This document shows positions 1-64,000 of a stretch of DNA of 64,000 nucleotides, in pieces. Position 1 is the stretch's first letter. Each line of letters opens with the position of its first letter. Location of the stretch: the NCBI GenBank assembly GCA_021820485.1, contig JAKADO010000002.1, positions 1 through 64,000 of the forward strand, written 5' to 3'. This DNA comes from Bacillota bacterium (lineage in GTDB: Bacteria > Bacillota > Sulfobacillia > Sulfobacillales > Sulfobacillaceae). The notes under the pieces are model-generated. The model did not search any database. It saw only the letters and a program-made list of their open reading frames with translations, and was not told the origin of the DNA. Made by a program: the position numbers and the translations under genes.

Positions 1-378
1 GACGTGGATGCTTTTCTGCGCGAATCGCATCGGGTCTTAAAGCCTGGGGGCCGCCTCGGCATCTCCGACATGACCGGAAGTTCGGCCCACATCGACTGGC
101 TCAATGAATTGGAACGTCTTCGCGATCCCTCCCACCACCGGGCATTGCCCCCGGACGAGTGGTACCGAAAGCTTGTGGACACGGGATTCGAAGACATCAC
201 CATCCGCCTGTCGGAAGAGCCGATGCCCGCCGAGGAATGGCTTTCGCCGGTTGCCGTGGACAGCCCTTCGGGCGCTAGCGCTCTTCACTTCATGCGTCAA
301 CCGATGGCGCCGGCCGAATTTCTTCGCGGCGACCGGTTCATTAAGCGCCGCATCCTGCTTTGGGCGGTGCGGCCGTAA
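1..378 (+). CDS. class I SAM-dependent methyltransferase, C-terminal part
   Basis: The reading frame is open from the first base, so the start and the SAM-binding glycine motif lie outside the window. The visible 125 residues begin just before a post-motif-II segment, HRVLKPGGRLGISD, typical of UbiE/COQ5-like and arsenite-type class I methyltransferases (the conserved LKPGG turn after strand 5). A later helix (WYRKLVDTGFEDITI) matches the usual end of the fold. The substrate cannot be inferred. It converges on the threonine dehydratase gene, with a strong hairpin in between. Fold assignment is firm; function is open. Confidence 0.8.
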   Translation, partial: DVDAFLRESHRVLKPGGRLGISDMTGSSAHIDWLNELERLRDPSHHRALPPDEWYRKLVDTGFEDITIRLSEEPMPAEEWLSPVAVDSPSGASALHFMRQPMAPAEFLRGDRFIKRRILLWAVRP

Positions 379-382
379 TCAT

Positions 383-404
383 CCCGGGGGCGAGAGCCCC
401 CGGG
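383..404. terminator. bidirectional terminator-like hairpin
   Basis: Perfect 9-bp inverted repeat (CCCGGGGGC / GCCCCCGGG) with a GAGA tetraloop, sitting in the 30-bp gap between the convergent methyltransferase and threonine dehydratase genes. A pyrimidine-rich CTTCTATT follows on the plus strand. Shape and place fit a shared terminator. Confidence 0.7.
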
Positions 405-408
405 CCTT

Positions 409-1362
409 CTATTCCAACAGACTCTTCAGCCGTGCCGTATCCAGATTGCCGCCGGTCAGCACAATGGCCAAACGTTGACCCTGCCAGACCTCCCGCCCTC
501 CTCGCAGAGCGGAAGCCAATCCGACAGCCCCCGAGCCTTCGAGCACCCAGTGATGCCTCTCCAAGGCCCACCGCATGGCCACTTTAAGTTCGGATTCCGT
601 TACGAGTTCGATCCGGTCGACCACCTTCCGTGCCAGTGTAAAGTTGGTCCGCCCAATCGCTCCCAAGAGGCCCTCCGCCCAGGTTTCGCCGTACTCCACA
701 TCCACCACCTCGTTCGCCTCGAAAGCCGCGTGCCAGGCAGGCGACGCTTCGCTTTGAACCCCTACCACCGCCGTAGTCGGGCACACCGCGCGAGCCGCCA
801 CCCCAATGCCTGTGATGAGTCCTCCGCCCCCAGCCGGCACCAAGACGGCATCCAAGCGGGGAACATCCTCAAACATTTCCAGCCCGACCGTTCCTTGGCC
901 GGCCACGATGGCCGGGTCTTCAAAGGCATGGATGAACACTCGGCCGGACTCCTGTGCCAAGTGTTCCGCGTACACCTCAGCCTCATCGTAGTTTACGCCG
1001 TGCTGCACCACCGTGGCCCCATATTGACGAATGCCATCCAGCTTGGTCTGTGGCGTACTCTCGGGCGTGACCAGCAAAGCCGAAAGGCCCAGCAGTCGCG
1101 CAGCCAATGCCACGCCTTGGGCATGATTGCCGGCCGAAGCCGTTATCACGCCGCGCCGCCGTTCATCATCGGCCAGTTGCATCATCTTGTTTAAGGCCCC
1201 TCGGATCTTGAACGATCCCGTCAGTTGCCATTGTTCTGGCTTCAGCCAGACGTCTGCCTCCAGCACATCACTTAGACGCGGCGAATGGATGAGCGGCGTG
1301 CGTACGATATGCGGCGCGATGCGCCGACGGGCCGCCAGAATATCAGCCAGCAAAACTTCCAT
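409..1362 (-). CDS. threonine ammonia-lyase (threonine/serine dehydratase), short form
   Basis: PLP enzyme that deaminates L-threonine to 2-oxobutanoate (and usually serine to pyruvate) in the cytosol. At 317 residues it is the short, catabolic-type length, without the C-terminal ACT-like regulatory domain of biosynthetic IlvA. Visible marks are the PLP-lysine motif GSFKIRGA near residue 50, the asparagine-containing SAGNHAQGVA at about residue 95, and the glycine loop PAGGGGLITGIG near residue 177 that holds the cofactor phosphate. The ATG has a GAGAGG sequence close by. It could equally be annotated as a serine/threonine racemase-like fold II enzyme, but dehydratase is the better call. No isoleucine-pathway gene is nearby. 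Confidence 0.88.
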   Translation of the reverse strand: MEVLLADILAARRRIAPHIVRTPLIHSPRLSDVLEADVWLKPEQWQLTGSFKIRGALNKMMQLADDERRRGVITASAGNHAQGVALAARLLGLSALLVTPESTPQTKLDGIRQYGATVVQHGVNYDEAEVYAEHLAQESGRVFIHAFEDPAIVAGQGTVGLEMFEDVPRLDAVLVPAGGGGLITGIGVAARAVCPTTAVVGVQSEASPAWHAAFEANEVVDVEYGETWAEGLLGAIGRTNFTLARKVVDRIELVTESELKVAMRWALERHHWVLEGSGAVGLASALRGGREVWQGQRLAIVLTGGNLDTARLKSLLE

Positions 1363-1435
1363 AACCTCTCACCGTCTTCCTCGCGATCTATTCAAAAGGA
1401 CCGGACCTCCAGGTCCAGTCCCCGTCTTCATTCCG

Positions 1436-2026
1436 TCATTGAGCCCAGGTGCCGTCGGCTGGCTCTATGGGTATTCCTCTGTCAGCCAATAGCGTCCGCA
1501 ACGCGATTAAGTCTCCTCGATACATGTTCTTGAGATCCCGCCGATAGATGAGGTAAGCGGGATGGTACAACCCAAAGGCCTCCCATGAATCCCCGGGTGG
1601 CTTGAATGGCGCGGCGCGGCGCGTCTCCCCGTCCCAGGCCAAGCCCGTCAAGCTCTCGAAAGCCACCCGCCCCAAGGTAACCACCACTTGGGGATGAACT
1701 CTTTCCAGATCGGCTGCCAGCCAGTGGTGGCAAGCAAGAATCTCGGTCGACTGGGGAGCCCGATTGCGCTTGCCGTCGACGCTCGGGCGGCACCGCACCG
1801 CGTTGGCGAGCCAAATATCGGCTCGGCGAAGCCCCACAAACGCCAAGATGTCCTCAAAGACTTTTCCGGCTGCGCCCTGAAACCCCCGCCCCAGCAAATC
1901 CTCCTGACGCCCCGGGGCCTCGCCAAGAAACATCACCTCCGCGGCTGGATTGCCCTGCCCCACCACCACTTGCGTGCGCGTCTCATGAAGCCTGCAGCGT
2001 CTACAGAACGCCTCAGATTCAGGCAT
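1436..2026 (-). CDS. uracil-DNA glycosylase, family 4 (Fe-S type)
   Basis: Removes uracil from DNA at deaminated cytosines. The family-4 motif 1 GEAPGRQED and the C-terminal HPA motif (YHPAYL) are present. Cysteines of the 4Fe-4S cluster are seen in CRRC near the N terminus and later in VRCRP and LACHHW. I place the start at the ATG at 2024-2026 (protein MPESEAFCRRC), because it overlaps the upstream Fur gene by 8 bases; a longer frame reaching 2086 adds residues unlike the family. About 196 residues is normal for the family. It is the last gene of the peroxide-stress cluster, so co-expression of base-excision repair with rubrerythrin is plausible. Confidence 0.9.
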   Translation of the reverse strand: MPESEAFCRRCRLHETRTQVVVGQGNPAAEVMFLGEAPGRQEDLLGRGFQGAAGKVFEDILAFVGLRRADIWLANAVRCRPSVDGKRNRAPQSTEILACHHWLAADLERVHPQVVVTLGRVAFESLTGLAWDGETRRAAPFKPPGDSWEAFGLYHPAYLIYRRDLKNMYRGDLIALRTLLADRGIPIEPADGTWAQ

Positions 2027-2438
2027 GCGAGTATCCGTTTTGACACACGGGACAGAGCCCCTGCCACACCAGCGACTGGTCCTCAATAACCCACGGGTGT
2101 GCCGCCGGCCTAATCAGACGCGTGTTGGGGTCGCGCAGAATGTCATCGAGGCGCCCGCAGTTGCGGCAGCGCACATGGTCATGGCTCTCCACACGCAAGT
2201 CGTAGTAGCGCCGCCCGTGAAAGTCAAGCACCATCACCACACCAGCCGCCCTAAGCTTATCCAGCACATTGTAGACCGTCGCCAAGCTCATCGTGGACTG
2301 GCGCGCCTGGGCATAGGCGAAAATGGTCTCGACATCCGGATGCGAAGCATCCATCAACGCTTCCACCACCAAGACCCGTTGAGGCGTAGCGCGAAGCCCG
2401 CGGTCGCGCAAGAATTCTTCGATGGGCCGGTCCAGCAT
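2019..2438 (-). CDS. Fur/PerR-family metalloregulator
   Basis: Ferric-uptake-type repressor: an N-terminal winged helix (RATPQRVLVVEALM, SLATVYNVLDKL) followed by a dimerisation/metal domain. The zinc-site cysteines are visible as CRNCG and CPVC, and a His-rich stretch (ESHDHVRC) supplies regulatory metal ligands as in PerR. The start is chosen at 2438 (MLDRPIEEFL) because a purine-rich AAGGGTGGAG precedes it; an in-frame ATG at 2462 would add 8 residues. It lies between DUF3501 and the uracil-DNA glycosylase. A near-consensus PerR box is found in the promoter of the rubrerythrin gene at the head of this cluster, so a peroxide sensor that controls its own cluster is the likely role. Confidence 0.88.
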   Translation of the reverse strand: MLDRPIEEFLRDRGLRATPQRVLVVEALMDASHPDVETIFAYAQARQSTMSLATVYNVLDKLRAAGVVMVLDFHGRRYYDLRVESHDHVRCRNCGRLDDILRDPNTRLIRPAAHPWVIEDQSLVWQGLCPVCQNGYSHA

Positions 2439-2454
2439 TGCTCCACCCTTCCCG

Positions 2455-3033
2455 TCATCCACGAATCAAATCTTCAACCAGGGAGGCCACAGTGGCCGGA
2501 GGCAATATCGCCTGATAGCGATAATTGGGATGCTCCGTCTCCAACCGCACCTCTGTCGCATCGGCCAGCGCCGTGCGGGCCTCATCGGCAAACGAAAACA
2601 CCAAGTAGTGCACGGTGCTGGTCTTTTCTTCGGTGGATCGCCCAAGCTCCGCCTGGGCATGAATGGCCTGGTCGCCAAACCGCAGCCACACCGTTTCTTC
2701 CAAGCCGCTCAGTTCCTTCAAGATGGCGGGCATGTCGTCAGACTGCACCAACTCAATGAGCAACGTCGCCCCGATTGCCGTACCCGCCGGCAACAAGTCG
2801 TTATAGACGTCAATTTCCTGCTGCACCAGCGCGGGATCGGTGATGTGCTCAATCCGGCACATCTCCTGCACCTGAAAGCGCATCGTGTCCCGATTCTCAA
2901 AAACGAGGGAGACGCGCGGCCCGAGGGTGACGCGCCGCATCTTTTTCAAGGCGATGATGCGGCGTCGGGTCTCGTCGCGCTTCGCCTGGTAGCTAGGAAT
3001 GCTCTCGATGTCCTCCAATGTCAAGGGTCTCAT
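2455..3033 (-). CDS. DUF3501 family protein
   Basis: A 192-residue cytosolic protein matching DUF3501 by pattern and context: N-terminal MRPLTLEDI, a basic stretch (RRRIIALKKMRRVTLGPRV), and a central QEMCRIEHI. No catalytic motif is evident and no signal peptide or membrane segment is seen. In many bacteria DUF3501 is found next to a rubrerythrin and a CCG-domain Fe-S protein, as here; this association is what suggests a role in oxidative stress. Its ATG overlaps the stop of the Fe-S gene (ATGA), which points to translational coupling. Biochemical function is unknown. Confidence 0.8.
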   Translation of the reverse strand: MRPLTLEDIESIPSYQAKRDETRRRIIALKKMRRVTLGPRVSLVFENRDTMRFQVQEMCRIEHITDPALVQQEIDVYNDLLPAGTAIGATLLIELVQSDDMPAILKELSGLEETVWLRFGDQAIHAQAELGRSTEEKTSTVHYLVFSFADEARTALADATEVRLETEHPNYRYQAILPPATVASLVEDLIRG

Positions 3034-4307
3034 GAGGCTCCACCTCCTAAAAGCCCATATGAACGGGCTAAAATTTCCACCGGATGAACCGGTTCTTTGT
3101 CTGTCACCGTCTCAATCTGCAGTCCCGCCAACGCACAGTCAGAGCAGGCGTGGGTGGCATGCCGCTCCTGGAACCGCTCCGTGAGTTTGGCCGAGACCTT
3201 GATGGACTCATCATAATACGCCGCTTTCAGCCCCCATGTGCCGTCAATGCCAGCACACCGCTCCACCATCTCCACGTCGCAGCCATCGATGGCCTCCAAA
3301 AGATCCTTGGCCGCCCGCTTCAGACCTTGCGCCTTGGTGTGGCAGGATAGGTGATAGGTGACTTCGCCGGGACTGGACTGAAATTCCTTCTTTAATTTAC
3401 CGCGACGCATGGCCTCCGCCAAATACTCCGTGACATCCTTGGTTTTGGATGCGATGAGCTTAGCCTCTTCACTCTCCACCAGAGTGGGGTAATCCTGCTT
3501 CAATAAGAGGGCGCATGTCGGCTGAAGGGCTAAAATGGGCTTCCCGGCACGCGCATAGGGAGCCAGCAGCTCGACATTGCTGCGCGCCCGTGCCAATGCG
3601 CCATCGATGTCGCCGCCATCCAAGGCGGGCATTCCGCAACAGACTTGGCCTGGCGGAACGATGGCGCGAATGCCGTTGTGGCGCAACACCTCCAGCGCTG
3701 CCTGCCCGATGCCAGGTTCATGATATTCCACCGTACAGGTGGAAAACAGCACCACATCAACTTCGTCCATGGGCGGGGTCTGCGCGGGTTGGTGACGCTT
3801 GACCCAATCCGTGAACCGCACTGGGGCAAAGCGAGGCAGGTGGCGGCGGTGGTCAATCCCGTAAATTCGCTCCATAAGCCGCCGAAGTCCGGTGTTTCTT
3901 ACCGACCAGTTGGCGATCCCGGGAGCCAATTGCCCCATTTTGCCCACCTGCTCGGGATTGCCCAGAAAGCGGTCAGTCCGACTGATGCCGTTTTTCTTGG
4001 CGCGGATGGCTTTTGACCGCAGCATCAGCCGCGGAAAATCCAAGTCAAAACGGTGGGGAGGAATATAGGGACACTTCATATAGCAGAGCTTGCACTGAAA
4101 ACACAGGTCGGCCACTAAGTCCATTTCGGCCGGCTTGACCTGGGCAGCATCGTCGTCATAGCTCTCCACAATCTGAAACAAGGCAGGAAAAGACGGACAG
4201 AGATTATAGCAGAGACGGCAACCATTGCAAATGTCAAAGGCCTGCTGCATATCCGCTGACAATGCGGCTTCGTCCCAGTACTGATCACGATGCGGATTGT
4301 ATTCCAT
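3030..4307 (-). CDS. Fe-S oxidoreductase with two 4Fe-4S and two CCG domains (GlpC/HdrD-like)
   Basis: Electron-transfer protein of the GlpC/heterodisulfide-reductase D type. Two ferredoxin-like clusters are plain near the N terminus (CNGCRLCYNLCP and CFQCKLCYMKCP). Two cysteine-rich CCG modules follow: FSTCTVEYHEPG with GQVCCGMPALDGGD, and SCHTKAQG with VERCAGIDGTWG and CSDCALAG near the C terminus. The start is taken at the ATG at 4307 (MEYNPHRDQ), preceded by GGGGGA; a TTG four codons upstream is less likely. It sits between rubrerythrin and DUF3501 and may pass electrons to rubrerythrin, which here lacks its own rubredoxin domain. That pairing is inference. Confidence 0.88.
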   Translation of the reverse strand: MEYNPHRDQYWDEAALSADMQQAFDICNGCRLCYNLCPSFPALFQIVESYDDDAAQVKPAEMDLVADLCFQCKLCYMKCPYIPPHRFDLDFPRLMLRSKAIRAKKNGISRTDRFLGNPEQVGKMGQLAPGIANWSVRNTGLRRLMERIYGIDHRRHLPRFAPVRFTDWVKRHQPAQTPPMDEVDVVLFSTCTVEYHEPGIGQAALEVLRHNGIRAIVPPGQVCCGMPALDGGDIDGALARARSNVELLAPYARAGKPILALQPTCALLLKQDYPTLVESEEAKLIASKTKDVTEYLAEAMRRGKLKKEFQSSPGEVTYHLSCHTKAQGLKRAAKDLLEAIDGCDVEMVERCAGIDGTWGLKAAYYDESIKVSAKLTERFQERHATHACSDCALAGLQIETVTDKEPVHPVEILARSYGLLGGGAS

Positions 4308-4329
4308 GGCGTCCCCCAATCACAGGGAA

Positions 4330-4345
4330 GGGGGCTTGCGCCCCC
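4330..4345. terminator. GC hairpin between rubrerythrin and Fe-S genes
   Basis: GGGGGC / GCCCCC stem with a TTGC loop in the short gap downstream of rubrerythrin and just before the Fe-S gene start, in a same-strand operon. It has no clear T-run and may act as a partial terminator or an mRNA 3'-end stabiliser that lowers downstream expression relative to rubrerythrin. Confidence 0.45.
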
Positions 4346-4355
4346 GCTTGTCCCC

Positions 4356-4778
4356 TTAGTCTTCGAGCCCTTCCAATCCCTTGGTAAACCGGCCGGCATG
4401 ACTCTTTTCCGCTCGAGCCAACGTTTCAAACCATTCCGCAATCTCATCAAAGCCTTCGTCGCGGGCGGTCTTGGCAAACCCGGGGTACATCTGGGTGTAT
4501 TCGTATGTTTCGCCTTCGATGGCACTCTTCAGATTCTGCTCGGTTGAGCCTACCGGAACACCCGTGACCGGGTCTCCCACTTCCTCCAAAAACTCAAAGT
4601 GACCAAAAGCGTGGCCGGTCTCTCCCTCTGCCACGTCTCGGAACAATCCCGCCACCTCAGGCCGTCCCTCGATATCCGCCTTTTGGGCGAAATAGAGATA
4701 GCGCCGATTTGCCTGCGACTCCCCAGCGAAAGCTTCCTTCAGGTTTTCGTGCGTTTTCGAGTTCAGCAATTTGGGCAC
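4356..4778 (-). CDS. rubrerythrin (erythrin form, no rubredoxin domain)
   Basis: Di-iron peroxide-scavenging protein of 140 residues. The two diiron helix-pair signatures are visible: [15 protein letters not shown] in the first half and [15 protein letters not shown] with [11 protein letters not shown] in the second. The C-terminal rubredoxin domain of classical rubrerythrin (paired CxxC) is missing, so an outside electron donor is needed; the adjacent Fe-S protein is the obvious candidate. The start is the GTG at 4778 (protein begins [13 protein letters not shown]), which has AAAGGGG eight bases upstream; a TTG six codons earlier has no ribosome site. First gene of the leftward stress cluster, with its promoter and PerR box immediately upstream. 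Confidence 0.93.
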
Positions 4779-4815
4779 AATGGTTACCCCTTTCAATGCG
4801 AGGATAGTTTTTAAC

Positions 4816-4852
4816 TAATAATCATTCTAATCTAGGAATCATGGATTGGCAA
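4816..4852 (-). promoter_or_regulatory. sigma-A-type promoter with PerR-like box ahead of rubrerythrin
   Basis: On the minus strand TTGCCA (4852-4847), a 17-bp spacer and TAGAAT (4829-4824) form a good housekeeping promoter 45 bp upstream of the rubrerythrin start. Overlapping the -10 is TTAGAATGATTATTA (4830-4816), which matches the known PerR consensus TTATAATNATTATAA at all but two of its fixed positions. A repressor bound there would block the -10. The Fur/PerR gene three genes downstream is the expected regulator. Confidence 0.75.
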
Positions 4853-4950
4853 TCTTTAGGACATCTCTAATCCATATTCCGTGATTCCCCATTCCTCGAT
4901 GGGATCATCTCGAGAGTTTGGCACGATAAGGAACACATTCCTCTCGTTTC

Positions 4951-4958
4951 CATATTCT
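4951..4958 (+). promoter_or_regulatory. possible sporulation sigma-E/sigma-K -10 element
   Basis: CATATTCT fits the CATAnnnT core of mother-cell sigma factor -10 elements, about 62 bp before the start of the Cys-rich gene at 5020, with AC about 17 bp further upstream. One short match; suggestive only because the downstream protein looks coat-like. Confidence 0.3.
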
Positions 4959-5019
4959 GATCACGGGGTACAGCAGTGCTCTACTGGGAACGCCTCATCG
5001 GGAGAAAGGACGGATTCAG

Positions 5020-5568
5020 ATGGAAGACCAGGACATGGACTGGAAAGACAAGTCGAAGTTCCTGAAGGAGTGCATCATCGCCGACAAGGTCTACGATTCC
5101 TGCTACGACACCATCACAGTCACGGAAACGTTCACGCCCCACGACGGCATGTGTTCTGCCGTGACAGGTTGCAGCGTTGATCTTGCGAACGTGGTGTGCA
5201 ATGTGGGCACCGTCACCGCATCGGATACCGCAAACTACAGCATCATTACGTTTGTCATTTCGGCGCCATTTACGGTGACTTGCGACAGCCACAGCTTCAC
5301 GCACACGGCGGAGACCACCGATACGGTGGAACTCTACAATCCGGCGGGGACCACCCCGTCGTGTGCCGTGGTCTCGGCCGCCTGCGCCTGCGCGGTCCTT
5401 CCAAGCGGCCGCGTCAGCTGCACGATAACACTCTGTGTCATCAAGCAGACCACAGCCACGGTGCAGTTGATGATTCCCGCCTACGGATTCTGTGAGTTAC
5501 GAGAATGTGGTCAGGTAGGACCCGTGCCACCGTGCCCTCCGGGATTTCCTCCACAGCTTATGGGCTGA
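5020..5568 (+). CDS. cysteine-rich protein, possibly a spore-coat component
   Basis: Unrecognised 182-residue protein with about 17 cysteines spread along its length, including CACAC near residue 130 and CELREC near the C terminus. After a charged start (MEDQDMDWKDKSKF), it reads KECIIADKVYDSCYDT; a xKVYDSC-like opening occurs in several Bacillota spore-coat or exosporium proteins. The middle is beta-rich and threonine-rich (TVTASDTANYSIITFVIS), and the end is proline-rich. There is no signal peptide. A GGAGAAAGGA ribosome site precedes the ATG. It is monocistronic, with its own upstream gap and a downstream hairpin. Coat or appendage subunit is inference; the coding call is firm. Confidence 0.6.
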   Translation: MEDQDMDWKDKSKFLKECIIADKVYDSCYDTITVTETFTPHDGMCSAVTGCSVDLANVVCNVGTVTASDTANYSIITFVISAPFTVTCDSHSFTHTAETTDTVELYNPAGTTPSCAVVSAACACAVLPSGRVSCTITLCVIKQTTATVQLMIPAYGFCELRECGQVGPVPPCPPGFPPQLMG

Positions 5569-5614
5569 TCCTGCGCACGATAGGAATAGCTCCGTACCGC
5601 AAGACCGTTTGCCG

Positions 5615-5646
5615 CAGCAACCCTCCCGACTCGGCGAGGGTTGCTG
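5615..5646. terminator. stem-loop downstream of the Cys-rich gene
   Basis: Perfect 11-bp inverted repeat CAGCAACCCTC / GAGGGTTGCTG with a 10-base loop, about 46 bp after the stop at 5568. No T-run follows, so it may be a weak terminator or an mRNA stabiliser. The rest of the 5569-5923 gap shows no convincing gene; the end holds the ribosome site AAAGGAGG of the CAP-domain gene. Confidence 0.5.
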
Positions 5647-5923
5647 TCAAATGGCGCTCTGAACACTCTAGGCAAGGCCCAAGCCTCCACCTTCGCCCCC
5701 GGGCCTTAGCCGTGACTTCGAGCTCACGTAGCGCTATGCATATTCCGAAAACTTCTTCCGTTCCAACAAATGGGAGGTCATGCAAAAGCATACCGTTCCA
5801 TCCAAATTGTGACGGGAGTCCCGCTTAATTGACATAGTTCCTGTTTCAAGAAACATTACCGGATTTGCCACTCGCGTCCATATCCCATAGCCTAAGCGGT
5901 AATACGGTTTAAAGGAGGAACTC

Positions 5924-6811
5924 ATGAATTACCTGACAGGACTTTTGTTGGCCGCCGGGTTGCCGGTCACACTGACGTTTAGCCCCACTCCTCAGGTACC
6001 CGCTCCCGTCGTCAACTACAGCGTCACAACCCAGCCACAAACCCAAAACTTTGGGATTATTCCAGGCCTCGCCTCCGTCACATCGGCTTACCAAACATTG
6101 CTTTCGACGACCCAATCCTCAGTTCCCACGACAACAACCTCCCGACTTCCCATATCCACAAGTTCATCGGGGACAAGCTCAACAAGTTCAGGCTCCAGTG
6201 CCTCTACTGGTTCGGCCACAGCGCCGACCACCGGATCCACGGGCACGACCACCAGCTCAACCGGTTCGGGAAGCGCGCCCACTGCAGGATCCAGCAGCAC
6301 TGGGACCGGTTCTACGGGCACCGTTTCGACGCCGACCACCGGATCCACGGGCACGACCACCAGTTCAACCGGATCGTCGACGACACCATCCACCGGCGGC
6401 GCTTCGTCGTCCAGCAACACGTCGAGCACGAGCCAAGCCTACGCCATGATCCAGTTAATCAATCAAGCGCGGCAGAACGCCGGGTTGCCTCCCTATACCA
6501 TCAACCACCAGCTCATGCAACTCGCGCAAGAACGAGCCGTCGCCCTAGCCAATGGACCATTCACCAGTGACATGACCCCCTACGGCTGGCCTGCCCAAAT
6601 GGAACAGGCTGCGGGCATCGCGGCGCAAGGCATGGGTGCCGAGAATATCGCCGAGGCCAGTTCAGTCACCGTGGCCTTTAATATGCTGATGGCCTCCCCG
6701 CCGCACCGAGCCAACATCTTAGACCCCAACGAAACGCAGATCGGTGTCGGCGTCGCACCTTGGGGATCCGGCGTCGCAATTTCCGAGCTCTTTATCGGAC
6801 CTTCCCTGTAA
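5924..6811 (+). CDS. secreted CAP-domain (SCP/PR1, YkwD-like) protein
   Basis: Exported protein of 295 residues. A hydrophobic N terminus (MNYLTGLLLAAGLPVTLTF) serves as signal peptide, residues 65-170 are a Ser/Thr/Gly-rich low-complexity linker, and residues 175-295 form a CAP domain: AMIQLINQARQNAGLPP, then GAENIAEA, ASPPHRANIL and the closing IGVGVAPWGSG. Bacterial CAP proteins of the YkwD type are found on spores and cell envelopes; their activity is unsettled. AAAGGAGGAACTC precedes the ATG. The linker contains duplicated DNA (separate entry), a sign of repeat-driven length change. Confidence 0.85.
   Translation: MNYLTGLLLAAGLPVTLTFSPTPQVPAPVVNYSVTTQPQTQNFGIIPGLASVTSAYQTLLSTTQSSVPTTTTSRLPISTSSSGTSSTSSGSSASTGSATAPTTGSTGTTTSSTGSGSAPTAGSSSTGTGSTGTVSTPTTGSTGTTTSSTGSSTTPSTGGASSSSNTSSTSQAYAMIQLINQARQNAGLPPYTINHQLMQLAQERAVALANGPFTSDMTPYGWPAQMEQAAGIAAQGMGAENIAEASSVTVAFNMLMASPPHRANILDPNETQIGVGVAPWGSGVAISELFIGPSL
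6223..6376 (+). repeat. direct repeat inside the Ser/Thr linker
   Basis: Two 46-base copies (6223-6268 and 6331-6376), differing at two positions, are spaced 108 bases apart, exactly 36 codons, so the reading frame is kept. Both encode the linker unit TTGSTGTTTSSTG. Nearby GGCTCC/ACCGG units are looser relatives. Confidence 0.8.
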
Positions 6812-6853
6812 CCATTCCTGTCACCCCGCGTAAGGTAGTAAAGGGTGACAAAA

Positions 6854-7411
6854 ATGGGGACATTTGGGATTTATGTCATATCAGAAACGACGCCCCCGGC
6901 GCTGGTGCAATCGGTCGAAACGCACCTGCGCCGATGGGGTATTTTAGCGCGTCGAGAGTCCGCGGCATTGGCCATCCGTCTAACAGCGGATACGACACCG
7001 GGCATTTACCTATCAACCGCGAGTCGCTGGCCCATACGTCGCGCGGCGCAAATAGTCGTCGAGTCCACGAAACTGCCTCAAAGCCTATTGGTCACAAGTT
7101 GGGATCGGGATTTAATCGATATACACCTTTCTCCGAGCGATGACCATACCGAAGAGACAATCGCGCGCTTAGGGTGGGGATTGTTTCTTTGGATGGCGAG
7201 TCGACAACCGGGGCACCCGGCGTGGGCGTCAATCATCACCTCCCAAGCACCGGATTCATCCGCCAAACCATCTTCTTCATTAGGCCCTTCCACGAGGTCT
7301 GGCGCCCCGATTCAACTGGGCATGGTCCCCCATCGCCGACGCCCCAACATCCGCCCCATGGCTACGCATCCTAATCCCTACACCCCGCCGATGCAAAAAC
7401 GCGGCGGGTGA
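6854..7411 (+). CDS. hypothetical protein
   Basis: I do not recognise this 185-residue protein. The N-terminal half (to about residue 115) looks globular, with alternating hydrophobic strands and a segment SRWPIRRAAQIVVE followed by LVTSWDRDLIDIHLS. The C-terminal 60 residues are rich in Pro, Ser and Arg and look disordered (ending YTPPMQKRGG). No signal peptide or membrane segment. The ATG at 6854 is preferred because AAGGGTG lies six bases upstream; a GTG at 6845 is in frame. It follows the CAP gene by 42 bases and may share its transcript. It ends before a convergent terminator. Confidence 0.5.
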   Translation: MGTFGIYVISETTPPALVQSVETHLRRWGILARRESAALAIRLTADTTPGIYLSTASRWPIRRAAQIVVESTKLPQSLLVTSWDRDLIDIHLSPSDDHTEETIARLGWGLFLWMASRQPGHPAWASIITSQAPDSSAKPSSSLGPSTRSGAPIQLGMVPHRRRPNIRPMATHPNPYTPPMQKRGG

Positions 7412-7444
7412 CATTAATGCTCCCGTGGGTCACGGGAATGCCAA

Positions 7445-7495
7445 AAGGCCTGCGCGGCTGCCCGACGAATCCCCTGGCAGACACGCGCAGGCCTT
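7445..7495. terminator. bidirectional terminator between convergent genes
   Basis: A 12-bp perfect stem AAGGCCTGCGCG / CGCGCAGGCCTT encloses a 27-base loop that holds its own CTGCC/GGCAG pairing. Read on the minus strand the stem ends in CCTTTT. It separates the gene ending at 7411 (+) from the amidohydrolase ending at 7526 (-). A smaller CCCGTG/CACGGG hairpin lies at 7422-7436. Confidence 0.75.
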
Positions 7496-7525
7496 CTGAG
7501 TGCCCATTAACCTAGAAGCACGGCA

Positions 7526-8674
7526 TTACGCCGATTCATACACTCCATGGCCGCCGATCCACACCTTCTGGACCCGCGCCTGAATGGATGTCAAGGGGTT
7601 GTCGGACCACAACACCACATCGGCCTCGCGCCCCGGGGCGAGAGCACCCACGCGATCGTGAATGCCGAGGATCGTCGCTGGATGGACCGTGACGGCTTTC
7701 AGCGCATCATTCATACTCATGCCGTGGCGGGTGGCCACCCCGGCGTAAAGGGCTAGGTATTCAGAGGGGACGACCGGATGGTCGGAGGCGATGGCAACCG
7801 TAATGCCGGATTCGGCCAACCGCGCGGGGGTCCAGAAGCCCTTGTGGCGGAGTTCGGCTTTGCTGCGCGCAGAAAACGACGGCCCTGTCACAACCGGAAC
7901 GCCATAGCGGCGAATGTCCTCAATAATGAGATCCGCCTCCGTGCCATGGTCAATGACTGCGCGAACCTTGTACGGAGCCACGGTGCGCAGCGCCGTCAAA
8001 ATGTCGTCCGCGCGATGGGAGTGGATGCGGAGCGGAATGTCGCCGCGCATCACCAACCCCAATGCCTCGAGCTTCGGGTTGTACTCGGACAGTTTCTGAG
8101 GCGGCTCCAATTGATAGCGGCGGGCCCGTTCCAACCATTCCCGCAGCACCGCAGCCACCGCGGGCCGCGACCCAGGCCGGCGGTGCTGGCCGCCGTGCAC
8201 GCGGATGGGGTTTTCCCCCATGGCAACCTTCATGCCTGCCGCAGCCACCATCACCATCTCTTCCACCGTACTACCATGGAGGTGAATCACGGACCCGATG
8301 CCGCCAATCACGTTGGCCGATCCCATGGTGATAAAGGCGGTGGTCACGCCATTCCGCAGTGCTTCATGAATGGCCGGATCGCGGGGATTAATGCCGTCCA
8401 GCGCCCGAAGGTCGGCGGTCACGGGATCTGAGGTTTCGTTGACGTCTTGGCTTCCCAACGTTTCCCCGCTGGTGGAGAGTCCCACATGGCTGTGGGCATC
8501 AATCATGCCAGGGAGAATCCAACTGCCGCCGGCATCCACCACAGAAACACCAGCGGGCGGCGTGTAGTCAGATTCGACCGCTCGAATAATCCCCGCGTCG
8601 TCGATTAGGAGACCGCCCCGTTCGATATCCACGCTCTGCCCATCCCACAGCCGAGCGTTGACAATCGCCCACAT
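7526..8674 (-). CDS. metal-dependent amidohydrolase (imidazolonepropionase-like)
   Basis: Cytosolic TIM-barrel hydrolase of the amidohydrolase superfamily, 382 residues. The N-terminal beta-sandwich leads to the metal motif GMIDAHSHVG near residue 58. Further ligands are suggested by RIHSHRADD, VIDHGTE and the aspartate in IASDHPV. The C-terminal segment AVTVHPATILGIHDRVGALAPGREADVVLW is the usual closing sandwich. Its ATG overlaps the asparaginase stop (TAATG), so it is translationally coupled to that gene. The neighbours cleave amide bonds of glutamine/asparagine derivatives, so a related C-N substrate is likely. The exact substrate is unknown. Confidence 0.85.
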   Translation of the reverse strand: MWAIVNARLWDGQSVDIERGGLLIDDAGIIRAVESDYTPPAGVSVVDAGGSWILPGMIDAHSHVGLSTSGETLGSQDVNETSDPVTADLRALDGINPRDPAIHEALRNGVTTAFITMGSANVIGGIGSVIHLHGSTVEEMVMVAAAGMKVAMGENPIRVHGGQHRRPGSRPAVAAVLREWLERARRYQLEPPQKLSEYNPKLEALGLVMRGDIPLRIHSHRADDILTALRTVAPYKVRAVIDHGTEADLIIEDIRRYGVPVVTGPSFSARSKAELRHKGFWTPARLAESGITVAIASDHPVVPSEYLALYAGVATRHGMSMNDALKAVTVHPATILGIHDRVGALAPGREADVVLWSDNPLTSIQARVQKVWIGGHGVYESA

Positions 8675-9690
8675 TAGGCGAGCCTCCCGGAATTCAGCGT
8701 CATCACCACGCGGATGTCGCCGACCAGTGTGCCCGCATGGTTCCGAATGTCAGGGTGCAAGAGGGACTGCAGCTTGACCCGCTCTTCCATGCTCAGCACG
8801 CCCATTTGCTCCAAAGTGGCGGCCACCAGGGTGGGGATGACACGGCTGTTGCCGTCATCAACCTTGACGGCCAACCCAAGCCCTTTGTCGGGAATGCCCA
8901 GGCAGAACACGGCCTCGGCACCGCCTTTGGAGACAAACCGGTGTCCCGTTGCCTCGGCGAGCGTCACCTCCAACCGTCCGGTGCCTGACACCAATTCCGG
9001 ATGCATGCGCATCGCTTCGCTCACAATCATGGCCGCCCCCGCCTTGGCCGGATCTAAACCGCGCGGATCCACCAGGCGTGCAAAACTGTAAGCCATCCGG
9101 GTCAATGGCAGGTAGAAGCACGGAACACCGCAACCGTCCACGCCGGTATACAGTTCGGACTCATCCATGCCCGTCATATAGGCGACGTTCTTGCGGATCG
9201 CTTGCTGTACGGGATGGTCCGGCTTCTCGTATCCCGCCAGCGGCGCATTGAGCCCTCGGGCCAAGGTAAGCATGCCGGTGTGCTTGCCGCTGCAGTTGTT
9301 GTGCAGCACAAAGGGCTCTTCCCCACGGGCCACCAAAGCCAGCGCGGATTCGCGGTGGCTGGGCGGATGGACGCCGCAGATGAGGTCTTCGGGCGTTGCG
9401 TCAATGCGCTTCAAGAGATCCTGCACCAATTCCACATGCATGGCCTCGCCGCCATGGGAGGCGCAGGAAATCGCCACTTCTCGAGCGCCGAAACGGTACC
9501 GCTCAGCCGCCCCCGATTCAACAATCGGCATGGCTTGAAACGGCTTGGCGCTGGAGCGCCAAAACGTCGCGCGACCCGGGTCCCCAAACCAGTAACGGAC
9601 CTGTCCTAGACTGTCCACAACAGCCACGTCAGCTCGGACGCGGCTTTCCATGCGATCACCACGCCAGAGTTCAATCGCTATTTCCGACAT
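8674..9690 (-). CDS. type II (Rhizobium-type) L-asparaginase
   Basis: Asparaginase_II-family enzyme (PF06089), unrelated in sequence to E. coli AnsA/AnsB, hydrolysing L-asparagine to aspartate and ammonia. Family motifs are all visible in order: SSAKPFQAMP near residue 45, ISCASHGGE near 75, LHNNCSGKHTGM near 128, and GVDGCGVPCF near 183. The start is set at the ATG at 9690 (MSEIAIELW), which has AGGAGGGG just upstream; a much longer frame exists but its extra 96 residues are out-of-frame shadow of the peptidase gene. The gene overlaps the preceding peptidase C26 by 20 bases and the following amidohydrolase by one. No signal peptide. Confidence 0.92.
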   Translation of the reverse strand: MSEIAIELWRGDRMESRVRADVAVVDSLGQVRYWFGDPGRATFWRSSAKPFQAMPIVESGAAERYRFGAREVAISCASHGGEAMHVELVQDLLKRIDATPEDLICGVHPPSHRESALALVARGEEPFVLHNNCSGKHTGMLTLARGLNAPLAGYEKPDHPVQQAIRKNVAYMTGMDESELYTGVDGCGVPCFYLPLTRMAYSFARLVDPRGLDPAKAGAAMIVSEAMRMHPELVSGTGRLEVTLAEATGHRFVSKGGAEAVFCLGIPDKGLGLAVKVDDGNSRVIPTLVAATLEQMGVLSMEERVKLQSLLHPDIRNHAGTLVGDIRVVMTLNSGRLA

Positions 9691-10420
9691 TCGTTCCCCT
9701 CCTGGCCCGATAGGCAGAGCATGCATCGACAAAGTGCTTGAAGAGACGTTCCGCCACCTGTTGGCTGGCCACCAGATCCTCCGGGTGCCACTGCACCCCC
9801 AAGAGAAAGCGATCCCCAGGATATTCCATTGCTTCCACAATGCCATCCGGCGCCACAGCCGCGACCCGCCACCCCTCCGGCACACGCTCAATCGCTTGAT
9901 GGTGGAAGGAGTTGACCTTAAAGCGAGATTCGCCCACGATGGCCCCAACCGTGCTCCCCATGTCCACTTCCACGTCATGGGTGACTTCCTCGCGGGCCTG
10001 CTTTTGGCTGTGCTTGACGCGGGAGTCGGGACGAACCGACGGGATGTCTTGAATCAGCGTGCCGCCGAATCCGACCGCCAGCGCCTGTACCCCGCGGCAG
10101 ATCCCAAAGGTTGGCAAATCCAGCCGATTCGCCTCCGCCAAAAAAGCCAATTCACTGGCGTCACGCTCTTTGGAAACACCCGACCAATCGGTGCCTTGGT
10201 CCGACGCGCCAAAGCGCCCCGGATCAAAATCGCCGCCGCCGGTTAACAACAAGCCGTCACAGCGACGCAAAAGTTCCACACTCTCCGGCAAATTGGCCAA
10301 AAGCACCGGAATGCCTCCGGCTTGCGCAATCGCCAGGGTATAGGTGGTGCGAACAAAATCGCGGGCATAGTTTTCATAACCGTGGTCTTGCGACATCGAA
10401 ATTCCCACCAGCGGCTTCAT
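9671..10420 (-). CDS. peptidase C26 / gamma-glutamyl-GABA hydrolase-like class I glutamine amidotransferase
   Basis: PuuD-like hydrolase of 249 residues that cleaves gamma-glutamyl amide bonds. The catalytic triad is visible: nucleophile in FGICRGVQALAVGFGG near residue 107 and the His-Glu pair in GVQWHPED near residue 217. The N-terminal TGGGDFDP segment is typical of the family. It opens a three-gene leftward unit (C26 peptidase, asparaginase, amidohydrolase) that could degrade gamma-glutamyl or asparaginyl compounds for nitrogen. The substrate is inferred from family only; a role in cell-wall or polyamine turnover is possible. Confidence 0.88.
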   Translation of the reverse strand: MKPLVGISMSQDHGYENYARDFVRTTYTLAIAQAGGIPVLLANLPESVELLRRCDGLLLTGGGDFDPGRFGASDQGTDWSGVSKERDASELAFLAEANRLDLPTFGICRGVQALAVGFGGTLIQDIPSVRPDSRVKHSQKQAREEVTHDVEVDMGSTVGAIVGESRFKVNSFHHQAIERVPEGWRVAAVAPDGIVEAMEYPGDRFLLGVQWHPEDLVASQQVAERLFKHFVDACSAYRARRGTNVGNSD

Positions 10421-10469
10421 GCGGAGTTCCCCCCAATCAGTATGGCAACGCGGGTTCGCGCTGCTGGGA

Positions 10470-10835
10470 CTACAGTTCCGTTAGTCCTAAACTAATCATA
10501 ATCGCTTGATTGACCCGAGCCATCGTTTCATGGTTTAAATGGGCAATTCGCTCGCGAAGCCGCCTTTTGTCAATTGTGCGGATTTGTTCGAGCAGAATGA
10601 CCGAATCACGGTCAAGACTGGACTCCGTCGCCTTGACCTCAACATGAATAGGCAACCGCGCCTTGAGAACTTGGGACGTGACTGCACAGACGATGGTCGT
10701 CGGGCTGTAGCGGTTGCCGATGTCGTTTTGCAAAATCAGGACAGGACGCACGCCACCCTGCTCGGATCCCACGACCGGCGAAAGATCCGCAAAAAAAATG
10801 TCGCCCCGGCGTAATTGAATCTCAGAACCGGCCAC
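10470..10835 (-). CDS. mazF: MazF/EndoA-family endoribonuclease toxin
   Basis: RNA-cleaving toxin of the type II MazEF/NdoA system, 121 residues as in Bacillota EndoA. It has [30 protein letters not shown], with the conserved basic and Pro residues of the active groove, the TSQ loop (VCAVTSQ) and the closing IMISLGL. It follows the antitoxin by 4 bases. Placement next to alr is the standard Bacillota arrangement (alr, antitoxin, toxin). Chromosomal stress-response function is expected, not plasmid maintenance. Confidence 0.95.
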
Positions 10836-10839
10836 GACA

Positions 10840-11085
10840 CTATTCCTTTGGAAGTCCTACGAGGTCCCAGCGTTCTTCGGCGAGTGCCGAATTCAAAAAT
10901 CCCATTTCCTGGTATCCCTCAATCAATGCTTGGCGGATCTCCTGTCGTCTTTGTTCGGCAAGGTAATATTCGACACTTTCACGGATAAGTTCGCTGCGAT
11001 GCCGTCCTTCACCCGACGCCACTTGATCCAAAGCATCTACGAGATGATGCGGTAACCGGACCACCACACGGCGGCTTTCTGTCAA
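10840..11085 (-). CDS. mazE: MazE/EndoAI-family ribbon-helix-helix antitoxin
   Basis: Small DNA-binding antitoxin. The ribbon strand is [19 protein letters not shown], followed by the helix pair [26 protein letters not shown]; the C-terminal tail ([15 protein letters not shown]) would wrap the toxin. The start is chosen at TTG 11085 because GAGGTG lies six bases upstream; an in-frame GTG at 11094 is the alternative. A strong promoter lies 34 bp upstream and the operon is probably autorepressed by MazE-MazF. Confidence 0.92.
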
Positions 11086-11118
11086 AACGCCCACCTCTTT
11101 TTCCCGTATCTGGTTGCT

Positions 11119-11147
11119 ATTATATCTTTCGCCGAATTCAGGGTCAA
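11119..11147 (-). promoter_or_regulatory. mazEF promoter
   Basis: Minus-strand TTGACC (11147-11142), exact 17-bp spacer and a perfect TATAAT (11124-11119), 34-38 bases before the mazE start. One of the best sigma-A promoters in the window. It separates mazEF from alr, which ends at 11166. Confidence 0.85.
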
Positions 11148-11165
11148 CGCAGTCCCCATCCCGCT

Positions 11166-12305
11166 TTATGCCATTTCCTGCGAGGTATTGCCGAGGTATC
11201 GGCGTGCCACGCGGTCGCTGATTCCGGTAAGAATTTCATAGGCGATGGTATCCGCCCAGACGGCTACTTCGTGCACCGTAATCGCCGAACCTCCATCCTC
11301 GCCAATCAGTATTGCCCGATCCCCCGCTTGCACGGCGACCCCATCAGGGACCATGACGGTGGTCTGATCCATGGACACGCGCCCTGCCACCGGACACCGA
11401 TGGCCGTGAATAAGGACCTCGGCCCGATTGGACAGCGACCGCCGAAAACCATCAGCGTAACCAATCGCCAAAGTGGCGATGGTGCAATCCGAAGGCGCCG
11501 CAAACGTCCCGCCATAGCCAATTCGCGTCCCTTGGGCCACCCGTTTGACTAGGGTTACCGAAGTCTCCCACGATAATGCCGGCTCCAAGGGCGGCGAACC
11601 GGGATATTGGACCGCGCCATAGAGACCGATGCCAATGCGCACCATCCCGAAATGCGTGCCGGGGTAGCGCAGGGCCGCGGCCGAATTGGCCAGGTGAAGG
11701 ATAGGCGGCAGGGTATATTCCGAGGCGCGGAGAGATTCGATGACGTCTAGGAATTGACTCAACTGGGCCCGCGTCGTTTCGTCCTCAGGCCCGTCGCTGT
11801 CGGCCAGGTGGGACATCAGTCCCTGCCAGACCACCCGACCGTCGGAGAGGCGCGGTGCCCACTCTGTGACCACGCTGGCAGACGCCACCCCCAATCGGCC
11901 CATGCCGGTGTCAACCTTGAGGTGCACCCGCGGCTTCTTTCCTAGGCGCTCGCCGCAGTCCACCGCCGACTGCCACGCGGAGAGGTCGGAGATGGTCACA
12001 TCCAAGTCCTCTTCGATGGCGAGCTCCATTTGCTGCGGATTGCTGGATCCCAGCACCAGCACTGGCACAGCAATTCCCGCACGGCGAAGCTCGCGGCCCT
12101 CTTCCGCCACCGCCACGCCCAGCCAATTGGCCCCGGCGCCTATCGCTGCACGCGCTGTCGGAATCGCCCCATGTCCGTAGCCGTTCGCCTTGACGACCGC
12201 CATCATGGCTGCCCCAGGATGAAGGCGCTCGCGGAACACGCCCACATTATGGGCAATGGCGGAGAGATTAATCGTGGCCTTTGTGGCGCGCAAATCTGCT
12301 GTCAT
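11166..12305 (-). CDS. alr: alanine racemase
   Basis: PLP enzyme making D-alanine for peptidoglycan (and, in spore formers, influencing germination by removing L-alanine). The PLP lysine is in AVVKANGYGHGA near residue 40; the second catalytic residue, a tyrosine, is in RIGYGGTF near residue 265, with the RVSMDQTTV motif after it. At 379 residues it is full length. It lies between nnrE-nnrD and mazEF, the typical Bacillota neighbourhood. The downstream mazEF pair has its own promoter. Confidence 0.96.
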   Translation of the reverse strand: MTADLRATKATINLSAIAHNVGVFRERLHPGAAMMAVVKANGYGHGAIPTARAAIGAGANWLGVAVAEEGRELRRAGIAVPVLVLGSSNPQQMELAIEEDLDVTISDLSAWQSAVDCGERLGKKPRVHLKVDTGMGRLGVASASVVTEWAPRLSDGRVVWQGLMSHLADSDGPEDETTRAQLSQFLDVIESLRASEYTLPPILHLANSAAALRYPGTHFGMVRIGIGLYGAVQYPGSPPLEPALSWETSVTLVKRVAQGTRIGYGGTFAAPSDCTIATLAIGYADGFRRSLSNRAEVLIHGHRCPVAGRVSMDQTTVMVPDGVAVQAGDRAILIGEDGGSAITVHEVAVWADTIAYEILTGISDRVARRYLGNTSQEMA

Positions 12306-12347
12306 GAGTCAGACCCCTTCTGTGTCCAAGAATGCGCTTCTTCATCT

Positions 12348-13853
12348 CTACCAACGGCGCACCGCATGAGGCTCCTCCGCTTGATCAATCCGCTTGGCGG
12401 CAGCACCAATCCAATCCCAGAGATCGACCGACGTCAGCGCCATGCCCAAGGCTTGGCCGCCGAGTTCCCCGGCCCACCCGTGCCAGTACGCACCCAGCGC
12501 CAATGCCGAGGGACCATCCAACCCGCCTGCCAAAAGGCGGGCGATAATGCCACTCAGCACGTCGCCGCTGCCCGCTGTGGCCAGCGCCGAATCCCCTGTG
12601 GGATTTACCCAAATGTGCCCTTCACTGCCGATCAAGCTAAAGCGCCCCTTCAGCAGCACCGGAGCCGCCGCCTTCTTCACAGCAGCCAATACGGCCCCGC
12701 GGCGGTTCTGATTCACTGCCGCCGCATCCTGATTGAGCCACGCCCCCATTTCCCCGGCGTGGGGCGTCATGACCCAGCGGGACGGGAGAGCGCAGTTCAA
12801 CGAGGCGGCCAAGCGGATGCCATCCGCATCCAGCACTGTCGGCCGGTTGAGTGCCATGAGTTCCAACAAGAGGCGCGGATCGCTGCGGCGCCCCAATCCC
12901 GGCCCCACCACCAACGCATCGGCGGAAGCCGCGTGCTTCGCCAAACGAGCGCTCCACACCAAGTCCCCTGCGGCACTCTCCGGAACACCATGCACAATGA
13001 GAGCGGCCGATGCAGTGACCCGGCCCAAGGCACTCTCCGGAACCACGACTTCCACGATCCCCGCCCCGGATTTGAGAGCCCCCATGGCGGCCAAAAAGGG
13101 CGCACCTGGCATATCCCGAGACCCGCCCACCACCACGACCCGTCCCCGGCGATATTTGTGGGCCAATGAGCCCACCTGCGGCATCCAGCTCCGGGCGGAG
13201 TGGGCATCAATCCAGTGGGCGTCCGCCGGCCCATCCAACCCGATGTCGGCAATGACCAAAGAGCCTGTCTGATCCGCCCCGGGATAGCTCACGTGTCCCC
13301 ATTTAAGGCCTCCCATCGCCAACGTGGCCAAGGAGTTCAGGCGCGGCCCCTCATATTGCCCTGTGTTGGTGTCCACGCCGCTGGGCAAATCGGTATGCAC
13401 CACGGCCACTGCCTCACCGGCCAACTGGTGCAGCCAGGGAGCGGCTGGACTCTCCATCACCGAACCATGAAATCCTGTGCCATAGATGGAATCCACGACA
13501 AGAGCCGCACGGCTCAATTCTGTCTGGGCCGCGACGCCCTCCAGGACGCGAACCCCCTGCACCTTGGCGGCCCGCACCCAATTCTCAGCCTCAGGAAACC
13601 GCGGCTCCGCCACGGGAATCACCGATACGGGCCTAAACTGCGCCAAATAGCGCGCGGCGACCCATCCATCGCCTCCATTGGATCCCGGCCCTGTCAAAAT
13701 CACGATGGGCCCGTCAGGCACCAGCGAGCGAACAAAACGTCCCAATTGAAACCCGGCCACCGACAAGAGGCCCGCATAGGCGACGCCCGCCTCGACCGCT
13801 CGACGGTCGGCCACACGCGCCTCCTCAAGCGTCCATACCGGCTGCCGCATCAA
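12348..13853 (-). CDS. nnr: bifunctional NAD(P)H-hydrate epimerase / ADP-dependent dehydratase
   Basis: Repairs hydrated NAD(P)H. The N-terminal epimerase domain (about residues 1-210) carries LTGPGSNGGDGWVAARYL and DSIYGTGFHG; the C-terminal kinase-like dehydratase domain (about 220-500) carries GGSRDMPGAPFLAAMGALKSG, VGPGLGR, VLDADG, TPHAGEMGAWL, and the catalytic-region ATAGSGDVLSGIIA. The 501-residue length fits the fused form. Its ATG overlaps the acpS stop by 4 bases. Part of the acpS-nnr-alr cluster common in Bacillota. Confidence 0.95.
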   Translation of the reverse strand: MMRQPVWTLEEARVADRRAVEAGVAYAGLLSVAGFQLGRFVRSLVPDGPIVILTGPGSNGGDGWVAARYLAQFRPVSVIPVAEPRFPEAENWVRAAKVQGVRVLEGVAAQTELSRAALVVDSIYGTGFHGSVMESPAAPWLHQLAGEAVAVVHTDLPSGVDTNTGQYEGPRLNSLATLAMGGLKWGHVSYPGADQTGSLVIADIGLDGPADAHWIDAHSARSWMPQVGSLAHKYRRGRVVVVGGSRDMPGAPFLAAMGALKSGAGIVEVVVPESALGRVTASAALIVHGVPESAAGDLVWSARLAKHAASADALVVGPGLGRRSDPRLLLELMALNRPTVLDADGIRLAASLNCALPSRWVMTPHAGEMGAWLNQDAAAVNQNRRGAVLAAVKKAAAPVLLKGRFSLIGSEGHIWVNPTGDSALATAGSGDVLSGIIARLLAGGLDGPSALALGAYWHGWAGELGGQALGMALTSVDLWDWIGAAAKRIDQAEEPHAVRRW

Positions 13854-14254
13854 TTGTCATCCCCTGCGGGAATCAAGAGCACCATGGCCACGGCAAAGGC
13901 TTCCTCATGACTTAGCGAAAGTTGTACCCGAAAGCCCTCCGTTCCCAGCCAATCCGCCAACGGCCCGTACACCGCCACCTGAGGGGCTTGCCCGGGCACA
14001 CGCCGCACTTCAATGTCATGATACCTGCTGCCTCGAAGCCCCCCAGCCGCCTTAATGACCGCTTCCTTCGCGGCGAACCGGCTGGCCAGGCGAGGCCAGC
14101 GCTGACGTCCAGCACCGGCATCGGCAAGCTCCCCGGCGGTGAACAAGCGCAAAAGCGCGTCGGGGCGCCTAACGCACAGCGCCTGCACGCGCGCCACCGC
14201 CGTAATGTCCACGCCTAATCGCTCAACTAGGGCTTTTCCGCCGTGATGCCCCAT
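13850..14254 (-). CDS. acpS: holo-[acyl-carrier-protein] synthase
   Basis: Transfers 4'-phosphopantetheine from CoA to ACP, activating fatty-acid synthesis. The two Mg/CoA motifs are clear: RLGVDITAVARV near the N terminus and RFAAKEAVIKAAGG in the middle; SLSHEEAFAVAMVLL closes the fold. The start is uncertain: the ATG at 14254 has AGGA eight bases upstream and is used here, while one at 14275 is possible. The 5' end overlaps the methyltransferase upstream by up to 28 bases in another frame. Translationally coupled to nnr downstream. Confidence 0.93.
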   Translation of the reverse strand: MGHHGGKALVERLGVDITAVARVQALCVRRPDALLRLFTAGELADAGAGRQRWPRLASRFAAKEAVIKAAGGLRGSRYHDIEVRRVPGQAPQVAVYGPLADWLGTEGFRVQLSLSHEEAFAVAMVLLIPAGDDN

Positions 14255-14838
14255 GTCACCGGTCCTGCCTTCCATCGATCCACCACCCGAAACCCCGCTT
14301 GGGTGACCTCTTGAGTCACTTCATCCGGAGACATGCGCACTTCTTGGGGAGGGCCCATGTCCGTGTCCTCCTTCTCCCAATCGACAATAATCCAGGTCGC
14401 TCCCGATTTCAGGATGCGAAGCATCTCCCGGATCGCTTTCCGCCGGTCATGCACATCATGGTACATCGTGTGCCAGACGATGCGATCCAGGTAGTCATCG
14501 GGGAGTCCAGTGCTTTCCGCAGCAGCCACCAGGGTTTCAATTTGGCTCAGCCCTTCGCGGTCAGCACGTTCGCGAATGGATGAAATCCCCTGTTCACTGG
14601 GATCAATCGCTAAGACGCGGCCGCTCTGTCCCACCGCAACCGCCAAAGGAAAGGTCAGCCATCCAAGGCCGGCTCCCACGTCGGCTACGCGTCCCCCAAA
14701 GGGAGCATTGATGGCCGCCATAACCGGCCCACGCGGCATCCACTGCTCGCGATCGGGATGTTGCAGTCGCTTCAACTGCTCAGCAGTCCAAGCGCCATGG
14801 TGATGGGAATGGCCGTGTTGGTGCATATCTTCGGGCAT
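14227..14838 (-). CDS. class I SAM-dependent methyltransferase with His-rich N terminus
   Basis: A 203-residue cytosolic methyltransferase of unknown substrate. The SAM motif VADVGAGLGWLTFPLA is near residue 50, the acidic motif II is VLAIDPSE, and motif post-I/IV regions DRIVWHTMYHDVHD and LRILKSGATWIIVDWEKED follow. Before the domain lies a His-rich stretch, MHQHGHSHHHG, that could bind metal. The start at 14838 is chosen for the GGAGG seven bases upstream; the frame opens further but without support. Similar proteins are often annotated as UbiE-like or arsenite-type, but no Cys motif is present. The 3' end overlaps acpS. Confidence 0.85.
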   Translation of the reverse strand: MPEDMHQHGHSHHHGAWTAEQLKRLQHPDREQWMPRGPVMAAINAPFGGRVADVGAGLGWLTFPLAVAVGQSGRVLAIDPSEQGISSIRERADREGLSQIETLVAAAESTGLPDDYLDRIVWHTMYHDVHDRRKAIREMLRILKSGATWIIVDWEKEDTDMGPPQEVRMSPDEVTQEVTQAGFRVVDRWKAGPVTWGITAEKP

Positions 14839-14978
14839 GTCTCGTCCCTCCATTGGTCTTATTTTACTGAAAATCTGTGTCTCCAGCTTACTCTTTTCCA
14901 TCGAATAGGATACTTTTGCCGCCTGATGGCCACCCTACAACCAAGTCTCTTGTCATTGTCCCTGTGGAGGTGATGATC

Positions 14979-15344
14979 ATGCGTCTCGGTGCAACAGCCA
15001 CCGTTCTGGCGATTGTCGCAAGCCTCGCCACCGCGTGCGGAGCGCTCCCCGCGACCTCCTCTTCCAACCCCGCTGCCTTGAACGGGCAGGCCCTGTACCA
15101 TGAGACTTGCGCATATTGTCACGGCGCCAATGGGCAGGGAAACGTGCGCCTTAGTGCGCCCAAATTGTGGGGGAAAGGCAATTTAATACAAGGCAGTGCC
15201 TACGACACACCGCAGGCGCTCACCCAATTCGTCAAGCGCTATATGCCGCTCCAGCCGGTGAACGGCCTCAACCCTGGCAGCCTCACCACTTCACAAGCCC
15301 AAAGTCTCGCTCAGTACATCCTGGCCCAAAACCGTGCCCACTAG
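14979..15344 (+). CDS. class I cytochrome c lipoprotein
   Basis: Membrane-anchored, outward-facing monohaem cytochrome of 121 residues. The lipobox LATAC at residues 16-20 follows a short hydrophobic signal, giving a lipidated Cys. Haem is bound at CAYCHGANGQG near residue 42, with a likely Met sixth ligand in RYMPLQP. The ATG at 14979 has GGAGG eight bases before it. It is divergent from the methyltransferase gene and converges directly on hutI with a single base between the stops. Likely an electron carrier to an oxidase or reductase; the partner is not in view. Confidence 0.9.
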   Translation: MRLGATATVLAIVASLATACGALPATSSSNPAALNGQALYHETCAYCHGANGQGNVRLSAPKLWGKGNLIQGSAYDTPQALTQFVKRYMPLQPVNGLNPGSLTTSQAQSLAQYILAQNRAH

Positions 15345-15345
15345 G

Positions 15346-16584
15346 CTACAGCACCGCGCTGTGGTTGACAGCGACGCGCTGGCCCGCGACGAAGACTTCC
15401 CGGACCAAATTGGTGCCGTAATAGTACGTTGGATAAAAATAATGGTCCGCATCCCAGATGACAAAGTCTGCGGGCTGGCCCACCTTGAGGCGCCCCGCCG
15501 CAGTCGCCCGGAGTGCCTCAGCTCCTCCACGAGTGACACTGGTCCACACTTGCTCGGGGGTGAGCGAAAGCCACGAAGCGGCCCATGGCATCAGGGCGGA
15601 CAAGGAATCGGTGGGCGACGACCCTGGGTTTCCGTCGGAGCCAATGGCCACCCAGCCCCCCGCGTCCAGCATGGCTCGGGCATTCGCCATGTGCCCGTGG
15701 TTCAAGTAGCGGGCTGTGCCGGGTAAAATCACCGCCACGACGCCCGACCGCGCCATCGCGCGGAAAGCCTCCACACTCGTAAAGGCGCAATGATCCGCGG
15801 AATCGGCTCCGAGCTCGCTGGCTAGCGCTCCTCCGCCGCCATCGGCCAATTCATCGACGTGCAGCTTGATTCGAAGTCCCAAAGCTCGGGCCTGATTGAG
15901 GTATGCGCGCGACTCTTCTACGGAGAACACCCCCGGCTCGCAAAAAATGTCCACGACCTCGGCCAATCCCTTGACTTGGGGCAAATATTCCTCAGCCAGA
16001 TACGCCAAATATGCGCCGGGCCGTCCTTCGAATTCCGGTGGGACCGCATGCGCAGCCAAAGCGGTGGGCACCACGTGCCAAGGGCCCTCTTCGGCCAACC
16101 GTTGAATGAGGGCCAGCGCTCGAAGCTCCCCGATTGCGGTGAGGTCGTAGCCTGTCTTGATTTCCAGCGTGGTGGTCCCTGCCAGGAGCGCATGGCTCAA
16201 GCGCCGCCGTGTGGCGTGCAGGAGCGCCTCGTCAGTGGCGTTCCGTGTCTTTTCCACCGTCGAGAGAATCCCGCCGCCGGCTTCCAGAATTTCGAGATAC
16301 GAACGCCCTTCCGCCCGAAGCCGCACCTCATACGACCGATCACCGGCGTAGAGCAGATGGGTGTGCGCATCCACCAATCCCGGCGACACGAGCGCTCCTT
16401 CGACGTCCAGTTCCATGCCCTCCGCGTCCACCGGCAGGTTTTGATCCGAGCCAATCCAAGCCACGATCCCGCGCTCCACCACCATGGCGGCATGTTCCAA
16501 AACCGCGAAGGCATGTGCCGGACCATCGCCATTCATCGTGAGCAGTTGGCCGATGTTCCGCACAATGAGAGATGTCTCATTCAC
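15346..16584 (-). CDS. hutI: imidazolonepropionase
   Basis: Third step of histidine breakdown: 4-imidazolone-5-propanoate to N-formimino-L-glutamate. Zinc-site residues appear in SPGLVDAHTHLLYAGDR near residue 70, KLHVDELADGGG near 235 and GSDGNPGSSP near 310. TLEIKTGYDL near residue 135 is a HutI hallmark. The GTG at 16584 is taken as start (VNETSLIVRN), since it gives the normal family length of about 412 and overlaps ftcD by 8 bases with GGGGAG upstream. Last gene of an overlapping operon with ftcD and a molybdopterin oxidoreductase. hutH and hutU are not in the window. Confidence 0.93.
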   Translation of the reverse strand: MNETSLIVRNIGQLLTMNGDGPAHAFAVLEHAAMVVERGIVAWIGSDQNLPVDAEGMELDVEGALVSPGLVDAHTHLLYAGDRSYEVRLRAEGRSYLEILEAGGGILSTVEKTRNATDEALLHATRRRLSHALLAGTTTLEIKTGYDLTAIGELRALALIQRLAEEGPWHVVPTALAAHAVPPEFEGRPGAYLAYLAEEYLPQVKGLAEVVDIFCEPGVFSVEESRAYLNQARALGLRIKLHVDELADGGGGALASELGADSADHCAFTSVEAFRAMARSGVVAVILPGTARYLNHGHMANARAMLDAGGWVAIGSDGNPGSSPTDSLSALMPWAASWLSLTPEQVWTSVTRGGAEALRATAAGRLKVGQPADFVIWDADHYFYPTYYYGTNLVREVFVAGQRVAVNHSAVL

Positions 16585-17500
16585 GATCTCCCCACTCCTT
16601 TCCTGACTCCTTGATGGCAACCTCCAATACACGGTGCCGGCTGAACCCCGGCAGTTGCAGGTAATACCTCATGGCATCCTCAACCGCGTCAAACGGCATG
16701 AACCCCACCAATTCCGTCTGCACTACCAGAACGCCAAGCTGCCGGGCCTCCTCACGAACCAGTTCCAGGGCTCGCGGAAGCGGCGTGGTGCGATAGTCGA
16801 CCAAATTCATGGACACTTGCACACGGCCATGGTTGCGCGTATCCATCGCCAATGCCTTGACCCCCACCAATCCTCCCGAAGAGCCACGCACGGCCTTGGC
16901 GACACGGCGCGCCACCGCCATGCTCCCGGTGTTCAAATAGACATTGAAGGCAATCAAGGGACGGCGAGCCCCGATGGCCACGGCTCCGGCGGTGGGATGA
17001 GGCTCGGGGGGACCGCAGTCGGGCGGGTCCGCCGCCATCCGTACCGAGAGGGCTTCAAACTGTCCCCGTCGAACGTCCGCCAGGTTGCGGCGTTCTGGCC
17101 TTGTCGCCGCCAATTCATAAAAATACACCGGCACTTGCAGCTCATCGCCAACACGCCGTCCCAACTCGCGGGCCATCTCTATTGCCTCGGCCTCAGACGA
17201 GCCCTGCAAGGGAACGAACGGCACCACATCCACCGCCCCCATCCGTGGATGGACGCCCTCGTGGCGGGTGAGATCAATGGTCTCCAAAGCCTGGCGAATG
17301 GTGGCAAAGACCGAAGTTAGGAGAGACCCGCGCGGCCCCACCAAGGTCATGACTGCGCGATTATGATCAGGGTCCGCATCGAGCCCCAAGACCCGAACCC
17401 CCGGAACCTCAGCCGCGCGGCGGAGGGCCTCCAGCACCTCCGGACGGCGCCCTTCGGAAAAGTTGGGGATGCACTCAAACATGCGTTCTTCGTCTGTCAT
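16577..17500 (-). CDS. ftcD: glutamate formimidoyltransferase
   Basis: Moves the formimino group of N-formimino-L-glutamate (the HutI product) to tetrahydrofolate. The opening MFECIPNFSEGRRPEVLEAL and the later DADPDHNRAVMTLVG, HEGVHPRMGAVDVVPF and HPTAGAVAIGAR are family signatures. At 307 residues it is the transferase half only, without the cyclodeaminase domain found in the fused animal enzyme. The ATG at 17500 overlaps the stop of the molybdopterin gene (ATGA). Product 5-formimino-THF normally needs a cyclodeaminase, which is not seen here. Confidence 0.93.
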   Translation of the reverse strand: MTDEERMFECIPNFSEGRRPEVLEALRRAAEVPGVRVLGLDADPDHNRAVMTLVGPRGSLLTSVFATIRQALETIDLTRHEGVHPRMGAVDVVPFVPLQGSSEAEAIEMARELGRRVGDELQVPVYFYELAATRPERRNLADVRRGQFEALSVRMAADPPDCGPPEPHPTAGAVAIGARRPLIAFNVYLNTGSMAVARRVAKAVRGSSGGLVGVKALAMDTRNHGRVQVSMNLVDYRTTPLPRALELVREEARQLGVLVVQTELVGFMPFDAVEDAMRYYLQLPGFSRHRVLEVAIKESGKEWGDRE

Positions 17501-19500
17501 CGTCTCACCCGTATCCTGGTGCTGTAAAACGTCCCGCCGCCGCCGTAATCGGAAAGCGTCTCGCTGGTCAGTTGGTTGACATTGGTGCCTTCTGCCGCAG
17601 CATTCCAACGCACCGCGTAACTGACAGCCGTGCCTGGTTGCGGAACGCGGCTTTCCTGCGCCACCATGCGGGTTTCTCCCTGTTCATTGAAGACGGTGAC
17701 CCATTCACCAGAGGCCACCCCCAGTCGCGCCAGATCCTCCGGATGCATCAGGATTTCCGGCCGCGCCTCTTTCACCACTGACGCGATGTTCCCAAACGAG
17801 GACTTAATGGTTTCGCGGCGCGACGGCGAAATCAAATGCAGTTCGTCGGGTCTCCGATTCGCCTGAGGCACCGGATTCGGATCCACCGGCAGCGGCTCAA
17901 GGTGAAACCGCCCATCGGGGGTTGGGATGGGCGTATCGAGGAAGGGCCGCGCGTCAGCGGGCAACGCCACCTTTTGCACCGGATGCGCGTATAGGCTCTC
18001 CACGGTGATTCCTTCCATCCAAGGATGGCGCGTGTCCAGTGCCTCTCGCAGCAGTTCCGCATCGGAGGACCGGAGCGCCGCATGGCGCAATCCCACAGCC
18101 TGGGCCAACCGTCGGAAAAACTCCGTATTGGAGACAGATTCTCCCCACGGAGGAGTCGCCGGCTGGCTTAGCTGGACATAGCGATGCCAATACGAGGTGT
18201 GCAGGTCCAAAGTTTCCATGGACATGGCGGCTGGGAACACCCAATCCGCATATCGCGCCGTATCGGTCATCATTTGTTCATGCACGATGGTCATTAAGTC
18301 CGTCCGCCGGAGTCCCATCAGCACGCGGTGCTGGTCGGGCGCCGTGACCGCTGGATTGCTGTTATAGACAATCAATGCACGTATTGGAGGATTGTCCAGG
18401 TCTAAGAGCGCATGGCCCAATTGGAGCATGTTCACCGTGCGTGGAGAGCTGGACATCAAATCGGGGCGTCCAAGGCGATCCCAATCGATGCCAAACGCCC
18501 CCCCGTTTCCGACCAGATGCCCTCCCCCAACCTCTTGAGGCGTTCCCAGCAACAAGGAGAGACAGGAGATCGCCCAAATCGTCTTGGCCCCGTCAACTTG
18601 GCGCTGCACGCCATAGCCGGTGCGAAAGAGCAGAGGACGCCGATGAATCATTTGGTCAACCCATTCATCAAAAATTTCGGGGGGAATGCCGGTCACCGCC
18701 AGGGTGCGTTCCCGGGTCCATTCCTGCACAACCCGTTCGTAGGCTTGAAATCCGGTGGTGTAGCGAGCGATAAACTGACGGTCTTGGGCCCCGCGCTCAA
18801 GGATGGCGCGGCCGAGACCTAAGGCGAGCGGATAATCCGTGTTGGGCTTCAATGCCACGTGATAGTCGTAGCGGGAGGCGGTAGCCGTATTAAGCGGGTC
18901 GACGCACCAAATTTTCGCTCCGTGGCTGCGCGCCTCATCCAACAGGGGAATTTCGTGCACGTTGGTGGCCATCGGGTTTGTGCCCCACAACACAACCATA
19001 TGGGTCTGGGGCAAGGTTTCCGGATCGGGGCCCAATTGCGTGCCATAAACCCAGCGGAGGGCTGCGCTCGCGGAAGCGGTACAAATGGTCCGATCCAGTT
19101 GCGAAGCCCCTACCGCATGAAAGAAGCGGCGGTCCATCGAAGCCTCACTCAAAATGCCCATGTTTCCTGAAAAACTGTAGGGTAAGATGGCCTCCCCGGT
19201 CGATTCCTCAATAATCGTGCGCAGCGTCGCCCCCACTTCATCGAGCGCGTCCTGCCACGCTACCGCCTTGAATTGTGCCGTTCCCTTGGGACCCACCCGT
19301 TTCAGCGGCTGGGTAATCCGATCAGCATGATAGAGACGATCTTGGTAACGATTAACCTTGAAGCAGAGAAATCCCCGCGTAATGGGATGTGAGGCGTCCC
19401 CGGCAATCCGAATGATTCGATCCTCTTCGACAGTGACGGAGAGACCGCACGTATCATAGCAATCATGAGGACATACCGCATGCACCGTGCGCACACCCAT
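17497..19500 (-). CDS. molybdopterin oxidoreductase (YoaE/assimilatory-type, Fe-S containing)
   Basis: Mo/W-bis-MGD enzyme of 667 residues in the DMSO-reductase superfamily. The N-terminal 4Fe-4S site is CPHDCYDTCGL with a fourth Cys in GFLCFKVN. The central catalytic region contains ICTASASAALRWVYG, where some families have the metal-ligand Ser/Cys. The C-terminal MGD-binding domain ends with HPEDLARLGVASGEWVTVFN. There is no Tat signal, so it is cytosolic. The start at 19500 has GGAGG seven bases upstream. The closest pattern I recall is B. subtilis YoaE, of unknown substrate. It heads an operon with ftcD and hutI by 4-base overlap, which is unusual and hints at a formate- or C1-linked reaction. 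Confidence 0.88.
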   Translation of the reverse strand: MGVRTVHAVCPHDCYDTCGLSVTVEEDRIIRIAGDASHPITRGFLCFKVNRYQDRLYHADRITQPLKRVGPKGTAQFKAVAWQDALDEVGATLRTIIEESTGEAILPYSFSGNMGILSEASMDRRFFHAVGASQLDRTICTASASAALRWVYGTQLGPDPETLPQTHMVVLWGTNPMATNVHEIPLLDEARSHGAKIWCVDPLNTATASRYDYHVALKPNTDYPLALGLGRAILERGAQDRQFIARYTTGFQAYERVVQEWTRERTLAVTGIPPEIFDEWVDQMIHRRPLLFRTGYGVQRQVDGAKTIWAISCLSLLLGTPQEVGGGHLVGNGGAFGIDWDRLGRPDLMSSSPRTVNMLQLGHALLDLDNPPIRALIVYNSNPAVTAPDQHRVLMGLRRTDLMTIVHEQMMTDTARYADWVFPAAMSMETLDLHTSYWHRYVQLSQPATPPWGESVSNTEFFRRLAQAVGLRHAALRSSDAELLREALDTRHPWMEGITVESLYAHPVQKVALPADARPFLDTPIPTPDGRFHLEPLPVDPNPVPQANRRPDELHLISPSRRETIKSSFGNIASVVKEARPEILMHPEDLARLGVASGEWVTVFNEQGETRMVAQESRVPQPGTAVSYAVRWNAAAEGTNVNQLTSETLSDYGGGGTFYSTRIRVRR

Positions 19501-19531
19501 CCGCATTCCTCCATGTGATCTGGCTGTATCC

Positions 19532-20215
19532 CTATTGTATCATCCCATCCGGTTCTGGGACCGTCCGCCGCGGGCTCTCAAGCGTTATGTAATCCCGCGG
19601 CCTGACAGATACCGAGGGATTTTCGTGCACCCAAAATCTCCACGGAAAGGCTGCGGCCTCGCCGGCATAATCGATATTGATGCGAGCCCCGCGGGCAATC
19701 CGATATGGAGGCCAGGGACTGTCGGGCTGAGCGAGGTAGAGAGGCTTCTGCCAGAGCGGGTGTCCATATTGCTCCCGGGTAATGCCCATCGCGCGGCAGA
19801 GTTTTCCTGGCCCTGCCGCAATCCGCGTCCGCCGCGGCGGATTCTTTGACGGCGGTTGCCGACGAAGCATTGCGTCCATGCCCAGCATCGGTTCCAACGC
19901 ACGAATCAAAATGGCATGCGGCGTGCCGCGCTCGGCCGTCACCACATTGAGGCAGAAATACATCCCGTAAATCATATAGACGTAAGCGCGGCCCGGATCG
20001 CCGTACATCACCTCAGTGCGTGGAGTGGGCACGCCGCCATAGCTATGCGCTCCCCGGTCCTCTGGACCCTGGTACATTTCGCATTCCACAATGCGTCCCG
20101 CCAGGATCCCCGGTTCAGTTTCGTGGACCAGAATCATGCCCAACAGTTGACGCGCGACCTCCTCCGTAGACTGTTGGTAGAACGACTCGGCCAATCGGGC
20201 TCCAATGCCGGGCAT
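19532..20215 (-). CDS. mpg: 3-methyladenine DNA glycosylase (AAG/MPG family)
   Basis: Base-excision enzyme that removes alkylated purines, 227 residues. Visible family features are VARQLLGMILVHE, the catalytic-site segment GRIVECEMYQGPEDRGAHS, PRTEVMYGDPGRAYVYMIYGMYFCLNVV, and AAGPGKLCRAMGIT. It ends with a Pro/Arg-rich tail. It lies upstream of the Mo-enzyme operon on the same strand with a 31-bp gap and may be read through into it. Confidence 0.93.
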   Translation of the reverse strand: MPGIGARLAESFYQQSTEEVARQLLGMILVHETEPGILAGRIVECEMYQGPEDRGAHSYGGVPTPRTEVMYGDPGRAYVYMIYGMYFCLNVVTAERGTPHAILIRALEPMLGMDAMLRRQPPSKNPPRRTRIAAGPGKLCRAMGITREQYGHPLWQKPLYLAQPDSPWPPYRIARGARINIDYAGEAAAFPWRFWVHENPSVSVRPRDYITLESPRRTVPEPDGMIQ

Positions 20216-20257
20216 TCGGCGGCCTCCTTCTGTACTAAAGTGTCTTGGGCCAGGAGC

Positions 20258-21115
20258 CTATCCCCGTGGTGACGAGGGTTCGCGCACGGCACGGCGAATG
20301 CGATCGGCCATCACCCGCTCGAAACCGAGCCGGCGAATCCACGGAAAAAACCAGACGAAGAGCGCCGCTGCGAAGGGCACTGGATACCGAGCCCGGGGCC
20401 TCCGCGACTCGAGTACGCGTGTGACCACGCGTGCCACCTGTTCCGGCTCAACGGCCCACTGACGATATCGTTTGGGCCCCTCCCACCGATACCACCCGCG
20501 ATAGGGGGAATTCGGGTTTCGCAGAACCGGCTCCGACACCGCCGCGGCACTGTCAAAGAACCGCGTCCGCACGGTGCCCGGTTCGATGGTTGAGACATGG
20601 ATCCCAAATGCTGCGGCCTCAATGCGCAGACTGTCGCTGAGCGCCTCAATGGCAAACTTGGTGGCGCAATAGATCCCCATCATAGGCATGCTGGCTCGCC
20701 CCACCACCGAGCTGATATTGACAATTCTGCCCTGCCCTTGGTCTCGCATCACCGGCATCACGGCCCGTATCAGCCTCAAAGGACCATAAACGTTAACGTC
20801 GAAGGCCTTTTCGACGAGTTCCGTACTCACATCCTCAACCGCTCCCCGCTGTCCCAAGCCGGCGTTGTTGATTAACGCATCAATCCGTCCGTAGCGCGCG
20901 ACCACTGTTTCCACCACGGCCCGTACCGCGGACTCGTCCGTCACGTCCAACGGCAGCACCAGGCTCGCTTCGACAGCGCCTTCGTCGCCAATCCGGCGTG
21001 TGGTAGCCACCACGCGATATCCGCGTTGGTGAAGAAGGCTCGCCGTGGCCCGTCCAATTCCTGACGCGGCCCCCGTAATGAGGACCACCGGTCCGGGGTT
21101 TCTCGTATCTCCCAC
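20258..21115 (-). CDS. short-chain dehydrogenase/reductase
   Basis: Classical SDR, about 285 residues. The cofactor motif is LITGAASGIGRA, followed by DVTDES, LINNAGLGQRG and the catalytic Ser-Tyr-Lys seen as VNISSVVGRASMPMMGIYCATKFAIE. After the core an extension carries a hydrophobic stretch (PFAAALFVWFFPWIRRLG) that may touch the membrane, as in retinol/oxidoreductase-type SDRs. The GTG at 21115 is chosen because AAGGAG lies nine bases upstream; ATGs at 21148 and 21151 are in frame. Divergent from DUF763. Substrate unknown. Confidence 0.9.
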   Translation of the reverse strand: MGDTRNPGPVVLITGAASGIGRATASLLHQRGYRVVATTRRIGDEGAVEASLVLPLDVTDESAVRAVVETVVARYGRIDALINNAGLGQRGAVEDVSTELVEKAFDVNVYGPLRLIRAVMPVMRDQGQGRIVNISSVVGRASMPMMGIYCATKFAIEALSDSLRIEAAAFGIHVSTIEPGTVRTRFFDSAAAVSEPVLRNPNSPYRGWYRWEGPKRYRQWAVEPEQVARVVTRVLESRRPRARYPVPFAAALFVWFFPWIRRLGFERVMADRIRRAVREPSSPRG

Positions 21116-21205
21116 CGTCCACGACTCCTTCTTCTCTTTATCCCTCATCATAACGTCCGGAGACCGAATTCCCAAAGCGCAGCGCACGGATGCTACAATA
21201 ACTGC

Positions 21206-22297
21206 ATGAAACGCACAGGAACAGCCACCGCGCCGCTCCATGGAGGCCACTGCCCGCCCTGGCTTTTCGACCAAATGCGGCTGTTGAGCGGCGCCATCAT
21301 TGAAGCCATCATTCTCGAATATGGGACCGAAGAGGTATTGCGCCGCTTCGCCGATCCCGTCTGGTTTCAGGCGTTTGGTTCGGTTCTGGGATTTGACTGG
21401 CACTCCTCCGGGTTGACGACCGTCGTGCTGGGCGCTTTCAAGGAGTCGTGGGCAGACCGCGCCGCGGAATACGGTCTCTTCGTCGCGGGCGGCAAAGGGA
21501 AGGCGTCCCGCAAGACGCCAGAGGAAATTGATCAGGCGGGCAGCCGGCACGCACTGGGACTCAATGCGCCGGCGCTTATTGGAGCAAGCCGGTTGGCGGC
21601 GAAAGTCGACAGCGGCTTGGTCCAAGACGGGTATGACTTATATCACCATGTGTTTCTATTTGACCGTGAAGGACGCTGGACTGTTGTGCAGCAAGGCATG
21701 CATCAGGAGAACCATTTGGCGCGTCGCTACCACTGGCTCAGCGCCACCGTGCATGACTTTACTCTGAGTCCCCACCAAGGCATCGCCGGAACCCGCGAAC
21801 AGGCTGTGCTTGACTTGACAGCTCCAGTGCACGAACCGGTGCATCAGCATTCCTTGGATTTGCTTCAACAGCCAGAGTCGACCCTCCTCACCCTCAGAAA
21901 GCTTTACGAAGGACAAGACGGATCGCGCCATCTCGAGATGCCCCGCTACCATCAGGTGCCGTCGCCTAGTTATTTCAACAAAGTCTTGTTCAAGGCCTAT
22001 GAAGCCCAGCCGCAAGCCTACCAGGAACTGGTGGCCCTTCCCGGGGTGGGCGCCAGCACCTTGCGGGCCTTGGCGATGGTGTCGGAAGTGGTGCACGGGG
22101 CGGAGCTAACCTTTCAGGATCCCGTGCGCTATAGTTTTGCCCATGGGGGAAAGGACGGCACTCCGTTCCCGGTGCGCCGTCCCGATTACGAGGCCACCAT
22201 TGCCGCTCTGGAATCCGCCATTAATCATGCCCGACTCGGAGAATTGGACAAGATGAAGGCATTCCGCCGCTTAGGAAGCCTCCCTGGGGCTATTTAA
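21206..22297 (+). CDS. DUF763 domain protein
   Basis: A 363-residue protein matching DUF763: it opens MKRTGTATAPLHGGHCPPWLF and contains the long helical DWHSSGLTTVVLGAFKESW. A helix-hairpin-helix-like PGVGASTLRALAMVSEVVHG near residue 275 suggests DNA contact; members often sit near DNA-repair or nuclease genes, and here DNA glycosylase genes are close. Function is not established. There is no Shine-Dalgarno site: TACAAT (21194-21199) ends six bases before the ATG, which suggests a leaderless transcript. The 3' end overlaps the convergent DUF1540 gene by 8 bases. Confidence 0.85.
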   Translation: MKRTGTATAPLHGGHCPPWLFDQMRLLSGAIIEAIILEYGTEEVLRRFADPVWFQAFGSVLGFDWHSSGLTTVVLGAFKESWADRAAEYGLFVAGGKGKASRKTPEEIDQAGSRHALGLNAPALIGASRLAAKVDSGLVQDGYDLYHHVFLFDREGRWTVVQQGMHQENHLARRYHWLSATVHDFTLSPHQGIAGTREQAVLDLTAPVHEPVHQHSLDLLQQPESTLLTLRKLYEGQDGSRHLEMPRYHQVPSPSYFNKVLFKAYEAQPQAYQELVALPGVGASTLRALAMVSEVVHGAELTFQDPVRYSFAHGGKDGTPFPVRRPDYEATIAALESAINHARLGELDKMKAFRRLGSLPGAI

Positions 22298-22511
22298 GGA
22301 AAAATGTCTTGCAGGCAGTCTCTTGGCAATGTTGTGCCGGCGTCTCACCGATTTCACTGACAATCATCGCGGTGTCCTCGGCATCCACCGACTCTGGATA
22401 CTTTTTGGCCGCTTGGTCTGTGGTAATCAAAATGCTCTCGGCATTGCAGTAATTGTCCTGGGCCCAAAAGTAGCAGTTGTCCACAGTGCACCGCACTTCA
22501 ATCTGCGGCAT
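22290..22511 (-). CDS. DUF1540 domain protein
   Basis: A 73-residue Cys-containing protein. The DUF1540 pattern is visible at the start, VRCTVDNCYFWAQDNYCNAESILI, with a second set of cysteines at the end (HCQETACKTFF). These probably bind a metal. Small DUF1540 proteins are common in spore-forming Bacillota; their role is not known. A GGAGGGAG stretch precedes the ATG. It is convergent with DUF763 and divergent from the universal stress gene. Confidence 0.8.
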   Translation of the reverse strand: MPQIEVRCTVDNCYFWAQDNYCNAESILITTDQAAKKYPESVDAEDTAMIVSEIGETPAQHCQETACKTFFLK

Positions 22512-22664
22512 GCTCTCCCTCCTCCACTCAACGAGCGATTGGATTGCTCTTGCCCGTTAGTGCTAGACTGTCCGTGCGATGGTGAACCATACCCGGAGAA
22601 GATTGGATCAACGCATTGAGTCTCGGGCTTGGCGTAGACTAACCACGAGGGAGCTGATGAAGCC

Positions 22665-23102
22665 ATGAGTCAATTTCATTTAATTCTGGCCTCGGATGGA
22701 TCCGCTGGGGCGCAGAAAGCAGCCGAATGGATTCGCCAGCATTTCACGGCCGAAACTGCACAAGTGACTGTTCTGACCGTCAGCCATAATCCGGTTGACC
22801 TCGGATCCTCCGATTTTGCCCCGACGCCGGCGTACAGCGAAGCGCTGGAAGATGCCGCCACGAACGACGCCCGGGATGCAGCCCATGACACCGCATCCTG
22901 GCTTCAAGACTTTCATCCGCAGGTGATGGTCATTAGTGGCAGATCCATAGTGCCCGCAATTATCGCTTATGTTGAACAGCATCCGGCCGACGCCATCGTC
23001 ATAGGCCGGCGCGAACACTCCCTAGTCCATAACTTGCTCGTCGGAAGCGTCTCATCAGGACTAATCAGCGAGTCGTCCATTCCTGTTTGGCTGATTCCGT
23101 AA
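22665..23102 (+). CDS. universal stress protein (UspA family)
   Basis: Single-domain Usp fold of 145 residues: N-terminal strand FHLILASDGSAGAQKAAEW, a middle strand PQVMVISGRSIVPAIIAYV, and the C-terminal ATP-loop segment IVIGRREHSLVHNLLVGSVSSGLI. The GxxG-(9)-GS phosphate-loop pattern is close to that of ATP-binding members. GGGAG lies upstream of the ATG. It stands alone, with 154 bp before it and 179 bp after it, where I see no other gene. Confidence 0.9.
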   Translation: MSQFHLILASDGSAGAQKAAEWIRQHFTAETAQVTVLTVSHNPVDLGSSDFAPTPAYSEALEDAATNDARDAAHDTASWLQDFHPQVMVISGRSIVPAIIAYVEQHPADAIVIGRREHSLVHNLLVGSVSSGLISESSIPVWLIP

Positions 23103-23281
23103 TTTCCGCGACGCATAACGGTCGAGTCTGCTCGTCATGGCAGATTTCGGCCGTTTTCTTGTCCATGGGTCGAACTTCGGCAGACTTCTGATCGAGAAGG
23201 AATTTCCTTTGCCCTTTTAGAAGTACTATCACCGACGCACGATGGTGAATACAACTCTCAAGCGGAAGAAGGCGCAATTGC

Positions 23282-24229
23282 ATGGCAGAGGACAGCCTGT
23301 TGCGGGCCCGAAAGTTGCTGGATGCGGTCGATCAACTGGTTTTGGGCAAGCGCCGCGAAGCCACGCTCATCCTGGCCGCATGGCTTGCATCGGGACACGT
23401 GTTGTTGGACGATGTGCCTGGCGTCGCGAAAACCCGGTTGGCCCGTTCCCTAGCTCGGCTCACGGACCTGAGTTTTGCCCGGGTGCAAGGCACACCCGAC
23501 CTATTGCCGCAAGATATTACCGGCGGCCCCGTCTATGACATGAAAACCTCGGAATTGGCCTTCCGGCCCGGACCTGTCTTTCATCACCTGCTCTTGGTCG
23601 ATGAAATCAACCGGACTACTCCCCGAACCCAAGCAGCGCTTTTGGAATGCATGGAAGAACATCAAGTCAGTGCAGACGGCGTCACCTATCCCTTGCCGGA
23701 TCCGTTTTTAGTCATCGCCACCCAAAACCCGGTCGAAATGGAAGGAACGTTCCCCTTGCCGGAAGCGGAATTGGATCGATTCCTTCTCTCGCTGTCTCTG
23801 GGCTACCCCGCAGAAGCGGACGAGCGTCGGTTGGTGGAGCAATTTTCCCGGCAAGACCCCTTGAATGAGGTCAGACCGGTGCTCGACGGGGACGAATTGA
23901 AAGCGATGAAGGCGGCCGCGCAGGCTGTCGCCATCAACTCCGCCACGCTGGACTATTTGGTCACAGTATGCCGCTCCACCCGGCAGCATCCACTCATCGA
24001 TCTCGGCGCATCCCCGCGCACCACGGTGCGTTTCGCCCAGTTGTCCCGAAGCTATGCCTTCCTGAACGGTCGGAGCTTTGTCACACCGGACGACATCAAG
24101 GAACTCGCACCCTATGTTCTGGCACACCGGCTGGTGCCCAGCAGCAGCGCCACCGTCAGCCGCGTCTCCGGCAACGCGCTGGTGCAGCAACTGCTGGAAG
24201 AGATCCCCGTACCGGTGGAAGCCCCGTGA
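23282..24229 (+). CDS. MoxR-family AAA ATPase
   Basis: Chaperone-like AAA+ ATPase, 315 residues. Walker A is DDVPGVAKTRLA near residue 43 (the Ala variant is common in MoxR), Walker B is LLVDEINRTTPRTQAALLE, and sensor regions are FLVIATQNPVEMEGTFPLPEAELDRF and GASPRTTVRFAQLSRSYAFLNGR. It opens a three-gene operon with DUF58 and a membrane protein, the standard MoxR-DUF58 arrangement, and may remodel or insert a cofactor into a partner with a von Willebrand-like fold. The stop overlaps the next start (GTGA). Confidence 0.93.
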   Translation: MAEDSLLRARKLLDAVDQLVLGKRREATLILAAWLASGHVLLDDVPGVAKTRLARSLARLTDLSFARVQGTPDLLPQDITGGPVYDMKTSELAFRPGPVFHHLLLVDEINRTTPRTQAALLECMEEHQVSADGVTYPLPDPFLVIATQNPVEMEGTFPLPEAELDRFLLSLSLGYPAEADERRLVEQFSRQDPLNEVRPVLDGDELKAMKAAAQAVAINSATLDYLVTVCRSTRQHPLIDLGASPRTTVRFAQLSRSYAFLNGRSFVTPDDIKELAPYVLAHRLVPSSSATVSRVSGNALVQQLLEEIPVPVEAP

Positions 24230-25446
24230 TCTGGAAAGTTTGGCGGAACGAGACCATCCCCATCCTCGGGCTCCTCGTCGCGCTGGTTGGACTTTTTGCC
24301 AACCGCCTGAGCATTTTGTTGGTGGGCTTGTTCTTTTGGGGACTGACAATCTTGGCGTCCCGTCTGGCCCGCCGGACATTGGAGGAAATGACCGTCACCA
24401 CCCACTTGACCGAGGCGTATGCGGAGATTGGCGCGTCGGTTCTCACCGAACTGGTCGTCATCAATCCCCTGCCGTGGCCTATTCTCGACGTCCAGTGGAA
24501 AATCGACCTGCCGCAGGCCGTCCACCCCGAGGGTGCAGGCCGTACTGTGGCCCATCCCGGCGGGGCGCGCCAAACACTGGCCGGCACTCTGTGGGTGCAT
24601 GGCCACCAACGGGTGCGCATTCAGTTCCGGTTGACAGGAGCATCCCGGGGTCGGTGGAACATTGGCCCTAGTTCGCTAACCTTCAAGGACCCCTTGTCAT
24701 GGAATGAGTTGGCACGAGACGACGATTCGCTCTATCATCTCACGGTCTGGCCGCGGCGCTACCCCCTTCCCGCTGCATTTTGGGCCCAAACACCACTCAT
24801 GGGTCCGGTCAGAGGCAAACCATGGGACACCCCCGATCCGCTCCGCATCACCGGGGTGCGTCCCTACCGACCTGGCGATCCGGTCCGCCTCATGGCCCCG
24901 TACGCGTCAGCACGTCTCAGGAGCCTCATGGTCAAACAGGTGGAACCGGTCCAAGACCGGACCGTGGAGGTGCTGTTGCATCCAAAAACCACCGATGCGC
25001 ATTGGCACGGCATTGACCGTCCATTGTTGGAGGATACCATCAGCATTGCCGCCAGCGTCGTCGAGTCCGCCGTCTTGTCCGGATTTGCCACCGGTCTCTC
25101 ATCAAGCGGCGCCGTTCCCGGCCATATCCGGGGATTTACTCTTCCCGCACAGCGCCGCGCCGATGCGCGGGAGCTTTTGACTGCCCTGGCCTGGACTCAG
25201 CCAAGCGGGACGATGGATGATGACCTGCCACACGTTCTCGCGCGCATGCAAAGCCGTCTGAAACCCGGCACCATTCTTGTCGTGGTCAGCCCCTACTGGC
25301 CGGATGTCCTCACCGAATCCCTACAGGCGGCTCAACGGCGAGGCCTGCGGGTCGCATATCTTACGCTAGGCGATCAGCATCCCCGCGTGCCCCATTGGAT
25401 CCACGATTACTGGCGGTTTGACCAGGGGCGGTGGTCGCATGCGTAA
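24226..25446 (+). CDS. DUF58 domain membrane protein
   Basis: A 406-residue protein that starts at GTG 24226, overlapping the moxR stop. Two N-terminal membrane helices (IPILGLLVALVGLFAN and ILLVGLFFWGLTILA) are followed by a beta-rich region and then the DUF58 core. The DUF58 signature is GVRPYRPGDPVRLMAPYASAR, a divergent form of the usual G.R.Y..GD..R.I.W. DUF58 proteins contain a vWA-like fold and travel with MoxR ATPases; function is unsettled, with cell-envelope or stress roles proposed. A longer frame begins at 23968 inside moxR but is a shadow. Confidence 0.88.
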   Translation: MIWKVWRNETIPILGLLVALVGLFANRLSILLVGLFFWGLTILASRLARRTLEEMTVTTHLTEAYAEIGASVLTELVVINPLPWPILDVQWKIDLPQAVHPEGAGRTVAHPGGARQTLAGTLWVHGHQRVRIQFRLTGASRGRWNIGPSSLTFKDPLSWNELARDDDSLYHLTVWPRRYPLPAAFWAQTPLMGPVRGKPWDTPDPLRITGVRPYRPGDPVRLMAPYASARLRSLMVKQVEPVQDRTVEVLLHPKTTDAHWHGIDRPLLEDTISIAASVVESAVLSGFATGLSSSGAVPGHIRGFTLPAQRRADARELLTALAWTQPSGTMDDDLPHVLARMQSRLKPGTILVVVSPYWPDVLTESLQAAQRRGLRVAYLTLGDQHPRVPHWIHDYWRFDQGRWSHA

Positions 25447-26506
25447 TCGCGTCCTCTTAATGCTCCTTTATTGGATAGGCGTCTCAGCGCTTGCGCTCGC
25501 CTCCGGCCTGCCCGCATTCATGGCCGCCCTGTTCGCCTTGGCGGGTGCGGCGGCCCTCGCCATCCCAAAACCGGGAGTGCGATACATCGTGGAATGCTTG
25601 TTGGTGGTCGCGGCAGCCCTCACTCTGCATACCCTTTGGGGCACGGCGCTCGAAGCGGCAATGGCGGCCGCCGCATTAGGCGTGGCACGCGCCAAGCGCC
25701 CGTCGCCTGACCGAGTGGTCACGCTGAGTTTAATCATGGGCGTCATTGCCGTGTTTTTGGATCGACCGACCGCCTGGATCTTTGTTCCCATAAGCCTCCT
25801 CAGCATTTGGGTTCTTGTCACCGCCCCCGATGCCAATCGAGCGACCGAGCGGCATCGTACCCGACTGGCACTGACTCTCGGATTAATTGCAGGCGGCGGT
25901 GCGATCCTGGTCGGTCTCATTCTCCATGTCCTGCCGTGGCAGTTCTTGGTGGCGGGCGTCTTCAGCGCCATCGCCTATCCCTTCATTGCCCTCCTGAGCC
26001 GCATCGTGCCGCATCCTCACCGGTTCCGAACCCTCAACCACCCTCCTGTGCCCTTCGCCAAGCACCACCCGCCCTCGGCGCTTTCGCAACACGCGCCAGC
26101 CGCTGTGACGATCACCTTTGTGGTGCTGTCGGCGGCGTTTTTGGCGCTCATCATCTACTTAGGCTACCGATATTGGACCCGGGAAGACACCACCGTCATC
26201 GACGAGACTGGTGAGCCCGGCATTGTGCGAGAAACGCTTTCCGCTGAGGAATCCAAGAATCCGTGGCGTCGGTCCCGCCAACACCTTACGCCGGTGCGTC
26301 GTCTGGTTCACGTGCGACAACGCCAAAGCGCACGCCTGAAGAAGGGCCGCCGGACCTCGGAAACATTTCGCGAATGGGTCCAGCGAACGTCCCCAAACAC
26401 GGACGCCAGAGATGTTGTTGGAACCTACGATGCCGTGCGCTACGGCGACGAACCGGATACTGACGACAAGCGCCGCAGGATGGAGGAAAGCTGGCCGAGA
26501 ACATGA
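25439..26506 (+). CDS. polytopic membrane protein with DUF4129-like tail (TgpA-like, no transglutaminase core)
   Basis: 355 residues, ATG at 25439 overlapping the DUF58 stop by 8 bases. About six hydrophobic segments fill residues 1-185, and a further helix (ITFVVLSAAFLALIIYLGYRYW) precedes a basic cytosolic tail. The tail ends EWVQRTSPNTDARDVVGTYDAVRYGDE, the pattern of the C-terminal DUF4129 of TgpA proteins. In the usual MoxR-DUF58-TgpA operon a transglutaminase domain with a Cys-His-Asp triad lies between the helices and DUF4129. Here it is missing; the linker is only about 60 residues. Assignment rests mainly on operon position and the tail. Confidence 0.7.
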   Translation: MRNRVLLMLLYWIGVSALALASGLPAFMAALFALAGAAALAIPKPGVRYIVECLLVVAAALTLHTLWGTALEAAMAAAALGVARAKRPSPDRVVTLSLIMGVIAVFLDRPTAWIFVPISLLSIWVLVTAPDANRATERHRTRLALTLGLIAGGGAILVGLILHVLPWQFLVAGVFSAIAYPFIALLSRIVPHPHRFRTLNHPPVPFAKHHPPSALSQHAPAAVTITFVVLSAAFLALIIYLGYRYWTREDTTVIDETGEPGIVRETLSAEESKNPWRRSRQHLTPVRRLVHVRQRQSARLKKGRRTSETFREWVQRTSPNTDARDVVGTYDAVRYGDEPDTDDKRRRMEESWPRT

Positions 26507-26544
26507 AAAGCCAGGGCCACTCATAGAGTTACCGGAGGTGCTCT

Positions 26545-27570
26545 ATGATTCCCTGGCTGAAACGGATCATCGTCTATACCCTGGAAAACCACTCCTTTGA
26601 CCAGCTTCTGGGGCAGTATCCCGGGGCGGATGGCCTGCCGCCTGATGTTTCGCTGCCCGGTCCGCAGGGCCAAACCGTGTCCCCATTTCCGCTGCGGTGG
26701 TACTCGCCTGCCCAGTTGGCCAATCCCAACCATAGTTGGGAAGCTGTGCACGAGGAATGGAACCATGGCGCCATGGATGGCTTCGCGATTGCAGACGGCC
26801 CAGACGCGATGGGATATTACCCGCCTGAGCGGGTCGCCGGTTTCCTAGAGTTGGCGCGTCAGGGTCGTGTCCTCGATCACTACTTCAGCAGCTTGCTTGG
26901 ACCGACCTTCCCGAACCGCCTCTACCTCATCAGCGGAGGGAGCCAAGGCCTGACCGAAAATCCTCCGCTCTTCTCCTCCGATACGTTTGACGAGCCAACG
27001 GTCTTTGACCAGTTGTCCGGCATCAACATTGACTGGCGGTATTACATCGGAAATTTTCGGCCGGGGTGCCAATTTGTCGCCAAGCAGGCTTTATTCTGTC
27101 CGCTTTTATGGTTTCCCCGGTTCCAACAGGAGGGTTTGAAGCGGCATCTTGTGCCGCTGTGGCAATTCTTTCACGACGTCGCACACGCCGCACTCCCACG
27201 CGTCAGTTTTTTAGCCCCAACACTGTGGGGGAGCGGTCATCCACCGATTCCCATCGGCGCAAGCCTCGAGACATGTCAAGCGGTGTATCATGCCCTGAAG
27301 ACCGCGCCAGGATGGGACGAGACCATCCTCATCATCAATTTTGACGAAGCAGGAGGATTCTACGACCATATCAGCCCACCCGTGGTCGATGCCTACGGAC
27401 TCGGCATCCGCGTCCCCTGCCTCATACTCGGAGGACGCATGACACCGGGGGTCGTTCACGACGTCTTTGATCACACATCGGTCTTGCGGATGATCGAGGA
27501 GCAATTTCAACTGCCGCTATTAGGAGAACGCACAGCAATGATGGCCTCCTTGGAATCAGCCTTGCTTTAG
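26545..27570 (+). CDS. phosphoesterase (phospholipase C / acid phosphatase superfamily)
   Basis: A 341-residue hydrolase of the PF04185 family. The hallmark ENHSFDQLLGQYPG is at residues 14-27, with PNHSWEAVHEEWN, GPTFPNRLYLISG and the second metal segment INFDEAGGFYDHISPP near residue 260. Known members hydrolyse phosphate mono- or diesters and are usually exported by Tat. This one begins MIPWLKRIIVYTLENHSFD with no signal peptide, so it is predicted to stay in the cytosol. GGAGG precedes the ATG. Convergent with the thioredoxin-like gene, overlapping it by 15 bases. Confidence 0.88.
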   Translation: MIPWLKRIIVYTLENHSFDQLLGQYPGADGLPPDVSLPGPQGQTVSPFPLRWYSPAQLANPNHSWEAVHEEWNHGAMDGFAIADGPDAMGYYPPERVAGFLELARQGRVLDHYFSSLLGPTFPNRLYLISGGSQGLTENPPLFSSDTFDEPTVFDQLSGINIDWRYYIGNFRPGCQFVAKQALFCPLLWFPRFQQEGLKRHLVPLWQFFHDVAHAALPRVSFLAPTLWGSGHPPIPIGASLETCQAVYHALKTAPGWDETILIINFDEAGGFYDHISPPVVDAYGLGIRVPCLILGGRMTPGVVHDVFDHTSVLRMIEEQFQLPLLGERTAMMASLESALL

Positions 27571-28230
27571 CAAGGACTTCACCAAACTCTGGGCGCTTGA
27601 TTGCGTCAACGCGCCATTGACCCGCTCAACCAACTGTCCTTTCTGGTTCACGAAAAGCACTGTGGGAAAGTCTTGGACACTCCAATACTGCATGCCGGTG
27701 GGGTCGACGTAGACATTGACGTTGGAATATTGGAGACCAAACTGTCGGACATAGGCACTCATGGTCGTTCGCATACCCGCGACACCGACCTTGGGCCCTG
27801 GGTTGTCATGTCCCGTAAACGCCGGGCTTTCAGGTCCGGGGTTGCCAATGCCGCTGTAGGGGGACACATCGATAATGTCCAACTGCAGGCCCGGCGTGTG
27901 AATAATGGTCGGCCAGACATACTTGTCGTCATAGGCGCAATATAGGCACCAACTGGCCATGAGCATCACCACAGTTAGGCGGGAACCGCGCTTCAGATGA
28001 GTCAAGGAGCCTGTTTTCAGTGCATAGGCGCGATAGCCCGCAGGAAACCTGGTTGCCGGCGCCTTGTGGTGGATGCCAGGCACCGGATTGGTGGCGTTAT
28101 TGGATGGTGTATTCCCGATGCCTGCATACCCAGCTACCAATACCGCAGCCGCCAACACGCCCACCAGAACCCACACCCACGCGGCGGGGCCAGTCCGGCG
28201 CCTGCCCTTCGGGGACTTCTTCGCCACCAC
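27556..28230 (-). CDS. membrane-anchored thioredoxin-like protein
   Basis: About 224 residues, taken from GTG 28230 because AAAGGG lies a few bases upstream; the frame opens at 28296. After a basic N terminus (KKSPKGRRRTG) one membrane helix (WVWVLVGVLAAAVLVAGYAGI) anchors an outward-facing domain. The redox site is MASWCLYCAYDDK, a CLYC form of the CxxC motif after the usual Trp, and the cis-proline region is DFPTVLFVNQKGQLV. This fits the TlpA/ResA-like group that reduces or forms disulfides outside the membrane, for example in cytochrome maturation. Partner unknown. Confidence 0.75.
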   Translation of the reverse strand: MVAKKSPKGRRRTGPAAWVWVLVGVLAAAVLVAGYAGIGNTPSNNATNPVPGIHHKAPATRFPAGYRAYALKTGSLTHLKRGSRLTVVMLMASWCLYCAYDDKYVWPTIIHTPGLQLDIIDVSPYSGIGNPGPESPAFTGHDNPGPKVGVAGMRTTMSAYVRQFGLQYSNVNVYVDPTGMQYWSVQDFPTVLFVNQKGQLVERVNGALTQSSAQSLVKSLLKQG

Positions 28231-28308
28231 ACCCACCCTTTGCCTGAAAGATGATTGCTTCGTGAAATGAGTGTAGCATAGAACGGGAAACGGCATGGGA
28301 GGTCCATC

Positions 28309-29475
28309 ATGACATCTACCGTCACCATCGTGGGCGGCGGCATTGGCGGACTCGCGGTGGCGGCCGCGTTGTCCAGCAAGGGCGCGCCTATTGAAGTGCT
28401 CGAAGGCCGTTTCGTGATCTCGGCACCAGGCGGTGCCGCGTTGGCCATGGCGCCCAACGCCATGTGGGTGCTGCGCCGGCTCGGGATGGCCGACGAAGTT
28501 CAGAATGCGGCATCCCGCATCACTCGATATGAATTCCGCGATGGCCGAGGGCGCGTCCTGAATGCGGTGGACATGCGGCCTCTTTCAAGCCCTTGGGGAG
28601 AATCGGCCTGGTGCGTGCCGCGTGGACACATCCTAAGCGTGCTCAAAGCGCATCTGGATCCTGAAATCATCACGTCGTCGGCGGCCGTAGATTCCGTGGC
28701 AGTGGACACAGGCCGTTTTGCCATCCATTTGGCGGATGGCGTCACCAAGACGGCCTCCGCGCTTATTGGGTGCGACGGCGCACACTCCGTCGTGCGCCAG
28801 TGCCTTTGGCCTGCAGCAAGCGATCGCATCTACCAAGGCTTTGTGGCTGCGCGAGGCACGCTGCACTGGACAGTGCCCGCCTCCCAACAGGAGACGGTGG
28901 TGCAAATGTGGGGGCCGGGCGGAGAGTTTGGCTATGCGCCCATGGGTCCAGGTGAAGTGTATTGGTTTGCCACGATGGCTTGGCCATCGGCGGATGCGGC
29001 GCTCCCCACACGCGACACGCTCTTGTCGCACTTCGCCCAGTGGAGTGAGCCGGCCGCGTCGCTTATTGCCGCCACACCCGCGGAACAGCTGTTACTCCAC
29101 CCCATTTATGATCGGCTCTCACCATTTGCTCCTCGTCCGGATGCCGTCACTCTGGTGGGCGATGCGGCCCACCTCATGACCCCGAACACCGGCCAAGGCG
29201 CGTGTCAGGCGCTCTTGGACGCCTGGGTGCTGGCTCAGCAGTGGCCGCTGAATGACGCATCAATCCCGGCGGCTTTGGCCGCCTACCGCCGCATCCGTCT
29301 CCCCCACGCACTCCGCGTGGCCCGTTGGTCCCGGACTCTGGGGCGGGCCATTCACCGCTCCGGGAACGGATATCGATGGTTCCGCGATGCCCTGGTAGCC
29401 CGCACACCGGAGTCCACGCTGCGCGCCGGCATGGCCGGTGTTCTCGGCACTCCGGAATCGCTGCACCTTAGATGA
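28309..29475 (+). CDS. FAD-dependent monooxygenase (PHBH/UbiH-type)
   Basis: Flavoprotein hydroxylase of 388 residues. The FAD-binding motif VTIVGGGIGGLAVAAAL starts at residue 4, the DG motif is LIGCDGAHSVVRQ near residue 150, and the GD motif is LVGDAAHLMTPNTGQGACQALLDAW near 280. Such enzymes hydroxylate aromatic or other ring compounds with NAD(P)H; the substrate cannot be told. The ATG follows GGGAGG. Its stop touches the broken gene on the other strand. Confidence 0.9.
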   Translation: MTSTVTIVGGGIGGLAVAAALSSKGAPIEVLEGRFVISAPGGAALAMAPNAMWVLRRLGMADEVQNAASRITRYEFRDGRGRVLNAVDMRPLSSPWGESAWCVPRGHILSVLKAHLDPEIITSSAAVDSVAVDTGRFAIHLADGVTKTASALIGCDGAHSVVRQCLWPAASDRIYQGFVAARGTLHWTVPASQQETVVQMWGPGGEFGYAPMGPGEVYWFATMAWPSADAALPTRDTLLSHFAQWSEPAASLIAATPAEQLLLHPIYDRLSPFAPRPDAVTLVGDAAHLMTPNTGQGACQALLDAWVLAQQWPLNDASIPAALAAYRRIRLPHALRVARWSRTLGRAIHRSGNGYRWFRDALVARTPESTLRAGMAGVLGTPESLHLR

Positions 29476-30864
29476 CTATTCTCCGCTTTGCGCCAGAGCG
29501 GACCAGAAGCTCGTGGCTTGATACCCCAACCGCCATACGCGAATTCCCGCCAAATGCGCACTGTTGGCCACCCCCATCAGTTGGGTGGCCGCCTGGGTGT
29601 TTTCATCCCACGACGCGATATTGCCGATCTGCTCTTGGTCAATGACGGCCGCCAGCCGAGCCTCGGTGGCCGCATCATAAGTCCCAAGGGTGCTGCCAAG
29701 AACCCCAAAGTCTTGTTGGAAGGCCTGAACCGCAGCTTCTGTACTCAAGCCGTATCCCCCATCGGCGACGGAGCCATCGGCTGGATTCCGTGGGCGACGT
29801 CGGATCGTAGGAGAATCGTGGTGAGGAGGAACTGAAGATTTTGCACTGCCGGGTTGAAAATTGCAGGCGCATAGCTCAACGGCGCAGGTGGAGCCGTGGC
29901 CAACGGGCCTGTGGAAATCTCCAACGCCCCTTCCGCAGGGTCAAAGACCGACTGCCCCGGCTGGTTGGCCAGATTGGCCTCAATGGTACGGTCCGGAATC
30001 GCCAGTCCGCCCTGATACCCACTGTTGGTATAGGTCCAGCTTTGGCCATGATGCGAAAGGCCCAACACTAATTGGTTTCCCGAGACAGACTTTAATGCTT
30101 CTTGCACGGCACTCTGCACCCAGGGAAGCCCGGCGGTTGGGCCGGGGTTTGGAGCTGCCTGGGGTAGTTCCGGTCAGGGAAAAATTGCCGTAGCCCACCG
30201 TCACGGGCCTCACCGTCACCGCCCCCGAGGCTGTCACGGCATCCAAGCCATTGTTGGGAGCGTTCAAGTCCTTGGCATAGACAATAAGATGATACGTTCC
30301 CGCGGTCGACGGTCGCCATGCGAAGGAAGGGTCGGCTGTATAGGCTCCACTGGAGAGCCCTTGGCCGCTGGGGGTTTCCCACCAGAGTTGATACACCGGA
30401 TTGATGAGTTGCTGGGCTTTGGCCGTTAGAGTCCATTGTTCGCCCGCCAAGGCGCTGGAGGGGGAGGAGCGGCTGACCGCGCTGTCGACATTTAGGAAAT
30501 CAACCGCTGCTTTCGCCTTTTGATATTGATGATCTTGAACCTCGGTGGGCGTCAATGCGTCCACGACCACCTCAAATGGCACGTTCACGGGTCCCAACGC
30601 GATGGTGGCATTGGCGCTGTAATTTTGCCACAGCTTCCAGCCCTGCGGGAAATCCACCCAGACTTGGTACCAGACTGGTCCACTCGTCGAGCGGCTCGCC
30701 GCCTTCAGACTGACATTGGTGCCGGAGGCAACCACCCCGCTGGGGCCGGAGAGCGTGACACTAAGGACCACTGGTTCACTGGCGGCGTCGGCCTGTGCCC
30801 AAGCCAGCGGTCAGAGCAGAAGGACAATGCTGGCGAGCCCAGCAAGGCGCATTGAATCATGCAT
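29476..30864 (-). pseudogene. broken exported cell-wall-type protein (repeat domains, GH18-like and peptidoglycan-binding pieces)
   Basis: Three frames on the minus strand piece together one secreted protein. The 5' end encodes a signal peptide, MRLAGLASIVLLL-stop-PLAWAQA: an in-frame TGA at 30811-30813 cuts it. About 190 residues of two tandem beta-type repeats follow (WYQVWVDFPQGW; YQLWWETPSGQG). A frameshift near a CCCC run (about 30165) leads to LVLGLSHHGQSWTYTNSGYQ, like the end of a GH18 barrel. A second shift before 29750 leads to GYGLSTEAAVQAFQQDFG, a peptidoglycan-binding-type helix, and ends IRVWRLGYQATSFW. The front half of any GH18 barrel is absent. With three lesions plus a deletion, loss of function is likely. 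Confidence 0.7.
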
Positions 30865-30927
30865 CAATGGGATCATCTCATTTCCTTGGATAATGATCCC
30901 ATTCTATCGAATGGCTGCGATTTTGGA

Positions 30928-32070
30928 CTAGATATTGTCCGCCCGTGCAGATTGATGTTTTCGGCGGCTCCCCCTTATCGCGGCGAGTCCCAAAAGCAGC
31001 AAAGGGAACCCCAACCCCAAGCTGGGAAAAATCCATTGGTTGAGCAGCTGTACTTCGCGAAACAGCACGTCTTGAGTCGCGGCAACGACGGTCGAAAGTC
31101 CATAGGCCGCAATTGCCAATCCTGCCAATATCCAGTGGTCCTGATCGAAATGGAAGAGCCGCTTGAGGAGAAGCGAGCTGGCCTTCAGATTCATAACCAC
31201 GAGTATCCAATAGCCGTGGACCCAAAGGACCACCGCAAACACGTCCAGACGCTGAATGTCACGCCCCACTTGGATCAAACGGAGTTGCGCAAACGAGGGC
31301 CATGCCAACTGCTTGGCGAGTGCCCCAAATTGCAAAACCGGTCCCACATTGTGCCCCATCGCCATCAACCCAATCATACCCACGGCGGCTAGGAGGGCTC
31401 CTTTCAATTTCTGAAGACTCACCGTCGCTGGAGCGAATATAAGCACCATAGCCAATTGCGAATAGAGCCCCATCATCATAAGCCCCCCGGACACCACGGG
31501 CACCCAGCCATGGGCCAAAATCGGCAAGATGCGCTGCATCCGCTGTTGTCCCATCAACAGCATCGAGAGAATCATGCCGGCCGGGACATCGACATAGAAC
31601 AGCAGCAATTGATTCACCCGGGCCACCACCTGAATCCCCAGGATGCCGCCGTAAACGGCCAAGGCAAAGAGGGGCACCACAAACATGGGTGGAGGCGTGG
31701 TGGGAAAAATTATGGCCGAGAGTGAGGTGAAGGTCCGTCCCGCAATCGCCGCATAGACTGTCATCAGCACCACGAACGCCACTAGGAACGGCCACCGCAG
31801 CGGGCCAAGCAATTGTGCCGCAATGGTCTCAATGCCTTCCCGGGGGAAACGCGCCATCAGGGCCGACCAAATCACCACCGCCAAAGCTCCGAGCCCCATG
31901 CCCAATAGTACTGAAAGCCAGATGTCTCGACCGACGATCGGCGTCATGATGCTGTTGAATACCGTACTTTCCTGACCTGCGGCCATGGTTGTCAGGAGAA
32001 AAGCCAACTCCCAGTGTCCTATCTTCAGGGGCACCCGGTGCTTCGCCCGTTTCGCGATTAATGTGCTCAT
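30928..32070 (-). CDS. gerB: spore germination permease, GerB type
   Basis: Inner-membrane B subunit of a germinant receptor, in the endospore germination permease branch of the APC superfamily. 380 residues with about ten hydrophobic segments (for example WPFLVAFVVLMTVYAAIAG, IILGMG-like early helices, and WIFPSLGLGFPLLLLGL at the end). The start at 32070 (MSTLIAKRAKHRV) overlaps the gerC stop by ATGA; a longer frame to 32487 is a shadow of gerC. It is the third gene of a gerA-gerC-gerB operon and would bind the amino-acid or sugar germinant. Confidence 0.92.
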   Translation of the reverse strand: MSTLIAKRAKHRVPLKIGHWELAFLLTTMAAGQESTVFNSIMTPIVGRDIWLSVLLGMGLGALAVVIWSALMARFPREGIETIAAQLLGPLRWPFLVAFVVLMTVYAAIAGRTFTSLSAIIFPTTPPPMFVVPLFALAVYGGILGIQVVARVNQLLLFYVDVPAGMILSMLLMGQQRMQRILPILAHGWVPVVSGGLMMMGLYSQLAMVLIFAPATVSLQKLKGALLAAVGMIGLMAMGHNVGPVLQFGALAKQLAWPSFAQLRLIQVGRDIQRLDVFAVVLWVHGYWILVVMNLKASSLLLKRLFHFDQDHWILAGLAIAAYGLSTVVAATQDVLFREVQLLNQWIFPSLGLGFPLLLLGLAAIRGSRRKHQSARADNI

Positions 32071-33215
32071 ACGCGTCCTTCGTCTCCTTGCACGATCGTG
32101 ACATGCGACGTGACCGAGACCGGCATGTGGGGGAAGCGAGACCGCCAATAGCCTGGCATGTCGTTCCATAGTTCTGGGGTTTGCCGGTATATCTGCTGCC
32201 CCCACCCAAAAATGTCGGCATCGTGCGCTTCGGCCCAGTCGACTGTCTGCATGGTCAGGCTCACCATCCGGCGATTGGCGGCCATGTTGAGGCCTGATAA
32301 ATTCGCGCAGAGCGGCCCTGCCACTTTGCCGGTCCCCGTCAGGCGGATATGAATCCCGCGCACCGTCCCGCGCTGTACCACCACGTGCGAGCGTGCACTG
32401 ACGGACGTCAGATAGATTGTCGTCTGACCGGCGCCTGCCGGGCACCCAGCGGCCACGTAGCCTTGGGAAAACCGGCCGGTGATCCATAAGTAAGCCATGG
32501 CGTCATGGCTAGGAAGCGATCCGCGTGCCCTGCCATCGGGCCCAATCACCAAACTCTGATCCATGCGGAACTGGGGGTTCATCTTGCTTTCCGGCTTCTT
32601 CTCCAGGCTCAAGAGAACCATGGATCGTCCATGTTCCGTATCCCAGCGCATGACGTCATAGAGACGCGGCGCCCAGCCTTGCGAAAGATCGTGATGGAGG
32701 TAGCGGTCCTGATTTCGAATCTCTTGGGCTACGGTGATTTCCATTCCCGAGGTGTCACTCTCCAGCGCTGACTGCGCCGAGCCGGGCACCGCCAAGACAC
32801 GCGCAGTGCTACGGAACTGCGGATAGTGAAGAAACGTCCCAAACAGCGGCCCCAGTCCCTGCTGAAGGGCCCCGGTACCCAAAAGCAGGACTTGGGTCGA
32901 TGCCCAGAAGACGTGACGGCTCGAGGATGCCGACACGTCAGCGAGTGCCTCGCCCAGCGTCTTGCCGGCCCCCTCCAAGAATACGCTGGAGCTATGGTTC
33001 GACCCCCCCGTAGCGGTCGGCGAGCTTTGGGCCGGCGCCGGCACGGCCATCGTGTTGAAGACTTCGGCCACAACATGATATTGCCCACGGTTGTAGTCCA
33101 CTGCCAACGCATCAACAATTGCCAACTGATTCATCTGGAAGTTGTCCCAACACCCTGTCAAGAAAATTGGCAGCAGCAGGAGCGCCCCCCAGCGCTCAAG
33201 GCCACGAGCCGTCAT
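32067..33215 (-). CDS. gerC: spore germination lipoprotein, Ger(x)C type
   Basis: C subunit of the germinant receptor, 382 residues from the ATG at 33215 (overlap ATGA with gerA). A signal peptide with lipobox FLTGC (WGALLLLPIFLTGCWDNFQMNQLAIVDALAVD) gives a lipidated Cys; the CWD..E/Q...l.iv..laiD start is typical of the family. The mature body shows VAEVFNTM, GKTLGEALADVSASSSRHVFWASTQVLLLG and a C-terminal WAEAHDADIFGWGQQIYRQ, all standard Ger(x)C features. It lies between gerA and gerB rather than last. Confidence 0.93.
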   Translation of the reverse strand: MTARGLERWGALLLLPIFLTGCWDNFQMNQLAIVDALAVDYNRGQYHVVAEVFNTMAVPAPAQSSPTATGGSNHSSSVFLEGAGKTLGEALADVSASSSRHVFWASTQVLLLGTGALQQGLGPLFGTFLHYPQFRSTARVLAVPGSAQSALESDTSGMEITVAQEIRNQDRYLHHDLSQGWAPRLYDVMRWDTEHGRSMVLLSLEKKPESKMNPQFRMDQSLVIGPDGRARGSLPSHDAMAYLWITGRFSQGYVAAGCPAGAGQTTIYLTSVSARSHVVVQRGTVRGIHIRLTGTGKVAGPLCANLSGLNMAANRRMVSLTMQTVDWAEAHDADIFGWGQQIYRQTPELWNDMPGYWRSRFPHMPVSVTSHVTIVQGDEGRV

Positions 33216-34789
33216 GAGGACCGCGGCCCCTGGCGCATCACGTCGGTATAGCCGGTTTGTGCCGGTCGGGTGGTTTGCCGAAACCAAGGGAGCCTGATGA
33301 TGAAGTCCTTAAAATCGGTGGGGCGTATTGGCGCTGCCGGCGACAGGTAGGCGACGCCGAAGGATTCCAGCGACGCCAAATGCAAGGCCAGCCCAATGGT
33401 GACAAACAAAATGCCGTAGACGCCCAAGATGGCCCCACCCAATATCACCGGGTAGGTGGCAAAGCGCACGGCCTGCACCAGCTCCGGGTTGGGAATGGCG
33501 AGCACGGCAATCACAATCCCGGCTACCACAATAATGATCGGGGATGAAATGATTCCCGCTCGAACCGCCGCTTGCCCCACCACCAAGGTGCCGCCGATGG
33601 TGAGCGCGCTCCCGATGCCCGTCGGAACGCGTGCTCCCGCCTCACGAATAATATCAAACAGCACCATCAGCAACAGCACTTCGCCCACCGCCGGCAAGGG
33701 TACGTCTGAGCGGGCCGCTGCCATGGTGATGAGGAGCGGTGTGGGAATCGCTTCCTGGTGGTAAGTGGTCAACGCCACATATAGGCCGGGCGTCAAGAGA
33801 CTCGCGGTGAGGGCAATGTAGCGCACGATGCGCAGGAAGGTTGCCACCATCCAATTCTGATAATAATCCGCTGCCGAAGTCATCATCATCGGCAACGTCG
33901 CAGGAGCCACAATGGCCAACGGACTCCCATCGACAATGATGGCGACCCGACCTTCCAGAAGTCCGGCCGCGACGCGATCCGGCCTCTCAGTCCGCAGCAC
34001 GGTCGGAAAAATGGTCCACCGGTCCGACTTGACCAACTCGACCAGATAATTAGAATCAAGCACGCCGTCAATATTGATTTGGCAAAGCCGTGACTTCACC
34101 TCATCCACCAAGGCGCCATCGGTGACCCCATACAACGAGAGCAGATACACGGCGGTTCGCGTGTGGCGCCCCACTTGCATGCGATCGATCCAAAGCCTCG
34201 GGGTTTTAAGACGTTGCCTGACTAAGCTCAGGTTGGTCATGCCGTCCTCGATAAACCCTGCGTGGGGGCCCATGACCACCTGCTCTGACACCGGCCGGGT
34301 GATGCTCCGCTTGTTGATCTTGCCCACATTGATCGACACGGCGCCCGATGTGCCGTCCAAGAAAACGACGGCTCCACCACTCCAGATGCTGTCCAAGGCC
34401 CCTTTCACATTGTCGACTGCTTCCGCTCCACCCACGGGGGCAATGGTTTTGGCCACCTGCTCCAGCAAAGGCCGTCCCACCTCTGCTTGTGTCCAATTGA
34501 GGCCCGTGAGAGGCTCTACGATCCCGGCCACCATTAGTTCGTAGTTGACAAAATCTATCGCGAAGAGAATGGCGCCTTGCAGTCCACCGCGACATGCAAA
34601 CTTGGTAAATTGGAGGTCTGCGGCCTGGTGCGTCAGCCCCTGAATGACGGCCATATTGTTGGTGAGGTTGGCGCTAAGCGGTCGGCTCAACTGGTTCCGA
34701 AACAAGACTTCTTCGATCTCGTCGATCAGGTTGGCTGACCGAATGCGCAAATCCCGAAGCACATCCGGGTCTGTCACAATCCCTGTCAT
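33212..34789 (-). CDS. gerA: spore germination protein, GerA type
   Basis: A subunit of the germinant receptor, 525 residues. The N-terminal cytosolic domain includes DLRIRSANLIDEIEEVLFRNQ and the central FLDGTSGAVSINVGK, and the second half has membrane segments with the family stretch LPAVGEVLLLMVLFDIIREAGARVPTGIGSALTIGGTLVVGQAAVRAGIISSP in pattern. GGGGGTG precedes the ATG. Two striking inverted repeats lie upstream (separate entries). First gene of the ger operon; expression is expected in the forespore. Confidence 0.94.
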   Translation of the reverse strand: MTGIVTDPDVLRDLRIRSANLIDEIEEVLFRNQLSRPLSANLTNNMAVIQGLTHQAADLQFTKFACRGGLQGAILFAIDFVNYELMVAGIVEPLTGLNWTQAEVGRPLLEQVAKTIAPVGGAEAVDNVKGALDSIWSGGAVVFLDGTSGAVSINVGKINKRSITRPVSEQVVMGPHAGFIEDGMTNLSLVRQRLKTPRLWIDRMQVGRHTRTAVYLLSLYGVTDGALVDEVKSRLCQINIDGVLDSNYLVELVKSDRWTIFPTVLRTERPDRVAAGLLEGRVAIIVDGSPLAIVAPATLPMMMTSAADYYQNWMVATFLRIVRYIALTASLLTPGLYVALTTYHQEAIPTPLLITMAAARSDVPLPAVGEVLLLMVLFDIIREAGARVPTGIGSALTIGGTLVVGQAAVRAGIISSPIIIVVAGIVIAVLAIPNPELVQAVRFATYPVILGGAILGVYGILFVTIGLALHLASLESFGVAYLSPAAPIRPTDFKDFIIRLPWFRQTTRPAQTGYTDVMRQGPRSS

Positions 34790-34802
34790 GCGTCACCCCC
34801 GG

Positions 34803-34819
34803 ATCCCTATGATAGGGAT
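34803..34819. promoter_or_regulatory. perfect palindrome in the gerA leader
   Basis: ATCCCTAT-G-ATAGGGAT, 8-bp arms around one base, 14 bp upstream of the gerA start and just before its ribosome site. A 17-bp perfect palindrome is unlikely by chance and has operator geometry. Confidence 0.5.
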
Positions 34820-34864
34820 AGCGTTCCCAAACGAGTGACAAGCATGTGCACCGCACTCCCAAAA

Positions 34865-34901
34865 TTGGCAATGTTTCCTATGAATTGCAAACTATTGCCA
34901 A
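34865..34901. repeat. spaced inverted repeat upstream of the ger operon
   Basis: TTGGCAAT (34865-34872) and ATTGCCAA (34894-34901) with 21 bp between, 75-110 bp upstream of gerA. Could be a pair of half-sites for a dimeric regulator or a weak hairpin downstream of a promoter. No clear sigma-G sequence was found beside it. Confidence 0.45.
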
Positions 34902-34997
34902 ACTGAGGTATTTACGGAATTAACCACTCCACTCTCGCAGAGTCACGCGCCAAAGGAGGTTCATCCGCACCTGTGGACGGCCCGGCGAGGAAGTGCG

Positions 34998-35483
34998 TTA
35001 CTCGCCTTCTCTCGCCCTGGCTGACGCCAAGCCTCCAGCGCGACGCTGCCTAATCTCGTCCCAAACCAGCGCCACGATAAGCCATGTCGCCCCCACCCGC
35101 AAAGCCACATCCGACAGATTGAAAATGCCAGGATACCCGTTCACATGGATGAAATCGGTCACCCGGTGCCAAATCAAACGGCTGAGGACATTGCCGAGAG
35201 CACCCCCAGCCATGGTCGCAAGCGGCCAAGCCAACCGTGGAATGCGTAGGCTTAGGACCACGAGCACGATGGTCCCCGCCACCCCAACCGCGGTGATGAC
35301 CCCGGGCACCTGTGAGCCCATTCCCAACATGGCCCCCTTGTTAAACAGGAGTTGAAGCGACACCCCAGATCCGATCGCGACAGCGTGTCCTTCTGCCAAA
35401 GCGTGGCGCGCCCACCCAGCGGTACCTTGATCAATAGCGGTGAGAACCGCAATCCACACAGCAAGATAGGCCCAACGGCGCAT
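34998..35483 (-). CDS. signal peptidase II homologue with altered active site
   Basis: LspA-family membrane protein, 161 residues, four helices. Conserved boxes align in order: TAIDQGTAGWARH, QLLFNKGAMLGMG, GGALGNVLSRLIWHRVTDFIHV and PGIFNLSDVALRVGA. In active LspA the third box reads GN..DR, whose Asp is one of the two catalytic residues; here that position is Ser (AGC codon). The second catalytic Asp (FNLSD) is kept. It is therefore a divergent, perhaps inactive, paralogue; a genuine lspA probably exists elsewhere because the window encodes lipoproteins. It lies downstream of nothing obvious and 208 bp past the ger promoter region, on the same strand. Confidence 0.85.
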   Translation of the reverse strand: MRRWAYLAVWIAVLTAIDQGTAGWARHALAEGHAVAIGSGVSLQLLFNKGAMLGMGSQVPGVITAVGVAGTIVLVVLSLRIPRLAWPLATMAGGALGNVLSRLIWHRVTDFIHVNGYPGIFNLSDVALRVGATWLIVALVWDEIRQRRAGGLASARAREGE

Positions 35484-35644
35484 CGCCCTTCCTCCTCGAT
35501 AGTTTTTCTCCGCAGCGTCCCTCAGTGCCCGCCCACAGCGCAGAGTGCCGCACTACGTTTCTGGGACTTTGGTGACTGATTATAGCGCAGCGAGCGGGAC
35601 AACATCGCTTGCACCAGCATCAGGCCACACCATGATAGGCAATT

Positions 35645-37006
35645 TTACATTTGCCGAGAGAGCGATGCCGCATCAGCCGGACGCATACGGGGCAAACCCC
35701 ACCCCGCCAAAAAGCCCAGGAGACTCGCAATGACTAAGCCATCATAGAGAATGTACAGTTTATGAGCGCCTTGAAACGCCAGGGCAATGATGACCGACGA
35801 GGCCATCGTGCCCACATAGCGCATCAGGCTATACAGGCCCGATGCGCTACCCGACTCCTCAGGTGGACGGAGCTCCAATATCAATTGTTGCAGCACCACA
35901 TTGCTGACCGCGAAGCTTAACCCCATCAAGGCCAATGCGGCGCCAATCACCCACAACTGTGCCCGGCTCAAGGCCATGGCCAGCGACGCCGCCACCAAAA
36001 GGAACGCCGAGCCCACGTATGGCCACCGACGCGCCGACCCTCTTGCCATACGTCCGCCGATGGGCGATGCCAGAGCCATTACACCCGCGAAAATCAACAG
36101 CATGAATCCGCTGCCGCTCACCGACAGATGCCTTTTGGCCTCCAGCAGGACGGGAATTCCATATAGCGCAACGTACATCACCACATTGGTCAGAATCGTA
36201 GCCACGGCCAGTACCGCAAATGCCGGCGTGAGGAACCACCGAACGGGAACAACCGGCGCCTTCTGACGGCGCTCCCAGCCAACCAAGACCAGCAACGCGC
36301 CAATGCCGCCGAAAAGCCAGAGAAGGGCCCTCTGACCCGCAGTCCCACTGGTGCCAATGAGCAATAGGAGCATAGTGACCGCAAAGAGGATGCTGCCGCC
36401 CCAATCCCAGCCCGGCGTGCGCGGGCGAGGATGCGCGTCGTCCCGAGGTACGCTCGCCCACAACATCATTCCCGCCCCCAGAGCGATAGGAATGTTGAGC
36501 CAGAAAATGGCCTGCCAGCCAAACTGGGCAATCAAAAGCCCGCCCAAGGCCGGACCTACAGCCAGCGCTATGCCGGCCGCCATCCCAATCCATCCCAATA
36601 TCACCGGTACTCTGCGCGCTTCCCATCGGCGCACCAAACCAATCGCGTTGGGATAGACCATGGATGTGCCCACGGCCTGTACGCCGCGCCATGCCACAAA
36701 CACCCACAGGTTGTGCGATAGCGGTGCCAAGACCGCCGTAAGGAGCACCAGGACAAATCCGAGATAGACCAGCCGCCGATATCCCATACGATCGCCCAAC
36801 GCCCCCATGATGGGTTGCGATACGGCGCTGCCTAGATAATATCCGGACACAATCCAGGTAATTCCTGCCGCCGTCGCATGGAGCGCGTGAAGCAAGACTT
36901 CGAGACCCACGGAAATGGTGGCCGAGTTCAGGGGATTTAACACGACGGACAGCAGTATGGAGGGAATGAACCCGAACTTCGTCTGCCTAGCTCCAGCCGT
37001 CGCCAC
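35645..37006 (-). CDS. MFS transporter (multidrug-type)
   Basis: Polytopic transporter of 453 residues. The MFS loop 2-3 motif appears as GALGDRMGYRRLVYLG, motif C-like glycine/proline patterning as GMAAGIALAVGPALGGLLIA, and a repeat of the loop motif in GGRMARGSARRWPY. About 12-14 hydrophobic segments fit the DHA drug/proton antiporter type. The GTG start at 37006 has AAGGA upstream. Divergent from the DNA methyltransferase. Substrate unknown. Confidence 0.88.
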   Translation of the reverse strand: MATAGARQTKFGFIPSILLSVVLNPLNSATISVGLEVLLHALHATAAGITWIVSGYYLGSAVSQPIMGALGDRMGYRRLVYLGFVLVLLTAVLAPLSHNLWVFVAWRGVQAVGTSMVYPNAIGLVRRWEARRVPVILGWIGMAAGIALAVGPALGGLLIAQFGWQAIFWLNIPIALGAGMMLWASVPRDDAHPRPRTPGWDWGGSILFAVTMLLLLIGTSGTAGQRALLWLFGGIGALLVLVGWERRQKAPVVPVRWFLTPAFAVLAVATILTNVVMYVALYGIPVLLEAKRHLSVSGSGFMLLIFAGVMALASPIGGRMARGSARRWPYVGSAFLLVAASLAMALSRAQLWVIGAALALMGLSFAVSNVVLQQLILELRPPEESGSASGLYSLMRYVGTMASSVIIALAFQGAHKLYILYDGLVIASLLGFLAGWGLPRMRPADAASLSRQM

Positions 37007-37169
37007 TTGTCCTTCCCCTCCCGTCGCGCCTCATGAGATGCGCCCAGTTGTTTTTTCATTGTAGCGCAATCCGACGTCTGGACATCCGCCACCTTGTTCT
37101 TGCCGGCCCCGTCAGAAACTCTGCTATGATAGAAGCATCTGACCTTATGCGGAAACGGAAGGTACCTGC

Positions 37170-38447
37170 ATGGCGCTGATGCCCTCACTCTACCAAGACC
37201 CGCCAGATTGGGACTTTCGGGATGCCGACACCAAGGAAGGCACCCATGTTGTTCATTCCTATCCCGCCATGATGATCCCGCAGGTTGCGCGCCATCTCAT
37301 CGCCCGGTTGCGTCGCTTGAATCCCGAGTCCCGTACACTGCTCGACCCGTTCTGCGGGGCGGGTACCGTCTTGGTTGAAGCAGCGCGCCAGGGACTTTCC
37401 GCCTTCGGCAACGACCTAAACCCGCTGGCGCTCGCCATCGCCGCGGCGAGGACCACCCCCATCGATGAGACAGTCCTCGCCGATGGATTGGATCGGCTCA
37501 AGCGCGTTCTCGTCCCCGAGGCGCTCAGCACCTGGGATGGCGCCATTCCCACGTTTCGAGGGCGCGACTTTTGGTTCAAGCGCGAGGTCTCCCGTGCCCT
37601 GGCATGGATTCGTGACGAGGTGAGGCGGCAGTTGACCGACCCGGCCATGCGCCAGCTCGCGGAAGTCGCCTTCAGCGAAACTGTTCGTCTCGTATCCAAC
37701 ACCCGAAACAGCGAGTTCAAGTTATACCGCATGCCCGATGCCAAACTTGCCGCATTCTCGCCCGACGTCATCCGTGTGTTCCACCGCATCCTGGTACGGT
37801 ATGCAGAAGGCGTGCGGGCCTTCAACCCGAGTCTCCGTCAGGCTGCCACGCCCCCTGCCATCGTCAAAGGGGACAGCCGTCTCTTGGCAGGGATCCCCGA
37901 TCGACACTTCGATTTAATGGTCACATCACCGCCCTATGGCGATTCCCGCACAACCGTCGCCTATGGTCAGTTTTCCCGATTATCACTGGAGTGGCTTGGT
38001 TACCCAGCGGAGGAAGCTCGTACGGTAGACCGACGGTTGCTGGGCGGCCGCCTGCAACCCCATGCGGAGGCGAAACCGGTGCCGTCCCAGGCAGTGTTGG
38101 ATGGTACGGCGGCCATTGGTTCCCAAGATGCGCGACGCGCGCGGGAGGTCGAATCCTTTTATCGCGATCTGGATGCGATGATGGAGTCCCTCGCCCCAAA
38201 GCTCCGGCCGGGGGCGCTGGCGGCCTGGGTTGTGGCCAACCGCACCGTGAAGCAGGTTGTGCTCCCAACGAATGTTATCATTGCGGAATTGGCAACCCGC
38301 CACGGATTTGCCCTAGTCGAGGATTTGACGCGCAACATCCCCTCGAAGCGGATGCCGCGCGCCAACAGTCCGACCAACGTCCCCGGACAAAAAGGCGCCA
38401 CCATGACCGAAGAACATTTGGTCGTTCTCCGGTACGACGGCGCTTGA
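37170..38447 (+). CDS. DNA methyltransferase (N6-adenine / N4-cytosine type)
   Basis: A 425-residue amino-methyltransferase. The SAM motif LLDPFCGAGTVLVEA is near residue 63, followed by AFGNDLNPLALAIAAARTT, and the catalytic motif IV is VTSPPYGDSRTTVAYGQF near residue 252. The N-terminal segment HVVHSYPAMMIPQ is typical of this class. About 190 residues between the motifs could hold the target-recognition region. No restriction endonuclease or specificity subunit is adjacent, so it looks like an orphan enzyme that may mark DNA for regulation or protect against a restriction system. Target sequence unknown. Confidence 0.85.
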   Translation: MALMPSLYQDPPDWDFRDADTKEGTHVVHSYPAMMIPQVARHLIARLRRLNPESRTLLDPFCGAGTVLVEAARQGLSAFGNDLNPLALAIAAARTTPIDETVLADGLDRLKRVLVPEALSTWDGAIPTFRGRDFWFKREVSRALAWIRDEVRRQLTDPAMRQLAEVAFSETVRLVSNTRNSEFKLYRMPDAKLAAFSPDVIRVFHRILVRYAEGVRAFNPSLRQAATPPAIVKGDSRLLAGIPDRHFDLMVTSPPYGDSRTTVAYGQFSRLSLEWLGYPAEEARTVDRRLLGGRLQPHAEAKPVPSQAVLDGTAAIGSQDARRAREVESFYRDLDAMMESLAPKLRPGALAAWVVANRTVKQVVLPTNVIIAELATRHGFALVEDLTRNIPSKRMPRANSPTNVPGQKGATMTEEHLVVLRYDGA

Positions 38448-38458
38448 AAAATCCGGAT

Positions 38459-39428
38459 CTACATGGTGAGCACCGCACGGAATCGGACTTTGGACGACAT
38501 CATACGCTCAAAGGCTTTCGGCGCCTCCTCCAGCGAAAAGGTTTCAATCATGGGATGCACTCCCGCTCGAATGCTGAACTGGATCGTGTCTTCGGAGTCT
38601 TTCGCCTGACCCGCCGTCCACGCCCGGAGTCTTCGGCGTCCGTTTAAGAGCTGGGTGGGCGCTATCGGCATCGGTTCCCCAGTGCCTGCCACCACCACCA
38701 TCTCGCCCACAGGCCCCAACCCGTCGAACAGATCGGCTATGGCCTTTCCGTTGGAGGCAGTCGCCAAGATCACCCGCGCACCGCCCAGTTCCTTCAGCAA
38801 GGCGGACGCATCCTCGCTATCCGCGTCGATGTATCTATGCGCCCCCAGTTCGAGCGAAAGGGCTTTCTTGTCCTGGCCGCGCGATACGGCCATCGTGTAA
38901 AATCCGGCGTGGTGTGCGTACTGGATGGCCAAGTGGCCGAGCCCGCCGATTCCCTGAACGGCGACCACATCGCCAAAGCGCGCGGCGCTGTTTTTCAAAG
39001 CGCCAAACGTGGTGACACCAGCGCACACCAACGGAGCCGCCTCCTCGGATGAAATCCCAGCCGGTATCTGGGCCATCCCGTTTGCATAGGCCACCATGTA
39101 TTCCGCGTATCCACCTTCCAGGACCAACCCGATCACTTCGGGATCTATGCCGTGTCCTCCATTCCAGCCAACGCCTACACGATCCCCGATCTTCCACCCC
39201 GCCACCTCATCGCCAAGGGCCCGGATGACCCCAATCACTTCATGGCCGGGAATGCGCGGGTACGCCACGCGGGATGGTGTCCCTCGATCGCTGACACCTC
39301 TCCGTGGCACACACCGCACGCTTCGACTTTCAGCAATACTTGGCCGAGGCCCGGTTCCGGAACGGGACGCTCAACCAGTTCGAGCCGGCCCCCCGTTGAG
39401 GAATTTGAATCGCCTTCATCACATCCAT
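38459..39428 (-). pseudogene. zinc-type alcohol dehydrogenase, frameshifted
   Basis: MDR-family alcohol dehydrogenase in three frames. From ATG 39428 (AGGAGG seven bases upstream) the protein begins MDVMKAIQIPQRG. A shift at a run of six Cs (39389-39394) leads to GRLELVERPVPEPG and KVEACGVCHGEVS. A second shift near 39266-39274 leads to AYPRIPGHEVIGVI, and the rest to the stop is intact (VAVQGIGGLGHLAIQYAHHAGF). The lobe that normally binds structural zinc with four cysteines is missing: VGVGWNGGHGIDPEVIGLVLEGGYAEY runs straight across it. Likely a pseudogene; sequencing error in homopolymers is the alternative for the shifts but not for the deletion. Confidence 0.75.
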
Positions 39429-39744
39429 GCCTCGTCCTCCTATGTGCAGTGCACGCCGCTAACGACCAAACCGAACATGCACCATCATCTCCCCCAACCA
39501 CTGGGGCTATACCCTAAAACCCTCATAGATCATCGAAACAATGCCTCCCTGTTTGCATTCTTTTCATAGTTTGTCATGATATACTCAGATCAGCTTCCCT
39601 TTCATAGCATTCCCTAAGGCGATGGAATCCGCCGCGGATGATGTATCCGAAACTACCCACGCTGGGTTGATGACTCCTGATCTGGATGTCGGAGTCACTC
39701 CTGGTGTCTTCCGGCATGCAAATTTGGTGTCGGAGGTGCGCCGG
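39429..39744. other. intergenic region before the Ehr-like operon
   Basis: No gene is supported here. A TATACT (39573-39578) after TGTCATGA could be a -10, with only a poor -35 (TTCTTT, 16 bp upstream). An open frame from ATG 39622 runs into the first complex gene, but its first 41 residues do not resemble the family and have no ribosome site. Confidence 0.4.
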
Positions 39745-40683
39745 TTGAATCTGTACGTTGCTCAGGGACTGCAAATCTTCTTTGTACTGGGCTTTTCTCC
39801 CCTGTTAAAAGGAATTATGGAACGGTATCGCGCCCGCGTAGCGGGGCGACACGGTCCCCCTGTATGGCAGCCCTATCGCGACCTGTGGAAGTGGTCCCAT
39901 AAGGAGACCGTGCGCAGCCACGAGACCAGCTTCATTTCGGAATGGGCTCCCATTGCCTACTTCATTGCACCGTTGCTGGTGGCCATGCTTATCCCTGTTC
40001 TGACAGCATTTCCCCTTCCCTTCGCCTGGATGGGCGACATGTTGGCGGGCGGCATGATCTTAGGGGCGGGGGGCGTGGCGCTCCTCTTGGCCGCCCTCGA
40101 TAGCGGCAGCGTATATCCGGCACTGGGGGTGAGCCGCATCCGGCTGATTGCCGCCTTCACCGAGCCCTTGTCATTGCTGTTGGTGTTCATTGCAGCGTCG
40201 GCGGCCAAGACCACCATTCCCTTTATCGTCAATCAGACGCTTTCCGCGCCCTCCTGGCTGTTCACCCCCGCTCATCTATTCATTGTCGTGGGGTGGTTTC
40301 TACTGCTCCTCGCGGAAGCCGGCCGCATTCCCGTAGACAATCCCTCGACATCGCAGGAACTCTCCATGATTGATCCGGCGAGAACCTTTGAGTCGAGCGG
40401 CACCGATCTGGTGCTCTATGAATGGGGGGGATGGATGAAGTTTCTCATTCTCAGCGTGATTCTGTGCAACGTGCTGGCCACCCCATGGGGATTGGCGGGG
40501 TCTTCCCACTGGCAATCCATCCTTGAGGCCGTGGGCGCCACCGCATTCAAAACCACCGTGCTCGGTCTGGCGGTCATCAGCTTTGAAGCCGGTTTTGCCA
40601 AGTTGCGTCTCATTCGCAACGTGGACTTTCTGATGGCTGCCATTGCCCTCGCGGCCCTTGGCGGGTTGGTTGCCAATCTGTAG
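39745..40683 (+). CDS. HyfC/NuoH-like membrane subunit of Ehr-type complex
   Basis: Proton-channel-linking membrane subunit of 312 residues. The start is TTG 39745 (LNLYVAQGLQIFF), with GGAGG eight bases upstream. Family features are FSPLLKGIMERYRARVAGRHGPPVWQPYRDLWK, the loop GVSRIRLIAAFTEPLSLLLVF, and the conserved acidic loop EAGRIPVDNPSTSQELSMID that in complex I lines the quinone/E-channel region. Eight hydrophobic segments are seen. First of six co-directional genes for a complex related to hydrogenase-4 and complex I. Confidence 0.9.
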   Translation: MNLYVAQGLQIFFVLGFSPLLKGIMERYRARVAGRHGPPVWQPYRDLWKWSHKETVRSHETSFISEWAPIAYFIAPLLVAMLIPVLTAFPLPFAWMGDMLAGGMILGAGGVALLLAALDSGSVYPALGVSRIRLIAAFTEPLSLLLVFIAASAAKTTIPFIVNQTLSAPSWLFTPAHLFIVVGWFLLLLAEAGRIPVDNPSTSQELSMIDPARTFESSGTDLVLYEWGGWMKFLILSVILCNVLATPWGLAGSSHWQSILEAVGATAFKTTVLGLAVISFEAGFAKLRLIRNVDFLMAAIALAALGGLVANL

Positions 40684-40703
40684 CCAATGGGAGGAGAGGT
40701 TCT

Positions 40704-41333
40704 GTGATTGCCTTGTCTCAAGTGGCCTTTGGCCTTATCTGGCTTACCACGGCGGGCCTGCTCATTGTCAAAAGCCCGCATTCCGCCGCGGCCCTCTACC
40801 GTCTGCAGGCGATGGCCGAGGCTCTCGTGGCCGCCGCTGCCGCCCTCGCCGGGGCACGCCCCTGGCTCTGGCTGAGTGTGGTGCTGATCCTCGTGATTAA
40901 GGTGGCCGTTATTCCACCCGTGGTGATGCGGGGACTCGGCACACGACGCACGGACTACGGCGGAGATGGGGCTTTCGGAATCGGCGCACTACTCCTCATC
41001 GCCGCGCTGCTCAGCGTGGGAGGGTTCCTTTTGGGGCGGTTGGGATTGCCTCACCCCGCGCTCATGGGCATGGGTTTCGCGGCGCTGTTTGTGGCCTTGG
41101 TGCATGCCTCGTCCCGCTATCAGGTCTGGAGCATGCTGTGGGCCCTGCTGAGCCTAGACACCGTGGTCGGGGCCATCACGCTCATTTGGGGTAGGGGCCT
41201 TCCTGAGATGGCAGACGTGGCCATTGACTTGGTTAGCCTTGGTCTAGCGTTGGTTCTCGCCTATCTTGCTCAGCGCATTGACCGGATCATGCACGCGCGG
41301 GACATTCGGGAAATGGAGGATCTGGTCGGATGA
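40704..41333 (+). CDS. HyfE-like membrane subunit
   Basis: Hydrogenase-4 component E homologue, 209 residues with about six membrane helices; the C-terminal half is related to NuoK. GTG start at 40704 with GGGAGGAGAGG upstream. Recognisable segments are LLIVKSPHSAAALYRLQAMAEAL in pattern, VVLILVIKVAVIPPVVMRGLG and a closing basic/acidic tail MHARDIREMEDLVG. Its stop overlaps the next ATG by 4 bases. Likely part of the proton-pumping arm. Confidence 0.85.
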   Translation: MIALSQVAFGLIWLTTAGLLIVKSPHSAAALYRLQAMAEALVAAAAALAGARPWLWLSVVLILVIKVAVIPPVVMRGLGTRRTDYGGDGAFGIGALLLIAALLSVGGFLLGRLGLPHPALMGMGFAALFVALVHASSRYQVWSMLWALLSLDTVVGAITLIWGRGLPEMADVAIDLVSLGLALVLAYLAQRIDRIMHARDIREMEDLVG

Positions 41334-42772
41334 CAACAGCAATGTGGGTCATTCCCAGCGGAATGGCGGTGCTTAGCCTCATAGCTCTGCTTCTACCGAC
41401 ACACTGGACCCACGTCGTGCGTGTCCTGGCGTCTCTCTACCTCGCAGGACTGCTGGCGACCCAGATTCTCAATGTGTGGCGCCCCATGGATCCGGTGTCT
41501 TCCTGGTTCTTTATCACCGTTGCGGTATTGGCTCTCTTCGGCATTTGGTACTCAGGGCCCTACATTGCCCGCGAAGCCGAAGCGCATCACTGGCCCGCCT
41601 CGCGCGTGCAAAAATATTACGCAGGATTTCTGTTGTTTCTTGCCTCACTCATGGCCTTGGCGCTTCTGAGCAATTATGTCTTCCTGTGGGCCGCCATGGA
41701 GGTGGCGACGCTGTCGAGCGTTCTCCTCGTGGCCCTGCCGGATCAACGCGCCTCCATTGAAGCCGCATGGAAGTACGTGATGGTGACCGAAGTGGGCGGT
41801 CTAATCGCTCTCCTGGGCACCATTCTGACGCTCCACGCCATCGGTGTCCCCCTGATGACATGGAATCCCGCGCCAAAGGGCCATTTGGTGGGCGGCATGA
41901 GTGCTCATTGGGCGCTCATCGGTGCGTACCTGGCACTAATCGGTTATGCAGCCAAAGCTGGACTGGCGCCCTTTCACACTTGGCTTCCCGATGCTCACAG
42001 CGAAGCCCCGGCGCCTGTCTCGGCCCTCCTCTCCGGACTGAAGCTTTCGGCGGCCGTCCTGATCATTTATCGTCTCGACCGACTGGCGGCCGTGGCCGTG
42101 CCCGCCCCCTATCTCCGAATGTCCCTCATCGTCCTGGGACTATTGTCGTTGGCTGTGGCGGCGGTCTTTCTCGCTTTTCAACGCGACCTCAAAAGACTCT
42201 GGGCCTATTCCACCGTAGAGCACATTGGCCTGATTAGCCTCGGAGTCGGGTTCGGCGGAATAGCCCTGGTTGGCGCGATGCTGCACATCTGGACCCACGC
42301 GGCGAGCAAGACGCTCTTGTTTCACAATGCTGGTACGGTCCGCATCCTATACCACAGCTCCAATGCCGAGCAGGGAGCCGGCAACATGCTTCGGCGCACC
42401 CCTTGGACTGGAGGCCTCTTGGCATTAGGTTCGGCTGCCATTGCCGGACTGCCGCCGTTCGCGCCGTTTTGGAGCGAGTGGCTCATATTGGCCGGCGGCT
42501 TCCACCAAGCGGCTGATCGTGGCCTTGCCCTCGTCGCGGCACTATTGCTGGTGATTATCTTCATTGCTGTGGCCCGCCGCATTCCCTCTTGGCTTTTTGC
42601 ACCGGGCCAGTCAGGATTTCGCGAAGCCCAACCGATACGAGAGCCCGCCAGCCTCATCCTGCCTAACGCGGTATTGGGGATTGTGGTTGTGGCGAGCGGA
42701 CTTGGCCTTCCTTGGCTGGCTCACCCCCTTTGGCACAGCCTGGTCACGGAACTCGCATCAGTCCACCTCTAG
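41330..42772 (+). CDS. HyfF/NuoN-like antiporter subunit
   Basis: Antiporter-like proton pump subunit, 480 residues. The conserved helix-5 glutamate is in LWAAMEVATLSSVLL, the helix-7 lysine in YAAKAGLAPFHTWLPDAHSEAPAPVSALLSG, and the helix-8 lysine region is FQRDLKRLWAYSTVEHIGLI. These charged residues form the proton path in complex I relatives, so pumping is expected to be retained. It overlaps hyfE by ATGA and is followed by the large subunit after 25 bp. Confidence 0.92.
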   Translation: MTTAMWVIPSGMAVLSLIALLLPTHWTHVVRVLASLYLAGLLATQILNVWRPMDPVSSWFFITVAVLALFGIWYSGPYIAREAEAHHWPASRVQKYYAGFLLFLASLMALALLSNYVFLWAAMEVATLSSVLLVALPDQRASIEAAWKYVMVTEVGGLIALLGTILTLHAIGVPLMTWNPAPKGHLVGGMSAHWALIGAYLALIGYAAKAGLAPFHTWLPDAHSEAPAPVSALLSGLKLSAAVLIIYRLDRLAAVAVPAPYLRMSLIVLGLLSLAVAAVFLAFQRDLKRLWAYSTVEHIGLISLGVGFGGIALVGAMLHIWTHAASKTLLFHNAGTVRILYHSSNAEQGAGNMLRRTPWTGGLLALGSAAIAGLPPFAPFWSEWLILAGGFHQAADRGLALVAALLLVIIFIAVARRIPSWLFAPGQSGFREAQPIREPASLILPNAVLGIVVVASGLGLPWLAHPLWHSLVTELASVHL

Positions 42773-42797
42773 CGATTCTCTGAAAGGAGTTGATCCC

Positions 42798-44228
42798 ATG
42801 TCCAGCACAACATTCAAAAGCACGGGCAAGACCGAGATGCGTCTCGACATGGCAACGTGGCTGAACGCCTGGCAATCCTTGCGCGACCGTAATCACGAAA
42901 CCGTTCTCCTTGATGGTGACGGCATGAAGCTCACTGCCCTGCTGATGAACTGCTCTACGGGAAGCATGGTGGCCATCGAGACGCCGGTGCCGTCCTTACC
43001 ATCACCGTCCCGCATGCCCGCTCAACCTTCCCACCTTGGCATGCAGGATACGCTGATTGCGGAGCAGTGGTTGGCAAATGGCTCGCCATCACTGGCTTGG
43101 AAGACGCCGGAATTGCCGCCTGTTCGCGGAAAGGGACTCTTCACCTATCCCTTGGGCCCGGTGCGCGCCGACGTCTCGGAGTCTCTTTACTATGAATTGA
43201 CAGTGATGGGCGACGAAATCATCCGCCTGAACCTAAACCCCGGATTTAAGCGACGGCATATTCGGGAGTGGGTGCGCGGCCGGACGATCGACGAGGCCAT
43301 GCCCATCATCTCTCGCTTTACCACCACCTCCAACGTTCACCACACTCTGGCCATGGCCTTGGCAGTGGAGGACGCCTGGAACCTCCCGATAGCGATGGAG
43401 GTGCATGAAACCCGCACCTTGCTGGCTGAATTGGAACGGGCTGAAAGCCATCTCGGCGATTTGGCGCTGTTGGCGGTGTCGACCGGTCTTCCTGTTCCCC
43501 AAATGGAATATCTGCATCTGAAGGAGACATTGCTGCGGGTGAACAGCCGATTGTTCGGCCATCGTTACCTGCGGGACTCCATTGTTCCGGGGGGTCTTGA
43601 CAGCACGTTGTGGCCAGGCGGGGTCCATCCCCGCCACGAGGCAACCGTTGTCGCCCGTGTGCGCGATGAGGCGGCCCGCATTGCCGACGGGTTGATGCGA
43701 ACCTCCTCCTTTCTTGACCGCTTGCATGGGGCGGGCACCGTTCCAAAAGACACCATCTCCGCAATGCGACCCGTGGGACCCATCGGGCGAGCCTCAGGCA
43801 GGGCCTTCGATGTGCGCACTGTGCGGTCCTATGCCGCCTATCTGGACGCCGACCTGAGAATTCCCGTCGAGCAGAATGCGGATGCCTACGCCCGATTCCG
43901 CATCCGCGTCCGGGAACTCGACGAAAGCTTATCACTCATTCAGAGGATGCTCGGTGCATGGACACCCCCTGCCGTCGCATCTACACCCCGGGGGCTCGGT
44001 GTTCCCGTGCGGGGCCATGGCGTCGGCATTGTTGAGGCGCCTCGCGGGATGCTCGCCTATCGTCTCCAAGTCGACTCGAGCGGTCGGATCGGTCACTTGG
44101 GTGTGGCCACCCCGTCGCAGCGAAACTGGCCCACCCTGCCGTCGGCCATGGCCAACGGCAACATTCTCCAGGATTTCCCCATCGTCGACGCCAGCTTCGC
44201 GCTGTCCGTCGCTGGATGGGATGGATGA
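42798..44228 (+). CDS. Ehr-type large subunit (NuoD/HyfG homologue without Ni ligands)
   Basis: A 476-residue homologue of the NuoC-D/HyfG catalytic subunit, from the ATG at 42798 with AAAGGAG upstream. The first 130 residues correspond to a degenerate 30-kDa-like domain. The core has GFKRRHIREWVRG, then SRFTTTSNVHHTLAMALAVEDAW, where group 4 hydrogenases carry RxCGxC, and it ends FPIVDASFALSVAGWDG, where hydrogenases carry DPCxxC. Only one Cys is present in the whole protein, so no NiFe site can form. As in complex I, a quinone or another acceptor could occupy that cavity. This is the defining trait of Ehr complexes. Confidence 0.88.
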   Translation: MSSTTFKSTGKTEMRLDMATWLNAWQSLRDRNHETVLLDGDGMKLTALLMNCSTGSMVAIETPVPSLPSPSRMPAQPSHLGMQDTLIAEQWLANGSPSLAWKTPELPPVRGKGLFTYPLGPVRADVSESLYYELTVMGDEIIRLNLNPGFKRRHIREWVRGRTIDEAMPIISRFTTTSNVHHTLAMALAVEDAWNLPIAMEVHETRTLLAELERAESHLGDLALLAVSTGLPVPQMEYLHLKETLLRVNSRLFGHRYLRDSIVPGGLDSTLWPGGVHPRHEATVVARVRDEAARIADGLMRTSSFLDRLHGAGTVPKDTISAMRPVGPIGRASGRAFDVRTVRSYAAYLDADLRIPVEQNADAYARFRIRVRELDESLSLIQRMLGAWTPPAVASTPRGLGVPVRGHGVGIVEAPRGMLAYRLQVDSSGRIGHLGVATPSQRNWPTLPSAMANGNILQDFPIVDASFALSVAGWDG

Positions 44229-44243
44229 CAAGGGGGGGTTAGC

Positions 44244-44807
44244 ATGTATTACTGGCACTGGCTTCGTCACATCTTGCGTGCGCCAGATACGTCTGGATAC
44301 CCCACGGAGCCCGATGCTGCCGTGGCCGCCATGGCAAATCCAGACGCCATCGGCCGACTCGCACCGCCTCAGGGAACCTTCCCGCGGCGCGCCGCGGCCC
44401 TGCGCCATATCGATGGGGGATCCTGCAATGGCTGCGAGGCCGAACTGGGACTCCTTGCAAGCCCTGACTACGACTTATCGCGCTACGGGTTTAGTTTCAC
44501 CCCATCGCCCAAACACGCGGACCTCCTGGTTGTGACAGGTGTCATCACACCATCCATGGCGCCCATCATTCAGGCCGTATACGAACAGATGGGTCATCCA
44601 AAACGCGTCATCGCGCTTGGGTCATGCGCCATCGATGGGTGGGTTTTCCGGGGCGCGCCGGAGGTGCTGGGAAGCCTCGACGGCATCGTCCCCGTCACGG
44701 TGGCGATTGCCGGATGCCCACCAACCCCGGGCGATATCTTGCGGGGCCTTCTGACCGCGGTAGACGGCATGGCTCCCGAATCGCTGAGAGAGGGGAATTC
44801 GAAATGA
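44244..44807 (+). CDS. Ehr-type small Fe-S subunit (NuoB/HyfI homologue)
   Basis: A 187-residue subunit holding one 4Fe-4S cluster. The four cysteines are in GGSCNGCEAEL, ALGSCAIDG and IAGCPPTPGDIL. The CxxCE spacing is that of hydrogenase small subunits, not the tandem CC of NuoB. It follows the large subunit by 15 bp and overlaps the next gene by ATGA. Electrons must reach this cluster from a donor that is not encoded in the cluster, since no ferredoxin-like HyfA/HyfH/NuoI subunit is present. Confidence 0.92.
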   Translation: MYYWHWLRHILRAPDTSGYPTEPDAAVAAMANPDAIGRLAPPQGTFPRRAAALRHIDGGSCNGCEAELGLLASPDYDLSRYGFSFTPSPKHADLLVVTGVITPSMAPIIQAVYEQMGHPKRVIALGSCAIDGWVFRGAPEVLGSLDGIVPVTVAIAGCPPTPGDILRGLLTAVDGMAPESLREGNSK

Positions 44808-46852
44808 ACGGCGTGGCGTGGATCTTTCTGTGGCTCGCCTATTTGGCGGTTGGGATCGGGGGAGCCGCCCTTTGGTCGCGTGTGCGTGTGCAGTGGGTGC
44901 GCCCCTGGCTCTCCATAGCTCTCGGGATTGGCGCCTTCATTCTCTTGATAATGACTGGCTCGCTGCTGACCCACCAGACGAGCCGCCTAGTCCTTCCTCA
45001 TCCATGGCCGGCGTTGGTGGCCTCCCCGCTCCCAATGGCCCCTCTATGGGCCGTAATGGGTGGTCTCCTGTTTTTCTCCGCCACGCTTTTAACCGTCAAC
45101 AGGCCCGACTCCCATCGCGTGCATTACGCCTTGCTGCCGCTGTTGGCGATAGTGGGCATCTACTTGTGGAGTGGCGACGGCCTCTTGTTGCTCGTTAGCT
45201 GGGAACTCATTTCCGGCGTCAGCTATCTGGGACTCGTCACCACCCGACGCGCGCGTCCGGTGTGGAATGCCGGTTGGGTGCTCTTGGCCTTGTCGGAACT
45301 GGGCGGCATGCTGCTCTTGGTCGCATTGGTCTGGCTAACCCCGGGGCACGGTCCGTTGATGAACGATGCCCTCCCCCAGTTGGCGCGCATTGCCGCGCAC
45401 CAATCGCCCGCACTAATCAATATCCTCATGATGCTGACCATCGTGGCTTTTGGCGTCAAAGCCGGACTCTTCCCCGTCATGATTTGGATGCCCATGGCTG
45501 AGCCGGAGGCTCCGGGCGTTGTGGCGGGGCTTTTTTCCGGCCTTATCACGGCACTCGCCATCGCTGGCATTCTGGCGATGGTTCCCCTTGCGGGCCACAG
45601 TCTGACCTGGGCGGTGGCTATCATCATTCTTGGGGTGTTGGGAGCCTTTTCCGGGGCACTGTACAGCGCAGTGTCCCGCCACGTAAAACGGGTGCTCGCC
45701 TATTCCACCTTGGAAGTACTAGGAATGGTCTTTGTGGGGTTAGGCATCTGGCGCCTCCTCTCCATCGAGGCGCCGAACAACGCGGCCTCCACCCTTGCAC
45801 TGGATGCCGCCATCGTCCTCCTCATCATCCACGCTGGCGCCAAGTTCATCCTCTTTGCGGGCACAGACTTCACAGGCAGATGGGGACACACGCTGGATGC
45901 GTTGGGAGGACTTCACCGGGCATCGCGAACCGTAACCGTCCTCACGCTGATAGCTGTGCTGGGACTCGGGGCTGTTCCCCCCTTGGGCGGGTTTGTCGGC
46001 GAGTGGCTCCTATTGGAAAGCCTCCTCAAACCCCTGGCTCCCTCCGGTCAGGCCGTTCTGCATGTCGCGCTGATCGCCGCGGGCATCATGCTGGCCATCA
46101 CCGCAGCTTTGGCTGTCACCGCATACTTGCGCTGGTATGGATTCATCTTTCTGGGACAATACCGGGGTCTTAAGGCGATAGACCATCGGCCCTCAACCAC
46201 CTGGTTGTCGGGGCTCGCACTGCCGCTGGCTTTGGTGGTGGTCACAGGGCCGGGAGTGCCTTGGCTGCTGCCGTGGATCAATGCGCGGCTGGGCTCGTTT
46301 TTAACCGCCAGGAGCGCTGTCATCGCACCGAGCTTCCACCATCCGGGCAGTGCCGCCCCCTTAGTCCCCATTGGCGTCAACCTTGTGCCGGCGCCAGGGG
46401 CGCCCGGCACCGCCTTCTTTCCGCAAGCATTCAATGTCGGCGACCCCTATGTGCTCTTCTGGATGGGCCTAGTCCTGGGCGCCACGGTGGCCGCGATTCG
46501 CTGGATTCTGCGCCGCCGCCGCGGGGTGCGGTTGGTTCGCCCGTGGAATGGAGGGACCGCCGTGATATCCCGGAACGCCTCATGGTCTGCGGAAGGCTTT
46601 GTCCATCCGTTGCGACTAGCATTTGCCCGGTTCTATGGTCTCGAGCGCACCCGCAAGCAGTCGGCCGGAGCCCATTTCTACCGGCACACCATCATCTACC
46701 GCGTAGAAGAACAACTCTATAGGCCGCTGGTGTCCGCGGCTGTGTGGGTAGGCAGGATGGGAAGGCGGATCCAGTCTGGCAGGGTTACCCAATATGTGGC
46801 ATATGTCTGGATTTTCGCGCTCGTGGGTATTATGGTAGGCATAATGCGATAA
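44804..46852 (+). CDS. HyfB/NuoL-like antiporter subunit
   Basis: Large proton-pump subunit of 682 residues, similar to HyfB in length. Helix-5 Glu is in LLLVSWELISGVSYLG, the helix-7 Lys in VAFGVKAGLFPVMIWMPMAEPEAPGVVAGLF, helix-8 region in SRHVKRVLAYSTLEVLG and a C-terminal GGFVGEWLLLESL. A 170-residue tail with a basic loop and a last membrane helix (YVAYVWIFALVGIMVGIM) resembles the extended C terminus of HyfB. ATG at 44804; a longer frame in the same phase starts inside the small-subunit gene but is not used. Last gene of the complex. Confidence 0.92.
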   Translation: MNGVAWIFLWLAYLAVGIGGAALWSRVRVQWVRPWLSIALGIGAFILLIMTGSLLTHQTSRLVLPHPWPALVASPLPMAPLWAVMGGLLFFSATLLTVNRPDSHRVHYALLPLLAIVGIYLWSGDGLLLLVSWELISGVSYLGLVTTRRARPVWNAGWVLLALSELGGMLLLVALVWLTPGHGPLMNDALPQLARIAAHQSPALINILMMLTIVAFGVKAGLFPVMIWMPMAEPEAPGVVAGLFSGLITALAIAGILAMVPLAGHSLTWAVAIIILGVLGAFSGALYSAVSRHVKRVLAYSTLEVLGMVFVGLGIWRLLSIEAPNNAASTLALDAAIVLLIIHAGAKFILFAGTDFTGRWGHTLDALGGLHRASRTVTVLTLIAVLGLGAVPPLGGFVGEWLLLESLLKPLAPSGQAVLHVALIAAGIMLAITAALAVTAYLRWYGFIFLGQYRGLKAIDHRPSTTWLSGLALPLALVVVTGPGVPWLLPWINARLGSFLTARSAVIAPSFHHPGSAAPLVPIGVNLVPAPGAPGTAFFPQAFNVGDPYVLFWMGLVLGATVAAIRWILRRRRGVRLVRPWNGGTAVISRNASWSAEGFVHPLRLAFARFYGLERTRKQSAGAHFYRHTIIYRVEEQLYRPLVSAAVWVGRMGRRIQSGRVTQYVAYVWIFALVGIMVGIMR

Positions 46853-46897
46853 GAGAACGCGTTGGCCTTTTTCGAGGGAAAGGACAGGGAGAAAACA

Positions 46898-47263
46898 ATG
46901 TCCGCTAAAATCACCGGCCAGGCTCACCGTCTGCGGATTTTCATTGGAGAGTCCGCCCGCTATCATCACCAGCCGCTGTACCACGCCATTTTGCTGGAGG
47001 CCCGCAAAATGGGACTGGCGGGCGCCACTGTCATGCGCGCCTTCGAAGGATTTGGTCCATCAAGTCGAATCCACACGACAAATGTGCTGGATCTATCAGG
47101 CGATCTGCCCATTGTCATTGAGATTGTTGACTCGGAAGAGTACCTTTCGCAGTTCCTGCCCATCTTGGACACCATGATTCAATCTGGTCTGGTCACCATT
47201 GACCCGGTCAATATTGTGCAATATGGCCCGCCTAAGAACCGGCACCATGAAGACATTGGTTGA
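46898..47263 (+). CDS. DUF190 protein (PII-like fold)
   Basis: A 121-residue cytosolic protein matching DUF190: LRIFIGESARYHHQPLYHAILLEARKMGLAGATVMRAFEGFGPSS and ending with DLPIVIEIVDSEE. The fold is ferredoxin-like and PII-related, suggesting a signalling or regulatory role. GGGAG precedes the ATG at 46898. It lies 45 bp after the last complex gene, so it may be read with that operon, and just before the crcB promoter. A second DUF190 gene (48293) is about two-thirds identical by eye and lies after crcB. Confidence 0.88.
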   Translation: MSAKITGQAHRLRIFIGESARYHHQPLYHAILLEARKMGLAGATVMRAFEGFGPSSRIHTTNVLDLSGDLPIVIEIVDSEEYLSQFLPILDTMIQSGLVTIDPVNIVQYGPPKNRHHEDIG

Positions 47264-47311
47264 CTGGCCGTTGGAACCATCCTCATCACATGTGCATAGG
47301 TTGGGTACCTT

Positions 47312-47340
47312 TTGACAGACGATAGGTTTTCCGTTAATCT
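47312..47340 (+). promoter_or_regulatory. promoter of the crcB-crcB-DUF190 unit
   Basis: Perfect -35 TTGACA (47312-47317), 17-bp spacer, and TAATCT (47335-47340) as -10. Transcription would start near 47347, exactly where the candidate riboswitch begins. Confidence 0.6.
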
Positions 47341-47347
47341 GACAGAA

Positions 47348-47410
47348 GGTAATTGAAGACTTACCTCTCTCGTCGAAGAGAAGCCGCTGAACCAGCTGAT
47401 GACTCCTACC
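47348..47410 (+). ncRNA. fluoride-riboswitch-like (crcB motif) leader
   Basis: The 3' half, AAGCCGCTG-aac-CAGCTGATGACTCCTAC (47381-47409), closely matches the conserved 3' part of the crcB RNA motif, with P3 GCTG/CAGC. The 5' half can form P1 GGTAA/TTACC and a P2-like CTCT/AGAG hairpin. However, the P1 loop lacks the GAUG and the GGAGU stretch that would pair with ACUCC, so the match is incomplete. Position (at the transcription start, upstream of crcB) supports the call. A TGG-CACC/GGTG-CCA hairpin at 47416-47433 may be the expression platform. Confidence 0.55.
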
Positions 47411-47487
47411 ATGCTTGGACACCGCGGTGCCCAGTGGGATGAGCGTCAGTTGTTTGTTTGTCTGTCGGATTGACGAGATATGAGAGG

Positions 47488-47865
47488 GTGGGTAAGGTTT
47501 TAGTCAACTTGGCGGTTGTCTTTGGGGGAGGCGCGCTCGGCGCCGTTTCCCGTTATCTGCTGGGATTTTGGATCACCCAAAGGACTCGTGCCCGCCTGCC
47601 GCTGGGCACGTTGGCGGTCAATCTCCTCGGCACCCTGATTATCGGCATTCTGACTCGAGATGCGATGGTGCTGGGCCAACGGACGCTCCTCTTTGCTGAC
47701 ATGGGCTTCGTCGGCGCCTTTACGACGTTTTCGAGCCTTTCCTACGAAACGCTGATGCTGCTGGAGCAAGGGCTCTACTTGGAGGCCTTTTTGAACCCCG
47801 CCGTCAGTGTCTTGCTGGGTCTTTTTGGAGTTTCGGTCGGCATGCTCATCGGAGCCGCCGTATGA
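47488..47865 (+). CDS. crcB: fluoride channel subunit CrcB/Fluc (first copy)
   Basis: Small four-helix membrane protein that exports fluoride. Family features are VVFGGGALGAVSRYLLGFWI, GTLAVNLLGTLIIGIL and GFVGAFTTFSSLSYETLMLLEQG. The start is uncertain: GTG 47488 is used (125 residues), with TTG 47470 or 47509 as alternatives; none has an ideal ribosome site. The stop overlaps the second crcB (ATGA). Tandem crcB genes usually make a heterodimeric, antiparallel channel. Confidence 0.9.
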   Translation: MGKVLVNLAVVFGGGALGAVSRYLLGFWITQRTRARLPLGTLAVNLLGTLIIGILTRDAMVLGQRTLLFADMGFVGAFTTFSSLSYETLMLLEQGLYLEAFLNPAVSVLLGLFGVSVGMLIGAAV

Positions 47866-48296
47866 TGAACCTTCTATGGATCGCGCTGGGCGGCGGACTG
47901 GGGGCGTTGGCCCGCTACGGTCTTTCCGGCTTAATCTCAACGCAGCCCTTGCCTTACAATATTTTCATCATTAACGTGAGCGGAAGCTTCCTCATCGCCG
48001 TGGTGATGACGCTATCCTTGGAGTACGGATGGCTGTCCGAACGTGGGCGCCTTTTTCTCTCGGTGGGCGTGTTGGGCGGCTACACCACATTTTCCACGTT
48101 TATGCTGGGGATTTATCTGCTCTTATCCCACCACGCCCTTATTCGGGCCTACACCTATACCATCGGGAGTCTCCTCTTCGGGTTGGCTTTTTGCTGGCTG
48201 GGCGTCGTCGCAACGCGTCGCGCAGTGGAAGCCCTCATCGCCCGGAAGAGCCCACCGGAGGACCCTGACCCTGCTCACGAAGGAGCCATGAAGTGA
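47862..48296 (+). CDS. crcB: fluoride channel subunit CrcB/Fluc (second copy)
   Basis: Partner of the first CrcB, 144 residues. It has IALGGGLGALARYGLSGLI, YNIFIINVSGSFLIAVVM with the conserved Asn, and GVLGGYTTFSTFMLG, where the TTFST segment lines the fluoride pore. A 20-residue charged C-terminal tail (ARKSPPEDPDPAHEG) is extra. It overlaps both neighbours, and the DUF190 gene after it begins inside its last codons. Confidence 0.93.
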   Translation: MMNLLWIALGGGLGALARYGLSGLISTQPLPYNIFIINVSGSFLIAVVMTLSLEYGWLSERGRLFLSVGVLGGYTTFSTFMLGIYLLLSHHALIRAYTYTIGSLLFGLAFCWLGVVATRRAVEALIARKSPPEDPDPAHEGAMK

Positions 48297-48643
48297 CAAA
48301 CCATACATCGGAACCGACCCTGCGGCTGCGCATTTACATTGGCGAGTCCAGCCGCCATCACCACCAGCCGCTCTATCACGCTATCGTCCTCAAGGCTCGG
48401 GAAATGGGTCTCGCGGGCATTACCGTGATGCGCGCCGTGGAAGGCTTTGGCCCGTCGAGCCGCATACATGCTGCCAACTTGCTGTCGCTCTCCGGGGACT
48501 TGCCCATTGTCATCGAGGCTGTGGACCTGGAAGAACGGATTAATGCGCTGCTCGAGGCTCTGGAGGGCATGATCGACCACGGTCTAATCACGACGGACGC
48601 GGTTCATGTGCGCAGATACGGCTCATCCCACACCATGTCCTAG
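48293..48643 (+). CDS. DUF190 protein (second copy)
   Basis: A 116-residue DUF190 protein translated from a GTG that overlaps the crcB stop. LRIYIGESSRHHHQPLYHAIVLKAREMGLAGITVMRAVEGFGPSSRIH is the conserved core. DUF190 genes are commonly next to or fused with crcB, so a role as a fluoride-channel regulator is probable but unproven. Its similarity to the copy at 46898 suggests local duplication around the crcB pair. Confidence 0.88.
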   Translation: MTNHTSEPTLRLRIYIGESSRHHHQPLYHAIVLKAREMGLAGITVMRAVEGFGPSSRIHAANLLSLSGDLPIVIEAVDLEERINALLEALEGMIDHGLITTDAVHVRRYGSSHTMS

Positions 48644-48658
48644 CACGGGACGGGTCCT

Positions 48659-49114
48659 TTACTCGCGAAGCGTCGCCATTAGGCGCTTCGGGTTCAGCAG
48701 CAACTCCAACGCACGCTCGACGGAGGGTACCATGATGTCTGATGCCTCCAATGCGCGGGACGACGCACCCTCCGGCCCTACCACCAGGATGGCCAAATCA
48801 GCCGCCTGAAACATCTTCCGATCGTTGACGCCGTTTCCCACGGCTGCCACGCCGCCGGACAGCCCACCGACCAGCGCCTCTTTGTCATCCCCATTGCGGA
48901 CAATTTGCCGGGAGATGCCCATCTCCTCGGCAAAGCGCGCGACCGTACCAAACGTGTCCGCCGTCGCAATGATGGTGTTGTATTGCACTGCCACCTGCTG
49001 CAAGAGATGCCGCGTCGCCAGAGACACTTGGCCATCTTCCGCCAATGTGCCGTTAAAGTCCAACACGGCATGCTGCAGGCTCATTAACCCGCGTCCGGGT
49101 ATGTCAATGGTCAT
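48659..49114 (-). CDS. HAD-family hydrolase (soluble P-type-ATPase-like)
   Basis: A 151-residue HAD-fold protein. Motif I is AVLDFNGTLAED, the form seen in the COG4087 soluble P-type ATPase-like group; motif II is near ATADTFG and motifs III/IV are VGNGVNDRKMFQAADLAI. There is no cap or membrane domain. GGGAG lies nine bases before the ATG at 49114. It converges on the second DUF190 gene with 15 bp between stops. Phosphatase activity on an unknown small substrate is likely. Confidence 0.82.
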   Translation of the reverse strand: MTIDIPGRGLMSLQHAVLDFNGTLAEDGQVSLATRHLLQQVAVQYNTIIATADTFGTVARFAEEMGISRQIVRNGDDKEALVGGLSGGVAAVGNGVNDRKMFQAADLAILVVGPEGASSRALEASDIMVPSVERALELLLNPKRLMATLRE

Positions 49115-49216
49115 GATTGCGCTCCCTTGTCTCTCCCATTGCCGGCTGTAATCACGCCAAACGCCGGGGACTCCGGCGTTTAAGAAGCACTCTTTGGCGG
49201 CGGGGCGTTCGGTTCC

Positions 49217-49549
49217 TTAAAAAACCATGGGTACGTAGCCATCCTTGATGGCATTTGAAATTAACTCGCCAATGTATTCAACCTGCACACCCAACTGTGT
49301 CAGTTTCTCGGATACGCCATCACTGTCGGAGATGAACTTGCAGGCAACCGGCGTCTGCCGTTCGATCAGCGGCAGAGCCCACTGCTGCACTTCCGGATCT
49401 TCTGCGACTAGTTTCTCAAACGGACCAAAGAAGTACACCTTTACGTCCGGCAGCCACTCATTTTTGATGGCGTTTGTGGCGTAAAGGATGCCGGTGACGG
49501 CCTTATCCTTTTCCGCAGTTGACAACACCACAAGCAATTTGGAATTCAT
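49217..49549 (-). CDS. DsrE-like family protein
   Basis: A 110-residue protein with a Rossmann-like DsrE pattern: KLLVVLSTAEKDKAVTGILYATNAIKNEWLPDVKVYFFGPFEKLVAED and a C-terminal GVQVEYIGELISNAIKDGYVPM. A Cys in PVACKFI lies at the position where some DsrE proteins carry sulfur, but the typical active-site motif is not clear. GGGGAGAG lies upstream of the ATG at 49549 (GTG 49555 is possible). The frame opens to 49657 without support. Role in sulfur relay is only a family-level guess. Confidence 0.65.
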   Translation of the reverse strand: MNSKLLVVLSTAEKDKAVTGILYATNAIKNEWLPDVKVYFFGPFEKLVAEDPEVQQWALPLIERQTPVACKFISDSDGVSEKLTQLGVQVEYIGELISNAIKDGYVPMVF

Positions 49550-49686
49550 ATTCACGTCTCTCCCCTCGAGAAATCCCGAAATCACGGTGCCCGAGCAATC
49601 GGCCAGATCGGCCCAGAAAACTGGCTTCACCGTAGCACACGGCAGCGCCGAATGCAAAGGATTCCCAACTTATAGCCCCTTCAGGT

Positions 49687-50135
49687 TCACCGCGGGCATA
49701 GTTGCTTCACCATTGTGAATAGACTGCTCCCGGGAGGGTAATCCTCGACCTCTCCCACGACTTCGTAGCCCCACCGCTCATAAAAGGTTCGGGCTTGGAA
49801 CGCAAACGTGCTGAGAAGCGCCTTGGCAGCGTCCCGTTCGATCGCCAATCCTTCCATCTGCGCGAGCAGCGCTCGCCCCAGTCCTTGCCCTCGATAGGAC
49901 TCATCCAGCCAAAAGTCCTGAATCTCGAGCCAATCCCAATAAACTTCTGCGGTGATGTCCCCCCGCCACGTGCCAGCAGCATCTGATACAGCAATCATCA
50001 AGGGATGGACCGCATTCGCCTGGCGGATGGCGCGGTGGGCGGAGAACGCTCATTGTTGAACTCGCGGATTTGCTGGTGAAGGTAGTCGGCAAACTCCCCA
50101 TTGGGATCGCTCAACACCTGAATGGAAGAGGACAC
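49687..50135 (-). pseudogene. GNAT acetyltransferase, frameshifted
   Basis: The main frame (to 50001) holds the acetyl-CoA site, WDWLEIQDFWLDESYRGQGLGRALLAQME, and a typical end, TFAFQARTFYERWGYEVVGEVEDYPPG. The missing N terminus is found upstream in another frame: GTG 50135, then IQVLSDPNGEFADYLHQQIREFNNE, after which the frames join near 50045-50060 as AHRAIRQANAVHPLMIAVSD. One indel would restore a full 148-residue enzyme. Substrate unknown. Either a recent pseudogene or an assembly error. Confidence 0.7.
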
Positions 50136-50178
50136 GCCGTTTTTCGGCTATTTGAGGCCCTGCACGCGACACCGTCCC

Positions 50179-50817
50179 CTATCGCAAAGGATACACCAGA
50201 TCGATGCCGGGTTCTCCACGGAGCGACTGATAGTACCAATAATTGTGGTCGGCTCCGTGAACGCAGAGTATGCGCGCTCCGGGATGGCTGGCAATGGCCC
50301 GTCGCACCCGTGCAACCATCACGTAGTGCCGGGCGGTCCACACCACGTGATGAACGGCGGGATTGACCGATTCCAGCCACTCGTAGAGTTGACGCGTGAC
50401 TCCATCATAGGGGAACGAATTCAGCGGAATAGGCCCCGTCTTTGCCACAGCCAACTGCCGCTCGGTCCATTGGTCGTGAATATGCTGCAACCGGCGCTGG
50501 CATTCCTCCCCAAATCGGTCGAAAATCCCTTCCTGGAATACGTCTTCCTCAAACCAATTCACCGGCACAAACTTGATGTCGGCCTCCCGGCACAAGGGAA
50601 ACACAACGTCCGGATACTCGTCTTGAGTCTCTCCCAAGAACCCTTGAGCATTGCCCGTATTCAAGTACAGCTTCCAGCTTTGCGGATGCACTTCTCCACA
50701 GAGGACATTGGGCTGAAACTCGCGAATCAGCGAATCCAACAGTCCTCGCGAATAGCCCAGGCGTTTCTGCAGTTGACGATCGTGCGTCACGCCCAGGATG
50801 CCCACCACCGTGCTCAT
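50179..50817 (-). CDS. conserved-looking protein, possibly TraB/ChaN-like
   Basis: A 212-residue cytosolic protein I do not firmly recognise. It begins TVVGILGVTHDRQLQKRLGYS, has NVLCGEVHPQSWKLY near residue 40, and ends ILCVHGADHNYWYYQSLRGEPG. Conserved-looking His/Glu sets (THD, GEVH, HGADH) resemble, in a loose way, the TraB/GumN/ChaN/erythromycin-esterase superfamily of putative hydrolases. GGAGG lies nine bases before the ATG. It follows the ArsR-DUF2087 regulator with a 28-bp gap and may share its promoter. Confidence 0.6.
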   Translation of the reverse strand: MSTVVGILGVTHDRQLQKRLGYSRGLLDSLIREFQPNVLCGEVHPQSWKLYLNTGNAQGFLGETQDEYPDVVFPLCREADIKFVPVNWFEEDVFQEGIFDRFGEECQRRLQHIHDQWTERQLAVAKTGPIPLNSFPYDGVTRQLYEWLESVNPAVHHVVWTARHYVMVARVRRAIASHPGARILCVHGADHNYWYYQSLRGEPGIDLVYPLR

Positions 50818-50845
50818 CAACCGTTTCCTCCCATCCGAACAGGCG

Positions 50846-51439
50846 TTAGAGCGAGCGCCAGTCGGACCACATCTCCACCGGATTCAACTCGTAGATGCCG
50901 TTTTCGCGGTACATGTAGTGGTTGACGATAAACTCTCGGCGAATGGTGCAGTAGTCATCGTGGAATTGTTGGATGTACTCGTTGATTTGCTTTTCCGAGT
51001 ACTGCTCGCCCGGCTTTAAGCCCTTCAAGAGGTGCTCAAACACGATGAGTTTTCGCTTCCGTTGGGCAGGGATTTGCTTCAGCTTGCCGTCTTCGGCAAA
51101 AAAGTTGGCAAGGACCGATTGCTTCAGACGTTCATCTTGATCCATCAGTTCCTCCTGACGCGGCCGACTGTCAAATAGTGCCTCGAGCAAGGCTCTTGAG
51201 CCCTGTTCAAAGAAGTAAGGGTCCAATTCAAAGTAAATCGTATTCTTGTCTCGCGCCTCTTTCACCAATGCCGCGTGGCGAAGCTTGGCCATGTGGTGCG
51301 TGATGGTTGGTGCCGAAACCCGCAGCTTCTCCGCTAACGCTTGTCCATGCATCGGACCCTTTTTCAGCAAGAATAAAATCCGAATCCGGGTTGGATCAGC
51401 CAGCGCTTTATGAAACGCCACCATCTTATCGAGTTGCAC
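50846..51439 (-). CDS. ArsR-type regulator fused to DUF2087
   Basis: Transcription factor of about 197 residues. Residues 1-95 form a winged helix (MVAFHKALADPTRIRILFLLKKGPMHGQALAEKL, SAPTITHHMAKLRHAALV) of the ArsR class without the CxC metal motif. The C-terminal 100 residues, FFAEDGKLKQIPAQRKRKLIVFEHLLKG with YSEKQINEYIQQFHDDYCTIRREFI, match DUF2087. GTG 51439 is chosen as start because it clears the operator and has GGGGGG upstream; ATG 51457 would overlap the operator. Probably autoregulated; the gene downstream is the likely target. Confidence 0.85.
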   Translation of the reverse strand: MQLDKMVAFHKALADPTRIRILFLLKKGPMHGQALAEKLRVSAPTITHHMAKLRHAALVKEARDKNTIYFELDPYFFEQGSRALLEALFDSRPRQEELMDQDERLKQSVLANFFAEDGKLKQIPAQRKRKLIVFEHLLKGLKPGEQYSEKQINEYIQQFHDDYCTIRREFIVNHYMYRENGIYELNPVEMWSDWRSL

Positions 51440-51455
51440 CGCTACCCCCCACATC

Positions 51456-51506
51456 ATTAGACGGTATTCTAATTAGCACCATATCTAATTTATTCTCTTT
51501 CGTCAA
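51456..51506 (-). promoter_or_regulatory. promoter and operator of the ArsR-DUF2087 gene
   Basis: Minus-strand TTGACG (51506-51501), 17-bp spacer, TATGGT (51483-51478) as promoter. Just past the expected start of transcription is the inverted repeat ATTAGA-(6)-TCTAAT (51456-51473), a typical ArsR-type 12-2-12-like operator, with another ATCTAAT half-site at 51483-51489 in the spacer. The plus-strand gene at 51715 diverges from here. Confidence 0.65.
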
Positions 51507-51714
51507 TCGAATCGCAGGAACGAACCGAGTTTGCCTTAAAGCGCGCACGACTGGCATGGACTTTTCACCTCCGCGGTCCAATAATGAGGAGGTATCTTCA
51601 CCGAAGAATGACAGGTCTAATTGTCCTTCATTTGAGTTGTCACGCGTTTTCAATATCTTCCGGACCCACTGCCATCCTCGACAGGGGGGTCTGCGGAAAG
51701 GGGTCACTCTGATT

Positions 51715-52971
51715 ATGATTCGAGAGGTGCAGCCGGCAGAGGTCCCCGACTTGGTAGACGTATTGGCCAATGCGTATCCGGGTTGGGCGCTATCCACTGC
51801 GGATGAACGGGAGCGCGTCGCTCAGGCCATTCTAAAAGCCCAAGCGGGATCCTTGGCGCGCAAGTATTTTGGGCTTTTCCGCGACGGCCGCCTAGTCGGC
51901 GGCATGCGGTTGTTCGACTTTCGCATGAATCTCCTCGGCCACATGGTGGACGCAGGCGGCGTAGGCGTCGTGGCCGTTGACCTGCTCAGGAAGAAGGAGC
52001 ACGTCGCCAAGGAACTCATGGCCGGCTTTCTCGACCACTACCGGCAGAAGAACACCTCCATGGCCTTGCTGTATGCCTTTCGCACAGATTTCTACCAGAA
52101 CATGGGCTTCGGTCTCGGCCCCCAAGCATACCGCTACAAGATTGCGCCCGCGCGGTTTCCCAAGGGCCAATCCAAATCGCACATCGTCCGCCTCCAGGGC
52201 TCGGCCGCGGACAAGGCCCGGTTTAAAGCCTACTACCACGCGCAGGTCGCCCGCACGCACGGCTTAATTGAAAAGACGGATGGGGAAATTGACGTCCTGT
52301 TTTCCTCCCCGGAACGCCTGGTCTTCGGCTACCACGCCGAGGGGGAACTGAAGGGCTACATGCTGGCTCGGTTTGAACCGGAGAATCCGGAAAACAAATT
52401 AAGCAACAATCTCCGCGTAACCGAGTTTTTCTACGACTCGCCCGCTGTGTTGGCGGAATTCCTGACATTTCTCCACAGCCAGGCGGACCAGTTGCGCTAC
52501 ATCGTGTTCGATACCTTTGACCGTGACTTCCACCATCTGTTCGGCGACGCCCGAAGCGATGGTGAGAGCACCATTCACGGCGTCTATCAAGAAAGCAACG
52601 TCGCGGCTACGGGTCTCATGTATCGCGTTCTGAACACCGAACAGCTGTTTCGAGACTTGGAGGAGCATCATTTCGGTGGAGAATCCCTACGCATTCGGCT
52701 CGCCATCGACGATAGTTTTCTCAGCGTCAACAGCCGGCCAATCGTCGTCCAATTTGACCACGGAAGGGTCGCGTCCATCTCACCCAACGGGCCCTATGAT
52801 GTCGAATTATCCACCACCATCTCTCATTTTTCGTCTCTCATTATGGGCACCATACCTTTTCGGAAATTGGTGGCCTATGGACTGGCGACAGTCTCAAACC
52901 AAGCCTTCGTATCCGTGATTGACCGCATGTTCCACACCGACGAGGGGCCGATTTGCACAACCGAATTCTAG
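51715..52971 (+). CDS. Eis-like GNAT acetyltransferase
   Basis: A 418-residue protein of the Eis (enhanced intracellular survival) type: two tandem GNAT folds plus a C-terminal sterol-carrier-like domain. The first GNAT runs from IREVQPAEVPDLVDVLANAYPGW to GGVGVVAVDLLRKKEHVAKELM (acetyl-CoA loop) and FRTDFYQNMGFGLGPQAYRYKI. A C-terminal free carboxyl Phe (TTEF) is reminiscent of Eis, where the terminal carboxylate acts in catalysis. Eis enzymes acetylate aminoglycosides or other amines. ATG at 51715 after AAAGGGG; a longer frame is a shadow. Confidence 0.82.
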   Translation: MIREVQPAEVPDLVDVLANAYPGWALSTADERERVAQAILKAQAGSLARKYFGLFRDGRLVGGMRLFDFRMNLLGHMVDAGGVGVVAVDLLRKKEHVAKELMAGFLDHYRQKNTSMALLYAFRTDFYQNMGFGLGPQAYRYKIAPARFPKGQSKSHIVRLQGSAADKARFKAYYHAQVARTHGLIEKTDGEIDVLFSSPERLVFGYHAEGELKGYMLARFEPENPENKLSNNLRVTEFFYDSPAVLAEFLTFLHSQADQLRYIVFDTFDRDFHHLFGDARSDGESTIHGVYQESNVAATGLMYRVLNTEQLFRDLEEHHFGGESLRIRLAIDDSFLSVNSRPIVVQFDHGRVASISPNGPYDVELSTTISHFSSLIMGTIPFRKLVAYGLATVSNQAFVSVIDRMFHTDEGPICTTEF

Positions 52972-53028
52972 GTTCCGTGCCGGCGGGCCAACGTATGGCA
53001 AGCTCGCCGGCACTCAATGGCCATCGGA

Positions 53029-54048
53029 TTATGCGAAGTTCTTGCGAATCCGCTCCGCCCGCATAATAGCCGCCGTCGGAACAGCCATGAGCCGGTGCCC
53101 ATCCCGACCCTCCGTGTCCTCAGCAGTGGCCAAGGCGTTCCATATCGCCTCCTCCACCGATTCCACCACACCCAAAAAGGCCTCCTCTAGGGGAGGGCGG
53201 ACATCCGCCACGCCCGTATCCCACGCCACAACGAAGTCTCCGCTTCCGGGGGCCGAGATGGCGCCCGTCCGGGCCAATCCATGGGTAGCCCTTCTGGCCA
53301 AACGGCCCAAATGATGACTGTCGAATCCGGCGTTGGAGAGAATTGCGATGATGATGGAGCCGTCAGGGAGCTCGTCATCCCGGGGCACCACGGCTCCTAC
53401 GGGCACCCCATCCAACCGCAGCTCCTCCGCCCGGCCGCAGTTCACCAAGACGGCCGCCGCCATCATCGCCCCCGTGGAGAGGCGCCGAGAAGCGGTGCCG
53501 AACCCACCTTTGTGTCCGAATCCGCCCATGCCGGTCCCAGCTCCCACGCCGCCTTGCCGAAGCGGACCGTTGGCCTCGGCATCCTGGAGCGCAATCCGAA
53601 CATCCTCCGGTTTCACGTGAAGACCCCATAAATCATTGAGGTAGCCGTCATTGCACTCAGTCACCACAACGTTCAAGCTCTTGCCAGGCGAAAATTCGCC
53701 GCGTTCTCGCACGACTTGAAGATATCCCTGCTGCACGGCCCCGACCGAGAGTGTATTGGTGAAGAACACCGGTGACTCCAGCGTGCCAAGTTCCTGAATC
53801 TGCGGAAGGCCCAGCGATTTGCCATAACCGTTGATGACGTGGGCGGCCGCCGGCCACGGTCCGCCGGCGGGTGGCACGATGACGCTGACACCGGTTCGAA
53901 CGGGCCCCTGTCCAACGACCAGCGGCCCCTGCCCCTCGACGCGCGTCCAGTGTCCCAGACGGGTTCCAGAAATGTCGCGGAGTGAGTTGCTGGGACCGGA
54001 TGGCAGGTGCCCAATACGGATGCCCATTTCCCGGAGCGTTGGTCTCAT
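53029..54048 (-). CDS. P1-family (DmpA-like) aminopeptidase
   Basis: N-terminal-nucleophile peptidase of 339 residues, family S58/P1, which self-cleaves to release the catalytic Ser. The cleavage site is likely PDGSIIIAILS near residue 245 (Gly-Ser). Other family marks are NSLRDISGTRLGHWT, GVSVIVPP, GKSLGLPQIQELGTLESPVFFTNTLSVG and GVGAGTGMGGFGHKGGFGTAS. The ATG at 54048 has AAAAGGAGAG upstream. A decayed methyltransferase lies just upstream on the same strand, with nothing else in the gap. Physiological substrate unknown. Confidence 0.92.
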   Translation of the reverse strand: MRPTLREMGIRIGHLPSGPSNSLRDISGTRLGHWTRVEGQGPLVVGQGPVRTGVSVIVPPAGGPWPAAAHVINGYGKSLGLPQIQELGTLESPVFFTNTLSVGAVQQGYLQVVRERGEFSPGKSLNVVVTECNDGYLNDLWGLHVKPEDVRIALQDAEANGPLRQGGVGAGTGMGGFGHKGGFGTASRRLSTGAMMAAAVLVNCGRAEELRLDGVPVGAVVPRDDELPDGSIIIAILSNAGFDSHHLGRLARRATHGLARTGAISAPGSGDFVVAWDTGVADVRPPLEEAFLGVVESVEEAIWNALATAEDTEGRDGHRLMAVPTAAIMRAERIRKNFA

Positions 54049-54136
54049 AGCAAAATCTCTCCTTTTATCGAGTCCTCGGGGCCGCAGTCCGACTCGCGGC
54101 CCCCACCTCGTAGGGGTCGGTTTGGTGGAAACACCG

Positions 54137-54414
54137 TCATAGAGCATCGATGTTCGGAAAGGACGCCAAATTGGCTCGCGCCAACGCTGCCATATGAGCA
54201 CCACACTCAACGGCGAGCAGCACGCCCAGCTAACCCGTTCCGCAGCCACTCTCCAGAACCCGAATCTCCGCGCCGATTTTTCCCAAGGTGATGCCGCTCA
54301 GCACGCCAAGAAGATATCCCGCCCAATATCGCTGATATTGGTTGGCCACCGGCCAAACGCGTCCCGACTTCGTCGGCGCTCGGGGTCGTGCCCCATGTCC
54401 GCTCCATTTGCCAT
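54137..54414 (-). pseudogene. relic of a class I SAM methyltransferase
   Basis: Reading the minus strand in two frames gives a degraded methyltransferase N terminus: MGHDPERRRSRDAFGR, then after a shift VANQYQRYWAGYLLGVLSG and AEIRVLESGCGTG, the SAM motif, followed at once by an in-frame TAG and LGVLLAVECGAHMAALARANL, then TGA. The usual start of such proteins is FGRVADxYxRYRxxY. The rest of the gene is missing before the P1 peptidase. It occupies most of the 503-bp gap at 54049-54551; the remainder holds only the start signals of the EamA gene. Confidence 0.6.
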
Positions 54415-54551
54415 CGCTCTGAGCCCCATCCTATCAAGTTCATTCTACTTGACTAGAGCCATGCTCCGGGGAAATATTCCGCCAACCACTGTCGGCTGCC
54501 CGGTCCCCGATGATATCCTTAGAGTGTTAGCGAGGAAGGGTATGGGATAAC

Positions 54552-55505
54552 ATGAGCGCGCGCACGCTGCGAATTCCCGGATTGGGCGAGTTGCCCCTGG
54601 GCGGTCTGCTTCATCTCTTGGTGGTCTACATTGTATGGGGCAGCACCTACTTGGCCATCCGCATCGCAGTCTCCGGGCCACACGGCTTTCCGCCTTTCCT
54701 GTTGGGTGCAGGGCGCATGCTGTTGGGCGGGGGCTTGCTGTTGACGTGGCTCCTCATCTCCCGATCACAGGTTCTGTTGCGTCGGCGCGAGTGGATTTGG
54801 GCCGCCATGTCCGGGGTTCTCCTATGGACGGGAGGAAATGGACTGGTGATGTTCGCCGAACGCAACCTCGCCTCCGGGTACTCGGCACTGGTCATGGGCA
54901 TGGTGCCGATCTGGGTCGCCCTTTCCGAACTGGTCCGGACCCGCCGTGCGCCGCTGGTGCTGTGGGGCGGCTTGGCGGTCGGCATCGGCGGTCTGGTGGT
55001 CCTGACATTGCCGGGCCTGCAGGGCTCCGAGTCCAACGCCGGGGGCATTCTGGCCTTAGTCGCCGCGTCGGCGTGCTGGGCCGCCGGACTGGTGTTGCAA
55101 CGTCAGAAACTACTAACCCCCGACCCGGTGACCAGTTCTGCTTGGCAGCAAGTCTTTGGCGGAGCAGGATTTCTCCTCGTCAGCATCCTGACCCGTGAGC
55201 CCCTGCCCCATCCCGATGCGTTGGCGCTTGGCGGGTTCGGGTATCTGGTGGTCGTAGGCTCGCTGTTGGCCTTCACCTCGTTCATCATGGCTACCCGACT
55301 GCTCCCCATCACCCTTGTCACCACCTACTCGTACGTGAATCCGATCGTGGCCGTGCTGCTCGGTGCACTAGTGCTGGGCGAAGCCATCACCCTCAGCACG
55401 GTGGTCGGGGGAATCCTACTCTTAGTCGGCGTCGCCGGCGTCATCATGGGGAACCGTACCGGCCAACCGTCTGCGGCCGAACCGGTCGAGGAAGCGCTCG
55501 GATAG
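54552..55505 (+). CDS. EamA/DMT-family transporter (YedA-like)
   Basis: Ten-helix drug/metabolite transporter, 317 residues, in two EamA halves. Recognisable parts are LLHLLVVYIVWGSTYLAIRIAV, GPHGFPPFLLGAGRMLLGGGLLL, AERNLASGYSALVMGMVPIWVALSEL, and in the second half LLPITLVTTYSYVNPIVAVLLGALVLGEAIT. GGAAGGG precedes the ATG. It stands alone. Substrate is probably a metabolite or amino acid; export direction is inferred from the family. Confidence 0.9.
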   Translation: MSARTLRIPGLGELPLGGLLHLLVVYIVWGSTYLAIRIAVSGPHGFPPFLLGAGRMLLGGGLLLTWLLISRSQVLLRRREWIWAAMSGVLLWTGGNGLVMFAERNLASGYSALVMGMVPIWVALSELVRTRRAPLVLWGGLAVGIGGLVVLTLPGLQGSESNAGGILALVAASACWAAGLVLQRQKLLTPDPVTSSAWQQVFGGAGFLLVSILTREPLPHPDALALGGFGYLVVVGSLLAFTSFIMATRLLPITLVTTYSYVNPIVAVLLGALVLGEAITLSTVVGGILLLVGVAGVIMGNRTGQPSAAEPVEEALG

Positions 55506-55757
55506 GGTGGACACGGAGAACGCGCATCGCGATGCTCCGCGTCAATTGACCAATGAATCGGCCACGGGACTGGTCGCCCACCACTCCATCTGGCCATACT
55601 TTGGCGGCCACGATCCATGACCGTGTGACCATCATTCTGCGCCTGCATGGCCCCCAGCAAAAGTGTCCAATCGTTTGCCTCCCCCCTTTGGCCATGAAGA
55701 ACCATGTTGATGATCAAGATGTTGGAAACGCACCACGCTCCCAGAGTCCATACGCCT

Positions 55758-55785
55758 TTGGTTTTTTTCCTCCAATTTGTATACT
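55758..55785 (+). promoter_or_regulatory. possible promoter of the aldo-keto reductase gene
   Basis: TTGGTT (55758-55763), 16-bp spacer and TATACT (55780-55785). The -35 is poor, the -10 good. The rest of the gap 55506-55757 shows no convincing gene on either strand. Confidence 0.4.
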
Positions 55786-55833
55786 ATGGGAACACCCTCA
55801 CGCGCTGAAGGGGAGTTTCATAGACCACAAGTC

Positions 55834-56694
55834 ATGGAGGAATGCGCACAAGTGGCTGGACTAGATGACGTCACAACATTGCATAATGGCGTCCAGATGC
55901 CGCGTTTGGGATTGGGCGTTTGGATGGCAGCGGATGGCAAAGAAGTTCAGCAAGCCGTTCGCACCGCAATTGAAACCGGATACCGAAGCATTGACACCGC
56001 TGCCATCTACGGGAACGAGGTGGGAGTAGGGCAAGGCATTCGGGACAGCGGGGTTTCCCGCGACCACCTCTTTATCACCACCAAAGTCTGGAACAAGGAT
56101 CAGGGGTACGAATCCACCTTGGCCGCTTTTGAGGAAAGCCGTAAGAAGCTTCAGTTGGATTATCTGGATCTCTATTTGATTCACTGGGCAGTACCGGGGC
56201 GATACTTGGAAACGTGGCGTGCATTGGAAAAGCTCTACCAAGACGGGCGAGTTCGCGCAATTGGCGTCGCCAACTTTATGCCGGAGCATCTTCAGGACGT
56301 CATGGACCACAGCAACATGAGGCCGATGGTTGACCAGGTCGAGTTTCATCCACTGCTCACCCAACGGTCGCTCTTGGCCTTTTGCCGAGAGCAGAACATC
56401 CAATTGGAGGCATGGTCGCCACTGTCCCGAGGCGGCGACCTGCTCCAGCACCCAGTCCTAAGGGACATTGCCGACAAGCATGCGAAGACACCGGCGCAGG
56501 TCATTCTGCGGTGGGACCTCCAGCAGGATGTGGTCACCATTCCGAAGTCAGTACATCCAGAACGGATCCGGGAGAACGCTGATGTTTTTGACTTCACACT
56601 CAGCCAGGACGAGATGGCCCGCATCACGGCTTTGAACGCAGATCGCCGGGCGATTGACTATGACCCCTACCACGTCGATTTTGGATTGGAATAA
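55834..56694 (+). CDS. aldo-keto reductase
   Basis: NADPH-dependent TIM-barrel reductase, 286 residues. The catalytic tetrad is visible: Asp in SIDTAAIYGNE, Tyr in the same motif, Lys in FITTKVWN, and His in LDLYLIHWAVPG. Other family marks are GVQMPRLGLGVW, IGVANFMPEHL, VEFHPLL, and the cofactor-binding TIPKSVHPERIREN. The start is uncertain: ATG 55834 is used, while GTG 55852 has GGAGG eleven bases upstream. The family reduces 2-keto acids, methylglyoxal or sugars. A perfect hairpin follows the stop. Confidence 0.9.
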   Translation: MEECAQVAGLDDVTTLHNGVQMPRLGLGVWMAADGKEVQQAVRTAIETGYRSIDTAAIYGNEVGVGQGIRDSGVSRDHLFITTKVWNKDQGYESTLAAFEESRKKLQLDYLDLYLIHWAVPGRYLETWRALEKLYQDGRVRAIGVANFMPEHLQDVMDHSNMRPMVDQVEFHPLLTQRSLLAFCREQNIQLEAWSPLSRGGDLLQHPVLRDIADKHAKTPAQVILRWDLQQDVVTIPKSVHPERIRENADVFDFTLSQDEMARITALNADRRAIDYDPYHVDFGLE

Positions 56695-56702
56695 ATGCTC
56701 AA

Positions 56703-56731
56703 TGGGACTTGTCCACACCGGACAAGTCCCA
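56703..56731. terminator. bidirectional terminator hairpin
   Basis: Perfect 12-bp stem TGGGACTTGTCC / GGACAAGTCCCA with a 5-base loop, between the convergent aldo-keto reductase (ends 56694) and PAS-GGDEF (ends 56759) genes. Confidence 0.85.
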
Positions 56732-56758
56732 CTCACTCTTGCCAGGAAACGCAGGCGG

Positions 56759-57703
56759 CTAGCGCTCGGATCCAAAGAACACACAGCGGTTTTTTCCCTG
56801 TTGCTTGGCATCATACAAGGCTGTGTCCGCATGTCTGAACAGCGTGTCGGCGTCCAACCCGTCAAGGGGAGAGACGGCGACGCCAATGCTCACTGTGAGA
56901 TGAATCCCGAAGCCGTTCACGTCCCACACAGAGTGCGTGGAACGAAGCACGCGATCGACCACCTCCACCACATCTTGGCGGGAGGTGACCGACGGCAAAA
57001 GTACGGTAAACTCATCGCCGCCAATGCGCGCCACAGTTCCCCGGTCGCCCACGGCCAGGGCCAGACGCTTTCCCAATTCCTTGACCGCCTCATCGCCAAT
57101 GTGGTGCCCGTAGGCATCATTGATTTTCTTGAAGTCGTCGCAGTCGATGAACAGCATCGCCACGCGGCATCCGTGGAGCTTCGCCTCACGGATGGCTTGG
57201 GTGGTGATTTCGAAAAAAAGTGAGCGGTTTGGCAACGCCGTGAGGGGATCATGAAAGGCAAGAAACTTCAGTTGCTCCTCATAATCCTTAAGCTCCTTCT
57301 CCATCCGAAGGCGTTCTGTCACGTCCCGCCCAACCGTCACAACGCCAACTACCTTGCCGTCCTTGACCAATGACCGCCCACGTGTTTCCAGAGTGACCCA
57401 CTCACCGTTTTTGCACTGGAAGCGGAACAGTCCATCCATCATGGTATCTTCCATGATCATCTGTCGATGCATCGAAATGGCGGTGTCCTTGTCATCGGGA
57501 TGCAGAATGTCGAGTCCGGAGCCGTGAAGCATCTCGTCCACCGTATAACCCAATACGGTCTCGTGAGACGGCGAGACATAGACAAAGTTAAAATCAACAT
57601 CGATCACCCGGATGAGGTCGCGGGTATGCTCCATGATTAAGCGGTAAATGTCTTCGTTTTGAAAAATTTGGCTGGCGTTCATGTGTGCTGGAGCCTTGCC
57701 CAT
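56759..57703 (-). CDS. PAS-GGDEF diguanylate cyclase
   Basis: Signal protein of 314 residues that makes cyclic di-GMP. A PAS domain (about residues 18-130: IYRLIMEHTRDLIRVIDVDFNFVYVSPS, LDILHPDD, VVGVVTVGRDVTER) is followed by a short coiled linker and a GGDEF domain (FHDPLTALPNRSLF, FIDCDDFKKINDAYGHHIGDE, VARIGGDEFTVLLP). The active-site GGDEF is intact, but the RxxD inhibitory site five residues before it is absent. No membrane helix or EAL domain. GGAGGA precedes the ATG at 57703. Confidence 0.95.
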   Translation of the reverse strand: MGKAPAHMNASQIFQNEDIYRLIMEHTRDLIRVIDVDFNFVYVSPSHETVLGYTVDEMLHGSGLDILHPDDKDTAISMHRQMIMEDTMMDGLFRFQCKNGEWVTLETRGRSLVKDGKVVGVVTVGRDVTERLRMEKELKDYEEQLKFLAFHDPLTALPNRSLFFEITTQAIREAKLHGCRVAMLFIDCDDFKKINDAYGHHIGDEAVKELGKRLALAVGDRGTVARIGGDEFTVLLPSVTSRQDVVEVVDRVLRSTHSVWDVNGFGIHLTVSIGVAVSPLDGLDADTLFRHADTALYDAKQQGKNRCVFFGSER

Positions 57704-57733
57704 GAAAGATTCCTCCGCGGCTAGATACCTTGC

Positions 57734-57762
57734 ATTGTGAAGTCACTTGAAATCCGGGTCAA
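57734..57762 (-). promoter_or_regulatory. promoter of the PAS-GGDEF gene
   Basis: Minus-strand TTGACC (57762-57757), 17-bp spacer, CACAAT (57739-57734), about 30 bp before the start. Good geometry. Confidence 0.6.
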
Positions 57763-57858
57763 GAAAATAGCTGCTATATAGGTTGACCGCGGCCTCCATG
57801 GGCCCCCAAAAGTCCGAACTGCACAACGCTTCCGCACCTAATGAACGGTCCCCCACGA

Positions 57859-58203
57859 TCAGCGCTTCGACAGGCTTTGGGCGATGGGACCGATTTTGTC
57901 CAATGGGTAGAGGACGAAATCCGCCTCCCCCACAATCGCCGAACGCGCGACATATTTATGCACCCACAGCCGACTGTCATCGGAAATGGGGCGATTGTCG
58001 CCCAACATAAAGTAATGCCCCGGTGGAACGTGATAGGTCCCGAGTGCGGTGCCATTCCAACGCGCAATATCAGGATTGGATTCATTCAGCTTGCGGCCAT
58101 TGACATACACGGCATGCGACGTCACGGTCACTGTATCGCCGGGCATTCCAACCACCCGCTTCACGGGCAGTACGAATGTCCGTTGCGCATCTCTCCCCTG
58201 CAC
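57859..58203 (-). pseudogene. 5'-truncated signal peptidase I
   Basis: Only the C-terminal catalytic part of a type I signal peptidase is present. The catalytic Lys box is VLPVKRVVGMPGDTVTV and the closing box is FMLGDNRPISDDSRLW. The N-terminal membrane anchor and the serine box (usually S.xPTL) are missing; a stop lies just upstream of GTG 58203 and no frame over the next 130 bp supplies them. Without the nucleophile the product cannot be active. It may be left over from a rearrangement at about 58200. Confidence 0.75.
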
Positions 58204-58338
58204 CGCCTATATGTAAAGCAGGACCTGGGCGCTCCAGAACCCCGGGCGGCCACATGACTCTGTCGCGAAGGAGAAGGGCGGGGATCCGGGCCCGCAGTTA
58301 CCCGACAAGTGTTCGTGGCCTATGGGTTGCCTGCGCGT

Positions 58339-58884
58339 TCAGGAACAGCTGCTAACCTCGATCGTGCAACAAAATGCCCCGTCCGCCTTGACGAACCGCG
58401 GATCATGAGTCGACGCAACGTTAACCCCCTGCGCTTCATAATCAAAGATGACATGCCGTCGCGTGCCTTTTGCCGGGACCAGTCGCGGCTCCTGCCATTC
58501 TTGGACAACGCGCAAGGGATGCCACACGAGTGCCCGCACCTGGCCTAGCAACGGCAGAATGTCCACATCGTGGTGATTCCAACGCCACAGCCTACCCTGC
58601 CAGCGAACCAAGGCACCGCGCGGCGGCGATCCTGTTCGCAGGCTGATTCCCACATGGAAGTCACGAGCGTTCAATACGAAGAACGGTGCCCGGACCTGAT
58701 CCGGAACCCAACAGCGTCCGGTGACTCGCACCATGCCACCTTCCCCGGACCTGACCTCCGCACACGAGTCTGCAACCGGAGGCGGTGATTCGGATTGACT
58801 CCATACGGTCCATTCCACGGCATCTCCTATATCAATACGGTCTTTGGTGCCGTCCCAATCGTCTACCCAGATGGGAACCTCCAT
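58339..58884 (-). CDS. hypothetical protein, DUF6578-like
   Basis: About 181 residues from ATG 58884 (MEVPIWVDDWDGTKDRIDIGDAVEWTV). The opening VPIWVDDW and the IGDAVEWTV turn resemble DUF6578 proteins, of unknown function, known mainly from actinobacteria. The rest is beta-rich with tryptophans (VRWQGRLWRWNHHDVDILPLLG) and a C-terminal RHVIFDYEAQGVNV. There is no signal peptide or membrane helix. The start has a weak ribosome site, and the frame extends to 58998. Unusual base use compared with the left part of the window; may be acquired. Confidence 0.55.
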   Translation of the reverse strand: MEVPIWVDDWDGTKDRIDIGDAVEWTVWSQSESPPPVADSCAEVRSGEGGMVRVTGRCWVPDQVRAPFFVLNARDFHVGISLRTGSPPRGALVRWQGRLWRWNHHDVDILPLLGQVRALVWHPLRVVQEWQEPRLVPAKGTRRHVIFDYEAQGVNVASTHDPRFVKADGAFCCTIEVSSCS

Positions 58885-59468
58885 TTCGTACGCCTCGCAG
58901 TCATTATCTATTCGACACACTCTGTCGCCATAAGGTTCGGCATCCACCCGCGACTTCCCTCTCGACTCATTCCGGTATCCCTCGTCTAGCCAATACATCC
59001 TCCAGAAAATCGTGCGCGAACCGATGGTTGGCCTCTGTCAGCGAGCTGGCTGCCCGTTCGTCGCATCTGCGGCATTCGCTCGCTCTTATGAACGGTGGAT
59101 GAGAGCCAAGCCGAGCCCGGCACTCTCTCAGCGAGCGAACGTGGGTGACCACATGACGTCTAGCCCGTTTCCCGTCAGGACCTGATCAATCGGACAGCAT
59201 GGAATTCATCAACCTACGTCCAAAGTTGGCTCTCCGTGCACTGGCACCAGGCATTCACGCGGTTTCCAGATCCTTACATGGCGAATTTCGCCCTGTGCTC
59301 CCCTGGTCGGTGGACGCCAGCGACGTTGACCCGCTGTGGGCCAGGCGAGAGGTTCAGGAGTGACTTACGCGAATCCGAAAGATTCGGTCTGTCCTTGCCG
59401 AAAGGCGTCACCATTTCCACATTATTCCATATCGTAAATGAGAACCATACAGAAAGGAGTCGATTACC
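58885..59468. other. gene-poor stretch
   Basis: No gene can be supported. A 54-codon frame at 59199-59363 (+) starting MEFINLRPKLALRALAPG and a minus-strand frame containing ANHRFAHDFLEDVLARRG look faintly protein-like and could be remnants. A CGAATC/GATTCG hairpin lies at 59370-59387. The region ends with the ribosome site AGAAAGGAGT of the ferritin-like gene. Confidence 0.4.
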
Positions 59469-59912
59469 TTGCATCCAGTCGTTGCTAGCACAGATGGTGT
59501 GAGTGACATCCAGATGTTCGTCAAACAAATTCAGGAGTCCATTCAGGACGAGTTGTCCGACGTCACATTTTACGCCGGTATTGCCAACGAAAGTCCGGAC
59601 ACCATATCCCGGCTGATTATCACCAGCATCATCGGTGACGAATATGCCCATGCCCGGACCCAAGCCGCCCTGCTGCACCAACTCAATCCCCAGAGTGCGG
59701 GAGCCCCTCCGATCACTCCTCCGCCGAATCAGGGATACGAGGAGGACATCATGACGGCCATTGCGGGAGAAACGAGTGCGGTTGCTCGCTACGCCTATTT
59801 GGCCTCGATAGCGCCGACGCTGGCAATCCGCTATTTGTTGACGTCGATTTTGGGGGACGAATACGGTCACATTCGGACGTGGTTCGCCCTGTTGCAACAT
59901 CTCAGAGCCTAA
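59469..59912 (+). CDS. ferritin-like (rubrerythrin-like) di-iron protein
   Basis: A 147-residue all-helical protein translated from a TTG start with AGAAAGGAGT seven to eight bases upstream. Two similar helix pairs are visible: VKQIQESIQDELSDVTFYAGIA with SIIGDEYAHARTQAALL, and IMTAIAGETSAVARYAYLA with SILGDEYGHIRTWFALL. The E...and DEYxH motifs are carboxylate/His di-iron ligands. Pro-rich PPITPPPNQG links the halves. It may store iron or consume peroxide; unlike the rubrerythrin at 4356 it stands alone. A classical terminator follows. Confidence 0.75.
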   Translation: MHPVVASTDGVSDIQMFVKQIQESIQDELSDVTFYAGIANESPDTISRLIITSIIGDEYAHARTQAALLHQLNPQSAGAPPITPPPNQGYEEDIMTAIAGETSAVARYAYLASIAPTLAIRYLLTSILGDEYGHIRTWFALLQHLRA

Positions 59913-60034
59913 GCTTAATGTGTCCCTTCCGGCCCCTCGATCATGCCCAAACGAGGCGTGACGAGAAAACGCGCGTCGAGTCGGCGTGCAAGACCGCGAC
60001 GTGGCCGGCACGGCATACGACTGAGCACAGATTG

Positions 60035-60056
60035 GGCGCCCTTTGAGGCGCCTTTT
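60035..60056 (+). terminator. intrinsic terminator after the ferritin-like gene
   Basis: GGCGCC-CTTTGA-GGCGCC stem-loop followed by TTTT, 122 bp after the stop at 59912 on the same strand. Confidence 0.65.
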
Positions 60057-60157
60057 GCACTTTTGATCCCACGAGAACAGGGCCTGGCGATCGCGGCGCC
60101 ATTTCCCCGCACCGCGGGCGCGAGAAGTTTCCAACATCCATGCCCCCCATTCAAACC

Positions 60158-60190
60158 AAAACCGGGAGGGTGGCGCGACACCCCTCCCGG
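60158..60190 (-). terminator. intrinsic terminator of the peptidoglycan-binding gene
   Basis: CCGGGAGGG / CCCTCCCGG 9-bp stem (60162-60170, 60182-60190), followed on the minus strand by TTTTGG. Located 21 bp after the stop at 60212. Confidence 0.75.
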
Positions 60191-60211
60191 CTGTTACGAA
60201 CCTGACGGTCC

Positions 60212-61450
60212 TCAGTTGGTCGAGCCTGAGTCCTGGCAGTCTCCACCCGTCCCGCCACAATTTGACATGATCCCGCGTAGCACCACTGGCCCCATCGCCA
60301 CAAAGCCTTGACCGGGGCGGATGGTGACCTGAGCATTGGGAGGCAAAGGCGAACCGTAGCTCTGAGTCCGTGCGTGTTGGTAAATGCCAAAGGAGGAATC
60401 GATCAGAGTCAAGACGCGACTAGGGTACGGGTAGAAGTTCAAGACCCATGTGTCATAGCAGGCGTTGTATGCCTGCGGGGGAGGCAATTCCCACGTCGTT
60501 GTCAACGTTGCCAAGCCGCCGTTGGCAAACTGGCGCACCCACATGGTGCCCCCAGGGGGTTCTGAGCATCCGGCAGAGACCGCACCCTCGGGGCTGGTCA
60601 AAACCATGCAGCAATCGGTGAACTCCGCAATTTCGGCGAAAACCGGCCACGCGATGCCCAGTGGGGTCGGCGCGGCGTGGGCGTTATGGCGGCCCAGACG
60701 ATAGAAGGTCACAGGGCCCACAACACCGTCGACGGCGATGCCTTCTGCGGTTTGGAATGCCCGTACTGCGGCAAGAGTGGCGGCGTCGTAATACCCGGTT
60801 ATGCGACCGGAATAGTATCCAAGGTTCTTGAGAAGTACCTGCAGAAATACGACGTCAAATCCATTCCGGCCCGATTGGATGGCACGTCCGCCAGCAAATG
60901 TGTAGATCCACGTTGCGTCGTAGAACCCGTATCCAGCAATGCTGTTGTCGGGAAAACCGGTGTCTCCGTTGGCGGCCGCATCGTGCTTGAAGGCAAGCAC
61001 CGCCGCCGCGGTGGCGCTGTCAAAAGTTCCGGAAGCCGGCTTCCCGATAATGGAGCTGTAACGAAACAGATTGAGGCGGTTCTGAAGAATCGTGACATCC
61101 CCGCCAGACATCCCCGTCTGCAGTTGTCTGCTGCCATAGACCGGGCCCCCATAGGTTGTGTGGTCACCTACACCCTGACCAAACACAAAGAACGTATTCG
61201 GGCCAACGATTCCATCGACCGCAAGGCCAAAATAGGACTGGATGTTCCGAACCGCCTGCGCGGTGTTGGATCCGAAACGCCCGTCGATGGCAATAGGCGA
61301 GCCCATTGGGCCTAGCGGCGGGTTCATCGTTTTCAGCATGAGGTCGTATACCGCTTGCACCACCGCCACATCGGTTCCAACGGCACCCGATGAGAGATTT
61401 CGGCTACCGAAGGGCACGTAGGGGGCAAAGGTATCGTCGAACAAGGCCAT
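60212..61450 (-). CDS. triple peptidoglycan-binding-domain protein with Cys-rich tail
   Basis: A 412-residue protein with three PG_binding_1-type repeats: GAVGTDVAVVQAVYDLM with IDGRFGSNTAQAVRNIQSYFGL, GMSGGDVTILQNRLNLF with SGTFDSATAAAVLAFK, and GRNGFDVVFLQVLLKNLGYYSG with ITGYYDAATLAAVRAFQ. From about residue 270 a different domain follows, with TDCCMVLTSPEGAVSAGCSEPPG, aromatic beta strands and a last GIMSNCGGTGGDCQDSG. There is no signal peptide, which fits a mother-cell-made spore coat or cortex-binding protein better than a vegetative wall protein; that is inference. GAGGAGGGAG precedes the ATG at 61450. Confidence 0.82.
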   Translation of the reverse strand: MALFDDTFAPYVPFGSRNLSSGAVGTDVAVVQAVYDLMLKTMNPPLGPMGSPIAIDGRFGSNTAQAVRNIQSYFGLAVDGIVGPNTFFVFGQGVGDHTTYGGPVYGSRQLQTGMSGGDVTILQNRLNLFRYSSIIGKPASGTFDSATAAAVLAFKHDAAANGDTGFPDNSIAGYGFYDATWIYTFAGGRAIQSGRNGFDVVFLQVLLKNLGYYSGRITGYYDAATLAAVRAFQTAEGIAVDGVVGPVTFYRLGRHNAHAAPTPLGIAWPVFAEIAEFTDCCMVLTSPEGAVSAGCSEPPGGTMWVRQFANGGLATLTTTWELPPPQAYNACYDTWVLNFYPYPSRVLTLIDSSFGIYQHARTQSYGSPLPPNAQVTIRPGQGFVAMGPVVLRGIMSNCGGTGGDCQDSGSTN

Positions 61451-61756
61451 GTTGGTTTCTCCCTCCTCTGGCAGGATATGGTGCACCATATGATGGCGCG
61501 TCGAATGTGGTGAATGGCGGGCACACCACACCGTAAATTCCGTCTGCCTGTGGGAGAAAAGGCTCCTGAATCGCGCGTTGGAAGCGGGACCTGCCAGGCG
61601 GAATGCATCAGAAAATAGCCAGAAGTGGGGGCGTTATGTGTCAATGGGTAAGCCAAGATTGAAATGGCCCGGTTCACCGAAGCGCCATGGCCCAGGTCGC
61701 CGTCGCCTCGCGGGACTAGGCGCCTGGGCGCGGCAGCAGTATAAAAGGAGAAAATC

Positions 61757-61882
61757 ATGTCCCGCATACATGGATGGAGTGGGATGCGCGATCCCTCAAA
61801 ACAGTATTCCTTCTGGAAGTACCGAGCTAAACCCATTTCGGTTAGCACCCGCCGCGAACCGGCGAAAATGCCATGCTTCTAG
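61757..61882 (+). CDS. small basic ORF with strong ribosome site
   Basis: 41 codons from an ATG preceded by AAAAGGAG six bases upstream. The product (MSRIHGWSGMRDPSKQYSFW and a basic tail ending MPCF) has no recognisable domain. Its stop overlaps the end of the convergent gene by 4 bases. Apart from this, the stretch 61451-61756 shows no gene. The ribosome site is the only real evidence. Confidence 0.25.
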   Translation: MSRIHGWSGMRDPSKQYSFWKYRAKPISVSTRREPAKMPCF

Positions 61883-62187
61883 AACGGCCAGCCGTCAAAT
61901 CCTCCGGCCCGACTCATCTCGGATAAGCGAAAAGCCTCAAGTCGACCTTCTTCACTCAGATTGACCCAGTCACCGTCACGGTGCACATGTCCCCGACCGA
62001 CCAAGGTCTCGAGCCACGTACGCAGGAGCTCACGGTGCTCGGCCTCTAACGGACCGACTGAGCTTTCCACATGGCGTTCCAGTGTGTCCGGGTTCAATCC
62101 CTGCTGGTGATTTTCAACAGGTGCCGAATAAAGTGATGCTTCAATATATCGATCTGCATAGAGTATCTCTCCTCTTCGAATCGCCAT
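61879..62187 (-). CDS. hypothetical protein
   Basis: About 102 residues from ATG 62187 (MAIRRGEILYADRYIEASLY), unrecognised. It looks helical and acidic-basic mixed: LERHVESSVGPLEAEHRELLRTWLETLVGRGHVHRDGDWVNLSEEGR. The end, GHVHRDGDWVNLSEEGRLEAFRLSEM, resembles the wing of a winged-helix domain, so DNA binding is possible. No clear ribosome site; ATGs at 62199 and 62244 are in frame. Confidence 0.45.
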   Translation of the reverse strand: MAIRRGEILYADRYIEASLYSAPVENHQQGLNPDTLERHVESSVGPLEAEHRELLRTWLETLVGRGHVHRDGDWVNLSEEGRLEAFRLSEMSRAGGFDGWPF

Positions 62188-62551
62188 GTCCAAAACCATT
62201 CCACGATTGGAACATGATGCCAAAACAAAAGATGTGTCGCACACCCTATAAATTCGATATATTCCGCGAAATCCCTTCGGACAATGCCCGTGGTCGTGCG
62301 TGATCCATTTCAGTGGTCTCGATACCCCACAACCTCACTCGAAGGCGTTTCAGTCGCCACATTTGCCAGCATTACCCTGCCTTCGTGCAAACGGTTGATA
62401 GGCCGTGCTCCGGAGAGAAGAGATGAAACCGACGCGAAATATTTGCCGCGAGAAAGCAGGATCTTTGCTAGAATTCGACGAAATTCCCCACCATCTAAGT
62501 CGCCGCCATGAATCAAAGATTTCAGAATGGTTGCGATAAGGCGGTGCAAGT
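62188..62551. other. intergenic region
   Basis: No gene is well supported. A minus-strand frame 62310-62549 (MHRLIATILKSLIHGG...) is open but lacks a family or ribosome site and would cover the promoter of the gene at 62552. Confidence 0.35.
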
Positions 62552-63493
62552 ATGCGGATTTGGGCCTCCCTGATTGGCGCGGCCAGTGCCCTGGTGGTGG
62601 GCAGTGCGGTTACGGTTCCTCTGGCCCGGGAGCCTATTCCGCCGCGCCCACCCGCGAGTGCGCAGGCCCGGAAGCCCTCTCAAACAAAAAAACCTGTGCC
62701 GGCTCCTCCCATGCCCCCGCCACTGTTGCCCAGCCATCGGATCGTGGCCTATTACGGCAATCCCTTGGATCCTCGCATGGGAGTGTTAGGCCAGGGAACG
62801 CCTCAGGAAATGCTGGCGCGACTCTCTCAACAGGCTGCGGCCTACCAGGCCCTGGATCCTACCCACCCGGTGGTTAAGGCGCTGGAGCTCGTCGCCGCCG
62901 TCGCACAAGCGTCGCCGGGTCCCAACGGGACGTACAGCCTGCTTATGCCCGCTTCGCTGATCGAATCCGAACTCAAACTGGCCCGCTCCGCCAATGCTCT
63001 CCTGATCCTCGACATCCAGGTTGGGCATAATTCCGTAGCTTCTGAGGTCGCCTACTTGGAGCCGTTCTTGAAACAACCGGACGTTGAACTGGCGCTCGAC
63101 CCCGAATTTGACATGAACCAGATTCCTGGCGGCGTCCCCGGCAAGGAATTCGGCAGCATGACGGCCGGCGAAATCAATGGCGCCATTGCAGTGCTCCATC
63201 AACTGGTGGTTAAGGACCACCTGCCGCCCAAGATCCTTATTGTCCATCAGTTCCTCCCCACCATGGTGCTGGATTGGCAGAACATCCGGCCTCTGCCGGG
63301 GGTTAGCTTTATCATGGATACTGACGGCTTTGGAAACCCCGCTCTCAAGATCGCCAACTATCATGCCTTCATCACGAACCAGCCCATCGGCTATGGCGGC
63401 ATTAAGCTTTTCTACACCCAAGACACGCCTGTGATGTCGCCGGCCCAGGTCCTTGCCCTTCAGCCGTATCCGCTGTTGGTGATTTACCAATAA
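62552..63493 (+). CDS. exported protein of unknown function
   Basis: A 313-residue secreted or anchored protein. A hydrophobic N terminus (MRIWASLIGAASALVVGSAV) is followed by a Pro/Lys-rich linker (PIPPRPPASAQARKPSQTKK, PPMPPPLLP) and then a globular domain from HRIVAYYGNPLDPRMGVLGQG. The domain has alternating strands and helices (ALLILDIQVGHNSV, VELALDPEFDMNQIPGG, KILIVHQFLPTMV, VSFIMDTDGFGNP) that suggest a TIM-barrel-like, possibly glycoside-hydrolase-like, fold; D/E residues at strand ends support this. Similar exported proteins exist in other Gram-positives but I know no function. AAGGCGG precedes the ATG. Confidence 0.7.
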   Translation: MRIWASLIGAASALVVGSAVTVPLAREPIPPRPPASAQARKPSQTKKPVPAPPMPPPLLPSHRIVAYYGNPLDPRMGVLGQGTPQEMLARLSQQAAAYQALDPTHPVVKALELVAAVAQASPGPNGTYSLLMPASLIESELKLARSANALLILDIQVGHNSVASEVAYLEPFLKQPDVELALDPEFDMNQIPGGVPGKEFGSMTAGEINGAIAVLHQLVVKDHLPPKILIVHQFLPTMVLDWQNIRPLPGVSFIMDTDGFGNPALKIANYHAFITNQPIGYGGIKLFYTQDTPVMSPAQVLALQPYPLLVIYQ

Positions 63494-63528
63494 ACTTGGA
63501 CCGCTCAAGACGGGCCAAAACAGCAGTG

Positions 63529-63562
63529 TGGGCCCGAGGGGTCATAAGACCCGCGGGGCCCA
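63529..63562. terminator. hairpin between convergent genes
   Basis: TGGGCC...GGGTC-ATAA-GACCC...GGCCCA, an interrupted stem of 11 pairs, 36 bp after the stop of the exported protein and before the stop of the minus-strand small gene. No T-run, but the shape and the convergent setting fit a terminator. Confidence 0.6.
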
Positions 63563-63603
63563 TTCCATGATGTCCGTTAGAGTGACTATCCCTCCCGAGC
63601 GGG

Positions 63604-63750
63604 CTAATCCTTATGGCGCAGCATCGCGATTAGGAACATCATGCTGCGCGACAACAATGCGGCGGCCAGAACCCCCCCAATGACCAGCCACGGCGGATGC
63701 TTCAGTCCCAACAACTGAATGGTCGCCACCATGCTCGTTGCCTCATGCAA
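63604..63750 (-). CDS. small membrane protein, candidate MFS transporter small subunit
   Basis: 48 codons from TTG 63750, with GGAGGG seven bases upstream. The product has one membrane helix, HPPWLVIGGVLAAALLSRSMMFLIAML, between a short amphipathic start (MVATIQLLGLK) and a basic end (RHKD). It lies 71 bp downstream of the C terminus of a transporter of likely MFS type. Short single-helix partner proteins are known next to oxalate/formate-family MFS carriers in Bacillota, and this fits in size and place. Too short to be judged by similarity alone. Confidence 0.5.
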   Translation of the reverse strand: MHEATSMVATIQLLGLKHPPWLVIGGVLAAALLSRSMMFLIAMLRHKD

Positions 63751-63779
63751 TTTGGGTCCCTCCTACAATACACGATGAT

Positions 63780-63815
63780 TGTCGGGACCCCGCGCTGCCG
63801 CACGGGATCCCGACA
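63780..63815. terminator. hairpin between transporter and small gene
   Basis: TGTCGGG / CCCGACA stem extended inward by A-T and CCC/GGG, 36 bases long, in the gap between two minus-strand genes. No T-run; may attenuate or stabilise the transporter mRNA. Confidence 0.45.
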
Positions 63816-63821
63816 TGTCGG

Positions 63822-64000
63822 TCAGGCGGATGGAGGCGTTTCGGCTATCTGGGATTGTCGGTCGAACTCGGCACCCATCGCTCGACGCACTTCGGCTTCG
63901 GTCGGACGTTGGAAAAAAGCCGCCGCAATAGCTGCCGCAGCAAAGGCCATCAAGGCTGCTACCGTGAACGCCCAGTTGTAGCTGCTGGTGCCGGTGATGA
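63822..64000 (-). CDS. C-terminal end of a membrane transporter, probably MFS
   Basis: The last 59 codons of a gene that begins beyond the window. The visible end is ITGTSSYNWAFTVAALMAFAAAAIAAAFFQRP, a final membrane helix, and a short hydrophilic tail with TEAEVRRAMGAEFDRQ. The SYNWAF-helix-RP ending is typical of the last helix of MFS carriers, especially the oxalate/formate group. Identity depends on sequence outside the window. Confidence 0.6.
   Translation of the reverse strand, partial: ITGTSSYNWAFTVAALMAFAAAAIAAAFFQRPTEAEVRRAMGAEFDRQSQIAETPPSA

Follow-up and report, generated by a model that had tools for sequence, protein, structure and literature searches.

The six contiguous genes at positions 39745–46852 of the window, as we call the 64,000-nucleotide stretch of DNA analysed here, probably encode a fluoride-inducible membrane complex that derives from a Hyf/complex I-type module and would serve in fluoride export, a reading to which we assign a probability of about 0.6, leaving aside its residue-level detail. 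Its parts are of different strength. A physiological role in fluoride resistance is very likely, because a fluoride riboswitch is linked to the operon across a whole clade, because the complex occurs in genomes devoid of CrcB, because a member from Mycobacterium branderi has no cluster cysteines left and because the proton-path residues persist. That the complex translocates ions rather than performing H2 or quinone chemistry also appears likely from the sequences, if somewhat less so. Direct H+-coupled export of fluoride is a tentative proposal with slightly less than even odds. A shade more tentative still is the view that the complex constitutes a third exporter class, made of six subunits on a complex I/hydrogenase-4 chassis, which would have given up redox chemistry and would use the proton gradient to drive fluoride out.

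The first-pass annotation had described the block as HyfC-, E-, F-, G-, I- and B-like genes, which is confirmed by the open reading frames and by Pfam and NCBIfam matches; all features described here lie on the forward strand. Subunit C (39745–40683) is a HyfC/HycD/NuoH-like membrane anchor with a TTG start (Pfam NADHdh, 6e-25; phmmer to HycD 7z0s_D, 6.9e-21), and its start at 39745 is considered correct because a GGAGG Shine-Dalgarno sequence is found at 39732–39736 and because an upstream ATG at 39622 falls inside an RNA aptamer. It is followed by subunit E (40704–41333), a HyfE-like membrane protein with a GTG start that was assigned from its position in the block and from an alignment with HyfE, a Pfam search giving no match, and by the HyfF/NuoM-like, antiporter-type subunit F (41330–42772; Proton_antipo_M, 7.8e-43), for which hydrogenase 4 subunit F is the best NCBIfam match. 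Subunit G (42798–44228), the HyfG/HycE-like large subunit with a NuoC+NuoD fold and no nickel cysteines, matches Complex1_49kDa and, below threshold, NiFeSe_Hases. The block is completed by the HyfI/NuoB-like small subunit I (44244–44807; Oxidored_q6, 2.4e-26) and the HyfB-like, antiporter-type subunit B (44804–46852; Proton_antipo_M, 1.6e-31; best NCBIfam match hydrogenase 4 subunit B). No HyfA or HyfH reading frame is found within the block, here or in the relatives, in agreement with the earlier statement that a ferredoxin-like subunit is missing.

What had been overlooked in the neighbourhood are two fluoride riboswitches and a set of DUF190 and CrcB genes downstream of the operon. The leader of the operon contains a fluoride riboswitch aptamer (RF01734, crcB motif) at 39609–39686, directly upstream of subunit C and on the same strand, which covers model positions 1–64 of 64 and scores 40.7 bits (E 7.9e-8 for the whole window) against a gathering cut-off of 34 bits. 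The second, at 47339–47415 upstream of crcB, scores 29.6 bits (E 6e-5), below the gathering cut-off, and was also recovered in a search of the whole genome, in which these two were the only sites. Covariance models were used for the riboswitch searches; a simple regular expression was dropped since it missed many true sites. An expression platform may lie at 39672–39736, as predicted from the sequence and its minimum-energy fold: the aptamer strand GACTCC (39672–39677) could possibly pair with GGAGTC (39691–39696), and the Shine-Dalgarno GGAGG with CTTCC (39708–39712). Behind the six genes the order is DUF190-CrcB-CrcB-DUF190. The first DUF190 (PII-like) gene (46862–47263; DUF190, 4.2e-37) is likely the last gene of the riboswitch operon and probably starts at ATG 46899; a Burkholderia homolog also matches P-II PF00543. 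The genes for CrcB/Fluc fluoride channel subunit 1 (47458–47865; CRCB, 3.4e-24) and subunit 2 (47862–48296; CRCB, 5.1e-26) follow, and then that for the second DUF190 protein (48293–48643; DUF190, 9e-37). No publication in the open-access literature was found to connect fluoride riboswitches with DUF190 or NADH-dehydrogenase-like genes.

The association extends well beyond this one locus. Across a sample of 61 related genomes, 33 of 36 operons of the window type carry a riboswitch on the same strand, 3.1–3.4 kb upstream of G and just ahead of C, and the three operons with no detected riboswitch run off contig ends. A second type of operon has an upstream riboswitch in 12 of 14 cases, while none was detected in the same genomes at three-cysteine homologs (0/16) or at NuoD-like genes (0/29), so that the association differs by operon type with a Fisher p of about 1e-21. 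In the tree, large subunits with a linked riboswitch group together as a single clade (support 100/98; recovered in 99% of bootstrap trees), whose members extend to Burkholderia, Mycobacterium and Alicyclobacillus plasmids. All four plasmid loci of this clade have the riboswitch, in contrast to none of 11 plasmid loci of the sister Ehr complexes (BCEFGI-type). A search of 398 Bacillota genomes with a NuoH-like profile, which served as a negative control, returned mainly genuine hydrogenases of group 4 and sister Ehr complexes with no riboswitch at the complex; the one strong match outside the family, in G424, does have a riboswitch.

Neighbours of the clade's operons include CrcB, DUF190, CLC, pyrophosphatase and enolase. 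The operon is often found together with CrcB, and an exporter role is therefore not required by its distribution as such. However, 13 genomes contain the complex and no CrcB, and three of the genomes (G010, G021, G036) have neither CrcB nor CLC, calls that rest on draft genomes, in which an unrecognised exporter could exist. In five of the 13 CrcB-free genomes (G003, G021, G034, G039, G040) the operons of the complex are the only riboswitch sites found. Fluc/CrcB and CLC-F are regulated by the same riboswitch and located in the same gene neighbourhoods as the complex, to which they bear no sequence relation: Pfam matches of the six subunits are to complex I-type domains only, with no homology to Fluc/CrcB or CLC-F, and the complex can occur where both are missing.

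The subunits themselves retain the framework of a hydrogenase-type complex and have lost its nickel site. The AlphaFold model of G matches HycE (7z0s_E) with a Z score of 35.2 across 421 residues, and both pairs of nickel-binding cysteines are indeed missing, as had been noted before. At the N-terminal site T175 and S178 take the cysteine positions; at the C-terminal site the earlier alignment was five residues off, and DPCYSC of HycE pairs with ALSVAG (S470, G473) rather than with DASFAL. Among 15 aligned sequences T175 and S178 are invariant and S470 is mostly Ser/Thr. The quinone head-group His and Tyr by which the NuoD subunit of respiratory complex I is recognised are replaced in G by Ser and Thr, and a true NuoD is encoded separately in the genome (G000:C93). 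Searches of the genome, which is 92% complete, yielded no NiFe hydrogenase large subunit (NiFeSe_Hases, PF00374) and no HypC (PF01455) with positive controls in both cases, the latter result upholding the earlier view that hydrogenase maturation is missing.

The hydrogenase-style cluster motif proposed for the small subunit is present as C61, C64, C128 and C158 in hydrogenase spacing and is invariant among the 15 aligned sequences; no extra cysteine cluster exists in the window-type small subunit. Elsewhere in the clade the electron-transfer part varies: in the Burkholderia members a ferredoxin domain with two clusters is fused on, member L071 has lost one cluster cysteine and the M. branderi member all four. 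Electron transfer may hence be dispensable for the complex, but since the cysteines are kept in nearly all other members it may still matter in this organism. The Glu/Lys residues of the proton path are conserved in both antiporter-type subunits, as previously described (E134, K219, K295, K347 and E400 of B; E124, K209, K288, K327 and E383 of F), and proton-path residues are likewise retained in C. Within the window type, conservation is highest in subunit C (69% identity versus 38–58% for the others), whereas in sister Ehr complexes its conservation is no higher than that of other subunits, and 8 of 15 clade-specific positions fall in C (p 6e-4). They include H218, D251, R254, N283 and F130/F201, numbered from the reading-frame start at 39622.

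In the proposed mechanism, fluoride binding to the riboswitch would switch the operon on and the six subunits would assemble into a complex of hydrogenase-4 shape. The former NiFe/quinone chamber, at the interface of G, I and C, would no longer carry out redox chemistry on which function depends. F and B, the antiporter-type subunits, would draw on the proton gradient, and F- or HF would leave the cell through the NuoH-like subunit C, where the clade-specific residues named above, candidates chosen by conservation alone, might line the fluoride path.

The complex could instead be a fluoride-induced auxiliary proton pump that restores pH and proton-motive force and leaves fluoride itself untouched, an explanation we regard as rather unlikely. 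HF would carry protons into the acidophile and F- would exit by a channel, which amounts to a futile proton leak, and electrons from an unnamed soluble donor would power outward pumping via the single [4Fe-4S] cluster. The proton-path residues, intact in C, F and B, and the conserved cluster cysteines of the window type agree with such a pump, as do the fall of proton-motive force under fluoride stress, the rank of Na+/H+ antiporters next after exporters among riboswitch genes (PMC11139923) and the high fluoride sensitivity of acidophiles (PMC12831704). However, with nickel cysteines and quinone His/Tyr both gone there is no recognisable electron acceptor site, the electron wire has been lost repeatedly, through the lack of a ferredoxin domain in the window type and the cysteine losses in L071 and M. 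branderi, and the missing CrcB of 13 genomes would stay unexplained.

The complex was correctly filed with the Ehr type, a group of NiFe-less relatives of the group 4 hydrogenases. According to the accessible portion of Justice et al. 2014 (PMC4378227), Ehr-like complexes were previously reported in Sulfobacillus, the gene cluster being of the same type and from the same genus, with NuoH-, HyfB/F-, HyfE-, NuoD- and NuoB-like subunits in common and no nickel-binding motifs; that portion describes no fluoride riboswitch, DUF190/CrcB neighbours or separate clade, all of which are seen here. What probably does not hold is the framing as an oxidoreductase with open donor and acceptor, because the operon is under riboswitch control throughout the clade, because CrcB-free genomes have it and because one member lacks the cysteines. 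An Ehr-type oxidoreductase that works with another enzyme, formate dehydrogenase for example, and is connected to fluoride only indirectly by metabolic re-routing is improbable. Such a pairing has been proposed in another system (PMC6349859), and the genome encodes molybdopterin oxidoreductases, three of them read through one in-frame TGA and possibly selenoprotein formate dehydrogenases, but these show no linkage with the operon, the close association with the riboswitch is confined to this clade and missing in sister Ehr complexes, and the search for a redox partner in the gene neighbourhood was abandoned as about 20 relatives had no conserved redox neighbour, their flanking genes being varied and mostly housekeeping. 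A sulfane sulfur reductase resembling P. furiosus MBS (6u8y), acting at the proximal cluster, is very improbable. MBS, likewise a NiFe-less member of the superfamily, has no quinone His/Tyr either and retains only some of the nickel cysteines (PMC7684303), and Sulfobacillus is a sulfur oxidiser; yet MBS relies on a ferredoxin-reduced three-cluster wire and requires a shortened three-cysteine motif for its catalytic cluster (PMC7684303), whereas subunit I has four cysteines in hydrogenase CxxC spacing, ungapped against MbhJ, no ferredoxin subunit is present and fluoride control would go unexplained. A CO2-concentrating role was also considered and rejected, as no carbonic anhydrase neighbours the operon; hyf of A. 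caldus adjoins one (PMC3826726), and PMC10880623 makes no mention of such complexes.

The chance of a genuine formate hydrogenlyase or hydrogenase 4 is practically negligible. The name has a history in annotation: crcB/fluoride riboswitch RNAs were placed ahead of 'formate hydrogen lyase' genes by Weinberg 2010 (PMC2864571) and again in a 2024 review (PMC11139923), which explains them by formate oxidation. These clusters of Hyf/Hyc-like genes under RF01734 are probably the present complex, but the examples examined lack the NiFe site, and the window type lacks the ferredoxin subunit as well. Compared with E. coli Hyf/formate hydrogenlyase (7z0s), the subunit folds are shared and the beta1-beta2 loop Glu, His182, canopy Arg and proton-path residues are kept, while the nickel ligands and canopy Asp529 are lost and HyfA, HyfD, HyfH and maturation genes are absent.

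Taken together, Ehr complexes, termed 'function unknown' in the Ehr literature consulted, and the 'formate hydrogen lyase' that the fluoride field counts among common riboswitch genes and explains as metabolism appear to be two puzzles that meet in one NiFe-less clade, most likely devoted to fluoride defence, which makes both directly testable. If fluoride export holds true, the complex would represent a new exporter class and a relative of complex I that operates without electron transfer. The subject is relevant to bioleaching as well, since fluoride is a constraint there on Sulfobacillus and other acidophiles.

The operon is directly preceded by a fluoride riboswitch (39609-39686; Rfam, 40.7 bits, E 7.9e-8) ahead of C, and a second, weaker one (29.6 bits, below the gathering score) lies ahead of crcB; these were the only two such riboswitches found in the window's genome. 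Downstream of B follow, in order, a DUF190 gene, a pair of CrcB fluoride channel genes and a second DUF190 gene, neighbours that, like the riboswitch, were overlooked in the first-pass annotation. Given riboswitches at both C and crcB and the genes following B, the Ehr-like operon forms half of a two-unit fluoride locus. The DUF190 proteins (46862-47263 and 48293-48643) accompany the complex and CrcB alike, and one from Burkholderia has an additional P-II match (PF00543), which suggests a PII-like regulator of fluoride transport. A small HAD-like hydrolase (48659-49114, reverse strand) adjoins these genes, and similar HAD genes recur in the fluoride islands of relatives (L096, L098).

The linkage extends well beyond the window. 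When HyfG-like matches were compared with riboswitch matches in the same 61 related genomes, a same-strand riboswitch was found 3.1-3.4 kb upstream of G, just upstream of C, in 33/36 window-type operons, the remaining three being cut by contig ends. Operons of a second type carried one in 12/14 cases; of the two exceptions, one shows a BCEFGI-like gene order, as in the sister Ehr group, and one is a second copy arranged in tandem after an operon that has a riboswitch. In these 61 genomes no riboswitch was found at the third type, which keeps three of the four nickel cysteines (0/16), or at NuoD-like genes (0/29). Plasmid loci of the riboswitch clade (Burkholderia, Caballeronia, Mycobacterium, Alicyclobacillus) had it in 4/4 cases, other Ehr complexes on plasmids in none of 11 loci. 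When 398 Bacillota genomes were searched with a NuoH-like profile, the many weaker homologs belonged to real group 4 hydrogenases or to sister Ehr, and none of these complexes had the riboswitch; a single strong homolog from outside the family (G424) did. The riboswitch-linked large subunits form a single clade (support 100/98, 99% of bootstrap trees), including two long-branch members. Judged from these sequences, the window operon is part of a fluoride-riboswitch regulon.

Several loci are unusual. On a plasmid of Alicyclobacillus sp. ALC3 a large subunit (L086:9396-11098) stands alone, immediately after a fluoride riboswitch and without any further subunit next to it. The third Sulfobacillus complex (L072-L076) shows RxC[AG]xD ... 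CYSC in its large subunits, with Asp for the fourth cysteine and no riboswitch. In L071:3658-18644 a window-type operon is followed in tandem by second-type E-F-G-I-B genes that lack a C of their own, as though one NuoH-like subunit served both sets.

In relatives' fluoride islands, riboswitches lie beside pyrophosphatase, enolase, CrcB, DUF190, MutS-like and acetate-transporter-like genes, with additionally a CLC protein on the Burkholderia plasmid and an enolase on the Mycobacterium plasmid; such gene classes are known from fluoride-resistance operons (PMC5533749; PMC11139923). crcB RNAs have been reported ahead of 'formate hydrogen lyase' genes (PMC2864571), a link repeated as metabolic adaptation in a 2024 review (PMC11139923), and NiFe-less complexes of this kind have been reported in Sulfobacillus as Ehr, with their function given as unknown (PMC4378227). 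We found no open-access literature joining the two.

The window genome is that of a Sulfobacillus-like member of the Bacillota related to S. harzensis, S. benefaciens and S. acidophilus. Its six genes are contiguous, as first annotated (C, 39745-40683; E, 40704-41333; F, 41330-42772; G, 42798-44228; I, 44244-44807; B, 44804-46852), in an order preserved in nearly all inspected relatives. Alignment of the large subunit G with E. coli HycE/HyfG and NuoCD bore out the reported loss of the nickel cysteines (T175/S178 at the N-terminal pair, S470/G473 at the C-terminal pair); only the placement of the second site had been five residues off, which leaves the conclusion unaffected. Also missing are the quinone His and Tyr of complex I. 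Hydrogenase-type Glu128 (HycE Glu193), His182 and Arg416 (HycE Arg478) are kept and the canopy Asp529 is lost, the roles of these residues being taken from PMC9474812. The AlphaFold model covers G alone, with low confidence in the loops facing I and C. The four cluster cysteines of the small subunit are all present and spaced as in hydrogenases, and the proposed search for hyp genes detected neither HypC nor a NiFe hydrogenase in the genome, which encodes NuoD separately. In the features compared, the complex agrees with Ehr and differs from hydrogenases, respiratory complex I and MBS.

Across the clade the electron wire is disappearing. Burkholderia members carry a fused ferredoxin domain with two clusters, the second type apparently retains a one-cluster remnant, and the window type has neither. 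None of the four cluster cysteines is left in the Mycobacterium branderi complex, whose remaining subunits are intact ORFs. In its plasmid-borne small subunit (L088:11093-11884), GSNGSDEWEI, VGTDAI and PGAPASP replace the proximal-cluster motifs and a fused single-cluster ferredoxin remnant is retained, the other five subunits being intact. All four cysteines are also missing from the small subunit of a sister Ehr without riboswitch on a Meiothermus silvanus plasmid (L103:10763-11632), so cluster loss also occurs outside the fluoride clade; in the first small subunit of L071, Ser replaces Cys61. Since the window's genome encodes molybdopterin oxidoreductases, a redox partner may exist. Three of these (G000:C89:29067, G000:C3:69070, G000:C24:49221) contain one in-frame TGA each and are possibly selenocysteine formate dehydrogenases.

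Proton-path charges are kept clade-wide, both in C, which is channel-like, and in the antiporter-type subunits; B K295 is the one position that differs, in the plasmid members. Of the 15 positions that are clade-specific against other Ehr, eight fall in C (p 6e-4), including an Asp/Arg pair placed by alignment in the presumed loop that, in the superfamily, links the membrane arm with the active-site chamber (PMC7684303). Within the window type C also shows the highest conservation of all subunits (69% identity; others 38-58%), which is not the case in sister Ehr. The kept charges, the fading electron wire and the concentration of clade-specific positions in C favour ion handling over hydrogen or quinone chemistry.

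Ion handling could take the form of a fluoride-induced proton pump that repairs pH and pmf, the main rival, which we consider less likely than export. We prefer, at a probability of roughly 0.45, H+-coupled fluoride export by the complex, owing to the ion-handling evidence together with its presence in genomes that lack known exporters. Thirteen genomes have the complex without any CrcB, three of them also without CLC, and in five of the 13 it is the only riboswitch site found; the relatives are mostly draft genomes, so a missing CrcB or CLC could be an assembly gap in single cases, but CrcB is missing repeatedly, across genera and in a whole family. On the fluoride export reading, fluoride would induce the operon, the subunits would assemble and the complex would transport fluoride; if the complex exports fluoride directly, fluoride-responsive genomes that have it and no known exporter are to be expected.
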